From Cytophagales bacterium (lineage in GTDB: Bacteria; Bacteroidota; Bacteroidia; Cytophagales; Thermoflexibacteraceae), in contig JAAFJS010000016.1 of NCBI GenBank assembly GCA_013298985.1, forward strand, positions 1 through 45,452: DNA of 45,452 nucleotides, written 5' to 3'. Each line of letters opens with the position of its first letter. The stretch's first letter is position 1. Both the position numbers and the translations under genes were made by a program. Shown piece after piece: positions 1 to 45,452 of this stretch. The notes beneath the pieces are model-generated. The model ran no database searches. It worked only from the letters and a program-made list of their open reading frames with translations, and had not been told where the DNA came from.

Positions 1-231
1 CGTGAATATTCATTTTTTGGAATTATAAATTAGTAATTATAAATGATGAATCGGGAACTGTAAAATTAGCAATAAATAATTGTATCGCAACAGCAAATCG
101 TTCAAACTATTTCCAAACTGTTTTTTAACTTCATTTTTTTCAAATTTCAAACTTTTGGATTTGAATTTCCTCAAAAATAATTAAATTGCATACAATAAAA
201 CATTTTCATTCAAAAAAATTATTTAAGAAAA
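1..231. other. Non-coding start of window
   Basis: This is AT-rich sequence with no convincing reading frame. It lies upstream of the lipoprotein gene at 232 and probably holds its promoter, but I see no clear TAnnTTTG box. Nothing else was recognised. Confidence 0.5.
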
Positions 232-687
232 ATGAAAACCACCAAGAAATATAGATTTATTTTCTCTGTTAGCATTGTGATTTTATTGCTTTCTTTGCTC
301 TCCATTTTGCCTGCGTGTAATAAAAATGCAGACTTGGCATCAGCGGCAGATATATTGCAAATTACTGATAATGATGTGATTGGACGGTGGAGAATTGACA
401 AATTCATAGATGGTGGAATAGACGAGTCAGCAGAATTTTTGGGCGTTTTTGTCAGCTTTGAGTTAGAAAATAAATTTGTGGTTTCCAAAAATAATAACAG
501 GCTTTACGAAGGATTTTGGAGAATTAGGCTCAGTAAGACCGAGCTTGCTATCAATCTTTTTAATGCACTTGACCCTTATGACGAATTTAATGGCGACTGG
601 TACATCACCAAAAAAGGCAGCAATACGCTTTGGATTCTCAATAGTGCTTCCCTCGAAAAAGAGGAATTTAGAATGACGAAGTTATAA
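232..687 (+). CDS. Lipocalin-like lipoprotein, hypothetical
   Basis: This is a 151-residue protein with a basic N-terminus, a hydrophobic stretch at residues 9-27 and a lipobox (LPAC) placing the lipidated cysteine at residue 29, so it should be membrane anchored on the outside of the inner membrane. The mature part contains a 'IGRWRIDKF' segment and regularly spaced beta-type segments, resembling the small lipocalin-like/META-like lipoproteins common in Bacteroidota. No catalytic motif is visible. It lies 15 bases before the hydrolase gene and could be co-transcribed with it. The exact function is unknown. The architecture resembles the lipoprotein at 7767, but the sequences are not obviously homologous beyond that. 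Confidence 0.75.
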   Translation: MKTTKKYRFIFSVSIVILLLSLLSILPACNKNADLASAADILQITDNDVIGRWRIDKFIDGGIDESAEFLGVFVSFELENKFVVSKNNNRLYEGFWRIRLSKTELAINLFNALDPYDEFNGDWYITKKGSNTLWILNSASLEKEEFRMTKL

Positions 688-702
688 AATTTGATATAAA
701 TA

Positions 703-1701
703 ATGAAGAAATTTTTAAAATGGTTTTTAGGTGTAGTGGGTGTGGGTGCGATTGTTTTTATGTTGGGTCCGAAGCCCCCCACGCCACAGCTTGATGGGAA
801 ATTGCCACTTGTTACTGCTAATCTTGCTCAGTTAGAGCAGGAAATCATCAAATCGGAAAAAAATCATCAATCTATCAAACCAAACAACGAAGCGCGTATC
901 GTATGGGCTGATACGAGCAAGCAAAAAACGCCGTACAGTGTGGTTTATTTGCATGGTTTCTCTGCCAGCCAGCTGGAAGGCGAGCCTATACACCGCAATT
1001 TTGCCCAGAGATACGGTTGTAATTTGTATCTTTCTCGCTTGGAGGAACATGGCATAGACACGATAGATATTTTCCAACACCTCACCCCAGAAAAATTACT
1101 GGAAAGTGCCAAGCGCGCAGTGGCGATAGGCAAGCAATTAGGCAATAAGGTTATCTTGATGGCAACTTCCGCAGGCGCAATGCAAGCACTCTACATAGCT
1201 TCACAAAACAGTGATATTGAGGCACTTATTATTTATTCTCCTCTCATTGATTTGTTTGCGCCCAGCTCTGCCATGCTGGATATGCCTTGGGGACTGCAAA
1301 TTGCGGAGGCTTTCATGGGCGAAAATCCGCGCGCCATTCCCGAAGAAAAGAAAGGGGAAGCCGCCTACTGGACTAAAAAGTATAAAATAGAAGGCTTAAT
1401 TGCCTTAAAATCACTATTTAGCGCAACGATGACCGCCGAAAATTTTGCCCAAATAAAGCAACCTATTTTTCTTGGTTATTACTACAAAGATGAGGAAAAT
1501 CAGGACAAAGTGGTGTCTGTTGAGGCGATGCAAACCATGTTCGCGCAGTTAGGCACGCCCGAAAATCTAAAACGAAAAGTAGCCTTCCCCAATGCCAATA
1601 ACCACGTCATAGCCTCTTATATGAAATCTGATGATGTAGAAAGTGTAGAAAAAGAAACTTTTAAGTTTGCTGAAGAAGTGTTGGGGCTGAAAAAAAGATA
1701 G
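703..1701 (+). CDS. Alpha/beta hydrolase, membrane-tethered
   Basis: This 332-residue protein has an N-terminal hydrophobic anchor (about residues 5-22) followed by an alpha/beta-hydrolase fold. The oxyanion region is VVYLHGFSAS (residues 80-89), the nucleophile elbow is MATSAGA with Ser156, and the likely catalytic histidine is in NANNHVIASY near the C-terminus. The elbow reads A-T-S-A-G rather than the classical G-x-S-x-G. Esterase, lipase or serine-aminopeptidase-like activity is expected from the family, but the substrate cannot be told. It sits between the lipoprotein and the glycosyltransferase, all on the + strand with gaps of 15 and 21 bases, which suggests one transcript. Confidence 0.82.
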   Translation: MKKFLKWFLGVVGVGAIVFMLGPKPPTPQLDGKLPLVTANLAQLEQEIIKSEKNHQSIKPNNEARIVWADTSKQKTPYSVVYLHGFSASQLEGEPIHRNFAQRYGCNLYLSRLEEHGIDTIDIFQHLTPEKLLESAKRAVAIGKQLGNKVILMATSAGAMQALYIASQNSDIEALIIYSPLIDLFAPSSAMLDMPWGLQIAEAFMGENPRAIPEEKKGEAAYWTKKYKIEGLIALKSLFSATMTAENFAQIKQPIFLGYYYKDEENQDKVVSVEAMQTMFAQLGTPENLKRKVAFPNANNHVIASYMKSDDVESVEKETFKFAEEVLGLKKR

Positions 1702-1722
1702 AAAATCAAATTTTTTTGCTGA

Positions 1723-3438
1723 ATGAATCAAGTTATTTTCAAAACATATTTGCCTTTTGTAGGAATTATTTTGGTCTATTTCGTTGGTATGTTCTTGGAC
1801 ATCATGGACATAGATGCAGCGCAGTATGCCTCCATCTCCTTAGAAATGGCTAAAAATGGAAGTTATTTAGAGGTGCTGCATCGCGGGACAGACTATTTGG
1901 ACAAACCTCCCTTGCTTTTTTGGGTTTCAGCCTTAGTTTTCAAGCTATTTTCTGAGGGGAATTTTACTTACCGCATCACTCCTATTTTGGTATGTTTACT
2001 TGGGATTTATTCCACTTATCGATTAGCAAAATGCTATTACAATGAAAAAGTAGCTTACCTTTCTGCGCTGATGTGCGCCTCCTCTTTTAGCGTATTTTTG
2101 ATGAACCATGACGTACGCACAGATACGATGCTCATGGGTTGGGCTATCTTTGCCATTTGGCAATTAGCTGAATATGTGGAATTTGAGAAATGGAAAAATT
2201 TAATTTTGGGATTCATTGGCATTGGCTTGGCGATGCTTTCTAAGGGTCCCATTGGCTTGATGCTACCTGCGCTCGCCTTTGGCTCACATTTTATTTTATT
2301 AAAAAAGTACAATTTTATCTTTCGCTGGCAGTGGCTGGTGGGGCTGGCGGTCGTGGGGCTGGTTTTGCTACCAATGTGCATTGGTTTGTACCAGCAGTTT
2401 GACTTGCAGCCCGAAAAGGTGATAGAAGGCGAGAAAAACACTTCTGGATTATATTTTTATTTTTGGAAACAAAGTTTTGGACGACTCACAGGCGAAAACG
2501 TGTGGAAAGACGATTCTGACCCGTTTTTCTTTGTGCATACGTACATTTGGACGGTGCTACCTTGGGGATTATTGGTCTTTTTTGCATTTTACGACCTTGT
2601 AAAATCAGCCTTATTTTCGCAGTCCAAAGAAAATTTATCCCATTTTCGCAGCAAAGAATACCTTACGCTGGGTGGCTTCCTACTTCCTTTCCTTGCGCTG
2701 TCGACTTCGCAATACAAACTGCCTCATTATATCAACATTCTCATTCCGCTAAGTTCCATATTTACAGCCAGATACGTATATATTTTATTGCAAAACCCGC
2801 GCTACAAAACATTGTTAAAAATAGCTTTTGGTGTTCAGTGGACAAATGTATGCTTAGTTTGGCTGATTGGCTTGGTTTTTTGCACTTGGGTTTTTCCGTT
2901 GAGCAATGTATTTATCTGGCTGATAATCAGCGCATTATTTCTTTTTACTTTTTATGTAGGCATCAAAGGGCAGACGAGATTCCAACGCCTGATTTTGCCT
3001 TCTGCCATTACGATTATTGGCGTATTTTTTATTTTGAATGTGCATTTTTACCCTTCTCTTTTCCAATATCAAACGGGAAGCGTGCTGGGCAAACATTTGA
3101 AAACTCAGCAGGATTTTCCTCTTAATCGCTTTTTTGCTTTGCAAAGAATCAGTGGCGACGGCAAGGATATTTTTATTCATACGATTGATTTTTATAGCGC
3201 GAAAATTCAACCTTTATTTCTCGAAACGGATAGCTTGGTCAGGGCAGTGGGCAAGGAAAAAGCATGGGTTTATTTGGACGAACAGGGACTGGAAGAGTTA
3301 AAAAAATTTGGTAAAACAATGGTTATCAAGTCATTTGACAAATATCACGTTACCCAACTTACGCCTTTGTTTTTAAATCCTCAAACACGCTTACAAGCCA
3401 CCAATAAGGTTTATTTGGTGGAATTTGTGAGGGATTAA
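1723..3438 (+). CDS. GT39/ArnT-like membrane glycosyltransferase
   Basis: This 571-residue polytopic membrane protein has the hallmarks of the PMT/ArnT family (GT-C fold). An acidic motif DIDAAQYA (around residues 29-36) follows the first membrane segment, and the conserved YLDKPPLLFW lies at residues 58-67. Many hydrophobic helices follow, and a soluble C-terminal part starts at about residue 450. Such enzymes move a sugar from a polyprenyl-phosphate donor to lipid A, protein or glycan on the outer face of the inner membrane. The acceptor here is unknown. It is probably co-transcribed with the two genes before it. Confidence 0.85.
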   Translation: MNQVIFKTYLPFVGIILVYFVGMFLDIMDIDAAQYASISLEMAKNGSYLEVLHRGTDYLDKPPLLFWVSALVFKLFSEGNFTYRITPILVCLLGIYSTYRLAKCYYNEKVAYLSALMCASSFSVFLMNHDVRTDTMLMGWAIFAIWQLAEYVEFEKWKNLILGFIGIGLAMLSKGPIGLMLPALAFGSHFILLKKYNFIFRWQWLVGLAVVGLVLLPMCIGLYQQFDLQPEKVIEGEKNTSGLYFYFWKQSFGRLTGENVWKDDSDPFFFVHTYIWTVLPWGLLVFFAFYDLVKSALFSQSKENLSHFRSKEYLTLGGFLLPFLALSTSQYKLPHYINILIPLSSIFTARYVYILLQNPRYKTLLKIAFGVQWTNVCLVWLIGLVFCTWVFPLSNVFIWLIISALFLFTFYVGIKGQTRFQRLILPSAITIIGVFFILNVHFYPSLFQYQTGSVLGKHLKTQQDFPLNRFFALQRISGDGKDIFIHTIDFYSAKIQPLFLETDSLVRAVGKEKAWVYLDEQGLEELKKFGKTMVIKSFDKYHVTQLTPLFLNPQTRLQATNKVYLVEFVRD

Positions 3439-3513
3439 TGCAGAACTTTTGGATTACAAAACCCCGCCATTTGGTATTTTTTGTTAAAATTTAATTATTT
3501 TGAAAGTTTATCG

Positions 3514-3521
3514 TAAGTTTG
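3514..3521 (+). promoter_or_regulatory. Candidate -7 box for trxB
   Basis: TAAGTTTG matches the Bacteroidota -7 consensus TAnnTTTG and lies 20 bases before the trxB start codon. No clear TTTG was found at the expected -33 spacing, only the weak TTTA at 3490. The promoter call is therefore partial. Confidence 0.45.
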
Positions 3522-3540
3522 CACCTCATAAAATAGAACC

Positions 3541-4479
3541 ATGACTACTGAAATTATAAAATGTTTGATAATAGGCTCTGGTCCTGCGGGTTATACTGCC
3601 GCCATCTATGCAGCAAGGGCGGGCATAAAACCAATACTTTATCAAGGTAGCCAGCCTGGTGGACAGCTCACCATCACTTCAGATGTGGAAAACTACCCAG
3701 GCTACCCCAAAGGAATCAATGGACCCAGCATGATGATGGATTTTCAGGCGCAAGCAGAACGGTTTGGGGCGGATATTCGCGATGGTATGGTTACTTCGGT
3801 AGATTTTAACAGCTACCCCTTCAAAGTTACCGTAGATGAAAGTATTGATTTACAAGCATATAGCGTTATTATTTCCACAGGAGCATCAGCCAAATGGCTG
3901 GGCTTACCTTCAGAGCAGCGTCTGAACAGTCATGGCGTTTCTGCCTGTGCGGTTTGTGATGGCTTTTTTTATAGAGGCATGGAAGTTGCGGTGGTGGGTG
4001 CGGGCGATACAGCCGCCGAAGAAGCGAGCTACTTGGCAAATCTGTGTAAAAAAGTAAATTTGCTGGTCAGGAGAGGCGAAATGCGTGCCTCGAAGTTTAT
4101 GCAAGAGAGAGTACAAAACCTGCCTAACGTACAGATTTGGTGGAATACCGAAACTGAGGAAATTTTGGGAGAGCATGAAGTCGAGGGCGTGCGCGTCAGG
4201 AACAATAAAACAGGTGAGATTTCTACCATTCCCATCAAAGGTTTCTTTGTGGCAATAGGTCATCAGCCCAATACTGGTATTTTCAAAGATTTTATCAATA
4301 TGGACGAAACTGGCTACATCAAAACCATTGCTGGCTCAACCAAGACCAACATCGAGGGCGTTTTTGCCGCAGGTGATGCCCAAGACAATGTATATCGCCA
4401 AGCAGTTACAGCCGCAGGAACGGGCTGTATGGCGGCTTTGGACGCAGAAAGATTTTTGGCTATGAAAGGAATACATTAA
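3541..4479 (+). CDS. trxB: Thioredoxin-disulfide reductase
   Basis: This 312-residue flavoprotein uses NADPH to reduce thioredoxin in the cytoplasm. Visible elements are the FAD-binding IIGSGPAGYTAA near residues 10-21, the redox-active CAVCDG with Cys136 and Cys139, the NADPH-binding VVGAGDTAAEEA at residues 151-162, the phosphate-binding VRRGEMRAS loop, and the C-terminal FAD motif GVFAAGDAQD. Length and motif order match low-molecular-weight bacterial TrxB. The basic loop reads VRR where many homologues have HRR. It appears monocistronic: about 60 bases precede its -7 box and 230 bases follow it. Confidence 0.96.
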   Translation: MTTEIIKCLIIGSGPAGYTAAIYAARAGIKPILYQGSQPGGQLTITSDVENYPGYPKGINGPSMMMDFQAQAERFGADIRDGMVTSVDFNSYPFKVTVDESIDLQAYSVIISTGASAKWLGLPSEQRLNSHGVSACAVCDGFFYRGMEVAVVGAGDTAAEEASYLANLCKKVNLLVRRGEMRASKFMQERVQNLPNVQIWWNTETEEILGEHEVEGVRVRNNKTGEISTIPIKGFFVAIGHQPNTGIFKDFINMDETGYIKTIAGSTKTNIEGVFAAGDAQDNVYRQAVTAAGTGCMAALDAERFLAMKGIH

Positions 4480-4712
4480 AATAGGTTGAAATTTTTAAAG
4501 TTTATGGTTCAAATAAGTATGTGAAATTAGTTTAGCAAGATTGTTTTTTATAAATGCTTAATAATGAGCGTCTTAAAATTATTTAAAATTTATGATTTAC
4601 AATTCATCACTGCTTAATTTGCTATTTTCATTTATTTTGTTGAAAATTGAGAATTCAAATAAGAGCCTTTACAGGTTGTATAAATTGAAAACCAACTAAT
4701 TAGGATTAATTT

Positions 4713-5981
4713 ATGAAGAAAGTTTTACGTCAAAGGAATCTAAAAACGCTTTGCATTTTTTCTTTCTTGTTTTTTGTCTTCGCTACTACTGCCACTTTTG
4801 CACAGCAAAAAAGGAAATCTTTTACACAAAGGGTGGGCGATTTTTTTGAGTTCAAAATCATCAAAAAGATTTGGACTCCTTCTGATACTGCTTCTCTGAA
4901 AGGCACAGAACTTCAAACAGTGCAAGAGGACAACAAAAAAGATTCGCTTTTATTGAATCCAAATGGTACAGATGAGGCAAAAACAGCACTTCAAAATGAT
5001 TCACAAGGCAAAAATGTCGGTGGTGATTCCCCTCTGGGTGGGCAGACTGAGGCTGAACAGGAAATGAAACGAGTAGAAGAAACATTCAAGGAATTGGATA
5101 TATTGAAAAAAGATACTCTTTTTATCAAGAATATCATCAAAAACGCCTACGAACAGCCCTTAGACCTTAGCGAACCCAAATCGCTGCTGAGAGAGGACAA
5201 TAGCAATTTTTATGATGTAGAGATGAAGAAAATAGTGATGGTTACAGAGGAGTTAGCCATTGATTGTGTGTGGGTTACGCTGACTAATTATTATGCTATT
5301 TGGGATTCAGAAAACATCAATCCATACAAGTACAATATTGAAGAATTTAAGGAATCTGTTGATATTCAGCTATTTGATAGCCTTGCGCCTCAGCAATGGG
5401 CTGCACCTCTGGCAAGTAATAAAGTAACCTCGAACTTTGGTTTTCGTCGTTATCGCTGGCATGGAGGTATAGATTTGGACTTGGACATTGGCGACCCAGT
5501 GTATGCTTCTTTTGATGGGATAGTACGGATAAATAGCTATGCCAAAGGAGGTTACGGTAGGCACATTGTGTTACGACATTTTAACGGGCTGGAAACTTTG
5601 TATGGACACTTGAGCAAATCCAATGTCGAGGTAGGGCAGGAAGTAAAAGCAGGGGTGGAAATAGGAAAAGGTGGTAGCACTGGACGCAGTACGGGACCTC
5701 ACCTTCACTACGAAGTGCGCTACAAAGGTCATGCTTTTAACCCTGCCGAAATTTATGATTTTAATACTAACGAGCTCAAAACCAGCTTGTTCCGACTCTC
5801 CCCTGACCATTTCAAGCATCTGACTAATCGCCGCCAAGTGGTCTATCATACTGTAGAAAAAGGAGATACGATTGGCGAACTCTCACGATTGTACGAAGTT
5901 TCTGTCAAGCACTTGTGCCGAATGAATAGAATCTATGCAAGTACAAAATTAAAGATAGGTAGAAAACTAAGAATCAAATAG
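4713..5981 (+). CDS. M23 metallopeptidase with C-terminal LysM
   Basis: This 422-residue secreted peptidase has a signal peptide (residues 1-30, ending TFA). A low-complexity, partly charged linker follows at about residues 50-130. The LytM/M23 domain lies at about residues 235-345, with zinc-binding residues in HGGIDLD (His250, Asp254) and HLHYE (His330/332). A single LysM domain (VEKGDTIGELSRLYEVS onward) covers residues 377-422. The family cleaves peptidoglycan cross-bridges or activates amidases, and LysM binds the glycan. The domain order, peptidase before LysM, is reversed from many bacterial M23 proteins but common in Bacteroidota. A strong terminator follows. Confidence 0.93.
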   Translation: MKKVLRQRNLKTLCIFSFLFFVFATTATFAQQKRKSFTQRVGDFFEFKIIKKIWTPSDTASLKGTELQTVQEDNKKDSLLLNPNGTDEAKTALQNDSQGKNVGGDSPLGGQTEAEQEMKRVEETFKELDILKKDTLFIKNIIKNAYEQPLDLSEPKSLLREDNSNFYDVEMKKIVMVTEELAIDCVWVTLTNYYAIWDSENINPYKYNIEEFKESVDIQLFDSLAPQQWAAPLASNKVTSNFGFRRYRWHGGIDLDLDIGDPVYASFDGIVRINSYAKGGYGRHIVLRHFNGLETLYGHLSKSNVEVGQEVKAGVEIGKGGSTGRSTGPHLHYEVRYKGHAFNPAEIYDFNTNELKTSLFRLSPDHFKHLTNRRQVVYHTVEKGDTIGELSRLYEVSVKHLCRMNRIYASTKLKIGRKLRIK

Positions 5982-5999
5982 TTAAGCTATAATATTAAT

Positions 6000-6036
6000 A
6001 AAAGGCATGGCATATTTTATTTGCCATGCCTTTTAT
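6000..6036 (+). terminator. Intrinsic terminator after M23 peptidase
   Basis: A hairpin with the stem aaaggcatggca / tgccatgcctttt and an AT-rich loop is followed by a short T-rich run. It begins 19 bases after the peptidase stop codon. Confidence 0.85.
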
Positions 6037-6322
6037 ATTTGCAAGAAAAAAGGTAAAAAAGATAGAAAAGTAAAATAAAAAAACTATTTTTACCAACAAT
6101 CAGTAATTAATACAAAATCAATGATGTTTAGAGGTAATTTTTTGAAATATTAATTATCACAAAAGTATTTCTACCACTATTATTAGAATATATCATAAAT
6201 GCACAATTTTTGACTTATAAAAGTTAAATTTTTTAAATTGTGTTTTTTCCAATCAACTCATTGTAAACAAGGAAGTATTTTTTCTTGTTATCTCTACAAA
6301 AATCTAAAATATACATCTTCTT
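6037..6322. other. Non-coding gap before crtB
   Basis: This is very AT-rich sequence after the terminator, without an open frame of note. It must hold the promoter of the phytoene/squalene synthase gene, but I find no exact TAnnTTTG box. Confidence 0.4.
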
Positions 6323-7159
6323 ATGATGGAACTTTTTAACCTTACAACGTTTAAGTGTAGTGAAATTATTACTAAGAGCTACAGCACCTCTTTCTCTCTG
6401 GGAATCAGGATGTTCGACAAAAAGCTACACGCACCCATTTATGGGATTTACGGCTTTGTGCGCTATGCCGACGAAATCGTAGATACTTTTCATGGCTTCG
6501 ACAAGAAAAAATTGTTAGATACTTTTCGCAAAGATACTTTTCAAGCAATAGAAGACAAGATTAGCCTAAACCCCATTTTACATTCTTTCCAAATCGTGGT
6601 ACGCCAGTACCATATAGAACACGAACTCATCGAGGCTTTCCTGCACAGTATGGAAATGGATTTGTATTTTAATGAATATACGCAAAATCACTATGAGGAA
6701 TATATCTACGGCTCGGCAGAAGTGGTGGGACTGATGTGCCTCAGAGTATTTTGTGAGGGCAACGAAGAAGCCTACCTACGCCTAAAAGCCACCGCCAGAA
6801 GTTTAGGTTCTGCCTTCCAAAAAGTCAATTTCCTACGCGATATGAAAAGCGATTATTATGAAAGAGGACGCACCTATTTCCCACAAGTAGATTTAAAACG
6901 CTTTGATTATGAGGCAAAAAGAGAAATAGAAGCAGATATTCAGCGCGACTTTGACCACGCCTACACAGGCATTTTGCAGTTACCCAAATCGGCTCGACTG
7001 GGCGTGTATGTAGCTTACATTTATTATTTGAAACTTTTTAGGAAAATTCAGGAAACTGCGCCAGCGAAAGTCCTTAACGAACGTATCAGAGTGCCTGACT
7101 CCAAAAAAATTACGCTTTTGGTGAAAAGTTATTTCAAACATCAATTAAATTATATCTAA
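6323..7159 (+). CDS. crtB: Phytoene/squalene synthase family protein
   Basis: This 278-residue trans-isoprenyl diphosphate synthase is of the head-to-head type. The two aspartate motifs are present: YADEIVD (Asp50, Asp54) and LRDMKSD (Asp173, Asp177), the latter within NFLRDMKSDYYERGRTYFP. Both bind the magnesium-diphosphate substrate. The length and the SYSTSFSLGIR start match Bacteroidota CrtB, which condenses two geranylgeranyl diphosphates to phytoene, the first committed step to carotenoids. A squalene or other C30 product cannot be excluded from sequence. Unusually for a carotenoid locus, no phytoene desaturase (crtI) lies in this window; only a small partner gene follows 11 bases downstream. 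Confidence 0.88.
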   Translation: MMELFNLTTFKCSEIITKSYSTSFSLGIRMFDKKLHAPIYGIYGFVRYADEIVDTFHGFDKKKLLDTFRKDTFQAIEDKISLNPILHSFQIVVRQYHIEHELIEAFLHSMEMDLYFNEYTQNHYEEYIYGSAEVVGLMCLRVFCEGNEEAYLRLKATARSLGSAFQKVNFLRDMKSDYYERGRTYFPQVDLKRFDYEAKREIEADIQRDFDHAYTGILQLPKSARLGVYVAYIYYLKLFRKIQETAPAKVLNERIRVPDSKKITLLVKSYFKHQLNYI

Positions 7160-7170
7160 AAGTATCGTGT

Positions 7171-7662
7171 ATGCCGCTTCCACAACTTGTCAAAGATGGA
7201 AAAATAGACATTGACCTCTTGCGAAAAGAGTATCTCAAAGCCGTTGATGATGAAAAAAGTGTTACTTTTTTGTTGGCAACACTTACCAAATTTGATTCCC
7301 CTGATGCCTTAGTGATAGCGTATCAGGCGTGTTTGGAAACACTCAAAGCAAAGCAGGTCTGGAATCCTTTGGAAAAATTAGCCCTTGCCAAGCAATCACA
7401 AGCCACTTTTTCAAAAGCAATAGACCTCAATCCTAATCACTTAGAAATTAGGTTTTTACGCTATTCCATACAGCTTTCTCTGCCTTCTTATTTATACCTT
7501 AGCAAAGACCTGACAGAGGATAAAGTATTGATAATGAAATTGATACAAGAAATAAAAACTACAGATTTGGGCAAAGAAAATTTGGCGCGCATCACTCATT
7601 TTATGCTCACCAATGGGCAATGCACGCCTGCGGAAAAGGAAATTATCAAGAAAATAACCTAA
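7171..7662 (+). CDS. Conserved hypothetical protein with TPR-like segment
   Basis: This 163-residue soluble helical protein has one recognisable TPR-like unit (ATFSKAIDLNPNHLEIRFLR, about residues 92-111). There is no signal peptide and no catalytic motif. It starts 11 bases after the phytoene synthase gene, so the two are probably co-expressed, and a role linked to isoprenoid synthesis is a guess from position only. I do not recognise a named family. Confidence 0.7.
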   Translation: MPLPQLVKDGKIDIDLLRKEYLKAVDDEKSVTFLLATLTKFDSPDALVIAYQACLETLKAKQVWNPLEKLALAKQSQATFSKAIDLNPNHLEIRFLRYSIQLSLPSYLYLSKDLTEDKVLIMKLIQEIKTTDLGKENLARITHFMLTNGQCTPAEKEIIKKIT

Positions 7663-7766
7663 ATGTGTGATTTACGTTCTTATTTGTAAATCATCTCCTT
7701 ATTTCACTTCCCTGCTTTCATACTCACACTTTTCTTTTTATATTTTTTATTTAAAGAACTATATTT

Positions 7767-8207
7767 ATGAAACAAATTCATGTTGTTTTTTATTTTTTAA
7801 TTATCTTGTTATCAATTAGTTGCAGTAAAAAAGAAGCTGCATTGACTAATACAGATTTGCTCTCACGCGCTTGGCAGACAGATGAAGTAATCTTCGTACA
7901 GGGGCTTATCAATGGTACTGTTTACAAGAAAGGGGCAAATAACAATGTATTAGATTTTTCTAAAATACGCTTTACTTTTAGAGCAAACGGCTCTGTAGAG
8001 GGAATAGACCAAGATGGAAACACTGGTGTAGGTAATTGGTCATTTGCCAACAATGAAACACAAATATTAATCAAAGGTGGAAATACTGACCCAGTAACAA
8101 CGCTGATGATTGCACGCCTGACCGCCTCCAATCTTGACTTTTCCCAAGTACGAACCGTACAAGGACAAGGTGCTATTACGGTTACTATTAAAATGATTCC
8201 TTTGTAA
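7767..8207 (+). CDS. Lipocalin-like lipoprotein, hypothetical
   Basis: This 146-residue protein has a short hydrophobic N-terminus and a lipobox (SISC) with Cys19. The mature part has alternating strand-like segments (LDFSKIRFTFRANGSVEG, GNWSFANNETQILIKGG) typical of the small lipocalin-like domains in Bacteroidota lipoproteins. It is probably anchored in the envelope. No partner or substrate can be inferred. It is separated from its neighbours by 104 and 89 bases. Confidence 0.75.
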   Translation: MKQIHVVFYFLIILLSISCSKKEAALTNTDLLSRAWQTDEVIFVQGLINGTVYKKGANNNVLDFSKIRFTFRANGSVEGIDQDGNTGVGNWSFANNETQILIKGGNTDPVTTLMIARLTASNLDFSQVRTVQGQGAITVTIKMIPL

Positions 8208-8296
8208 AATGTTATGTATAAAAACAGGAAGTTTGCAGGAACATGATAAATAACAGAAAATTTCTTTAAATTTGATAAGGATAAACGCACAAACGC

Positions 8297-9184
8297 TTGC
8301 TTCGAAAACTTCTTTTTTTCTTCTCATTGGCTTATTTTCTTGCACTTTATGGTGCAAACTTACTTTGGTATAAACACCACGATTTCAGCAACTTCCACTG
8401 GTTTGATGACCTTGCCGAGTGGCAACAGATGGACAAGTGGGGGCATATTTTTACAGCTTTTCACCTGAGTAGCTTTGCTTTTATACTACTCATTTATCTA
8501 CAAAAAAGCCCTCTCCACTGGGGAGGGCAGAGAGGAGCAAAAAAATGCCCTCTCCGCTGGGGCGAGGCAAAAAAAAGTCATATCATTTTTCTGAGTGCCT
8601 TGATTGGTTTTCTCTTACTTTCGTCCATAGAAATCTTAGATGGATTTTCTGCCGCTTACGGCGCAAGTGCTTACGACCTCATTGCCAATCTATTAGGTGT
8701 ATTTTTATTTGCCTTTCAAAAACTTTTTTTCCAAAAAATATGGATTAACCCCAAATTTTCTTTTCATTTCTCTGACTTTGCCTCCCAGCGACCTAATGTG
8801 CTGGGTGATAGCTGGTTAGCACAATTTTTGAAAGATTACAATGGGCAAACTTATTGGTATTCAGTAGATATTGATGCATTATTTTGCGTGCTGGTAAAAA
8901 AAGCAAGACCAAAAGAAGAAAAAGCTAAACTTCGATTTATCCATTTGGCACTGGGTTATAGTGCGTCAGATATGGTTTTTGGGCGAGATTTCCAGAATCA
9001 GCAGGCAGGATTTGCCCCTTTCAGGCGATATTTTATTTCTTTCGATGTAAATTTGTCAGCCTTAAAATCTCAGTACAGAGCCATCAATGCACTGGCTTTT
9101 TTGGCAAATTTGGTACGTCTTCCCTTGCCCGCGCTCGAATGGAATGAAAGAGAGGGCTTTGTATGGCATTGGATTTATTTTTAA
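8297..9184 (+). CDS. DUF2279 (YfiM-like) membrane protein with repeat insertion
   Basis: This 295-residue protein begins with a TTG codon; an in-frame stop at 8282 and the lack of any other start support this. N-terminal hydrophobic helices are followed by the DUF2279 hallmark WQQMDKWGHIFTAFHLSSF and then EILDGFSAAYGASAYDLIANLLG. The C-terminal half (SQRPNVLGDSWLAQFLKDYNGQ onward) is the extended part seen in Bacteroidota members. The function of the family is not established. Residues 71-94 (KSPLHWGGQRGAKK...) are unlike the rest and are encoded by two copies of a GC-rich palindromic repeat inserted in frame between two membrane helices. The next gene starts 10 bases downstream. Confidence 0.78.
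   Translation: MLRKLLFFFSLAYFLALYGANLLWYKHHDFSNFHWFDDLAEWQQMDKWGHIFTAFHLSSFAFILLIYLQKSPLHWGGQRGAKKCPLRWGEAKKSHIIFLSALIGFLLLSSIEILDGFSAAYGASAYDLIANLLGVFLFAFQKLFFQKIWINPKFSFHFSDFASQRPNVLGDSWLAQFLKDYNGQTYWYSVDIDALFCVLVKKARPKEEKAKLRFIHLALGYSASDMVFGRDFQNQQAGFAPFRRYFISFDVNLSALKSQYRAINALAFLANLVRLPLPALEWNEREGFVWHWIYF
8508..8568. repeat. Two GC-rich palindromic repeats inside a gene
   Basis: Two copies of a unit beginning gccctctcc and continuing rctgggg lie at 8508-8528 and 8547-8568, 39 bases apart. The first is bounded by the palindromic arms gccctc/gagggc; the second is degenerate. They are much richer in G and C than their surroundings and are translated as part of the DUF2279 protein. Confidence 0.8.
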
Positions 9185-9194
9185 AGCCTTAAAA

Positions 9195-11018
9195 ATGTTT
9201 GATTTTTTATCGAAATCGTTTGGGTGTTTTTGCTTTTGCGGGGCATTTTTACCTGCAAAATGTAAGATTTTTTTGTTGCCTCTGCTTTTTTTAATATTTT
9301 CATTATCAAGCAGTTATGCCCAGCCTAACTACACACTCAAAATCCATACTCACGAACAAACTACGCTTTCTAAGCAAAAGTATGCTACCCAATTTTCAGA
9401 TTCTCTATCTATCTATCAGTCATTGAATCAGTTAGTAATGAATTTACAGAACGAGGCGTACCTGACTGCTTCCATAGATTCTACTTATTTTATCAAAAAT
9501 CAGTGCCATGCGGTGCTGACGATTGGCAAGCAGTACAAGTGGATTCAGCTACGCGCAGGAAATTTGGGGGAGTTTTTATTGGAAAAAATAGGGTTAAAAA
9601 AGGAAATATTAGTACGTAAAACTTTTGATTATCAGGCTTTTACCAACATTCAAAAGAATATTTTGGTTTACGCAGAAAATCATGGGTATCCCTTTGCTCA
9701 AGTTCGTTTAGATTCTATTCAACTAACTGATAATCTGATTACTGCGAGCCTAAAATATGAAAAAGGCACTTACATTCGCTTTGATTCGCTGATAGTAGAG
9801 GGGGAAGGAAAAATAAAAGCAAGTTTCCTCAAAAACTATTTGAAAGTTCGCCCAAATGAGCCTTTTAGCCAGCAAAAAGTGCGAGAAGCAGAAATGATGC
9901 TGCGCGCCCTCCCCTACCTCAAGCTGAAAAAGTCATTGGAAGTTGTTTTCGAATACGATAGGGCGTTCATTCTCATTACATTAGACAAAATAAGGAGTAG
10001 CCAGTTTGATGGAATTGTAGGGATTTTGCCTAATCAGGAACAAAAAAGCAGGGTGCTTGTTACGGGGCAGGTCAATCTGAAATTGGCAAATTTATTTAAT
10101 TCGGGCAAGAAACTACACTTTGAGTGGCAAAGCCTGCGAACTGCCTCTCAGCTTTTTAATTTTGAGTACGAACATCCCCAATTACTGAAAATGAATTTTG
10201 ACATCAGTGCCAAATTTAATTTTTTGAAGGAAGATACGAGTTTTTTTAACCTTAGCCGTAGCGTTAAATTAGCATATCAACTGGATAATTATCAACGTGT
10301 TAGCTTTTTTGCAAAGCTCAATACGACTTCGGTAACTGACATTAGCAATTCGCAGGCGGTAGTTGGGCAGGAAAGCGACCGTTTTATTCGCTTTGCCAAT
10401 ACACGATTATTCAGCTATGGTATTGGTTATGAACTCAATAGCCTCAATGATTTTTTAAAACCTCTACGCGGCTGGCAACTAAAAATAGAAATAGGGACGG
10501 GCAATAAAAAAATTACGCCACGACTTGGGCGCAGTCCCACAAGCGATACGGTTTTCCAAAATATTGCTTTAAATAGTACACAATGGACTTTTAATAGTTC
10601 TATTCAGCGTTTTTTCAAGATTGGGCAAAGTTCCACTTTTCTGCTCAGAAGTGTGGGTGGCATTATCCTAAATAATCAGCTCTTTATGAATGAGTTACAT
10701 AGAGTAGGTGGACTAAACTCTATTCGTGGTTTTAATGAAAATGCTTTTTATGCCTCTCGTTATTTGATAAATACCGTAGAAACAAGGCTTTATTTTGAGG
10801 AAAGTTCCTATCTTTTCCTTTTTGCAGATTATGCCATAGTTGCTTATCAGATACCTACGCAATCCTTTGAGGATAAGCCATTTGGCGCAGGTTTGGGGAT
10901 TAGTTTTACCACCAAAGGCGGTGTTTTTAACTTTGCTTTTGCGATGGGTAGTTCAGCGTTTCAGCAGTTGGCAACCAATCAGGCAAAAGTACATTTTGGG
11001 TATGTAAGTAGATTTTGA
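9195..11018 (+). CDS. Omp85-family outer membrane protein (BamA/TamA-like)
   Basis: I choose the ATG at 9195 (607 residues) rather than the longer frame from 9087, because the longer start lies inside the preceding gene and the shorter one gives a signal peptide ending SSSYAQ (residue 43). The N-terminal periplasmic part contains a POTRA-like segment (YIRFDSLIVEGEGKIKASFL ... LRALPYLK). The C-terminal half is a 16-strand-type barrel with the Omp85 signature GLNSIRGF, and it ends in phenylalanine, as barrels recognised by the BAM complex do. It is shorter than BamA and has fewer POTRA domains, so it is probably a secretion or lipid-handling paralogue rather than BamA itself. Confidence 0.83.
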   Translation: MFDFLSKSFGCFCFCGAFLPAKCKIFLLPLLFLIFSLSSSYAQPNYTLKIHTHEQTTLSKQKYATQFSDSLSIYQSLNQLVMNLQNEAYLTASIDSTYFIKNQCHAVLTIGKQYKWIQLRAGNLGEFLLEKIGLKKEILVRKTFDYQAFTNIQKNILVYAENHGYPFAQVRLDSIQLTDNLITASLKYEKGTYIRFDSLIVEGEGKIKASFLKNYLKVRPNEPFSQQKVREAEMMLRALPYLKLKKSLEVVFEYDRAFILITLDKIRSSQFDGIVGILPNQEQKSRVLVTGQVNLKLANLFNSGKKLHFEWQSLRTASQLFNFEYEHPQLLKMNFDISAKFNFLKEDTSFFNLSRSVKLAYQLDNYQRVSFFAKLNTTSVTDISNSQAVVGQESDRFIRFANTRLFSYGIGYELNSLNDFLKPLRGWQLKIEIGTGNKKITPRLGRSPTSDTVFQNIALNSTQWTFNSSIQRFFKIGQSSTFLLRSVGGIILNNQLFMNELHRVGGLNSIRGFNENAFYASRYLINTVETRLYFEESSYLFLFADYAIVAYQIPTQSFEDKPFGAGLGISFTTKGGVFNFAFAMGSSAFQQLATNQAKVHFGYVSRF

Positions 11019-11064
11019 GAAAAGGGAAATATTAGCTGTTTCTTACTTCTTTTTTGACATTGTT

Positions 11065-11095
11065 TTTGAGGTTTCAAACTAATTCTTTACTTTTA
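11065..11095 (+). promoter_or_regulatory. Candidate promoter of S10 peptidase gene
   Basis: TTTG (11065-11068) and TACTTTTA (11088-11095) are separated by 19 bases. This fits the Bacteroidota pattern except for the last base of the -7 box. The start codon is 31 bases downstream. Confidence 0.5.
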
Positions 11096-11126
11096 AGCAA
11101 TCTAACACAAATAAATACAAATATTT

Positions 11127-12629
11127 ATGAAAAATCTTTACATACTCATTCTCAGTGTTTTACTGCTTCTTGAAGCGCAGGCACAAGAAAAACCCAAGCC
11201 TGTGGCAGACAAAAATATGCCCGAACCAACCTTGTCCGTTACTTCGCACAGCATCAAGGTGAAAGGGCAAGTCATTAATTATAAGGCAACTACGGGCTAT
11301 ATGCTTATGCGTGAGGAAGATGGAAAACCCAAAGCAAATATTTTTTTCATTTATTACACGAAGGAAGGCGTTACAGACCCTCGCACGCGACCACTTACCT
11401 ACTCTTTTAATGGAGGGCCTGGTTCGTCGTCTGTTTGGCTACATTTGGGCGCGCTGGGTCCCAAGCGAATCGTGATGACTGACGAAGGCACAATGACCAA
11501 ACCGCCCTACGAAGTGGTTGATAATGAGTACACTTGGCTCGACGAAACGGATTTGGTTTTCATAGACCCAGTAATTACGGGCTACAGCCGCCCTGCGGAA
11601 GGAGTAGATAAAAAAGAATTTCATGGCTACGTCGAAGATATTGCATCTGTGGGCGATTTTATTCGCTTGTTCACCAGCCGTTTCCAGCGTTGGAACTCCC
11701 CTAAGTTTTTGGCGGGTGAAAGCTATGGAACAACGCGTGCCGCAGGACTTTCAGGCTACTTGCAAGACCGTCATGGCTTGTATATCAATGGTTTAATGCT
11801 TATTTCTTCTATCTTGAATTTTCAAACGGCACGCTTCGAGAAAGGAAATGACTTGCCTTTCAGCCTATTTTTGCCCACCTACGCCGCCACTGCTTGGTAT
11901 CACAAAAAAGTAAGTCCAGAATACAAAGATTTGAAGCCATTTCTTGCAGAAGTAGAGCAATTCGCAATGGGTGAATATACTTTGGCACTCACCAAAGGCG
12001 ACAAATTGACAGAGGCAGAGGAGGCAAGCATAGTCAGTAAGTTGCAAAAATACACAGGTTTATCTGCCGAATACATCAAGCAAACGAATTTGAGAATAGA
12101 AATTGGTCGCTTTTGCAAAGAGTTAAAGCGCAAGGATTCGCAGACCGTAGGCAGGCTGGATAGCAGAATCAAGGGCGTGGATTACGACTACGCAGGCGAG
12201 CGCAACGAGTACGACCCCAGCTTGGCAGGTGCGATTTCTGGACCTTATACTATGGCTATCAATGACTACCTGCGCCGCGTATTAAAATACGAAAATGATT
12301 TGCCTTATGAAATTCTGACGGGGCGAGTACAGCCTTGGAACTACAATAACGTTCAGAATCAATATCTTAATGTCGCTGAAACCATGCGAAGTGCCATCTC
12401 CAAAAATCCATATTTAAAAGTATTGATTTGCAACGGTTATTATGACTTGGCAACGCCTTATTTCGCAACAGATTACACCATTCATCATTTGTTTTTGGAC
12501 AAATCATTGAAAAACAATATCAAAATGACTTATTACGAGGCAGGACACATGATGTATATTCACAAACCTTCGCTAATAAAACTCAAAGATGATGTCAGTG
12601 GATTCATCAAAGATACGCTGAAGGATTAG
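11127..12629 (+). CDS. Secreted S10 family serine carboxypeptidase
   Basis: This is a 500-residue protein with a signal peptide ending EAQAQ (residue 20). Serine carboxypeptidase hallmarks are present: the oxyanion-hole motif YSFNGGPGSSSVW (residues 92-104), the nucleophile in GESYG (Ser199), the catalytic Asp region in YYDLATPYFATDY, and the catalytic His in AGHMMYIH. The family removes C-terminal residues from peptides, usually at acid pH. Here it should act in the periplasm or outside the cell. It appears to be transcribed alone, with a shared hairpin terminator after it. Confidence 0.93.
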   Translation: MKNLYILILSVLLLLEAQAQEKPKPVADKNMPEPTLSVTSHSIKVKGQVINYKATTGYMLMREEDGKPKANIFFIYYTKEGVTDPRTRPLTYSFNGGPGSSSVWLHLGALGPKRIVMTDEGTMTKPPYEVVDNEYTWLDETDLVFIDPVITGYSRPAEGVDKKEFHGYVEDIASVGDFIRLFTSRFQRWNSPKFLAGESYGTTRAAGLSGYLQDRHGLYINGLMLISSILNFQTARFEKGNDLPFSLFLPTYAATAWYHKKVSPEYKDLKPFLAEVEQFAMGEYTLALTKGDKLTEAEEASIVSKLQKYTGLSAEYIKQTNLRIEIGRFCKELKRKDSQTVGRLDSRIKGVDYDYAGERNEYDPSLAGAISGPYTMAINDYLRRVLKYENDLPYEILTGRVQPWNYNNVQNQYLNVAETMRSAISKNPYLKVLICNGYYDLATPYFATDYTIHHLFLDKSLKNNIKMTYYEAGHMMYIHKPSLIKLKDDVSGFIKDTLKD

Positions 12630-12651
12630 ACCCTTGCTAAAAGAAAAACTA

Positions 12652-12694
12652 AAAAGACGAAGATGGCAGTCCCAACCTACCATCTTCGTCTTTT
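12652..12694. terminator. Bidirectional terminator
   Basis: A 15-base perfect stem (aaaagacgaagatgg / ccatcttcgtctttt) with a 13-base loop lies between the convergent S10 peptidase and prmA genes. It has A/T tracts on both sides and so can end transcription from both directions. Confidence 0.92.
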
Positions 12695-13532
12695 AAATCA
12701 TTTTGCACAAAATCGCTGCCCAACTATTTTTTACCAATTTTGCCTCTATTTTCAAATTGTACTTTTCCGCTTCACCAGCTATCAAAGGAATTTCGTGTTC
12801 ATAAAAACCACTCAATAAAAGTAAGCCGTTTTTCGCTATCAATTTGCTGTAAATATGAATTTCTGCAAGTAAAATATTGAGGTTGATATTTGCCAACATC
12901 ACCTCAAAATTGCCTTCTGCTATCTGCGCTGCTGTTCCTTGAAAAACATGAAATTCATCAGCAGAAAAACCATTAAGCAACATATTTTCTTGAGAGTTTT
13001 CTACTGCCCATTCTTCTACATCACAGGCAATCACCGTTTTTGCCCCTCTTTTCAAAGCCATAATTGACAAAATTCCTGTTCCGCAGCCAATATCGGCTAT
13101 ACTTTTGCCCGTCAAGTCCAGTTCCAGCAAGTGCTTTACACAAAGCTCTGTAGTCGCATGATGCCCTGTCCCAAAAGACATTTTTGGATTAATCACAATT
13201 TCATACTTAAAGTTTCTCTCAGGAAATTGATGAAAATCTGCACGAATCACACAATCATCACCAATAAACACAGGCTCGTAGCTTTGCTCCCAGAGGCTAT
13301 TCCAATTTTGCTTTGGAGTCAGCTCAAACTCATAGCGCAAATCAAGTTGTTTTTTGTACTTTTCTAAGATTTCTTCAGTTTCAATTTGGTTAAAATTATC
13401 TTCTTCTATGGAAGTCAAAAAATCACCTTCTTCTTCCCAAAAGGAGTCAAAACCAATGTCTGCCAATTCTAATTTTAAAATTTCAGCTAAATCGTCGCTA
13501 TTTATAAATACTTTGAGTGTAATGAAGTTCAT
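12693..13532 (-). CDS. prmA: Ribosomal protein L11 methyltransferase
   Basis: This AdoMet-dependent methyltransferase trimethylates ribosomal protein L11. The SAM-binding motif ADIGCGTGILSIMALKRGAK and the preceding PrmA signature MSFGTGHHATTELC are intact, followed by LLANINLNIL near the active site. I start at the ATG at 13532 (279 residues); a GTG three codons upstream is also in frame. Its stop lies in the arm of the shared terminator. It follows the ribosomal cluster on the same strand, separated by a terminator, which fits its role in ribosome modification. Confidence 0.92.
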   Translation of the reverse strand: MNFITLKVFINSDDLAEILKLELADIGFDSFWEEEGDFLTSIEEDNFNQIETEEILEKYKKQLDLRYEFELTPKQNWNSLWEQSYEPVFIGDDCVIRADFHQFPERNFKYEIVINPKMSFGTGHHATTELCVKHLLELDLTGKSIADIGCGTGILSIMALKRGAKTVIACDVEEWAVENSQENMLLNGFSADEFHVFQGTAAQIAEGNFEVMLANINLNILLAEIHIYSKLIAKNGLLLLSGFYEHEIPLIAGEAEKYNLKIEAKLVKNSWAAILCKMI

Positions 13533-13609
13533 TTTAATCACGCTAATTGTTAAAAAATAATATTTGGCATAGTTTCATTTTTGCCTATTTTTAGAAACCA
13601 TACAAAACA

Positions 13610-13642
13610 AAAAAGGATTCAACATAAAGTCAAATCCTTTTT
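13610..13642 (-). terminator. Terminator of the ribosomal protein operon
   Basis: A stem of ten base pairs (aaaaaggatt / aatccttttt) with a 13-base loop, ending in a T run on the minus strand, lies directly after rplQ. Confidence 0.88.
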
Positions 13643-13659
13643 ATATATATTTTACAAAA

Positions 13660-14157
13660 CTATGCTTGTACCTCTGGCTCTTTGTCCTCTATGATAACAG
13701 GGCTATCAGAAGCCGTTTCAACAGCAGATGTTTTACCTTTACCTCTGCGGCTACGTCTTGTTTTCTTAGTAGCAGTAGATTTTTCAGTCAGCATCAACAT
13801 ATTGTAATCTACTAACTCCATCATACACATCTCAGCATTATCGCCAAGTCTGTTTTGAAGTTTGATGATTCTTGTATAACCTCCAGGTCTGCTTGCAATT
13901 TTTTGAGCAATTTCATCAAATAAAATCTTTACAGACTCTTTGCTTTGCAACTGCGAGAAAACCAATCTGCGAGAGTGCGTATTATCCGCTTTTGACTTTG
14001 TAAGGAGAGGCTCTATGTACTTACGTAATGCCTTTGCCTTTGCCACTGTCGTTGTAATTCTCTTATGTATAATCAAGGAAGAAGCCATATTAGAAAGCAT
14101 TGCTTTTCTGTGTGGGGCTGTTCTGCCTAAGTGGTTTATTTTTCTACCGTGTCTCAT
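13660..14157 (-). CDS. rplQ: 50S ribosomal protein L17
   Basis: This 165-residue large-subunit protein begins [20 protein letters not shown], the L17 signature. The core ends near residue 120, and an extra C-terminal tail of about 45 residues (RSRRGKGK, then acidic) is present, as in other Bacteroidota. It is the last gene of the operon, 26 bases after rpoA. Confidence 0.97.
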
Positions 14158-14183
14158 TTTTGAAAAATCGTTAAGAACCTAAA

Positions 14184-15173
14184 TTAGTCTTCGTCAAGTC
14201 TATATTTACCTACGTCCATCCCAAACACCAAACCTTTGTCAGAGACTAAGGCTTCTAATTCGGTCAAAGACTTTTTACCAAAGTTTCTGAACTTCATCAT
14301 ATCAGAAATCTCTAATTGTACCAAATCTCCTAATGTGCGAATATCGGCAGCTTTCAAGCAGTTATAAGCACGCACAGAAAGGTCAAGGTCAGTGAGGGCA
14401 GTTTTCAACAACTTACGCATGTGCAATACTTCCTCATCTACTGTTTCTTCCTCTTCTGGCTTTGCTGTTTCAAACGTCATTGTCTGGTCAGAGAACAACA
14501 TAAAGTGCTTAATCAAGATATTCGCTGCACCTTTCAGCGCATCTTCTGGGTGGATAGAGCCATCTGTTTCTACCTCGATGGTCAGCTTTTCGTAATCTGT
14601 TTTCTGCTCAACCCTTGTATTTTCTATGCTATATTTTACGTTTTTGATAGGAGTAAAGATAGCATCAATAGAAATATAGCCAAACGCTTGTTCGGCAGGT
14701 TTGTTTTCTTCCGCAGGCACGTAACCTCTGCCTTTATCCAAGAAAAGTTCTATCTCAAAGCTCGTAGCAGAATCTAAATGGCAAATCACATGGTCAGGGT
14801 TAAGTACCTGAAAATCAGTAGTGAAATCGCTAATAGCACCTGCTTTGAAGACATCAGATTTGCTTACTTGAACGGTAATTTTGGTAGAGGGACCATCTAC
14901 TAATCTTTTGAACCTAACCATTTTCAAATTCAAAATCAGTTCGGACACATCTTCTACCACCCCTTCGATGGTGGAAAACTCATGCAATACACTTGAAATT
15001 TTTACACCTATGATGGCGTAACCTTCAAGAGAAGACAAAAGGATTCTGCGAAGTGCATTACCAATAGTTACACCATAACCTTTTTCAAGTGGCTTAAACT
15101 CAAACAGACCTTTAAAGTCATCTGCCTTTTCCATGACCACTTTGTCAGGCATTTGAAATGCTAAAATTGACAT
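14184..15173 (-). CDS. rpoA: RNA polymerase alpha subunit
   Basis: This 329-residue subunit nucleates RNA polymerase assembly. The N-terminal assembly domain is recognised from [21 protein letters not shown] (around residues 34-54). An acidic linker ([11 protein letters not shown]) precedes the C-terminal domain that contacts UP elements and activators ([20 protein letters not shown] ... [10 protein letters not shown]). A clear Shine-Dalgarno sequence precedes the start, unlike most neighbours, and a candidate -7 box suggests additional transcription independent of the long operon. Confidence 0.98.
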
Positions 15174-15181
15174 ATTTTATA

Positions 15182-15188
15182 CTCCTTT
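15182..15188 (-). promoter_or_regulatory. Strong Shine-Dalgarno sequence for rpoA
   Basis: Read on the minus strand this is AAAGGAG, eight bases before the rpoA ATG. Genes in this phylum usually lack such a sequence, so it stands out and supports the chosen start. Confidence 0.75.
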
Positions 15189-15223
15189 GGTTTTAATTCA
15201 ATTAAATAATTTGAATGGAGTTA

Positions 15224-15231
15224 CAAAACTA
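15224..15231 (-). promoter_or_regulatory. Candidate internal -7 box for rpoA
   Basis: TAGTTTTG on the minus strand matches TAnnTTTG and lies 50 bases before rpoA, in the 172-base gap after rpsD. No good TTTG lies at the -33 spacing, so this is tentative. Confidence 0.35.
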
Positions 15232-15345
15232 AAAAAAAGTTTCACAAAACTTAATTTTTTATTTTAAACTCGTAAATAATGAAGATATTTTTTTTAGTAA
15301 ACTATAAAAAACTTAAGAATTACCAAAAAACTCATACTTATTTCA

Positions 15346-15948
15346 TTATTTAGAGTACAATTCAACTATCAGTTGCTCTTTCACATTCTCTGGAATTTCC
15401 TCACGCTCTGGGAAATTGATAAACTTCCCTGCCATTTCCCCACCATTCCACTCTAACCAAGCAAACTTATGTGCTTTACCAGAAAGAGATTTAGTAATAG
15501 CCTCTAAACTTTTTGACCGCTCGCGTACACCTACTGCATCTCCTGGCTTCAAAGAAAAAGAAGGAACATTTACTACTTCGCCATTCACTGTGATATGGCG
15601 GTGTGTTACTAACTGACGAGCCGCTCTCCTTGTGGGGGCGATTCCAAGTCTGTAAACAGTATTATCTAATCTTGCTTCTAACAATTTGAGCAAGTTTGCA
15701 CCTGTTACACCAGATTTGCGTGAAGCAATTTCGAAAGTTTTTCTAAATTGTCTTTCCAATACGCCATACAAATACTTTGCTTTCTGTTTTTCTGCTAATT
15801 GTGTAGCATATTCAGAACTCTTTCTTTTTTTACCTCTACCATGCTGACCTGGAGGGTAACTTTTATTTTTGAGTGCTTTGCATGGACCTAAAATTGGCTC
15901 ACCAAATTTGCGTGAAATTTTAGATTTTGGACCTGTATATCTTGCCAT
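15346..15948 (-). CDS. rpsD: 30S ribosomal protein S4
   Basis: This 200-residue primary 16S rRNA-binding protein begins [20 protein letters not shown] and contains the S4 RNA-binding domain ([34 protein letters not shown]). It lacks the N-terminal zinc-binding cysteine cluster. S4 commonly controls its own synthesis in other bacteria, and the 138 bases before this gene can fold (see the separate entry). Confidence 0.98.
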
Positions 15949-15978
15949 TTTAAAACTAAAAATTTAAAATTTAATTAT

Positions 15979-16060
15979 AACGGATAACCGTTTTAATGTT
16001 GCGTCCCTATGCCACATTAAATGTGATGTGACTGGGATTCAGCTTCCAACATTTCTGTTG
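15979..16060 (-). promoter_or_regulatory. Structured leader between rpsK and rpsD
   Basis: On the minus strand the intergenic RNA can form several hairpins: CAACA-GAAA-TGTTG (16047-16060), CACAT-TTA-ATGTG (16013-16025) within a TCCC/GGGA pair, and AACGG-TTAT-CCGTT (15979-15992) close to rpsD. The TGTTG at 16047-16051 can instead pair with CAACA at 15997-16001, so two folds exclude each other. An autoregulatory S4-binding leader is an inference. Confidence 0.5.
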
Positions 16061-16086
16061 TATTTTTTTATAAAAACAAAGTAAAA

Positions 16087-16497
16087 TTATACTCTACGTT
16101 TCTTTGGAGGGCGACAACCATTATGTGGTAAAGGTGTAGTATCTCTGATAATAGACACTTCTATGCCTGTACCTTGAATAGTACGAATAGCAGACTCTCT
16201 ACCAGCACCAGGTCCTTTGACAAAAACTTCAGCCTTACGCATACCTAAATCGTATGCTACTTTGGCGCAGTCCCCTGCTGCTAACTGAGCTGCGTAGGGT
16301 GTGTTTTTCTTTGAACCTCTGAAACCCATTTTACCCGCAGACGACCAAGCAACAACTTGACCTGCCATATTGGTAATAGAGATAATGATATTGTTGAAAG
16401 ATGCTCTAATATGAACCTGTCCAACAGCTTCCACTTGAACGACTCTTTTCTTGGCTTTGTCTTTCCTTTTTTGCGCCTGTGTTTGTTCTTTTGCCAT
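16087..16497 (-). CDS. rpsK: 30S ribosomal protein S11
   Basis: This 136-residue platform protein of the small subunit contains the S11 signature from [21 protein letters not shown] and ends [12 protein letters not shown]. It lies 18 bases after rpsM. Confidence 0.98.
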
Positions 16498-16515
16498 ATC
16501 AAAAAAGCATTAAAA

Positions 16516-16899
16516 TTATTTTTTAGCTGCCGCTTTTTTCTTGTTTGCCACTGTTTTACGCTTACCCTTACGAGTTCTTGCGTTGTTTTTTGTTTTCTGT
16601 CCTCTCACTGGAAGTCCCCTACGATGACGAAGACCACGATAGCACGCAATGTCCATCAGACGCTTGATGTTAAGCTGAACTTCGGAGCGAAGCTCTCCCT
16701 CTACTTTAAATTCAGTAGTAATAATTTCCCTGATAGCCTTTGATTCAGCATCATTCCAAGCAGAAGGTTTCTTATTTACATCAATGCCCGCTTTTGCTAA
16801 GATTCTACTTGCAGAGGAACGACCTATACCGAAAATATAAGTTAGTGCTATTTCTCCGCGTTTATTATCTGGAATATCTACACCTGCAATTCTTGCCAT
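16516..16899 (-). CDS. rpsM: 30S ribosomal protein S13
   Basis: This 127-residue protein of the 30S head begins [20 protein letters not shown] and carries the [20 protein letters not shown] signature and a lysine-rich tail. It contacts tRNA in the P site and the 50S subunit. It directly follows rpmJ. Confidence 0.98.
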
Positions 16900-16917
16900 A
16901 AAAATTAAGCGATTTAA

Positions 16918-17034
16918 TTAGCCCTGTCTTTGTTTGTATTTTGGATTTTTCTTGTTGATAACGTAAAGTTTTCCTTTTCTTCTGATTACTTTACAATCAA
17001 CACTTCTTTTTTTAATAGATGCTTTTACTTTCAT
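16918..17034 (-). CDS. rpmJ: 50S ribosomal protein L36
   Basis: This 38-residue frame starts [20 protein letters not shown] and ends [12 protein letters not shown]. It has only one of the four zinc ligands, so it is the zinc-free form usual in Bacteroidota. Its place between infA and rpsM is the conserved one. Confidence 0.96.
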
Positions 17035-17087
17035 CTGATTACAAAGTTAAATGTGAAAATTCTAATCAAGAAACTACTAAATTGTTC

Positions 17088-17306
17088 TTACTTGTAACGG
17101 TAAACTATTCTACCCTTTGTGAGGTCATAAGGAGTCATTTCCAATCTAACCTTATCTCCTGGCAAAATCCTAATATAATTCATTCGCATTTTGCCTGAGA
17201 TATGAGCAAGAATCTGATGACCATTTTCTAACTCTACCCTAAACCTTGCATTGGACAAGGATTCGACTATTACCCCATCTAACTCTATGTTTGATTGTTT
17301 TGGCAT
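17088..17306 (-). CDS. infA: Translation initiation factor IF-1
   Basis: This is a 72-residue single-OB-fold factor starting [11 protein letters not shown] and containing [20 protein letters not shown] and [21 protein letters not shown] choose the ATG at 17306 over an upstream frame start because it gives the normal family length. It binds the ribosomal A site during initiation. secY directly precedes it; no methionine aminopeptidase gene lies between. Confidence 0.97.
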
Positions 17307-17379
17307 AGAAATTTTAACTATTGTCAAAAATTTTAGATTTCAAATTTACAGTTTACAGTTACAATATCGTTTACACTCA

Positions 17380-18729
17380 TTATGCAACTACAACATTTTG
17401 CCTACCTTTCACATTGCCTGTCTGCATCAATCCTTCATAGTGCTTCATTAACAGATAACTTTCAATTTGCTGTAATGTGTCTAACACTACGCCAACCATA
17501 ATCAATAATGAAGTTCCACCATAAAACTGAGCAAAGTCCTGTGAAATACCTGCCATACTCGCAAAAGCGGGCATAATAGCTACCAAAGCAATAAATAAAG
17601 AAGCTGGAAGTGTAATTCTATCCACCACATTATCAATGTATTCAGCCGTTGGCTCGCCTGGTTTTACCCCTGGAATAAACCCTCCATTTCTTTTCATATC
17701 ATCAGCAATTTGCTTTGGATTTACCGTAATTGCAGTGTAAAAAAAAGTAAACAAAATAATCAAAATTGCAAACGATAAATTGTACTGCCAAGAAGTAAAA
17801 TCAGCAAATGTTGTTTGAACTGTATTTGCAAAATCACTTGTTTCAGCAAATGCAGAACCAATGAGAGATGGCAAAAACATCAACGACTGTGCAAAAATGA
17901 TTGGCATTACGCCCGCTGAGTTAATTTTCAGAGGCAAGAAAGAACGTTGCCCAATCACTGGCTTTTTACTACTATCCGAAGCCTTTGCACCTGCTACTTG
18001 CTTTGCATATTGCACTGGTATTCTTCTTACTGCTTGTGTAAGTAAAATTACACCCATTACTACAAAGAATAATGCTATTAGTTCTAATAAGAATAACAAC
18101 AGTAATGCAGAGCCTCTTGTGAGTGATTCGGCTATCAATGCGCCTGGGAATCGAGAAACTATACCAATCATAATAAGCATAGAAATACCATTGCCTATTC
18201 CTTTATCTGTAATTTTCTCGCCAAGCCACATACAAAATACTGTTCCCGCAGTCAAAATTACCATTGAAGATATGGTAAAGAAGAACCTATCTATCATAAT
18301 AGCTTCTGAAGGAATTGTACCTGCAATATAGGCTGATGCTTGAACAAATGTTATTAGAATAGTCAATACTCTTGTTATCTGGTTAATTCTTTTTCTGCCT
18401 GATTCTCCTTCTTTCTGCATTCTTTGGAAATAAGGAACTGCAATTGTGAGTAATTGAATCACAATAGAAGCAGATATATAAGGCATGATACCAAGTGCAA
18501 AGATAGAGGCACGAGAAAAAGCACCACCCAAAAATGAGTTCAAAAGACCTAAAAGACCTCCACTTGCTCCACCTTGGTCAGCACCAGGAAGAAGGTTAAT
18601 GTCTAATCCTGGAAGCACCACGTAACTCCCTAAGCGAAAAATTACCAACAGACCCATAGTCATGATAATTCTTCCACGTAGTTCCTCAATGGAAAAAATA
18701 TTTTTAATCGTATTGATAAATCTTTTCAT
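17380..18729 (-). CDS. secY: Protein translocase subunit SecY
   Basis: This is a 449-residue, ten-helix inner-membrane channel that moves unfolded proteins through the membrane with SecE and SecG. It starts MKRFINTIKNIFSIEELRGR at the ATG at 18729; an in-frame TTG two codons earlier is less likely. Helix 2 plug-type sequence (GGAFSRASIFALGIMPYISA) and the cytoplasmic loop QRMQKEGESGRKRINQITR are present. The C-terminus ends VKGRQNVVVA. It sits after rplO, 17 bases away, as in other bacteria. Confidence 0.97.
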   Translation of the reverse strand: MKRFINTIKNIFSIEELRGRIIMTMGLLVIFRLGSYVVLPGLDINLLPGADQGGASGGLLGLLNSFLGGAFSRASIFALGIMPYISASIVIQLLTIAVPYFQRMQKEGESGRKRINQITRVLTILITFVQASAYIAGTIPSEAIMIDRFFFTISSMVILTAGTVFCMWLGEKITDKGIGNGISMLIMIGIVSRFPGALIAESLTRGSALLLLFLLELIALFFVVMGVILLTQAVRRIPVQYAKQVAGAKASDSSKKPVIGQRSFLPLKINSAGVMPIIFAQSLMFLPSLIGSAFAETSDFANTVQTTFADFTSWQYNLSFAILIILFTFFYTAITVNPKQIADDMKRNGGFIPGVKPGEPTAEYIDNVVDRITLPASLFIALVAIMPAFASMAGISQDFAQFYGGTSLLIMVGVVLDTLQQIESYLLMKHYEGLMQTGNVKGRQNVVVA

Positions 18730-18746
18730 AATCAAAAACTTAGTAG

Positions 18747-19196
18747 TTATTTCGTTTCGATGGCTTTGCCACCAACTTTTTCAATCGACTCTATCGCAGA
18801 AGCAGAAAATGCGTGAGCAACAACTTCAATACCTGCACTTAGCGTTCCTCTACCAAGAACTTTTACTCTGTCTTTCTTAGAAGCAAGACCATTTTGAATC
18901 AATAATTCCAAATCCACTTTGCTTGTATTGGTCTTCTCTATTAGTTGCTGAACTACGTCCAAATTAATGGCTTTATATTCAACCCTATTAGGATTAGTAA
19001 AACCATATTTAGGTATTCTTCTTTGCAATGGCATTTGTCCACCTTCAAAACCAATCTTCTTGGAATTACCAGAACGAGATTGTGCGCCTTTATGACCTCT
19101 TGAAGCTGTACCACCACTACCAGAACCCTCACCTCTACCAAGACGCTTATTGGTCTTTGTTGAACCTGCGGCTGGTTTCAATGTATGTAATTTCAT
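18747..19196 (-). CDS. rplO: 50S ribosomal protein L15
   Basis: This 149-residue protein starts MKLHTLKPAAGSTKTNKRLG, with the glycine-rich RGEGSGSGGTASRGHKGAQS extension that winds into 23S rRNA. It is located between rpmD and secY. Confidence 0.98.
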   Translation of the reverse strand: MKLHTLKPAAGSTKTNKRLGRGEGSGSGGTASRGHKGAQSRSGNSKKIGFEGGQMPLQRRIPKYGFTNPNRVEYKAINLDVVQQLIEKTNTSKVDLELLIQNGLASKKDRVKVLGRGTLSAGIEVVAHAFSASAIESIEKVGGKAIETK

Positions 19197-19242
19197 AACA
19201 ATTTCAATGTTAAATGTTTAATAATCTAACCTTTTAGTAACC

Positions 19243-19422
19243 TTAAGCCTGCTCTACTTTGACTAAGTGAGCTACCTTACGAATCATACCCATAATTTGT
19301 GGAGTAGCATTCTTCTCTACAGTATGATTGATTTTATGCAAACCAAGTGCTTTAATTGTTTGCTTTTGGTCTTTCGGTCTTTTGATAATGCTCCTTACCT
19401 GTGTAATTTTTACCTTTTCCAT
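19243..19422 (-). CDS. rpmD: 50S ribosomal protein L30
   Basis: This 59-residue frame reads MEKVKITQVRSIIKRPKDQK at the start and ends IRKVAHLVKVEQA, typical of bacterial L30. It fills the gap between rpsE (9 bases away) and rplO. Confidence 0.96.
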   Translation of the reverse strand: MEKVKITQVRSIIKRPKDQKQTIKALGLHKINHTVEKNATPQIMGMIRKVAHLVKVEQA

Positions 19423-19431
19423 GATTTTTTC

Positions 19432-19950
19432 TTAGCCTTTAAATATTTTTGATAAAGCTACACCTCTTTGTTGAGCTACCATACGTGGGTCTCTCATCTT
19501 GCTTAACGCATCAAACGTTGCTTTCACTACATTGTGAGGATTAGAAGAACCTTTAGACTTAGCTAATACATCAGTAATACCAGCAGATTCCAATACAGCA
19601 CGCATTGCACCACCAGCGATTACACCTGTACCCGCAGCAGCAGGCTTCAACAAAACCTTACCAGCACCATATTTGCCGAGTATTTCATGTGGCACAGTCC
19701 CTCTCATGATTGGCACTTTGATAAGGTTTTTCTTTGCATCATCAATCCCTTTTTGGATTGCGTCAGTAACCTCATTTGCTTTGCCCAAACCATAACCAAC
19801 TACACCGTTGCTATCACCCACTACTACGATAGCCGCAAAGCTAAACCTGCGACCACCCTTTACTACTTTAGCTACTCTTTGAATCGCTACTACGCGTTCT
19901 TTAAGTTCTATTTCGCTTGCCTTAACAGACTTGACATTTACTTGAGACAT
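19432..19950 (-). CDS. rpsE: 30S ribosomal protein S5
   Basis: This 172-residue decoding-fidelity protein contains the S5 signature [20 protein letters not shown] and the C-terminal fold around [20 protein letters not shown]. It lies between rplR and rpmD. Confidence 0.98.
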
Positions 19951-19969
19951 ATCTTTGTATTAGATTAAA

Positions 19970-20320
19970 TTAGAATTGAAGTCCTCCTTCTCTTGCACCT
20001 TCAGCCAAAGCCTTTACTCTACCATGATATAAGTAACCGTTTCTGTCAAAAACAACTGCTTTGATGCCACCACTTACTGCTTTTTCAGCTATTTTCTTCC
20101 CCACTTCCTTTGCAATTTGTGCATTTGCTGACTTATCTTTTGCAATCTCAAAAGAAGAAGCACTTGCCAAAGTTAGCATTTTATCATCATCTATCAACTG
20201 AGCATAAATTGCTTTGTTGCTTCTAAAAACAGATAGACGAGGGAGATTCGCCGTACCAACTACTTTGGCACGAATTCTTTTCTTAATTTTTGTACGTCTA
20301 AGGACTTTAGTTGTAACCAT
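19970..20320 (-). CDS. rplR: 50S ribosomal protein L18
   Basis: This 116-residue 5S rRNA-binding protein is identified by [19 protein letters not shown] and the C-terminal [20 protein letters not shown]. It follows rplF after 21 bases. Confidence 0.98.
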
Positions 20321-20341
20321 CGTTCTATTGTATTAAAAAGA

Positions 20342-20902
20342 TTATTTCTTGCCACCTGCTGCCTTACCAGCTTTTCTGCGGATAGCTTGATTTTCAAACT
20401 TAACCCCTTTTCCTTTATAAGGCTCTGGTGGTCTGAGAGATTGTATTTTAGCAGCTACCTGACCAATTAATTGCTTATCAATTCCTTGTAAAGTAATAGC
20501 AGGAGCTTTACCTTTCAAGGTTTCTGTAGCCACCTTTATTTCACTTGGAACTGCCATATAAATACTATGAGAATAACCAAGGCTCAATTCAAGCACTTGA
20601 CCAGTATTAGTTGCTTTGAAACCAACACCAACCAACTCTAATTTTCTCTCATAGCCATTTGTTACTCCTTCGACCATATTAGCAATCAATGCTCTATACA
20701 ATCCATGAAGTGCTTTGTGGCGTTTCTGATTAGTTGGGCTTTCCAAAACAAGTTCGCCCTCCTCCATACCAAGTTTAATATCCACATCAACTTGTTGTGT
20801 GAGGGTTCCCTTAGGACCTTTCACAGTAACAAGATTATTTTTTGATATATCAACTGTTACACCTTTCGGTATAGCAATAGGCTTTTTACCAATGCGTGAC
20901 AT
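20342..20902 (-). CDS. rplF: 50S ribosomal protein L6
   Basis: This 186-residue protein begins MSRIGKKPIAIPKGVTVDIS and has the C-terminal L6 signature RPPEPYKGKGVKFENQAIRR. It binds 23S rRNA near the factor-binding site. Confidence 0.98.
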   Translation of the reverse strand: MSRIGKKPIAIPKGVTVDISKNNLVTVKGPKGTLTQQVDVDIKLGMEEGELVLESPTNQKRHKALHGLYRALIANMVEGVTNGYERKLELVGVGFKATNTGQVLELSLGYSHSIYMAVPSEIKVATETLKGKAPAITLQGIDKQLIGQVAAKIQSLRPPEPYKGKGVKFENQAIRRKAGKAAGGKK

Positions 20903-20982
20903 TTCTTTATAAATTTAATTCGTTTATTAAAGCCTACTTAACGGAAATACCGCTATGTAGTAGCAAAAAATACCATTTATGA

Positions 20983-21378
20983 TTAATAGATATAGCAAAG
21001 TAACTCTCCACCCACACCAAGGTCTCTTGCTTCCTTGTCGGTAATCAATCCTCTTGATGTAGAGATAATTGCAATGCCCAATCCGTTTAACACTCTTGGG
21101 AGTTCATTCGCTTTCACATACTTTCGCAAGCCCGGTTTACTTACTCTTTCCAGATGAATCATGGAAGCAAGTTTAGTAACGGGGTTATATTTCAAAGCAA
21201 TTTTAATCACGCCTTGCCCTTCAGTGTTATCATATTTATAACTCTGAATGAAACCTTTTTCATAAAGCACTCTGGTAATTTCCTTCTTGATTTTTGAAGA
21301 AGGGATTTCCACTACTCTGTGTCTTGCTTTGATTGCGTTTCTTAGCCTTGTCAAATAATCAGCTATTGGGTCTGTCAT
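20983..21378 (-). CDS. rpsH: 30S ribosomal protein S8
   Basis: This 131-residue primary 16S rRNA-binding protein starts MTDPIADYLTRLRNAIKARH and ends GVGGELLCYIY. In E. coli S8 represses this operon by binding near rplE; no comparable site was searched for here. Confidence 0.98.
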   Translation of the reverse strand: MTDPIADYLTRLRNAIKARHRVVEIPSSKIKKEITRVLYEKGFIQSYKYDNTEGQGVIKIALKYNPVTKLASMIHLERVSKPGLRKYVKANELPRVLNGLGIAIISTSRGLITDKEARDLGVGGELLCYIY

Positions 21379-21484
21379 TGTATCAATACTTTATATTACA
21401 CCTTTACCAATAGTTTTTATGCTGTTTTCACAACATAAAGACATTTTATAGTTACAAATTAATCATTTAAGATTTTAAGAAGGA

Positions 21485-21754
21485 CTACCAGCTTGCTTTT
21501 GTCAAACCTGGAATTTTGCCTTCGTTAGCCATGTCCCTGAACAATACCCTTGAAATACCAAATTTTGCCATGTAGCCTCTTGGTCTTCCTGTAATTTTGC
21601 AACGGTTGTGCAATCTTACCTGAGAGGAATTTCTTGGAAGCGCATCTAAACCTTTGTAATCACCATCTTTTTTCAACTGTGCGCGTTTGTCAGCATATTG
21701 TTTTACTAACTTTGCTCGTTTGCGTTCGCGTGCTTTAACTGATTCTTTTGCCAT
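21485..21754 (-). CDS. rpsN: 30S ribosomal protein S14
   Basis: This 89-residue S14 is of the zinc-independent type: it has [20 protein letters not shown] and no CxxC pairs. It lies between rplE and rpsH. Confidence 0.98.
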
Positions 21755-21769
21755 ATCAAATCAATGTTT

Positions 21770-22315
21770 TTATTTTTTAAAAGGCATACCTAATGCCTTC
21801 AATAGTTCAAAACTTTCTTCGTCAGTCTTGGCGGTAGTAACAAAAGTAATATCCATACCAGAGATTTTACTTACTTTGTCGATACTAATTTCTGGAAAGA
21901 TGATTTGCTCTTTCACACCCAAAGTATAATTACCTCTGCCGTCAAAACCTTTGTTATTGATGCCTTTGAAATCGCGTACACGAGGAAGCGAAACAGAAAC
22001 TAATCTATCTAAGAATTCAAACATACGCTCTGCACGAAGGGTTACTTTTGCACCAATCGGTAAGTTCTCACGTAGCTTAAAGTTAGAAATCGCCTTCTTG
22101 GAACGTGTCGCAACAGCTTTCTGACCTGAAATAGTCGTAAGTTCATCTACGCCTATATCCACTAATTTCTTGTCTGCTGTAGCCTGACCAATACCCTTGT
22201 TAATTACAATTTTAACTAACTTAGGTACTTCCATTACAGATTTGTACTGAAACTTCTCTTGTAAGGCAGGCACTACTTCTTTCAAGTATTTTTCTTTAAA
22301 TCTTGGAGTTGCCAT
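21770..22315 (-). CDS. rplE: 50S ribosomal protein L5
   Basis: This 181-residue 5S rRNA-binding protein shows [20 protein letters not shown] and [20 protein letters not shown]. Its start codon overlaps the rplX stop codon by one base (TAATG), so translation of the two is probably coupled. Confidence 0.98.
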
Positions 22316-22671
22316 TAGTTACCAGTTTTAATAATTTCACCTGATTTTTTAGCGTATCTGACCAATTTGCCAGTTTTTTCGTCTAACTTCCTGCCTATTC
22401 TTGTAGGCTGACCAGTTTTAGGGTCAATCAACATCAGGTTACTGATGTGAATACCAGCTTCTTTCTTGATAAAACCACCTTCGGGGTTTTCATTAGAAGG
22501 CTTTACGGCTTTTGTAACCATATTTAAACCTTCTATAATTGCACGTTCTTTCTCTCTGACAATCTTGGTAACGATACCTGATTTGCCTTTCTCATTCCCT
22601 GCGATAATCATTACCTTATCACCTGTACGGATATGGAGTTTTTTATGCTTTATTACCTCTACTTTTTTCAT
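22315..22671 (-). CDS. rplX: 50S ribosomal protein L24
   Basis: This 118-residue assembly-initiating protein has a KOW motif ([20 protein letters not shown]). It lies after rplN with a 13-base gap. Confidence 0.98.
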
Positions 22672-22684
22672 AATCGCAATTCAG

Positions 22685-23053
22685 TTATAAAACTTCAGGT
22701 GCAAGAGATACGATTTTCATAAATTGTCTTTCACGCAATTCGCGTGCAACTGGACCGAAGATACGTGTACCTCTTGGCTCATCTTGTGCATTTAATAAAA
22801 CGACGGCATTGTCATCAAAGCGAATATAAGAACCATCTTTACGACGAATTTCTTTTCTTGTTCTTACGATAACTGCTTTGGAAACAGTACCTTTTTTCAA
22901 AGAACTTGATGAAAGTGCGTGTTTTACTGTAACTACAACTTTATCGCCAATGGAAGCATACTTGCGTTTTGTACCTCCAAGTACACGAATAACAAGGACT
23001 TCTTTTGCACCACTGTTATCTGCCACATTCAGTCGGGACTCTTGCTGTATCAT
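22685..23053 (-). CDS. rplN: 50S ribosomal protein L14
   Basis: This 122-residue protein begins [20 protein letters not shown] and ends [12 protein letters not shown], matching bacterial L14 along its whole length. Confidence 0.98.
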
Positions 23054-23158
23054 GTCTGTAAATTGTTTTGCTAAAATTTGATTTTAGCTATTAAAAAATT
23101 TAAACTTTGAAAGATGAATCACTGCGACAAACCCATAAAGGTTGTCCATTTTGCAAGA

Positions 23159-23416
23159 TTACTTAGCCTTTTCAACTACTTCTACTAATCTCCAACGCTT
23201 AGACTTGCTCATAGGGCGTGTTTCCATTATCTTGACGGTATCACCCTCGCTACACTCATTTTTTTCATCATGAGCCATAAACTTAGTAGTTTTCTGCATG
23301 AATTTCCCGTATTTGGGGTGTTTCAATTTTCTTTGAACGGCAACAACAATAGATTTTTCCATTTTGTTGCTCACTACTAATCCTACCTTTGTTTTTCTAA
23401 AATTTCTTTCTTCCAT
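23159..23416 (-). CDS. rpsQ: 30S ribosomal protein S17
   Basis: This 85-residue protein has an OB fold. The segments [20 protein letters not shown] and [20 protein letters not shown] are diagnostic. Confidence 0.98.
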
Positions 23417-23446
23417 AATACCAAATGCTACGATTGAATGCTGTTA

Positions 23447-23638
23447 TTATGATTGCTTTGCTGTTAATGTCGTGTATAAGCGAGCAATTTGCTTTCTCAA
23501 ACTACGAATTTGCATTGGGTTCTCCAAGGGAGTGAGCCTATGAGAAAATCTTAACCTTTGCAATGTTTTTTCGCTATCGCTAATTTGCTGTTGTAATTCA
23601 CTCACAGACAAATTTTTAATGCTTTCGTGTTTTTTCAT
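23447..23638 (-). CDS. rpmC: 50S ribosomal protein L29
   Basis: This is a 63-residue two-helix protein near the exit tunnel, containing NPMQIRSLRKQIARLYTTL. It lies between rplP and rpsQ. Confidence 0.96.
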   Translation of the reverse strand: MKKHESIKNLSVSELQQQISDSEKTLQRLRFSHRLTPLENPMQIRSLRKQIARLYTTLTAKQS

Positions 23639-23654
23639 GACCTAAATTTAATTT

Positions 23655-24074
23655 TTAAACTGCCAATGTTCTGTTTACAATAAATCTGGTAACAAGTGGC
23701 AATTTTTGAGATGCCAAACTTAGTGCCTCCTTTGCTGTTTCTGCACTCACCCCTTTCAGTTCAAACAAGATTGTTCCTGGTTTGACGGGAGCTACCCAAA
23801 ATTCAGGAGAACCTTTACCTTTACCCATACGTACCTCCGCAGGTTTTCTTGTCATTGGCTTGTCTGGGAATATCCTAATCCATACTTGACCTTCTCTTTT
23901 CATCGCTCTTGTTACTGCGATACGTGCCGCCTCTAACTGACGAGAAGTAATGAAGCCTTGTTCCATAGATTTCACACCATAATCACCAAAAGCAAGTGTA
24001 TGACCTCTGGTTGCCATACCTTTCACCCTGCCTTTTTGTTGCTTTCTATATTTGGTTCTTTTTGGCTGTAACAT
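23655..24074 (-). CDS. rplP: 50S ribosomal protein L16
   Basis: This 139-residue protein begins [20 protein letters not shown] and contains [20 protein letters not shown]. It is the first gene of the cluster here: the usual upstream partner rpsC and the rest of the S10 operon are missing, and a 200-base leader with its own promoter precedes it. Confidence 0.98.
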
Positions 24075-24091
24075 AATTTGCTAAAATTTTC

Positions 24092-24107
24092 AGTTCTTTA
24101 CAGAACT
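24092..24107 (-). promoter_or_regulatory. GUAA-capped hairpin in the rplP leader
   Basis: Read on the minus strand, AGTTCT-GTAA-AGAACT forms a six-pair stem with a GNRA tetraloop, 18 bases before the rplP start codon. It could affect ribosome access to rplP; that role is inferred. Confidence 0.4.
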
Positions 24108-24275
24108 TATATGAACATTAATTTTTTTAGACAACAAAAACATAATAACGACAGCAAATAATACTGTCTAATTCACTAAATAAACACTAATAAAACTATC
24201 ACCTATTTTTTACTTAGGACTTACGCTTATGTTTTATAACAAGCACAGTATCCTTTGGCTGTTGTTTTGGGACTG

Positions 24276-24306
24276 CAAAGGTACGAACGATATTTAGTAT
24301 TCCAAA
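24276..24306 (-). promoter_or_regulatory. Promoter of the rplP-rplQ operon
   Basis: On the minus strand TTTG (24303-24306), a 19-base spacer and TACCTTTG (24276-24283) match the Bacteroidota housekeeping consensus exactly. The transcript would carry a leader of about 200 bases before rplP. Confidence 0.85.
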
Positions 24307-24367
24307 TTTTTTCTAAATTATTTTCAAAGTTTTTGAAAATAATTTTGCGTCGTGTGTAGGAAAGAAT

Positions 24368-24694
24368 TTATTTTAATTTTTCGTTGTTTTTGTGCCTTTC
24401 AGCATCTCTTTTGGTCTTTTTGTCTAAGTTTTTTTGGAGTGCCTCTGTCAGGTCTATGTCTGTTTGGTTTGCCAAGCAAATTAGTACAAAAAGCACGTCA
24501 GCCATTTCGTCAGCCAAGTCTATTTCTTTGTCGGACTCTTTGAAGGACTGGTCGCCGTATCTGCGCGCCATGATGCGCGCTACCTCGCCGACCTCTTCCA
24601 TGAGGATTGCGGTGTTGGTCAGCTCGCTGTAATACCTTACACCGATGGAGTTAATCCATTCATTTACAACTTGTTGGTATTCTTTGATGGTCAT
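24368..24694 (-). CDS. MazG-like nucleotide pyrophosphohydrolase
   Basis: This is a 108-residue all-alpha NTP pyrophosphohydrolase. Metal-binding acidic motifs are visible: MEEVGEVAR (about residues 32-40) and LADEMADVLFVLICLAN (residues 60-76), the ExxE...ExxD pattern of the MazG/dUTPase-like superfamily. It should cleave non-canonical or excess nucleoside triphosphates to the monophosphate and pyrophosphate. It is a single-domain form. It follows a TPR gene after a hairpin and seems independent of it. Confidence 0.88.
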   Translation of the reverse strand: MTIKEYQQVVNEWINSIGVRYYSELTNTAILMEEVGEVARIMARRYGDQSFKESDKEIDLADEMADVLFVLICLANQTDIDLTEALQKNLDKKTKRDAERHKNNEKLK

Positions 24695-24780
24695 TTGGTT
24701 AGGGTTTTAAACTATTTCTTAATGCGCTTGGCAGTATGTGGATATGAATATAAAATACAAAAATGAGTTTTTTAACAAAA

Positions 24781-24817
24781 TGGTCATAATATATTGTTTT
24801 TCAATACATTATGACCA
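24781..24817 (-). terminator. Hairpin terminator after TPR gene
   Basis: A 16-base stem with one mismatch (tggtcataatatattg / caatacattatgacca) and a five-base T loop lies 42 bases after the TPR gene stop on the minus strand, followed by TTTTG. It separates this gene from the MazG-like gene. Confidence 0.7.
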
Positions 24818-24858
24818 ATAAAGTTATATTTATGAATTATTTTTACAAAAAAAATTAC

Positions 24859-26292
24859 TTATTCTTCTATCGTAGGTGTACCTGCCTCCATGAGTTCCAT
24901 TTCTTGGAGTTCGGAGATGACTCCTGGCAGACCTTCCATTTCGAGTCGAGCCGCCGAAGCATATTTTTTGCTTTTCTGTGCCAATTTGAAGTTTTCTATG
25001 GCTGTAAAGTTCTGTGAGGCGGGGTCGCCTTCGGGAGATTTGGCGGCTTCTTTGAGGATAATGCCCAGTGCAAAGGCAAAACGAGCCTTGACATCTGTAG
25101 GAATATCCTCATTGTCAGTAACGTTTTGTAGCGTTGCGATAGCTTCATTAAAGTTGTTGTTGCGGTACTGGGCAATGGCTTTCCAAAGCACTACTTGCAA
25201 CCTTTGAGGGAAAAATTTAAGACATTCGCTGGCAGAGAGTGCTGCGCCTTCATAGTTAAAAGTTTCGAATTGGCGACCACACAGGCGGCAATAAACATCA
25301 GCCTTGCGTTTTTCTTCTTTATTTGCCTTCACAGAGTCTTCTAAGCTCTTTACTCCTTTGAGTTTTCCTTTGACGGTTTCTTCTAAGGTAGTAATCTTTC
25401 TTTTTAATTCTATGGCTTCTGTATATTTTGGATTGATTGCGAGTGCTTTGGTGATGGCTTCTTTTGATTTTTCGTATTGGAAAATGTCAAAATAAGCACT
25501 TGCGATTTCGTACTGAAAATCAGGCAGTAACAAAAACACTTTGCGCTTGAACTTGCCAAAGTCAGCCAATTTCAAAAAAGTCAAAGCACTATCGTACTTG
25601 CCTTTTTTGTTATAAGAATAGCCAAGTTCGTAGTTAAATCTGTCTAAGTCGCGTGGAGGCTTCAAGGTTGCCATCAAGCCCGCCTCATTCTTGCCTTTGA
25701 ACTTGCCTATGTTTTTGGTCATAAACCTTGCTCTGGCTATCGCTGAATCATAATTTCCCAGTTTGTTCATGTTTCTTATTTCCAAATACAGCAAATCACC
25801 GTTGGCTGGTTCTAATTTTTTTGCTTCCTGAATTAACGGCATGATGGAATCGTATCTTTGGGCAACGTTCATCAGCTTGATAGCCTGTGCGATGCTTTCT
25901 GACTTAGATTTGAGGTCTTTGTCGTAGATGATGGCTTGTTTGTAATAGCTGGCGGCTTGGGCAAAATCTTTTTTGCTTGTTTCGCTTATTCTTGCCAAAA
26001 TCTTGTAGGCATCTACATAATCGGGCTTGAGCTGGGTAGCCTTGACAAATGCGCTTGTAGCATTTTCCATATCACCCGTTACGCGATAGCACAAGCCCAT
26101 ATCATAATAGTATTTTTCAGCTTTGGGGTCTAACTTGATTGCCTCTTGGTAGAACTGAATGGCTATGTCGTATTTTTTAGCTTTACGCGCCTTGTCAGCC
26201 TGCAAATATTTGTCCAAGCCACCCTGGGCAAATACATTCGCCGTACATAGCAACGCGAAAAGAATACATAGATAAAGTTTTAGAATTTTCAT
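24859..26292 (-). CDS. Secreted tetratricopeptide repeat protein
   Basis: This 477-residue protein has a signal peptide (residues 1-22, ending NVFAQ) followed by several TPR units, for example AIQFYQEAIKLDPKAEKYYY, TSAFVKATQLKPDYVDAYKI and SKEAITKALAINPKYTEAIE. A coiled-coil-like stretch (about residues 295-330) follows, then more TPR-type helices. There is no catalytic domain. Such periplasmic TPR proteins act as scaffolds in Bacteroidota, often for envelope or gliding complexes, but there is no contextual evidence for a partner here. It is acidic at the C-terminus. Confidence 0.85.
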   Translation of the reverse strand: MKILKLYLCILFALLCTANVFAQGGLDKYLQADKARKAKKYDIAIQFYQEAIKLDPKAEKYYYDMGLCYRVTGDMENATSAFVKATQLKPDYVDAYKILARISETSKKDFAQAASYYKQAIIYDKDLKSKSESIAQAIKLMNVAQRYDSIMPLIQEAKKLEPANGDLLYLEIRNMNKLGNYDSAIARARFMTKNIGKFKGKNEAGLMATLKPPRDLDRFNYELGYSYNKKGKYDSALTFLKLADFGKFKRKVFLLLPDFQYEIASAYFDIFQYEKSKEAITKALAINPKYTEAIELKRKITTLEETVKGKLKGVKSLEDSVKANKEEKRKADVYCRLCGRQFETFNYEGAALSASECLKFFPQRLQVVLWKAIAQYRNNNFNEAIATLQNVTDNEDIPTDVKARFAFALGIILKEAAKSPEGDPASQNFTAIENFKLAQKSKKYASAARLEMEGLPGVISELQEMELMEAGTPTIEE

Positions 26293-26491
26293 AGGAACTT
26301 TATTTTAAAAATTAGAATCTGAGTTTTTCTTAAATGTATTTTAAATAATTGTATTTTATCATTTTTTAATCCATACTTTTTTGGAGAGCAAAAAATATAC
26401 TTAAATCTGTATCTTATGTATCAAAAATAATTTTTATTTTGATAATCAACTACTTAACATCTTATAAATTAACAAAATTTATCTAATTGCC

Positions 26492-27190
26492 TCAAATCAC
26501 CTTACTTACCTCAGCCCATTCGCGTTCGTTTTGCTTGTCCAAAAGGTGGAAAATGTCATCTTGTAAATCTCCAAATTCAGCTTTTGTGTATGATTTGCTT
26601 ATTTTTTTGCCTGAAAGATAGTGTATCTGGTCGCAAATAGCTGTAAGTGATTCAAAAATATGTGAAGTTATCAATAGAGTTTTTCCCTTTTCTTTGAGCA
26701 GTTGTATCATTTTCCGAAACACAAAACTGCCCTCTATATCTATGCCATTAAAAGGCTCGTCCAAAATGATAAGCGGTCTATCCAAACTCAAAATTGCCAT
26801 AAAAGCCAACTTTTTTTTCATGCCCGTCGAGTAATTATCCACCAACTGATGCAAAGGAAGCTGAAAAATGGCATTGATAGTTTCGATATCAAACTGTTGG
26901 TGATAGGTCTGAAAAATCTGTAAATATTCCTTGCCCGTAAGATAGTGGTAAAAATAGTTCGAAGTTTCTAATAGTGCAACCTCTTTGTAAGTAATTTTTT
27001 TTTTGTCCCACCAGATTTGTCCTTTGTCAAAGGCAACTTCGCTGCTAATCGCCCTGAGCAGGGAAGTTTTGCCCGAACCGTTCACCCCCACCAGCCCATG
27101 CACCTGTCCTGCGTGCAAAGTCAAGTCCAAGTTTTCTAAAACACTGTCTTTCTGCTGATAAGAAAGAGAAAAACCCTCAATTTGAAGCAT
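26492..27190 (-). CDS. ABC transporter ATP-binding protein, orphan
   Basis: This 232-residue nucleotide-binding subunit has Walker A GVNGSGKTS (about residues 35-43), the signature-like segment NYSTGMKKKLAF in place of a classical LSGGQ, and Walker B PLIILDEPFNGID with a downstream H-loop (LITSH). The STGMKKK form is typical of ABC-2-type (CcmA/NatA-like) exporters. No permease gene lies next to it, so its membrane partner must be elsewhere. It is divergent from acpP. Confidence 0.87.
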   Translation of the reverse strand: MLQIEGFSLSYQQKDSVLENLDLTLHAGQVHGLVGVNGSGKTSLLRAISSEVAFDKGQIWWDKKKITYKEVALLETSNYFYHYLTGKEYLQIFQTYHQQFDIETINAIFQLPLHQLVDNYSTGMKKKLAFMAILSLDRPLIILDEPFNGIDIEGSFVFRKMIQLLKEKGKTLLITSHIFESLTAICDQIHYLSGKKISKSYTKAEFGDLQDDIFHLLDKQNEREWAEVSKVI

Positions 27191-27258
27191 AGCTTTCTTA
27201 TTTTTTTCAAATGTAATGCCTTTAAAATCAGAGACAAAAAAATTAAGCCTTTAAATTT

Positions 27259-27290
27259 TTTGATATTCATATAGAAATGTATTTCCTTTG
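27259..27290 (+). promoter_or_regulatory. Candidate promoter of acpP
   Basis: TTTG (27259-27262), a 20-base spacer and TTCCTTTG (27283-27290) fit the consensus with one mismatch at the second base of the -7 box. The acpP start is 33 bases downstream. Confidence 0.55.
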
Positions 27291-27323
27291 CGGTCAGTTT
27301 TTTAAATTAAACAGAAAAATACA

Positions 27324-27563
27324 ATGTCAGAAATTGCTCAAAAAGTAAAAAGCATCATTATTGATAAATTAGGTGTGGAGGAATCCGAAGTAACCTCTGA
27401 TGCGAGTTTCACCAATGATTTGGGGGCAGATTCATTGGATACAGTTGAACTTATCATGGAATTTGAAAAAGAGTTCAACATTTCTATCCCTGATGACCAA
27501 GCTGAAAATATTACCACAGTAGGTCAGGCGATAGCTTATTTGGAGGAACATTCCCAAAAATAA
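27324..27563 (+). CDS. acpP: Acyl carrier protein
   Basis: This 79-residue acidic protein carries growing fatty-acyl chains on a phosphopantetheine arm attached to Ser37 in the motif [16 protein letters not shown]. Its length and sequence match bacterial AcpP. It heads the conserved acpP-fabF-rnc order; a hairpin between acpP and fabF probably gives acpP a higher transcript level. Confidence 0.97.
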
Positions 27564-27564
27564 T

Positions 27565-27605
27565 AAATTTGAGGAGAGGGTCTAAAACCTTTTCTCCTCA
27601 AATTT
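27565..27605 (+). terminator. Hairpin between acpP and fabF
   Basis: A perfect 13-base stem (aaatttgaggaga / tctcctcaaattt) begins one base after the acpP stop codon. It is probably a partial terminator or a stabiliser of the acpP message, because fabF follows on the same strand. Confidence 0.75.
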
Positions 27606-27711
27606 CTTACTAAATTTTTCCATCAACGCTGATTGATTTAAGGTTAAAGCCAAGCCCACAGTTTTGGTTTCAATCGTATTTTATATAGAGAATTATATAC
27701 GTCCTATCAAT

Positions 27712-28962
27712 ATGCAGTTAAAAAGAGTAGTAGTAACAGGATTGGGGGCATTGACCCCTATCGGCAATACGGTCAATGATTACTGGGAAGCACTGAAAAA
27801 CGGTGTGAGTGGCTCGGCATTGATTACCAAATTTGATACTACCAAGTTCAAGACAAAGTTTGCCTGCGAGGTCAAAAACTTCAATATAGAAAACTTTATG
27901 GATAGAAAAGAAGCACGCAGGTTAGACCCTTTCTGTCAGTATGCAATGGTTGCCGCAGACGAGGCAGTTAAAGATGCAGGATTGGATATAGAAAGGATTA
28001 ATTTGGACAGGGTGGGCGTAATCTGGGGTGCAGGTATTGGTGGCATCAAGAACTTCCAAGACGAGGTGAGTAGTTTTGCCAAAGGAGATGGTACACCACG
28101 CTACAATCCTTTTTTTATTACCAAAATGATTATAGACCTCAGCGCAGGCAATATTTCTATGAAATATGGGTTCAGAGGCGTTAATTTTTCTACGGTATCT
28201 GCTTGTGCATCATCAACCAATGCTATCGTTGATGCTTTTAATTATATCAGGTTGGGCAAAGCAAACATTATCGTTACGGGTGGCTCTGAAATGGCTACCT
28301 GCGAGGCAGGTATTGGCGGATTTAATGCCATGAAAGCACTTTCGGAACGCAATGATTCCCCCGAAACGGCTTCCAGACCCTACGACAAAGACCGCGAGGG
28401 TTTTGTACTTGGCGAAGGCGCAGGGGCAATTATTTTGGAAGAATTGGAACACGCCAAAGCCAGAGGTGCTACCATCTACGCTGAGTTGGTTGGCGGAGGA
28501 ATGTCTGCGGACGCTTACCACATTTCTGCTCCTCACCCCGAAGGGCTGGGCGTGATTGCGGTAATGAAAAATGTACTGGAAGATGCCAATATAGCCCCCG
28601 AAGAGGTAGATTACATCAATACGCATGGAACGTCGACACCGATTGGCGACCCCCAAGAAATAAAAGCGATTCAAAATGTATTTGGTTTGCACGCTTACGA
28701 ACTCAATATTAGTTCTACCAAGTCCATGACGGGACATTTACTTGGCGCGGCGGGCGCGATAGAGGCTATTGCTTCTATTTTAGCCATTAAGTACCAAACC
28801 GTCCCGCCCACTATTAATCACTTTACTGATGACGAAGAAATAGATAATCAGCTAAACTTTACCTTCAACAAAGCGCAAGAAAGGAAAATTGACGTTGCCC
28901 TGAGCAATACTTTTGGTTTTGGAGGTCATAATTGCTCAGTTCTTTTTAAGAAATATAATTAA
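27712..28962 (+). CDS. fabF: 3-oxoacyl-ACP synthase II
   Basis: This 416-residue condensing enzyme elongates acyl-ACP with malonyl-ACP in fatty-acid synthesis. The catalytic cysteine is in VSACASSTNA, and the two histidines are in THGTSTPIGD and KSMTGHLLGAAG, followed by the C-terminal NTFGFGGHN. I start at MQLKRVVVTGLGALTPIGN (ATG 27712); an upstream in-frame extension of 16 residues looks like leader sequence and is unlike the family. Confidence 0.97.
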   Translation: MQLKRVVVTGLGALTPIGNTVNDYWEALKNGVSGSALITKFDTTKFKTKFACEVKNFNIENFMDRKEARRLDPFCQYAMVAADEAVKDAGLDIERINLDRVGVIWGAGIGGIKNFQDEVSSFAKGDGTPRYNPFFITKMIIDLSAGNISMKYGFRGVNFSTVSACASSTNAIVDAFNYIRLGKANIIVTGGSEMATCEAGIGGFNAMKALSERNDSPETASRPYDKDREGFVLGEGAGAIILEELEHAKARGATIYAELVGGGMSADAYHISAPHPEGLGVIAVMKNVLEDANIAPEEVDYINTHGTSTPIGDPQEIKAIQNVFGLHAYELNISSTKSMTGHLLGAAGAIEAIASILAIKYQTVPPTINHFTDDEEIDNQLNFTFNKAQERKIDVALSNTFGFGGHNCSVLFKKYN

Positions 28963-29119
28963 AAATAAATAAGATTAACTAAAACTACTTATTGCACTGA
29001 CAAACATAAACGTTAATTATTTGTTGTGTGATAAGTAGTTATTTTTTTAACTGATAAAAACATTCAATTTTTTTCAAATACTCAAAACTTTTCATAATCT
29101 GTTCAAAGAACTACGACAT

Positions 29120-29830
29120 TTGTTTAGATGGTATTCCCCACAAGACAAAAAACTCGTTGCGGCTGTGAAGCAAATTACAGGTAGAAAGCCTTCTAACATA
29201 AATGTTTATAAGCTGGCTTTTTCGCATACCTCTATTGCCAAAGAGAACGTAGATGGGTTTAAGGAGTCTAACGAAAGATTGGAATACTTAGGGGACGCGG
29301 TACTCGGAATGGTCATTGCTGAGTACCTGTTCAAGCGTTTTCCCTATAAAGACGAGGGGTTTCTCACCGAAATCCGTTCGCGAATCGTCAGTAGAGAATC
29401 TTTGGGGCAGCTTGGGCGCAAAATAGGGCTGGATAAACTGGTGGTCTATGATACCAAGCGCAAAACAGCTCTTTCCTTTAAATACCTGCATGGAGATACC
29501 ATGGAAGCATTTATTGGGGCTGTTTTTTTGGACAAAGGCTTTAAGTTTTGCCGTCATTTTATCACACACAATATGCTCAATGCCCACATAGACCTCAAGC
29601 AAATCATTGATAACGATACCAACTATAAAAGTAAAATCATAGAGTGGGCGCAGCGACAAAGCAAAGTAGTGAAGTTCCAGATGGTCGACGAAAAAGGGCA
29701 TAGTCATCAAAAACAGTTCAAAATCCAAATCTTGATTGGGGAAGAAGTGATTTCTTTTGGTATGGGTTTTAGCAAGAAAAATGCAGAGCAAGATGCCGCC
29801 AGAAAAGCCTGTGAAACATTGAATATTTGA
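29120..29830 (+). CDS. rnc: Ribonuclease III
   Basis: This double-strand-specific endoribonuclease processes rRNA precursors. The catalytic signature ERLEYLGDAVLGMVIAEYLF and the second acidic cluster GDTMEAFIGAVFLDKGF are intact, with a C-terminal dsRNA-binding domain (IEWAQRQSK ... FSKKNAEQDAARKACE). The start is uncertain. The only standard codon is TTG at 29120 (236 residues), but the frame is open back to 29051 and the translated upstream part (NLFKELRH) resembles homologous N-termini, so a rare start codon further upstream is possible. It follows fabF, as in many Bacteroidota. Confidence 0.95.
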   Translation: MFRWYSPQDKKLVAAVKQITGRKPSNINVYKLAFSHTSIAKENVDGFKESNERLEYLGDAVLGMVIAEYLFKRFPYKDEGFLTEIRSRIVSRESLGQLGRKIGLDKLVVYDTKRKTALSFKYLHGDTMEAFIGAVFLDKGFKFCRHFITHNMLNAHIDLKQIIDNDTNYKSKIIEWAQRQSKVVKFQMVDEKGHSHQKQFKIQILIGEEVISFGMGFSKKNAEQDAARKACETLNI

Positions 29831-29881
29831 AAATTACGGTTATCTTCTCTGTTTAGAATTACTACAAATTAATCGATTTGT

Positions 29882-29913
29882 TTTGCTTTCTATCGTTTTG
29901 CGTTTTAGATTTG
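29882..29913 (+). promoter_or_regulatory. Promoter of sdhC
   Basis: TTTG (29882-29885), a 20-base spacer and TAGATTTG (29906-29913) match the Bacteroidota consensus. It implies an untranslated leader of about 130 bases before sdhC. Confidence 0.7.
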
Positions 29914-30048
29914 AAACATATTTTAGTCATCAGCGATTTGAGGTGAAGCGGTGCTGTTTTTTTTACTCGAAATCAGCCATTCAACCTCAAAACCAATGCT
30001 GGTCTATACACAAAAAAATTTGGCTTAAACATCTATAACTCAAACAAA

Positions 30049-30729
30049 ATGAAGTGGTTAGTTAATATGCTCACAAGTACAATTGGGCGCAAGTTGGTGA
30101 TGGCGCTTACTGGTCTTTTTCTTATCTTGTTTTTAGCAGTTCACCTCACTGGCAACTTACAGCTTATCAAGGACGACAGCGGCAGGGCATTTAATATCTA
30201 TGCTGAGTTTATGACGACCTTCCCTCTGATTAAGGCGGTGAGTATTGGCAATTTTTTCTTTATCTTGTTGCACATCTTTACCTCTGTGCTTCTCACGCAG
30301 AAAAACAGAGCCGCGCGCCCTGTTGCTTATGCCTACAACGCAGGCAATACCAATAGTTCGTGGGCTTCCCGCAATATGGGCATCTTAGGAACAATTATTT
30401 TGGTATTCCTTGTAGTTCACCTCAAGGGCTACTGGTATGAAATGCACTTTGGTAGTGTACCAACACAAAACTATGATGGCAAGGACGTAAAAGACCTCTA
30501 CGCTATCGTCAAAGCCTCTTACACACAGCTTTGGTATGTGGCTTTTTATGTGGTTAGCATGGTTTTCGTGGGCTTCCACTTGGTGCATGGATTCGCCAGT
30601 GCCTTCCAAACACTTGGCTTGAGCCACCCCAAATATACGCCACTCATCAAGGGCTTGGGCTATGGTTTTGCGGTGATTGTACCTGCGGCTTTCGCTTTGA
30701 TTCCTATTATCATGTTTTTAAAGGGGTAA
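30049..30729 (+). CDS. sdhC: Succinate dehydrogenase cytochrome b subunit
   Basis: This is a 226-residue membrane subunit of complex II/fumarate reductase of the B-type (one polypeptide, five helices, haem-binding histidines). It starts MKWLVNMLTSTIGRKLVMAL, with the haem-ligand region LAVHLTGNLQL, further histidines in LLHIFTSVLL, VVHLKGYW and GFHLVHGFASAF, and a final hydrophobic helix. It anchors the flavoprotein and iron-sulfur subunits and passes electrons to menaquinone. sdhA and sdhB, which normally follow directly, are not next to it. Confidence 0.9.
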   Translation: MKWLVNMLTSTIGRKLVMALTGLFLILFLAVHLTGNLQLIKDDSGRAFNIYAEFMTTFPLIKAVSIGNFFFILLHIFTSVLLTQKNRAARPVAYAYNAGNTNSSWASRNMGILGTIILVFLVVHLKGYWYEMHFGSVPTQNYDGKDVKDLYAIVKASYTQLWYVAFYVVSMVFVGFHLVHGFASAFQTLGLSHPKYTPLIKGLGYGFAVIVPAAFALIPIIMFLKG

Positions 30730-30805
30730 TAAAAAATTAATAACGCATTTTGATAGCTTTTAAGTTATCAAAAATTAAAGTATAGAAAGCACTATTCAGA
30801 AAATC

Positions 30806-31018
30806 ATGTTATCAAAACTACTTATTGGTGCGGTCAAGGGGTATCAGTTAGTGATTAGCCCTATCAAGCCACCCACTTGCAGATTTGTACCTACTTGCTC
30901 CCAATACATGATAGAGGCAATCCGCAAACATGGGGCGTGGAAAGGCTTGCGGCTGGGTATCAAGCGAATAGGGCGTTGTCATCCCTGGGGCGATAGTGGC
31001 TTTGACCCTGTCCCTTAA
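30806..31018 (+). CDS. yidD: Membrane protein insertion efficiency factor YidD
   Basis: This 70-residue protein has the conserved [20 protein letters not shown] and [19 protein letters not shown] segments, including the three conserved cysteines. It associates with the inner membrane and helps YidC insert proteins. It starts 76 bases after sdhC rather than in the usual rnpA-yidC setting. Confidence 0.94.
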
Positions 31019-31118
31019 AAAAAATAATGCGCTAATGCTATTAACTTTAAAGATTATTTTTAAACTTTGAGGTCAAATTGCATTGGACGCTAAATCTATG
31101 AAGGCTGTTTAGGAAAAT

Positions 31119-33152
31119 ATGAGGAAATTTTATATTGGTATTTTTTGCTTTTTTTGTATTATGTCATCTGCTTATGCCAATGACACCCTGCAAGCTATTT
31201 TCCAAAACGCAAAAACTATCAAAGATATTGAAGCCCTGAATAACGGAGTCCTCACCGTTTTGGAGAGCAGATACCTTCCTACTGATTTGCAACCCATTCC
31301 CACCGAATATCTACAATACGCTGAAAAATCATTACAACTTTCAGGAAGTCTAAAATATCAAAAGGGCGAAGCGCAGGCATTACTCGCTATTGGGCTGTAT
31401 TACTGGCACTTAGGGCTAAACTACCAAAGTGGGATAGACCAAAAACCATTCTCTTATCTCGAACGGGCGGCGGCAATCGCCAAAAATAATAATGACCTTA
31501 TCATTGAGGCAAGGGCAAATCGAGCCATTGGCAAAATTTATGTGGAGTTGGGCGAATTGCGACTTGGGCTAAAAACCTTACTGGAATCTGAAGTAGAAGC
31601 AAAAAAAGATAGTATCAAGAGCAAAAAAGTTTATGTAGCTACTGACCTTGGCAATATTTATTTTGATACAGGAGAATATCTCAAAGCCTTACAAAAATTC
31701 TTGGAGGCGTTGGTGCTGGCACGCAATGAAAATGACAACCATAAAATAGCCTACTCACTCAGCAATGTGGCAAAGGCTTTTAATAAGTTGGCACGCAAGG
31801 CAAAAGCAATTTCTACACTGGACGATGGCATTGTCATTGCCGAACAAAACAAAGATTGGTTTAGCCTTGCCTTGCTTTATAACATCTACGGAAATGTTAG
31901 TTTCCAATTAGATGAAACCGAAAAAGCAACCCAATACTACGAAAAAGCGTTGGAAATGAGTAAAAAAATAGATAATAGAAGATTGACAGCAGATATTTTA
32001 CAAAATTTTGCCAAACTTTATAGCCGCCAGCAAAACTACAAGAAAGCGTTAGAGTTTTACCAACAAGCAGTCCCTATTTATGAAAAATATGTCCCCAAAA
32101 TACGCCTCATAGATGTTTATGCTGACCTTTCTGATATTTATGTCTATAACAAAGATTACCAAAAAGCACTCAATTATTTCAAACTGCACACTGACCTGAA
32201 AACTCAGTATTTCAGTGATGAAAATCAGCAAGAACTGCTGGCAGAAGAAGCAGAGAGCAATGAAAGAAAAATAGAGGTCTTAGAAAAAGCCAATAAACTG
32301 GCAGAAAGTGAATTAAATCTACAACGTTTGCTTACCAATGTAGCACTGGGCGCAGTTATACTCATCTTGCTTGGGACTATTTTTCTGTTTTATATTTTTC
32401 GCCAAAAACAAAAAAGCAATAAGGATTTACAAAAGCAAAAAGAAGAACTCAAACAGGCTAACTTGCTCAAAGATAGAATGTTTACCGTCATTTCCCAAGA
32501 CCTCCGTAACCCACTCAATTCGCTTCGCAGTGTAGTTACCCTGCTCAACGCAGGTGCATTAAACGCACAAGAAATCAAGTTAATTTCCGAAAAGCTCAAT
32601 GATGAATTGGGCGGAGCTTTGGGCTTACTCGATAGCTTGCTTCTTTGGGCGCGTTCGCAGATGCAAGGCATCAAACGAGAGTCCGTTGCGCTTGACATTT
32701 ATCAAGTTATCTCAGAAAACATCAACCTGCTTTCAGGGAATATCAGTAAGAAAAATATTATTTTGCAAAATACTATTGTTCAAACTCTTGTAAAAGTAAA
32801 GGCAGACCCCAATATGATAAATCTGGTAGTAAGAAACCTACTTTCCAATGCTATCAAGGTTTCGCCCAGAGGCACATCTATCATGCTGAGTGCCAAGACC
32901 AACGGAGAAATGATAGAGGTGAGTATTACCGACTCAGGCACAGCCGTTAAGAATGAAAATCTGCAAAAAATATTCAATCCTGACTCCGTATTAAGCAATA
33001 CAGGAAATGCAACAACAAAAGATTCAGGCGTGGATTTGCTCCTTTGTAAGGAATTTATAGAAGAAAACGGTGGGCAGATGTGGGTCAAGAGTGAAGAAGG
33101 CAGAGGGAATACATTTAGCTTTAGCTTGAAGGCACAAAATCCTCAAAGTTAG
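31119..33152 (+). CDS. TPR sensor histidine kinase with degenerate catalytic motifs
   Basis: This is a 677-residue protein: signal peptide (1-21), about six periplasmic TPR units (such as KALQKFLEALVLARNENDN and KATQYYEKALEMSKKI), a membrane helix near residues 404-424, a short coiled coil, a HisKA-type dimerisation helix and an HATPase_c domain. The H-box reads TVISQDLRNPLNSL: Gln460 stands where the phospho-accepting histidine should be. The N-box (RNLLSNAIK) is kept, but G1 reads DSGTAV and G2 reads DSGVDLLL, both short of glycines. It may be a pseudokinase or signalling partner. No response regulator is adjacent. It overlaps the convergent gene by 32 bases. Confidence 0.85.
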   Translation: MRKFYIGIFCFFCIMSSAYANDTLQAIFQNAKTIKDIEALNNGVLTVLESRYLPTDLQPIPTEYLQYAEKSLQLSGSLKYQKGEAQALLAIGLYYWHLGLNYQSGIDQKPFSYLERAAAIAKNNNDLIIEARANRAIGKIYVELGELRLGLKTLLESEVEAKKDSIKSKKVYVATDLGNIYFDTGEYLKALQKFLEALVLARNENDNHKIAYSLSNVAKAFNKLARKAKAISTLDDGIVIAEQNKDWFSLALLYNIYGNVSFQLDETEKATQYYEKALEMSKKIDNRRLTADILQNFAKLYSRQQNYKKALEFYQQAVPIYEKYVPKIRLIDVYADLSDIYVYNKDYQKALNYFKLHTDLKTQYFSDENQQELLAEEAESNERKIEVLEKANKLAESELNLQRLLTNVALGAVILILLGTIFLFYIFRQKQKSNKDLQKQKEELKQANLLKDRMFTVISQDLRNPLNSLRSVVTLLNAGALNAQEIKLISEKLNDELGGALGLLDSLLLWARSQMQGIKRESVALDIYQVISENINLLSGNISKKNIILQNTIVQTLVKVKADPNMINLVVRNLLSNAIKVSPRGTSIMLSAKTNGEMIEVSITDSGTAVKNENLQKIFNPDSVLSNTGNATTKDSGVDLLLCKEFIEENGGQMWVKSEEGRGNTFSFSLKAQNPQS

Positions 33153-33579
33153 GAAGCTGGGCAATCGACTCGCTTCCTCCCTTTTCAAAATCTACTTTGT
33201 AATACAGATGTTGCAAGCCATTAGTAACTGCCAAATATTTTGCTTTTAAAACATAGTTATACATAAGAGCCTGATTAACAGCTTGTTGTGTGAGCATAAT
33301 AGAACTTGCTTTGCACTCTGTCAGCAAAAAAGGGCTTCCCTGCCTGTCATATACTATCACATCACTGCGTTTCTGCAAATTATTGTAATGCAAGCCACTT
33401 TCCACATTAATCAGTGATTTAGGATACTGATTTCCTATCAAATAATGCACAAAATGCTGCCTCACCCACTCCTCAGAGGTGAGCATAATGTATTTTTTGC
33501 GAATGACATCAAAGATAAATACCTTATTTTCTTTGGTTTGTAATTGATACTCAAATTCGGGTAACGCTAATTTAATCAT
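33121..33579 (-). CDS. Stand-alone restriction-enzyme N-terminal-type nuclease domain
   Basis: This 152-residue protein resembles the type I restriction R-subunit N-terminal (HSDR_N) family found as single-domain proteins in Bacteroidota. The start FIFDVIRKKYIMLTSEEWVR and the PD-(D/E)xK-like core SDVIVYDRQGSPFLLTECKA are visible. I start at the ATG at 33579 (MIKLALPEF); an in-frame GTG ten codons upstream is possible. No methylase, specificity subunit or helicase lies near it, so a classical restriction role is unlikely. Its 3' end overlaps the kinase gene tail-to-tail. Confidence 0.8.
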   Translation of the reverse strand: MIKLALPEFEYQLQTKENKVFIFDVIRKKYIMLTSEEWVRQHFVHYLIGNQYPKSLINVESGLHYNNLQKRSDVIVYDRQGSPFLLTECKASSIMLTQQAVNQALMYNYVLKAKYLAVTNGLQHLYYKVDFEKGGSESIAQLPNFEDFVPSS

Positions 33580-33628
33580 CAAAAAAGCCTTTTGATTAGT
33601 TGGCTTCACAAAAATACAAATTATTTTT

Positions 33629-33636
33629 TACTTTTG
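33629..33636 (+). promoter_or_regulatory. Candidate -7 box for NTF2-like gene
   Basis: TACTTTTG matches TAnnTTTG and lies 36 bases before the ATG at 33673. The expected upstream TTTG is not present at 19-21 bases, so confidence is low. Confidence 0.35.
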
Positions 33637-33672
33637 TATAATCGCTTACTTTAACCCAAACACCCTATTTTT

Positions 33673-34107
33673 ATGATTTTCAAAATTACAGTTTTGTTTT
33701 TTCTCATTTTTTCATTTCAGTTTTCCCTTGCCCAAAACAGCAAAAATTGGCAGGAAGTCAATAGCCTCTTGGCAATGCAGGAAAAAGCATGGAACGAGGG
33801 CAATATAGACGCTTTCATGCAAGGCTACTGGAAAAATGATAGCTTAAAGTTTGTCAGTAGTAAGGGAGTCGTGTATGGCTGGCAAAAAACCTACGAACGC
33901 TACCAAAAAAATTATCCTGACCGCGCCTCGATGGGCGTACTCAAATTTGAGATTGTTTCCAAAGAGCAAATGGGCAAGGAAGTCTATTTCGTGGTGGGCA
34001 AGTGGTTCTTAAAACGCGACGAAAAAGGCGATATTGGTGGTTATTTCTCCCTGATTTTCAGGAAAATAAAAGGCAAATGGTGCATTGTAGCTGACCATAC
34101 GAGCTAA
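33673..34107 (+). CDS. Secreted NTF2/SnoaL-like (DUF4440) protein
   Basis: This 144-residue protein has a signal peptide ending FSLAQ (residue 21) and a single cone-shaped NTF2-like domain. The segments LLAMQEKAWNEGNIDAFMQG and GWQKTYERYQKNYPDRASMG are characteristic of the DUF4440/SnoaL-like family. Members bind small molecules or have minor enzymatic roles; none can be assigned here. It lies 105 bases before the phenylalanine hydroxylase gene, which has its own -7 box. Confidence 0.82.
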   Translation: MIFKITVLFFLIFSFQFSLAQNSKNWQEVNSLLAMQEKAWNEGNIDAFMQGYWKNDSLKFVSSKGVVYGWQKTYERYQKNYPDRASMGVLKFEIVSKEQMGKEVYFVVGKWFLKRDEKGDIGGYFSLIFRKIKGKWCIVADHTS

Positions 34108-34171
34108 AGGTGAGCAGCAAGGTCAAAATTTTGTGGGCAAACTATCGAGGCGTTTTTTGCGTAAAAATGAT

Positions 34172-34179
34172 TATCTTTG
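34172..34179 (+). promoter_or_regulatory. Candidate -7 box for phhA
   Basis: TATCTTTG is an exact TAnnTTTG match, 33 bases before the hydroxylase ATG. No TTTG lies at 19-21 bases upstream, so the -33 element is unclear. Confidence 0.5.
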
Positions 34180-34212
34180 TGATAAGATATAACCTTTATA
34201 CCAATAAACAAG

Positions 34213-34956
34213 ATGACCATGCTCACTTTCAATATGCAACAAGACTATGCCCGCTATACGCCCGAAGACCAGCACGTTTGGCAGTTGCTTTATGATAGAC
34301 AAATAAACCTATTGCCCAATCTGGCTTCGAAGGCTTACCTGGACGGCATCAAAGCCATCAGTTTCACGCGCGAACGAATCCCAAACTATGAGGAAACCAA
34401 TGAAATATTGTCAGGAATTACAGGCTGGCGCATCGAGGTAGTCAAGGGCTTGATTCCGAACAAGGAATTTTTTGAACTCTTGCTCACTAAACGGTTTCCT
34501 GCCTCGACTTGGCTCAGGAAATTAGCGCAACTGGACTACCTGGAAGAGCCTGATATGTTCCACGACACCTTTGGACATATCCCGATGCTGACCAATCCCG
34601 ATTTTTCTAACTTCCTTAAAGGGCTGAGTGCCATTGCGTTGCGCTTCTTGGACAGTGAGATGGGCGTGGAAATGATTGCGCGCCTGTACTGGTACACCGT
34701 AGAATTTGGGCTAATCCAAGACCCTGACGGACTGCGAATTTATGGCGCAGGGATTTTGTCATCAAGTGGCGAATCAGTATATAGCCTGAGTGAAAAGCCT
34801 GAAAAAGTGCCTTTTGATGTATTAGAAATTGTACGCAGACCTTACATCAAGGACAAATTTCAGGAAAGATATTTTATCATTCAGTCCTACAAAGAACTGT
34901 TTGACTCTCTGCCCACGCTGGAACGAGTTTTAGAACAGGAATTGGCAGAGGTGTGA
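34213..34956 (+). CDS. phhA: Phenylalanine 4-hydroxylase
   Basis: This 247-residue aromatic amino acid hydroxylase uses a pterin cofactor and iron to convert phenylalanine to tyrosine. The iron-binding motif MFHDTFGHIPML supplies two histidines, and the third ligand is the glutamate in YWYTVEFGL. The length fits the short bacterial form without a regulatory domain. No pterin dehydratase (phhB) is adjacent. It may also take part in pigment or tyrosine-derived metabolite supply. Confidence 0.94.
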   Translation: MTMLTFNMQQDYARYTPEDQHVWQLLYDRQINLLPNLASKAYLDGIKAISFTRERIPNYEETNEILSGITGWRIEVVKGLIPNKEFFELLLTKRFPASTWLRKLAQLDYLEEPDMFHDTFGHIPMLTNPDFSNFLKGLSAIALRFLDSEMGVEMIARLYWYTVEFGLIQDPDGLRIYGAGILSSSGESVYSLSEKPEKVPFDVLEIVRRPYIKDKFQERYFIIQSYKELFDSLPTLERVLEQELAEV

Positions 34957-35017
34957 TGATTTTTTTAGTTCTCTGACACAAATTTGTATATGAAGCAGTA
35001 AAATAGTCAAAAAAAGC

Positions 35018-35057
35018 AGGCAGTGGGAAGTTTCTTATTATAAATTCCCCACTGCCT
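35018..35057. terminator. Hairpin between phhA and the Roco gene
   Basis: A ten-base-pair stem (aggcagtggg / cccactgcct) with a loop of 20 bases lies between two convergent genes and probably ends transcription from either. Its right arm lies in the sequence copied from the end of the tolC-type gene. Confidence 0.6.
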
Positions 35058-35080
35058 TCCCTCACACTTGCCACCAAGCA
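35041..35080. repeat. Degenerate copy of the tolC 3' end
   Basis: The segments aaattccccactgcctt and acacttgccaccaag match aaattccccaccgcctt and acactcgccaccaag at 38133-38174, the end of the TolC-type gene, with one mismatch each and a five-base shorter middle. The copy touches the stop codon of the Roco gene, so the gene is flanked by this sequence on both sides. Confidence 0.75.
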
Positions 35081-37816
35081 TTATATACCCAAAAACTCCT
35101 TTAAATCTTCCTCCAATTTTTCAAACAATTCTTTTCGCTTGACAAAATCTAAGAGTGCCGAAATCTTAGCAGTTTTGCTTTGTCCATTAGCAAAATTGTT
35201 ATAGACTTCATCAAAATAGATTTGACAAAATAAAGTGAGTTTTTCATCATTGAGTTTTTGGTTGAGTGTGTTGTAAAGGGATTTGAGGTCGGGGGCTTTT
35301 TGAAGTGGAATTTCATGCAGATTGTCTAACCCCTCCAAACCAAATTTTTCACTCAAACTTTCCACTTCACCTGCCTTGCTTTTGAATCTCCCTTCATTGG
35401 TAATTTTTTCTAATTCTTTTTTGATTTTTTGGGTAATAAGACTATTTTTTGACAAAATTGTAATTTCCTGTTGTCCTTTTTCATAACAAGCCTCTACTAC
35501 TGCCGAACCTTGTACAGTTTCGAGCAAAAGCCCTTTTTGCCACATCAAAGGAACTTTTGAAAAACGCTTTGCCTTCACTATAAAACGTTGGATAAACACT
35601 TTGGGCAAAAAACGATAGGGTATTTTGCTTTTATCCAAATGTTTCGTATTTTCTCGTTCCCAATATAATACATGATTGGACTTTTCCAAAGGTAGAAGTT
35701 GTGGAACGGCAAAAGTACGGTCTTTAAAATCACTATCCCAATGTATTTCAAAAGCTAACTCTGCGCTCAACATAAAGTCCATAAATAATGCCCTTTCCTC
35801 ATCTGTATTGCTTTCCCAAATTTTACAAAGATTTTCATAGTCTAAAATGCCTTCTTTATGTTCCAATACTTCAAAATATGGACTTTCCCTATCCAAAATT
35901 TTGTAAATTGCTTGAATTGCCCAATCTTGGTTCAAAATAATTTGGTCATTGAAATAACCCTCTCGATAATACAATACGCCTGTATCATGCAAATAACTCC
36001 AAATAGTAGAGGCTGATTTTTTGCAATTATTTTCTTGGCAAATGTCTATAAAACTCTTAATAGATAAGGTTTTTACTGTATTTTTTTCCTGTTTCTGTTG
36101 AATGTTTTTCCTTACCTCTACCCAACTTATTGGCAAGGGTGGTGTTTGAAAAGTAGGGTGTGTTTGAAAAACTTTTATCATTACAGTTTCTAATATATTA
36201 AAACCCGCGCCTGTTTTGGCACTAATGGGCAAAAAATCTAAAATTGGGTATTCAGTTTTGAGTTTTCCTTTGTATTCAAAATAAAGGTCTTGAGTGAAGG
36301 TATCTACCTTGTTTTGTAGCACCAAAATAGGACTTTCAGGAGCAAAGCATTTAGCGTATTCTAACCAATAACGCAGTTTTTCGTTTTCATATTTTTTACC
36401 CTTCCAAGTGTGAAAATCCTGTCTTTCGTTCTCAAAATCCCAAACTAAGACAAGCAGAGCCCTTGTTTGCATAAACACGCGGTGGGTGGCGTGGTAAATA
36501 TCCTGCCCCGCAAAATCCCAGCAATTTAGCTCAAAATCTGCCAACTCTCTACGCAAAAGGGCTATCGCATGAGTAGAGTTATGTTCGGTATTAAAAACAA
36601 ATTTTTCCTGCTCGCAAAGCCTTTTCGCTATTTGCGTTTTGCCTACACTGCCATTCCCGATAAAGATGAGTTTGATTTCTTTGTTTTTCATCTCTTTTTG
36701 GACTCCTATATCTGCTAAATAGGTACGAATAGCCTCCAAACCATTTTTTAGCTTTTTATCAAAAATTTCTTTTGGAATATTTTGAATAGGATTTCCAAAT
36801 AATTCAAGCCTTTGAAGTTTAGGGAAAGGCTGAATAAAATTCAAGGGTACCTCTATAATTTGATTATTACTCAGATTTAAGCTCGTTAAATTTAACAACT
36901 CTTCTAAAAAATGAATATCCTTAATTTGATTATAACCTAAATCTAAGAGTCGTAAAGCAATGAGTTTTTCTAAAAAACGAATATCCTTGATTTGATTGTT
37001 ACTTAAATCTAAGTGTCGTAAGGCTGTGAGCTTTTCTAAAAAACAAATATCCTTGATTTGATTATTACTCAGATTTAAGTTCGTTAAATTTACCAGTCTT
37101 TTCAAAACGATATAATCCTTAATTTGACTATTCTCAAGTTTTGGGCTTATTAAATTTATTATCTTTTCTAAAAAATTATCATCCTTGATTTGATTATTGA
37201 TTTGGTTATTACTCAGATTTAAGTTCGTTAAATTTACCAACTCTTCTAAAAAACGAATATCCTTGATTTGATTGTTACTTAAATCTAAGTATAGTAAGGC
37301 TGTGAGTTTTTCTAAAAAACGAATATCCTTGATTTGATTGTTACTTAAATCTAAGTGTCGTAAGGCTGTGAGCTTTTCTAAAAAACAAATATCCTTGATT
37401 TGATTGTAGCTTAAATCTAAGTGTCGTAAGGCTGTGAGCTTTTCTAAAAAACGAATATCCTTGATTTGATTATAGCTTAAATCTAAGTGTCGTAAATTGG
37501 TGAGTTTTTCTAAAAAAGAAATATTTCCATCTGAAATAGTATCATTCAAGAATAATTGTTTAAGGTTAGAGATATTATTATAATGTAGTTTATTTAATTC
37601 TTTGCCTATGAGGCGATTATTTGACCATGTATTTTTAGTTTTTACTCGCTTTTGTTCTTTATTATCATAAAAGTCCAATCCAAAATTTAATCCTTCCAAG
37701 TGCTTTAGCATGAATAGTTCGTTGGGCAGGGAGGTGAGTCCGCAGTTCCCCAAGTCTAAGAAGGGGGCTTGGGTACGTAGGTTTTCTTCTATGAGTTTTT
37801 TGGAGAGGTCAGACAT
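35081..37816 (-). CDS. Roco (Roc-COR) GTPase with leucine-rich repeats
   Basis: This is a 911-residue protein. Leucine-rich repeats fill about residues 80-345, with ten units close to FLEKLTALRHLDLSYNQIKD. A Ras-like Roc GTPase domain follows: P-loop GNGSVGKT (387-394), DFAGQ (434-438), NKVD (502-505) and SAKTG (532-536). Then comes a COR dimerisation domain (about 560-780) and a shorter helical C-terminal part. There is no kinase domain, as in other bacterial Roco proteins, which cycle between GTP- and GDP-bound dimers. The biological role in bacteria is largely unknown. It has no obvious operon partner. Confidence 0.93.
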   Translation of the reverse strand: MSDLSKKLIEENLRTQAPFLDLGNCGLTSLPNELFMLKHLEGLNFGLDFYDNKEQKRVKTKNTWSNNRLIGKELNKLHYNNISNLKQLFLNDTISDGNISFLEKLTNLRHLDLSYNQIKDIRFLEKLTALRHLDLSYNQIKDICFLEKLTALRHLDLSNNQIKDIRFLEKLTALLYLDLSNNQIKDIRFLEELVNLTNLNLSNNQINNQIKDDNFLEKIINLISPKLENSQIKDYIVLKRLVNLTNLNLSNNQIKDICFLEKLTALRHLDLSNNQIKDIRFLEKLIALRLLDLGYNQIKDIHFLEELLNLTSLNLSNNQIIEVPLNFIQPFPKLQRLELFGNPIQNIPKEIFDKKLKNGLEAIRTYLADIGVQKEMKNKEIKLIFIGNGSVGKTQIAKRLCEQEKFVFNTEHNSTHAIALLRRELADFELNCWDFAGQDIYHATHRVFMQTRALLVLVWDFENERQDFHTWKGKKYENEKLRYWLEYAKCFAPESPILVLQNKVDTFTQDLYFEYKGKLKTEYPILDFLPISAKTGAGFNILETVMIKVFQTHPTFQTPPLPISWVEVRKNIQQKQEKNTVKTLSIKSFIDICQENNCKKSASTIWSYLHDTGVLYYREGYFNDQIILNQDWAIQAIYKILDRESPYFEVLEHKEGILDYENLCKIWESNTDEERALFMDFMLSAELAFEIHWDSDFKDRTFAVPQLLPLEKSNHVLYWERENTKHLDKSKIPYRFLPKVFIQRFIVKAKRFSKVPLMWQKGLLLETVQGSAVVEACYEKGQQEITILSKNSLITQKIKKELEKITNEGRFKSKAGEVESLSEKFGLEGLDNLHEIPLQKAPDLKSLYNTLNQKLNDEKLTLFCQIYFDEVYNNFANGQSKTAKISALLDFVKRKELFEKLEEDLKEFLGI
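36845..37516 (-). repeat. 66-base tandem repeats encoding LRR units
   Basis: Ten 22-residue units (residues 101-324) are encoded by nearly identical 66-base repeats, several differing at only a few bases. One unit carries a four-residue insertion (NQIN) made by slippage of the asparagine-rich core. Near identity at DNA level indicates recent expansion or gene conversion. Confidence 0.9.
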
Positions 37817-37825
37817 GGGTTATTC

Positions 37826-37892
37826 TTGTTTGAGGTTGTTTGAAATAGTTGAAATACAGTTGTTTGAGATTGTTTGAAATGGTTTGAAGTTG
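37826..37892 (-). repeat. Tandem direct repeat upstream of the Roco gene
   Basis: Two 34-base units rich in ttgtttga run end to end at 37826-37859 and 37860-37892, starting 10 bases before the Roco start codon. They occupy the position of its leader and ribosome-binding region. Confidence 0.7.
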
Positions 37893-37903
37893 TTAATTGT
37901 TTA

Positions 37904-38028
37904 CTGATAACTGCTTCCTGCTCACTGCCCACTGCTAAAATGATGGATTTTTGTGAGAAATGCAAGGGGAGAGTAGGAAATATTGTTTTTTTGGCGTGTA
38001 GTTAGCGGAAGTGAGCAGAAGCTGATAA
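37904..38028. repeat. Imperfect inverted repeat upstream of the Roco gene
   Basis: The arm ctgataactgcttcctg (37904, continuing ctcact) is matched in reverse complement by agtgagcagaagctgataa (38010-38028), enclosing about 85 bases without a gene. Together with the tandem repeat it fills most of the 314-base gap between the Roco and TolC-type genes. No transposase is present. Confidence 0.6.
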
Positions 38029-38060
38029 AAAATTGCTTGTGATTGGCTTATTTTGATAAT

Positions 38061-38100
38061 AGAAAGACCTTCCATTTCGGCAAGAAAAGGAAGGTCTTTT
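38061..38100 (-). terminator. Terminator of the exporter operon
   Basis: The stem aaagaccttcc / ggaaggtcttt has a 15-base loop and T-rich flanks and lies 30 bases after the TolC-type gene on the minus strand. Confidence 0.85.
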
Positions 38101-38129
38101 GTAAATTATCTTTTTAACAATTTTATTTT

Positions 38130-39440
38130 TTACAAATTCCCCACCGCCTTCTTGTATCTTACACTCGCCACCAAGAAATTGTAAACACTTGATAGGTAGT
38201 TATTTTCTGCATTTTGGAGGGAAAACTCTGCGTTTTTGAGGTCGGAAAGTGTCAGTGCGCCCTTGTCGTAGCGAAGTTTGTTAGTTGCTAAGATTTGTTG
38301 CGCCAAAGTTACATTTTTCAGGGTTTCGCCCATGTCCAAGCGTGCCTGCGTCATTTGTTTGAAGGCATTTTTGGCTTCGTAGTCAAACTCTGATTTCAGT
38401 TTTTCTACATTATTGCGGTTAATTTGCTGGCGCACAGTGTAATCCTTCGCTGCAAGTCGTGCTTGCCCCCCATCAAAAATCGGAATATTTACTTTCAAAC
38501 CTACATAATTGAAGGGAAACCAAGTGCCTGACTTAAAAGGGTTGAACTCATTAGAAAGTTGTAAAACAGAGTAATTTCCGTATCCAGAAACCGTAGGTAA
38601 ATTTTTGATTCTCTGTTTTTTAGCATTAAAATCATTCAAACGAAAGCTGATTTCTTCCGCCTTGATTTCTGGTCTTTGCTCTATCATGGAAGCAGTGAGG
38701 TTGTCCATAGATTTCAAGATATTATCTAATTTTTCCCCTACTTCTGTGATATTATTTTTGGTGTTCATTTGATATTTTAGTGCTTCTAAGCTCAATTCTA
38801 AGTCTTGTTTTGCCTTTTGCAGGGCAATTTGGGCATTGCTCAGGTCTAAACTAAACCTGTCAAAGTCGTCTTGCAGCAGCGTTCCACTTTTAAACTTGGT
38901 TTCCGCCTCATTAAAATTCTCCTGATTGCGTTCTACTTGCTTTTGGGCAAAAGCAGTGCGCTCTTGGTTAAAAACAACCAAATAATACGCTTCTGTGATT
39001 GCTTGTTTGATGTTGATTTTCTGTTGTTCCAGCGTGTTTTGCTGATTTTCAATCTGATTCTGATTAATTTTCCTGTCAATGCTTTGCCCTGCGTCAAACA
39101 CTTTTTGGTCTAACTGCACGCCCAAAGTATTATTAAAGGGAAGCCCAAACTGTGCTTGGGTAGTTCCATTGGGTTTTCTACCTGTAATATCAAAAGGCAG
39201 AATAGTCGTTTGGAGTTGCGTATTCCACCTAAAATCCGCACTACCAGAGAGTTGTGGTAGCCGCTTGGCATTTACTTTCTGGTTTTCATTTTCAGCAATT
39301 TGTATTTGTAGTTGCTGGTTTTTGATTTCTATGCGATTTTCCAAACCCATTTTCAACGCCTCGTCAAGGGTGATTTTTTGGGCAACAGAAAATGGAATCA
39401 TTCCTAAAAATGGAATGATGAAAACAAGTATTTTTTTCAT
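38130..39440 (-). CDS. TolC-family outer membrane efflux protein
   Basis: This 436-residue protein has a signal peptide ending PFSVAQ (residue 20), then TLDEALKMGLENRIEIKNQQ, the usual start of the TolC/OEP fold, followed by long heptad helices and two OEP repeats. It forms the trimeric channel-tunnel through the outer membrane for a tripartite exporter. It is the last gene of the operon encoding the ATPase, adaptor and permease, 139 bases after the permease gene, with palindromic repeats in between. Confidence 0.93.
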   Translation of the reverse strand: MKKILVFIIPFLGMIPFSVAQKITLDEALKMGLENRIEIKNQQLQIQIAENENQKVNAKRLPQLSGSADFRWNTQLQTTILPFDITGRKPNGTTQAQFGLPFNNTLGVQLDQKVFDAGQSIDRKINQNQIENQQNTLEQQKINIKQAITEAYYLVVFNQERTAFAQKQVERNQENFNEAETKFKSGTLLQDDFDRFSLDLSNAQIALQKAKQDLELSLEALKYQMNTKNNITEVGEKLDNILKSMDNLTASMIEQRPEIKAEEISFRLNDFNAKKQRIKNLPTVSGYGNYSVLQLSNEFNPFKSGTWFPFNYVGLKVNIPIFDGGQARLAAKDYTVRQQINRNNVEKLKSEFDYEAKNAFKQMTQARLDMGETLKNVTLAQQILATNKLRYDKGALTLSDLKNAEFSLQNAENNYLSSVYNFLVASVRYKKAVGNL

Positions 39441-39485
39441 TTTGATAATATTTTTATTTCACTTGTACAAGCGTAAAATTTGCAC

Positions 39486-39574
39486 TGTTAGTCCGAATTT
39501 GTAATTCGGACTGTGTTAAAAGCGGATTTTAAATCCGCCCTTATACAAGTCAAGATTACAAATCTTGACTAACA
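39486..39574. repeat. Composite palindromic repeat, three hairpins
   Basis: Outer arms tgttagtc (39486-39493) and gactaaca (39567-39574) enclose three adjacent palindromes: agtccgaat/attcggact at 39490-39512, gcggatt/aatccgc at 39522-39538, and agtcaagatt/aatcttgact at 39548-39570. This 89-base block between the permease and TolC-type genes resembles repetitive extragenic palindromes. Confidence 0.85.
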
Positions 39575-39579
39575 AAGAA

Positions 39580-40698
39580 TTACCCTCTAAACACTGCCGC
39601 AGGCTCTAATTTGAGGATTTTCCTCATGCCGAACACACTGCCCATGATAGCAATAAACAGCGTTACGCCTACCAAAGACCACAAAATTTCGGGTATCAGT
39701 TGCAAGTCAAGCCCGCCTTTGGTCGCATTCACGAACCCATTGAGCAGTAAATAGGCTATCCCAAACCCTACCACAGAGTAAATCGTTGCTTGTGAGAGGA
39801 TTAGCCTACGAATGGTGTTGTTTGTACCGCCTATTGCTTTGAGTGTGCCGTAATCTTTGATACGGTCGCTCACCGCAGAGTACATCGTCAGCCCCACAAT
39901 TGCAAAGCCCGTAATCACTGCAAATACCACCAGCAAACCAAAAGAGGCAACGATTCCGCTATTTCCTGCAAAGTATGCCAAAGATGCGGCTCGATAATCC
40001 TTTCCTGTAATCGCTTTTACATTGGGGATAGATTTATTAATTGCTTTCACTACTGCTTGTGCGTCATATTTTTCGTCCCATTCTACCAAAAACGCATTTG
40101 CCTGAGTAGTAGGCACATTGCAAAGCCACCTTGCCCTTTCCACCGTTGTAAAGCCGTAAGAAATACCCAGTCCTTCGGTTTTGGCGGTCAGTCCTATCAG
40201 CTTGACTTGCTTGCCGTTATACTCAAATTTATCGCCGACCTTGATTTTTTTGCCAATTTCTGGGTTCATCATATCCAAAAACACCGCATTGTCAGAAAGC
40301 AAATCCATCGGATTGCCTTGTGCTACTCGCCAAGGTCCCCCTGCAAAGGTAGGTGCTTGCGTGCCTATCATAGTAATTGCCGTTTTTGTACCGTCAGGCA
40401 TTTTCAGGTTGCCCCCGCCAAAAATAAGTGGGTGTGCTGCCTTGACACCCTCTACGGAGAGCAACCCTCGCCCGATTCTCATGTCTATCGTAGGTAAGTC
40501 TATGACTTGCTTGCTTTTATCGCTGACTACCCAGATATACTTTTCATTGAAGGTCGCCAAGGAAACGGTGCTGCCAAGCAGGGCAAGGCATATCATTACC
40601 TGCTGCCCCACCAAAAAAATGGACAGTACCATGCCGAAGAATATTCCAAACATCTTCGCCTTGTCGTACCACATGAATTTGAATGCTTCTTTTATCAT
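39580..40698 (-). CDS. ABC transporter permease, DevC/MacB-like
   Basis: This 372-residue permease has an N-terminal membrane helix (about residues 15-40), a large periplasmic domain (residues 45-250) and three C-terminal helices with the FtsX-like segment VSDRIKDYGTLKAIGGTNNT. This is the MacB/DevC architecture that couples ATP hydrolysis to an adaptor and TolC channel. The order adaptor, permease, TolC on the same strand and the separate ATPase nearby point to a DevBCA-type exporter. The substrate is unknown. Confidence 0.88.
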   Translation of the reverse strand: MIKEAFKFMWYDKAKMFGIFFGMVLSIFLVGQQVMICLALLGSTVSLATFNEKYIWVVSDKSKQVIDLPTIDMRIGRGLLSVEGVKAAHPLIFGGGNLKMPDGTKTAITMIGTQAPTFAGGPWRVAQGNPMDLLSDNAVFLDMMNPEIGKKIKVGDKFEYNGKQVKLIGLTAKTEGLGISYGFTTVERARWLCNVPTTQANAFLVEWDEKYDAQAVVKAINKSIPNVKAITGKDYRAASLAYFAGNSGIVASFGLLVVFAVITGFAIVGLTMYSAVSDRIKDYGTLKAIGGTNNTIRRLILSQATIYSVVGFGIAYLLLNGFVNATKGGLDLQLIPEILWSLVGVTLFIAIMGSVFGMRKILKLEPAAVFRG

Positions 40699-40837
40699 AA
40701 AGACATGGTTAAATGGTTAATTGTTGAATAGTTATTTATGCTTTGTTATTGTATTTCAGCTATTTAGCTGTCAAACTATTCAACTATTTGTATTTTTCAT
40801 TCCAAATTCCACATTAAACGATTCCAGATTTTGTATT

Positions 40838-41806
40838 TTATTTCAAAAATATCATACAATCCACCCTACTGCCTATGAGTGGCATTTTCCCTGACTCCAG
40901 TTTGATATGCACCTCACGCACTCGGCGGTCTTCCTGCTCGGTCGCTTGGTCTTTGAATAGGGACTTAGATTTCAGATAATCAGCCGCATAGCTTACTTTT
41001 CCTTCTGCCAATTTTTCGCCTGTGGTTTGGGATAGAATCGTTGCTTTCTGCCCAATTTGGATTTTTTCTGCAAAAAGTTCATCTACTTCTGTTTTGGCTA
41101 TCAGACTACCTGCGGGCGCAAACTCAGCAATTTGAGTAGCACTGCTCACGTATTCTCCCGTTTTCACCAAGACATTCAGCACTTTACCCGCCAAAGGTGC
41201 AGTAATTTTTTTCTGATTAACTACGGTGCGGAAATAGTTAATGTCTGCTTGCAACTCATTGATTCGTGCATTAGATTGGTTGAGGTTTGCCTCTGCTGCC
41301 TCTACGTCCTTTGCCAATTTGTCCATGCTTGCCTTGCTGTTGTCCAAATTTTCTTTGGTAAGTGCCTTTCCCTGAAATAGTTGCAAGTTGCGGTTGTAGG
41401 TATCCTGTGCATTTTTCAGATTCACTTTCAGGGCAGCAATATTTGCCTTATTTGCCTCAACAACAGCCTGTTGCGTGCTTATTTTGCTTTCTGCCTGTGC
41501 TAACTGTGCATTTTCTACGGAAACTTCCACTTCCAAAAGTGCTTGTCCTTTGGTAACTTGCTGATTATCATCTACATTGATAGCCAATATTTTGCCGTTT
41601 GTACCTGCGGTGATATTAGTCAAGCCGTCTTCGGGTTCTATACGTGCCACGCCCACGATTCGGTCGTTAGTTGCCAAAACTTTTGAGGTATCAGGTGCAG
41701 CAGAGGCGTTCAAGACTTTCTGCTCATCTTTTTTTTCTTCTCCGCCACAGCTTACTAAAAAAAGCATTAAAGCAAAGAAAATGAATAAGTTAAATTTATT
41801 TTTCAT
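40838..41806 (-). CDS. HlyD/DevB-like periplasmic adaptor lipoprotein
   Basis: I start at the ATG at 41806 (322 residues) because it yields a clean lipoprotein signal with lipobox FLVSC, Cys20; an upstream extension of 13 residues is less likely. The mature protein has a biotinyl-lipoyl-like segment (TNITAGTNGKILAINVDDNQ ... GQALLEVEVS), a long coiled-coil hairpin (about residues 85-180) and a beta-barrel region (TAPLAGKVLNVLVKTGEYVS). It should bridge the inner-membrane permease and the TolC-type channel. Confidence 0.92.
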   Translation of the reverse strand: MKNKFNLFIFFALMLFLVSCGGEEKKDEQKVLNASAAPDTSKVLATNDRIVGVARIEPEDGLTNITAGTNGKILAINVDDNQQVTKGQALLEVEVSVENAQLAQAESKISTQQAVVEANKANIAALKVNLKNAQDTYNRNLQLFQGKALTKENLDNSKASMDKLAKDVEAAEANLNQSNARINELQADINYFRTVVNQKKITAPLAGKVLNVLVKTGEYVSSATQIAEFAPAGSLIAKTEVDELFAEKIQIGQKATILSQTTGEKLAEGKVSYAADYLKSKSLFKDQATEQEDRRVREVHIKLESGKMPLIGSRVDCMIFLK

Positions 41807-42186
41807 TGGAAATATTTTTGTTTTTCTTACTAAGTAGTTATACAAAATTGATTTATACTAAGTAACACAACTTATAATAAAGACATAATTTAGTGCCGTT
41901 AGGCATGATAATTTTGTAGAGAATTGGGATAAATTTAGATTTCACGAAGTCCCGTTAGGGACGACACTAATATTTGCATACGAATAAGTTACGTCCCTAA
42001 CGGGACTTTTATTCTTTGTTTTTTTCATTGCTTTCTACAAAGCTCATGTCCCTAACGGGACTGTGATAATACAAAATACGCTTATTTTTGTTAGGCTACT
42101 TAACTACTCAATTATTGCATAAAATATTGACTACTAAATAATTGATTGTACTAACTCACAACTTATCACTCAAAACTCATAACTAC
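41807..42186. other. Non-coding gap with short palindromes
   Basis: This 380-base gap between the adaptor and the TspO/MBR-like gene has no plausible reading frame. It contains four short palindromes, listed separately, set in AT-rich sequence. A promoter for the adaptor may lie here, but no clear -7 box was found. Confidence 0.6.
41894..42061. repeat. Four short palindromes with GTTA/TAAC loop
   Basis: Copies lie at 41894-41905 (tgccgttaggca), 41949-41962 (gtcccgttagggac), 41993-42006 and 42048-42061 (both gtccctaacgggac, reversed). The first has paired changes in both arms while the GTTA loop is kept, which supports a selected or mobilised stem-loop. Confidence 0.85.
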
Positions 42187-42939
42187 CTATCTATTTGCCA
42201 AATGCAATAACCATTTATCCACTTTCAATAGGTAAAATACCATTGTCAAAATTGCGAAAACAGTGATTATTTTGAGGGCAAAGACGTTTTCGAAGCGACT
42301 AAGCCCCACCAAAACGCCTACAAATGCCCAAATGATAGTAAGTACATAAATAGGATTTACCTCAAATTTGCCTGTCCAAAAAACACCATTGCACAAGGCA
42401 GCAATTAGGATTGCACTTTGCCAAATCAGCCCGAAAGTGCCTTGGTCAGAGAAACCGTAATAAGTAAGCATGGAGGCAAAATTGGCGAAAATAGCAACCG
42501 TTGTCCAGCCTGTGTAAATAGCGATTTGTCCAAGCAAAATTATTTTTTCGGTAGTGGTAAGTATTTCTTGATTTTTTAGCAATTCTTGGAATACCAAAGA
42601 AAGCAAGTAAAACATTACTAAAAACACAATAACCGTCATGCCAAGCCAATTTTGGGCGGCAGCAATGAGCCAAATGGTAAAAAGTACATAGACTCCAATG
42701 AGGTTTAGCCCAATGGCAAGGTGTAACTGATGATTTTGACGTGTCGATTGTAATTGATAGATACCATAAGCAAACGAAAGTATGGTAATTACTCCCCAAA
42801 CAATGAAAGCATAACCTGCGGGAGTAATCATTGGGTTATTGTTGCGAAACTCACTCCCATTGTTGATTAGCGTTGAGATAGCTGGACTTAGCAATTGGAG
42901 TAGAGAAGCAATAAAAACTAAAAGATTGATTTTATTCAT
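42187..42939 (-). CDS. TspO/MBR-like multipass membrane protein
   Basis: This 250-residue protein has about seven membrane helices. The segment NPMITPAGYAFIVWGVITIL near the N-terminus is typical of TspO/MBR-related membrane proteins in Bacteroidota, although few of the other tryptophans are kept. I start at the ATG at 42939, ten bases after the ABC ATPase stop; a TTG upstream would overlap that gene. It sits between the ATPase and the adaptor of the exporter, which may be chance or functional linkage. Ligand unknown. Confidence 0.68.
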   Translation of the reverse strand: MNKINLLVFIASLLQLLSPAISTLINNGSEFRNNNPMITPAGYAFIVWGVITILSFAYGIYQLQSTRQNHQLHLAIGLNLIGVYVLFTIWLIAAAQNWLGMTVIVFLVMFYLLSLVFQELLKNQEILTTTEKIILLGQIAIYTGWTTVAIFANFASMLTYYGFSDQGTFGLIWQSAILIAALCNGVFWTGKFEVNPIYVLTIIWAFVGVLVGLSRFENVFALKIITVFAILTMVFYLLKVDKWLLHLANR

Positions 42940-42949
42940 AAATAAGTTA

Positions 42950-43642
42950 TTAATCAAAATTCACCTCTTGTATTGCCAAAGGCATAACCAAGCCATTTTT
43001 GACTTCTACCGCCCTGTCTGCGTATTTTTGTAGGCGAGGGTCATGTGTAACCACTGCCACCGATTTTCCCTGTCTTGCGAGTGCTTTGAGTTCGTCCATC
43101 ACTATTGCAAAAGAGTTTTTGTCCAAAGAAGCAGTCGGCTCATCGCACAAAACGATTTTCGGATTTGTAACCAGCGCACGTGCTATCGCAATGCGTTGTT
43201 GCTGACCGCCAGAGAGTTGCTTGGGTAAATTCTTTCGCCTGTCGCTCATGCCTACGGTTTCCAATGCCTTGCTCACACGAGTTTTGATTTCGCTACTTTT
43301 TATGCCTTGCAGTTTTAGCGGCATTGCTACGTTTTCCTCTGCGGTAAGGGGTGCAAGCAAGTTAAACTGCTGAAATACAAAGCCAATGGTATCTAAGCGC
43401 AACTTCGCTAACTGATTCGTTTTCATTTTATTAACGTGCTGCCCTGCCACATACAAATCCCCTTGTGAAGGATAAATCACGCAGCCCAAAAGCGAAAGCA
43501 AAGTCGTTTTTCCAGAACCCGAAGGACCAATGATGAGCAAAAGTTCGCCCTCATTCAGCTGCAAGGTCGTAGGTTGCAGGGCTACAATCGTTTGGTCGCC
43601 TGTTTGGTACTCTTTCCCTGCACTTTTAAGTTCTGCAATCAT
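42950..43642 (-). CDS. ABC transporter ATP-binding protein, DevA/LolD-like
   Basis: This 230-residue ATPase has Walker A GPSGSGKTTLLS (39-50), the Q-loop near FVFQQFNLLAPLT, the signature LSGGQQQRIAIARAL, Walker B KIVLCDEPTASLD and the H-loop VVTHDPRL. It is the MacB/LolD/DevA subtype that partners with FtsX-like permeases. It is the first gene of the leftward exporter cluster and has a well-formed promoter 41 bases upstream. Confidence 0.94.
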   Translation of the reverse strand: MIAELKSAGKEYQTGDQTIVALQPTTLQLNEGELLLIIGPSGSGKTTLLSLLGCVIYPSQGDLYVAGQHVNKMKTNQLAKLRLDTIGFVFQQFNLLAPLTAEENVAMPLKLQGIKSSEIKTRVSKALETVGMSDRRKNLPKQLSGGQQQRIAIARALVTNPKIVLCDEPTASLDKNSFAIVMDELKALARQGKSVAVVTHDPRLQKYADRAVEVKNGLVMPLAIQEVNFD

Positions 43643-43683
43643 TTATTAGTATGTTTTCGTTATTAAAAATTCAAATGATGGGA

Positions 43684-43716
43684 CAAATATACTATGTTTT
43701 CAAACTAAAAAGCAAA
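43684..43716 (-). promoter_or_regulatory. Promoter of the exporter operon
   Basis: On the minus strand TTTG (43713-43716), a 21-base spacer and TATATTTG (43684-43691) match the Bacteroidota consensus. The ATPase start codon is 41 bases downstream. Confidence 0.75.
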
Positions 43717-43851
43717 TAAAAATGAAAAAATATTTTGAAAACATTGTTAATGTATTTTAGTTTCTGTGAAAGTTGATTGAAATGTATAATAAGCGTTTTG
43801 AATTATAACTTTGCGATTCCCTTAAATTTACAAAAAACAAGTTTATATTTT

Positions 43852-44001
43852 TCCCAAGCAGGATTTTTAGCACTACAATATAACCTAAGCGTTTCTAATG
43901 CTATTATTGTTGCTATGTGCCTTGTCTATCATTTACCATTATTTACTTACAATCTTGCTGATTTTCAATTTATTGAAGGCATTGATATATTTAGAACATA
44001 G
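43852..44001 (+). pseudogene. Remnant of a PIN-domain toxin (VapC-like), C-terminal part
   Basis: The frame reads QAGFLALQYNLSVSNAIIVA then LPLFTYNLADFQFIEGI, which resembles the C-terminal third of PIN ribonucleases (normally ...LSxxDAxIAA...LxTxNxxDFxxI). The usual aspartate of the DAIIAA segment is asparagine, and the N-terminal half, with its own acidic residues, is missing. An open frame continues upstream to 43777, but that part is not PIN-like. It is probably a decayed toxin gene. Confidence 0.65.
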
Positions 44002-44003
44002 CA

Positions 44004-44045
44004 AATCATTATTCACTCAAAACTTCTCTGTAAACCCATGAAAAC
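44004..44045 (+). repeat. Toxin-antitoxin linker repeat, copy A
   Basis: This begins aatcattattcactcaaaa and ends taaacccatgaaaac. It matches 45294-45335 at roughly nine of ten positions. It starts three bases after the stop of the PIN remnant. Confidence 0.75.
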
Positions 44046-44124
44046 ATCACTTCTTCCCCGTTTCCTCTCCTATTCATTTGCTTTTTCAAAATAAAAGAGG
44101 TATTTTAGCACAAAAAATAAAGAA

Positions 44125-44493
44125 ATGGTGATACAAAAAGATATATTGAACTTGACCATGCCTATTAATTTTGACCAATTGGTGGGCTTGATAATGCAAC
44201 TGCCACAGGATTACAAGCAAAAGCTAAAAAATATTTTAGTTGATGATATTACGCTGACTTTGGACGCAGATGCACCACTGACTTTTGAGCAGTGGAATAG
44301 TGAGTTTGACAATCAGAATTTGCAAGAGTATCTACCTGAATATGAGATGACGCTTTTGGAATTCCGCCAGAAACAGTGGGAAGATGAGCAAGATACAGCA
44401 GGGCAAATGAATGAGCAAGAATTTAAAACTTGGTTAAAAACAGCATGGACAAGTCAAATACCAAAAGAAACCCAGACTACTACAAGTCTTTGA
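44125..44493 (+). CDS. Hypothetical acidic protein, antitoxin-like
   Basis: This 122-residue soluble acidic protein has no signal peptide. The start INFDQLVGLIMQLPQDYKQK resembles the N-terminal helices of small antitoxin-type proteins that accompany PIN toxins, and the C-terminal half is rich in glutamate and glutamine (EFRQKQWEDEQDTAGQMNEQ). The ATG at 44125 is used; MPINFDQ eleven residues later is a possible alternative. It lies between a PIN remnant and a mazEF-like pair. The antitoxin idea rests on context and weak similarity. Confidence 0.5.
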   Translation: MVIQKDILNLTMPINFDQLVGLIMQLPQDYKQKLKNILVDDITLTLDADAPLTFEQWNSEFDNQNLQEYLPEYEMTLLEFRQKQWEDEQDTAGQMNEQEFKTWLKTAWTSQIPKETQTTTSL

Positions 44494-44506
44494 AAAAGAA
44501 ATAAAC

Positions 44507-44628
44507 TCACTCACCAAACCCATGAAAATCTTAAAAAATTTGTACGATTCACCGTTGCGATTCCATTCCAGATTTCTAATTCTTGGATTCCAGATTCTGT
44601 ATTCCCCACCTAAGCCCAAGCAGGATTT
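44507..44628 (+). repeat. Toxin-antitoxin linker repeat, copy B
   Basis: It starts actcactcaccaaacccatg, continues aaaatcttaaaaaattt, then ttgcgattccattccagatt, and ends cccaagcaggattttta. The same start and end motifs occur in copy C, and ttgcgattcc and the end motif occur before the PIN remnant at 43812-43872. It follows the stop of the acidic gene. Confidence 0.7.
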
Positions 44629-44640
44629 TTAATTCTATTT

Positions 44641-44672
44641 TTTGAAATTTTAGAAGAAAATGATTATTTTTA
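44641..44672 (+). promoter_or_regulatory. Candidate promoter of mazEF-like pair
   Basis: TTTG (44641-44644), a 20-base spacer and TATTTTTA (44665-44672) match the consensus except for the last base. The antitoxin start is 46 bases downstream. Confidence 0.42.
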
Positions 44673-44718
44673 CAAAAACAAATGGTAACATAATAAGTAA
44701 TTTAACATAAAAAATACG

Positions 44719-44967
44719 ATGCAAGCATTAGAATTAGAGGCAGAAATAGACTACGATGGTTTTTTGAAGATAGAAAAACCATTGCCTTTTATCAAAAATA
44801 GAAGCGTAAGGCTTATTGTATTAATTTCTGATGAAATAGACGAATTAGCAAGTGAACAACTATGGATAAAGTCAATAGCAACTAATCCTGTGTTTGATTT
44901 TTTGAACGACCCCACAGAAGATATTTATTCTCTCACAGACGGACAACCCTTTGAGTATGAAAAATAA
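44719..44967 (+). CDS. Antitoxin partner of MazF-like toxin
   Basis: This 82-residue acidic protein has a short N-terminal beta-rich segment (LEAEIDYDGFLKIEKPLPFI, then RSVRLIVLIS), as in small antitoxins that both bind DNA and wrap the toxin, and a C-terminal acidic tail (FLNDPTEDIYSLTDGQPFEYEK) suited to toxin binding. It overlaps the toxin gene by 11 bases (44957-44967), which is typical of toxin-antitoxin operons. I infer the role mainly from this overlap. Confidence 0.72.
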   Translation: MQALELEAEIDYDGFLKIEKPLPFIKNRSVRLIVLISDEIDELASEQLWIKSIATNPVFDFLNDPTEDIYSLTDGQPFEYEK

Positions 44968-45295
44968 AATTATCTTAGTTCCCTTTCCTTTTGATGACCT
45001 TAGCGAATTGAAAGTAAGACCTGCCTTGTGTCTTACCAATGCCATTACTACGCATCAGCACATAGTGATTGCTTTTATTACAAGCCAAGTACAAAATGCC
45101 ACTGAAACCACAGACATTATGATTCGGCGCACAGACCCTGATTTTTCGCAAACAGGGTTAATCACTGACTCTGCGATTAGGCTGCACAGATTAGTAACTA
45201 TTCCTATTAGCCTGATTAGAAGGCAATTGGGTGTTTTACCTTCTTCGTATCAAACGATAGTCAACGATAAACTTAGGCAACTATTTGATATATAA
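44957..45295 (+). CDS. MazF/PemK-family endoribonuclease toxin
   Basis: This 112-residue protein of the CcdB/MazF fold contains IILVPFPFDDLSELKVRPAL, the family signature (the usual arginine-proline step is R-P in KVRPALCLT), AFITSQVQN, and the C-terminal SAIRLHRLVTIPISLIRRQL. Such toxins cut mRNA in a sequence-specific way when the antitoxin is lost. I start at the ATG at 44957, inside the antitoxin gene; a TTG two codons earlier is also in frame. Confidence 0.88.
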   Translation: MKNKIILVPFPFDDLSELKVRPALCLTNAITTHQHIVIAFITSQVQNATETTDIMIRRTDPDFSQTGLITDSAIRLHRLVTIPISLIRRQLGVLPSSYQTIVNDKLRQLFDI

Positions 45296-45452
45296 TCATT
45301 TATCACTCAAAACTTCCCTATAAACCCATGAAAACCTTAAAAAATTTCTGTATTCCTGTATTCTATTTTGGATTTCATTCCAGATTCCAGATTTTGTATT
45401 TCCTATTCCAGATTTTGTATTTCCCCACCTACGCCCAAGCAGGATTTTTAGC
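45294..45452 (+). repeat. Toxin-antitoxin linker repeat, copy C, cut by window end
   Basis: This starts as copy A (from aatcatttatcactcaaaa) and ends as copy B (cccaagcaggatttttagc at the last base). In between it carries two direct copies of attccagattttgtatttc-like sequence. A frame opening with ATG at 45328 stays open to the window end and finishes PTYAQAGFLA, similar to the PIN remnant's QAGFLA, so a further PIN-type gene or fragment may follow. Confidence 0.7.

Follow-up and report, generated by a model that had tools for sequence, protein, structure and literature searches.

The gene at positions 31119-33152 (+) of the window, which is the whole stretch of 45,452 nucleotides from a Cytophagales bacterium that we analyzed, encodes a protein of 677 residues with the architecture TPR-TM-HisKA-HATPase, in which Gln460 takes the place of the phospho-accepting His. 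Comparison with its orthologs in two congeners, L031 and L032, indicates that this protein is most likely a kept pseudo-histidine kinase, which would signal by binding a partner, either a response regulator or a sister kinase, through its DHp domain.

Gene and Domain Architecture

The gene was delimited from the open reading frame, the Pfam matches, and the two orthologs; the frame runs without interruption across all 677 residues (coordinates below are on the + strand unless a - is given). A probable signal peptide (residues 1-20; 31119-31178), read off the sequence as a hydrophobic N-terminus, precedes a TPR region (31290-32230) that is predicted to be a periplasmic sensor or scaffold from matches to Pfam TPR_12 (1.2e-27) and others together with the helical repeats of the structural model, after which a transmembrane helix spans approximately residues 407-427 (32337-32399), being both a hydrophobic stretch, NVALGAVILILLGTIFLFYIF, and a helix in the model. 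The signal peptide, the TPRs, and the single transmembrane helix fit with a protein that would sense through its periplasmic TPRs. The cytoplasmic core consists of a DHp (HisKA) domain (32448-32669), which matches Pfam HisKA over residues 451-514 and is identical across the three orthologs at 60 of 85 positions, and a CA (HATPase_c) domain (32751-33134), whose fold is retained (67.5 bits vs a cut-off of 26.4) and whose nucleotide boxes are damaged. The HisKA score of the window protein, 25.5 bits, lies slightly below the cut-off of 26.9, and those of L031 (33.9) and L032 (31.8) above it.

The AlphaFold model (mean pLDDT 79) retains the kinase fold, with a confidence below 50 in the ATP lid, residues 626-636. 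The top PDB matches of the kinase core were HK853 and the HK853-RR468 complexes; DivL (4q20_B) was also among the matches, with a TM score of 0.87 by target length. A fold match between a model and these structures would not by itself tell the function of the protein.

Downstream, a stand-alone HSDR_N_2 protein of 162 residues is encoded at 33121-33609 (-), the 3' end of its gene overlapping convergently by 32 bases with that of the pseudokinase gene. An LRR-Roc-COR protein of 911 residues, with a C-terminal EAD7 match slightly below the cut-off, follows at 35081-37816 (-), and its near-identical LRR units suggest a recent repeat expansion.

Glutamine at the Phosphorylation Site of the H-Box

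We compared 115 kinase cores, drawn from the genome of the window itself, the two congeneric genomes, the remaining genomes of the family, and the wider order. The original prediction had placed a Gln at the H-box His position, and so it proved: codon 460 (32496-32498) is CAA within FTVISQDLRNPLNS, in an H-box that is otherwise intact. CAA was found in 3/3 orthologs, to which Gln at this column was confined within the 115 cores, and His occupied the column in 110/110 active cores of the order. In the remaining two cores, one (L025) was a partial alignment that stopped short of the H-box, and the other (L030; G000:C281), located in the same genome as the window, had Ile in its His-less core YSIISIELGSP together with an in-frame stop and is by appearance a decayed kinase fragment.

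That the Gln might be a sequencing or assembly error, an explanation to which a draft of 383 contigs and a codon only one base from a His codon lend themselves, had been named as one circumstance under which the prediction would fall; we consider such an error vanishingly improbable and rejected it, since three separate assemblies, including those of both congeners, agree on CAA at the orthologous codon.

The window protein hence carries Gln460 where an active kinase has the phospho-accepting His of the H-box and, given the chemistry of the HisKA family, would be unable to transfer phosphate through its own DHp domain. Collins and Childers, as cited in PMC12632262, take a pseudo-histidine kinase to be a histidine-kinase core lacking at least one of its activities, and the present protein, having lost the phospho-acceptor (Gln in 3/3 orthologs, His in 110/110 others), falls within that description. 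A published survey found HisKA domains without the His at a frequency of 0.9% (722/76,471; PMC12632262); the loss of this residue is therefore rare, but a known kind of change.

Orthologs and Retention in the Genus

Within the genus, sampled through three genomes—that of the window and those of two congeners—both congeners possess full-length orthologs, L031 with 64% and L032 with 55% identity, in which CAA occupies the same codon although nearby synonymous positions differ. The conservation of Gln460, for which an alignment of orthologs had been proposed as a check, is accordingly found in both congeners examined, so that the refuting case named beforehand, His in every ortholog together with relaxed selection, does not apply. 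In quick trees, from which the support was taken, the three Gln orthologs formed a single clade (SH-aLRT 99-100). The orthology is further supported by yidD, encoding the membrane protein insertion efficiency factor (30806-31018; Pfam YidD, 106.6 bits), which lies 100 bp upstream of the kinase gene, because the order yidD then kinase is common to 3/3 genus genomes, the remaining immediate neighbors being different.

In ten other genomes of the family no kinase was found behind yidD, though yidD was present there, and a search of the same ten genomes for a His-bearing positional ortholog behind yidD found none; the kinase gene therefore probably reached this place in the genus ancestor. A scan of the genome contigs gave as its sole match an unrelated Treponema kinase. 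By this comparison, the common ancestor of the three genus genomes already had Gln instead of His, the change having arisen there or earlier, and the gene and its position behind yidD were kept thereafter.

With respect to the other surroundings, the pseudokinase gene of one congener, G002, lies next to trxB and a gene for an M23-type peptidase (locus L078, G002:C84:192609-194997). In the window the same genes lie at 3541-5981, about 25 kb off, beyond a ribosomal protein cluster, which differing placement is a rearrangement between the congeners.

The presence of the same Gln in both congeners, whose reading frames are unbroken and whose amino-acid sequence is strongly constrained, bears out the suggestion of a kept pseudokinase and argues that the genus would retain the protein for a role other than phosphate relay. 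At the level of the genus we consequently rejected the candidate explanation of a lone decayed gene; a late trend of that kind in the window species could still be under way, as the following results illustrate.

The ATP-Binding Boxes and the Order of the Losses

Sequence comparison with the active cores confirmed that the N-box RNLLSNAIK (LVVRNLLSNAIK; 32832-32858) is intact. The loss of glycines from the G1 and G2 boxes, as originally noted, held for the window protein but not as a conserved state: alignment with the active cores showed that the G1 box, DSGTAV (32931-32948), has lost G609, a Gly in 99% of those cores, and that the G2 box, KDSGVDLLL (33018-33044), has lost G635, L638, and G639 (the changes being G609A, G635D, L638V, and G639D), whereas in L031 both boxes are intact (DSGVGI, KGSGLGL) and L032 has DTGIGM in G1 and, with a two-residue insertion, KGEGIGLGL in G2. 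The view that the loss of the His and the damage to the ATP lid constituted a single event must therefore be abandoned in favor of a stepwise order. Since the lid damage is not common to the orthologs and is restricted to the window species, the replacement of His by Gln in the genus ancestor came first, and the decay of the nucleotide boxes in the window species was a later step.

These same observations raise the alternative of a kinase on its way out, silenced in the genus ancestor, remaining intact by inertia, and now decaying in the window species. Of the 28 CA positions conserved in active kinases, 10 are changed in the window copy versus 1 in L031 and 4 in L032, and at least one further His-less, stop-containing kinase fragment (L030) exists in the same genome. 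The changes unique to each lineage, counted for the window protein versus L031, point the same way: the kinase half has 31 versus 15 of them, and for the sensor half the counts are 31 versus 43 (Fisher p = 0.009); that test is nevertheless weak, inasmuch as the pooling into halves was chosen after the data were seen and one of two control triplets, A, was imbalanced in the opposite direction to a similar extent (p = 0.019). We thus take the excess as a support for the motif evidence, and not as one that could carry the claim of late decay alone; among the relative-rate tests of single domains of the pseudokinase, none was significant in itself. The additional changes in the kinase half could mean that the copy of the window species is losing its role, a possibility that counts against the explanation we favor below.

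Constraint on the Domains

The decay of a silenced kinase is, however, difficult to reconcile with the conservation of the DHp domain. The three orthologs are pairwise 83.5, 71.8, and 78.8% identical in the DHp, compared with 49-61% in the sensor half and 58-63% in the ATP-binding part, so that the DHp is the most conserved domain of the three, as in the active sisters. Those DHp values moreover fall in the upper range of the active reciprocal-best kinase pairs from the same genomes; judged by these identities, the domain is under the same constraint as in the active sister kinases. Furthermore, open frames have persisted in 3/3 species at 36-45% amino-acid divergence and with saturated synonymous sites, an outcome that would be unexpected without selection. 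The dN/dS calculation that had been called for gave, under a simple codon model, an omega below 0.2 for every pseudokinase domain in every fit, of which only the low ratio is meaningful and not the magnitude, because dS was saturated and the fitted branch lengths were at the bound. On balance, we regard a kinase on its way out as quite unlikely.

A Second Gln Clade within the Order

A degenerate DNA pattern for the Gln H-box, scanned over 390 genomes of the order, matched the three genus orthologs and a locus in another family (L141; family f22). The Gln clade of f22 comprises L142, L144, L145, and L146 (in genomes G127, G064, G035, and G115, respectively) from two genera, of which L144, L145, and L146 are relatives of L141 that belong to a different genus of f22. 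These proteins share with the genus orthologs the same His-to-Gln change within an I[ST]QDL[RK]xPLNSL H-box, but are HAMP-type sensor kinases instead of having TPR input, possess intact ATP boxes, and have a His-bearing sister, L143. A common origin of both Gln groups was rejected when they were forced into a single clade (AU p = 0.0007); the replacement has therefore been fixed and kept at least two times within the order. A less restrictive pattern, anchored in the second helix of the DHp, revealed no third Gln group, and the other matches to the Gln pattern looked like chance, with none of those followed up fitting the kinase-core profile.

Gln is one of the residues that lie a single base from a His codon; recurrence alone is therefore no proof of selection for Gln. 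ATP boxes are recognizable in 6/7 of the Gln proteins found. One might accordingly speculate that the His-less kinases of the order are nucleotide-gated, non-phosphorylatable switches, or else trans-kinases of their sisters, and that the window species represents a next step in which nucleotide binding has become dispensable; we hold this generalization to be rather improbable.

The significance of these proteins resides in a series of steps within one genus, where the phospho-acceptor was lost, then in one species the nucleotide site, and the binding domain was kept, and in an independent Gln clade of the same order that, together with its His-bearing relative, provides a direct comparison; the use made of a kinase after the loss of its His is therefore directly testable.

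Proposed Mechanism

In the mechanism that we propose, the periplasmic TPRs of the pseudokinase would take up a signal, which the membrane-spanning helix would pass inward, and the DHp helical bundle, never phosphorylated itself, would then alter its binding to a phosphotransfer partner. The likeliest partner would be a response regulator that serves one of the numerous sister TPR kinases and that the pseudokinase might hold or dephosphorylate, thereby exerting a negative regulation. The ATP-binding domain would be an accessory switch at most, because one of the three species lacks the key glycines. No response regulator was found on the contig of the window, and none is conserved beside the orthologs, the one at G001:C40:116012 not being conserved; the partner would therefore be encoded elsewhere in the genome, which gave 49 matches to the receiver domain.

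A phosphatase-like action is compatible with what is known of the HisKA family, in which the motif E/DxxT/N after the His position serves this activity (PMC3510030, PMC11502775) and Asn or Thr is required at H+4, the His being required only partly (PMC3510030). In CrdS, the H371A variant still lowered the half-life of CrdA~P from 53.5 to 2.6 min, and N375, at H+4, was essential for the phosphatase activity (PMC3510030). By alignment, the corresponding residue in the window protein is Asn464 (32508-32510). The window protein and L031 have DLRN at this motif and L032 has DLRS; with Ser at H+4 in L032, as also in 57/110 active cores, the motif is not uniformly kept. That Asp461 is still conserved speaks against our explanation, in that its counterpart in CrdS serves the kinase activity only.

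The high conservation of the DHp could also be read differently, since this domain is the seat of the dimer interface: the pseudokinase might pair through it with a sister TPR kinase that is active, thereby either blocking that partner or, in the other species, where its own ATP domain is intact, phosphorylating the partner His in trans. Such heterodimers would have some 20 candidate partners among the sister TPR kinases of the same genome, would account for the ATP boxes recognizable in most of the Gln proteins, and have a precedent in RetS, which inhibits the autophosphorylation of GacS (PMC5992135); the absence of the G1 and G2 glycines from the window copy, for its part, makes an action as trans-kinase very unlikely in the window species. 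In our ranking, mixed dimers with a sister kinase come second, as a tentative possibility, and the action on a response regulator comes first. The best explanation overall, to which we would give about an even chance, is then a kept pseudo-histidine kinase that acts as a negative regulator with the response regulator of the sister kinases as its partner.

Comparison with Known Systems

Only a small number of pseudo-histidine kinases are understood; DivL and RetS, which have been studied well, come from Proteobacteria. The best NCBIfam match of the window protein, over residues 333-671 as the best stretch, was FimS (NF053520), to which the protein does not belong, its 176.6 bits standing against an equivalog cut-off of 600. 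The FimS-type TPR sensor kinases of Bacteroidota have a similar sensor-TM-HisKA-HATPase plan, but FimS carries the annotation of a sensor histidine kinase, whereas the window protein is without the phospho-acceptor.

RetS of Pseudomonas aeruginosa, which possesses a degenerate ATPase domain and acts on GacS, resembles the window protein in the degenerate G-boxes and as a kinase-like controller of another signaling kinase (PMC5992135); RetS, however, keeps its H-box (HExxT) and bears two REC domains, whereas the window protein has neither the His nor a REC domain.

DivL of Caulobacter, which binds DivK~P and has neither kinase nor phosphatase activity, likewise combines a HisKA-HATPase core, in which the His is replaced throughout the orthologs, with a weakened ATP site and a kept DHp surface (PMC4211667), and has the same fold as the window protein. 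Nevertheless, DivL has Tyr550 at the His position (Ala in Magnetospirillum) and PAS inputs in place of the Gln and the periplasmic TPRs of the window protein, which is therefore not a DivL; it belongs to another lineage, and the two are only 19% identical in the fold alignment. By its sequence, the window protein would thus add to the kind of pseudokinase known from DivL and RetS, with a mechanism that we infer.
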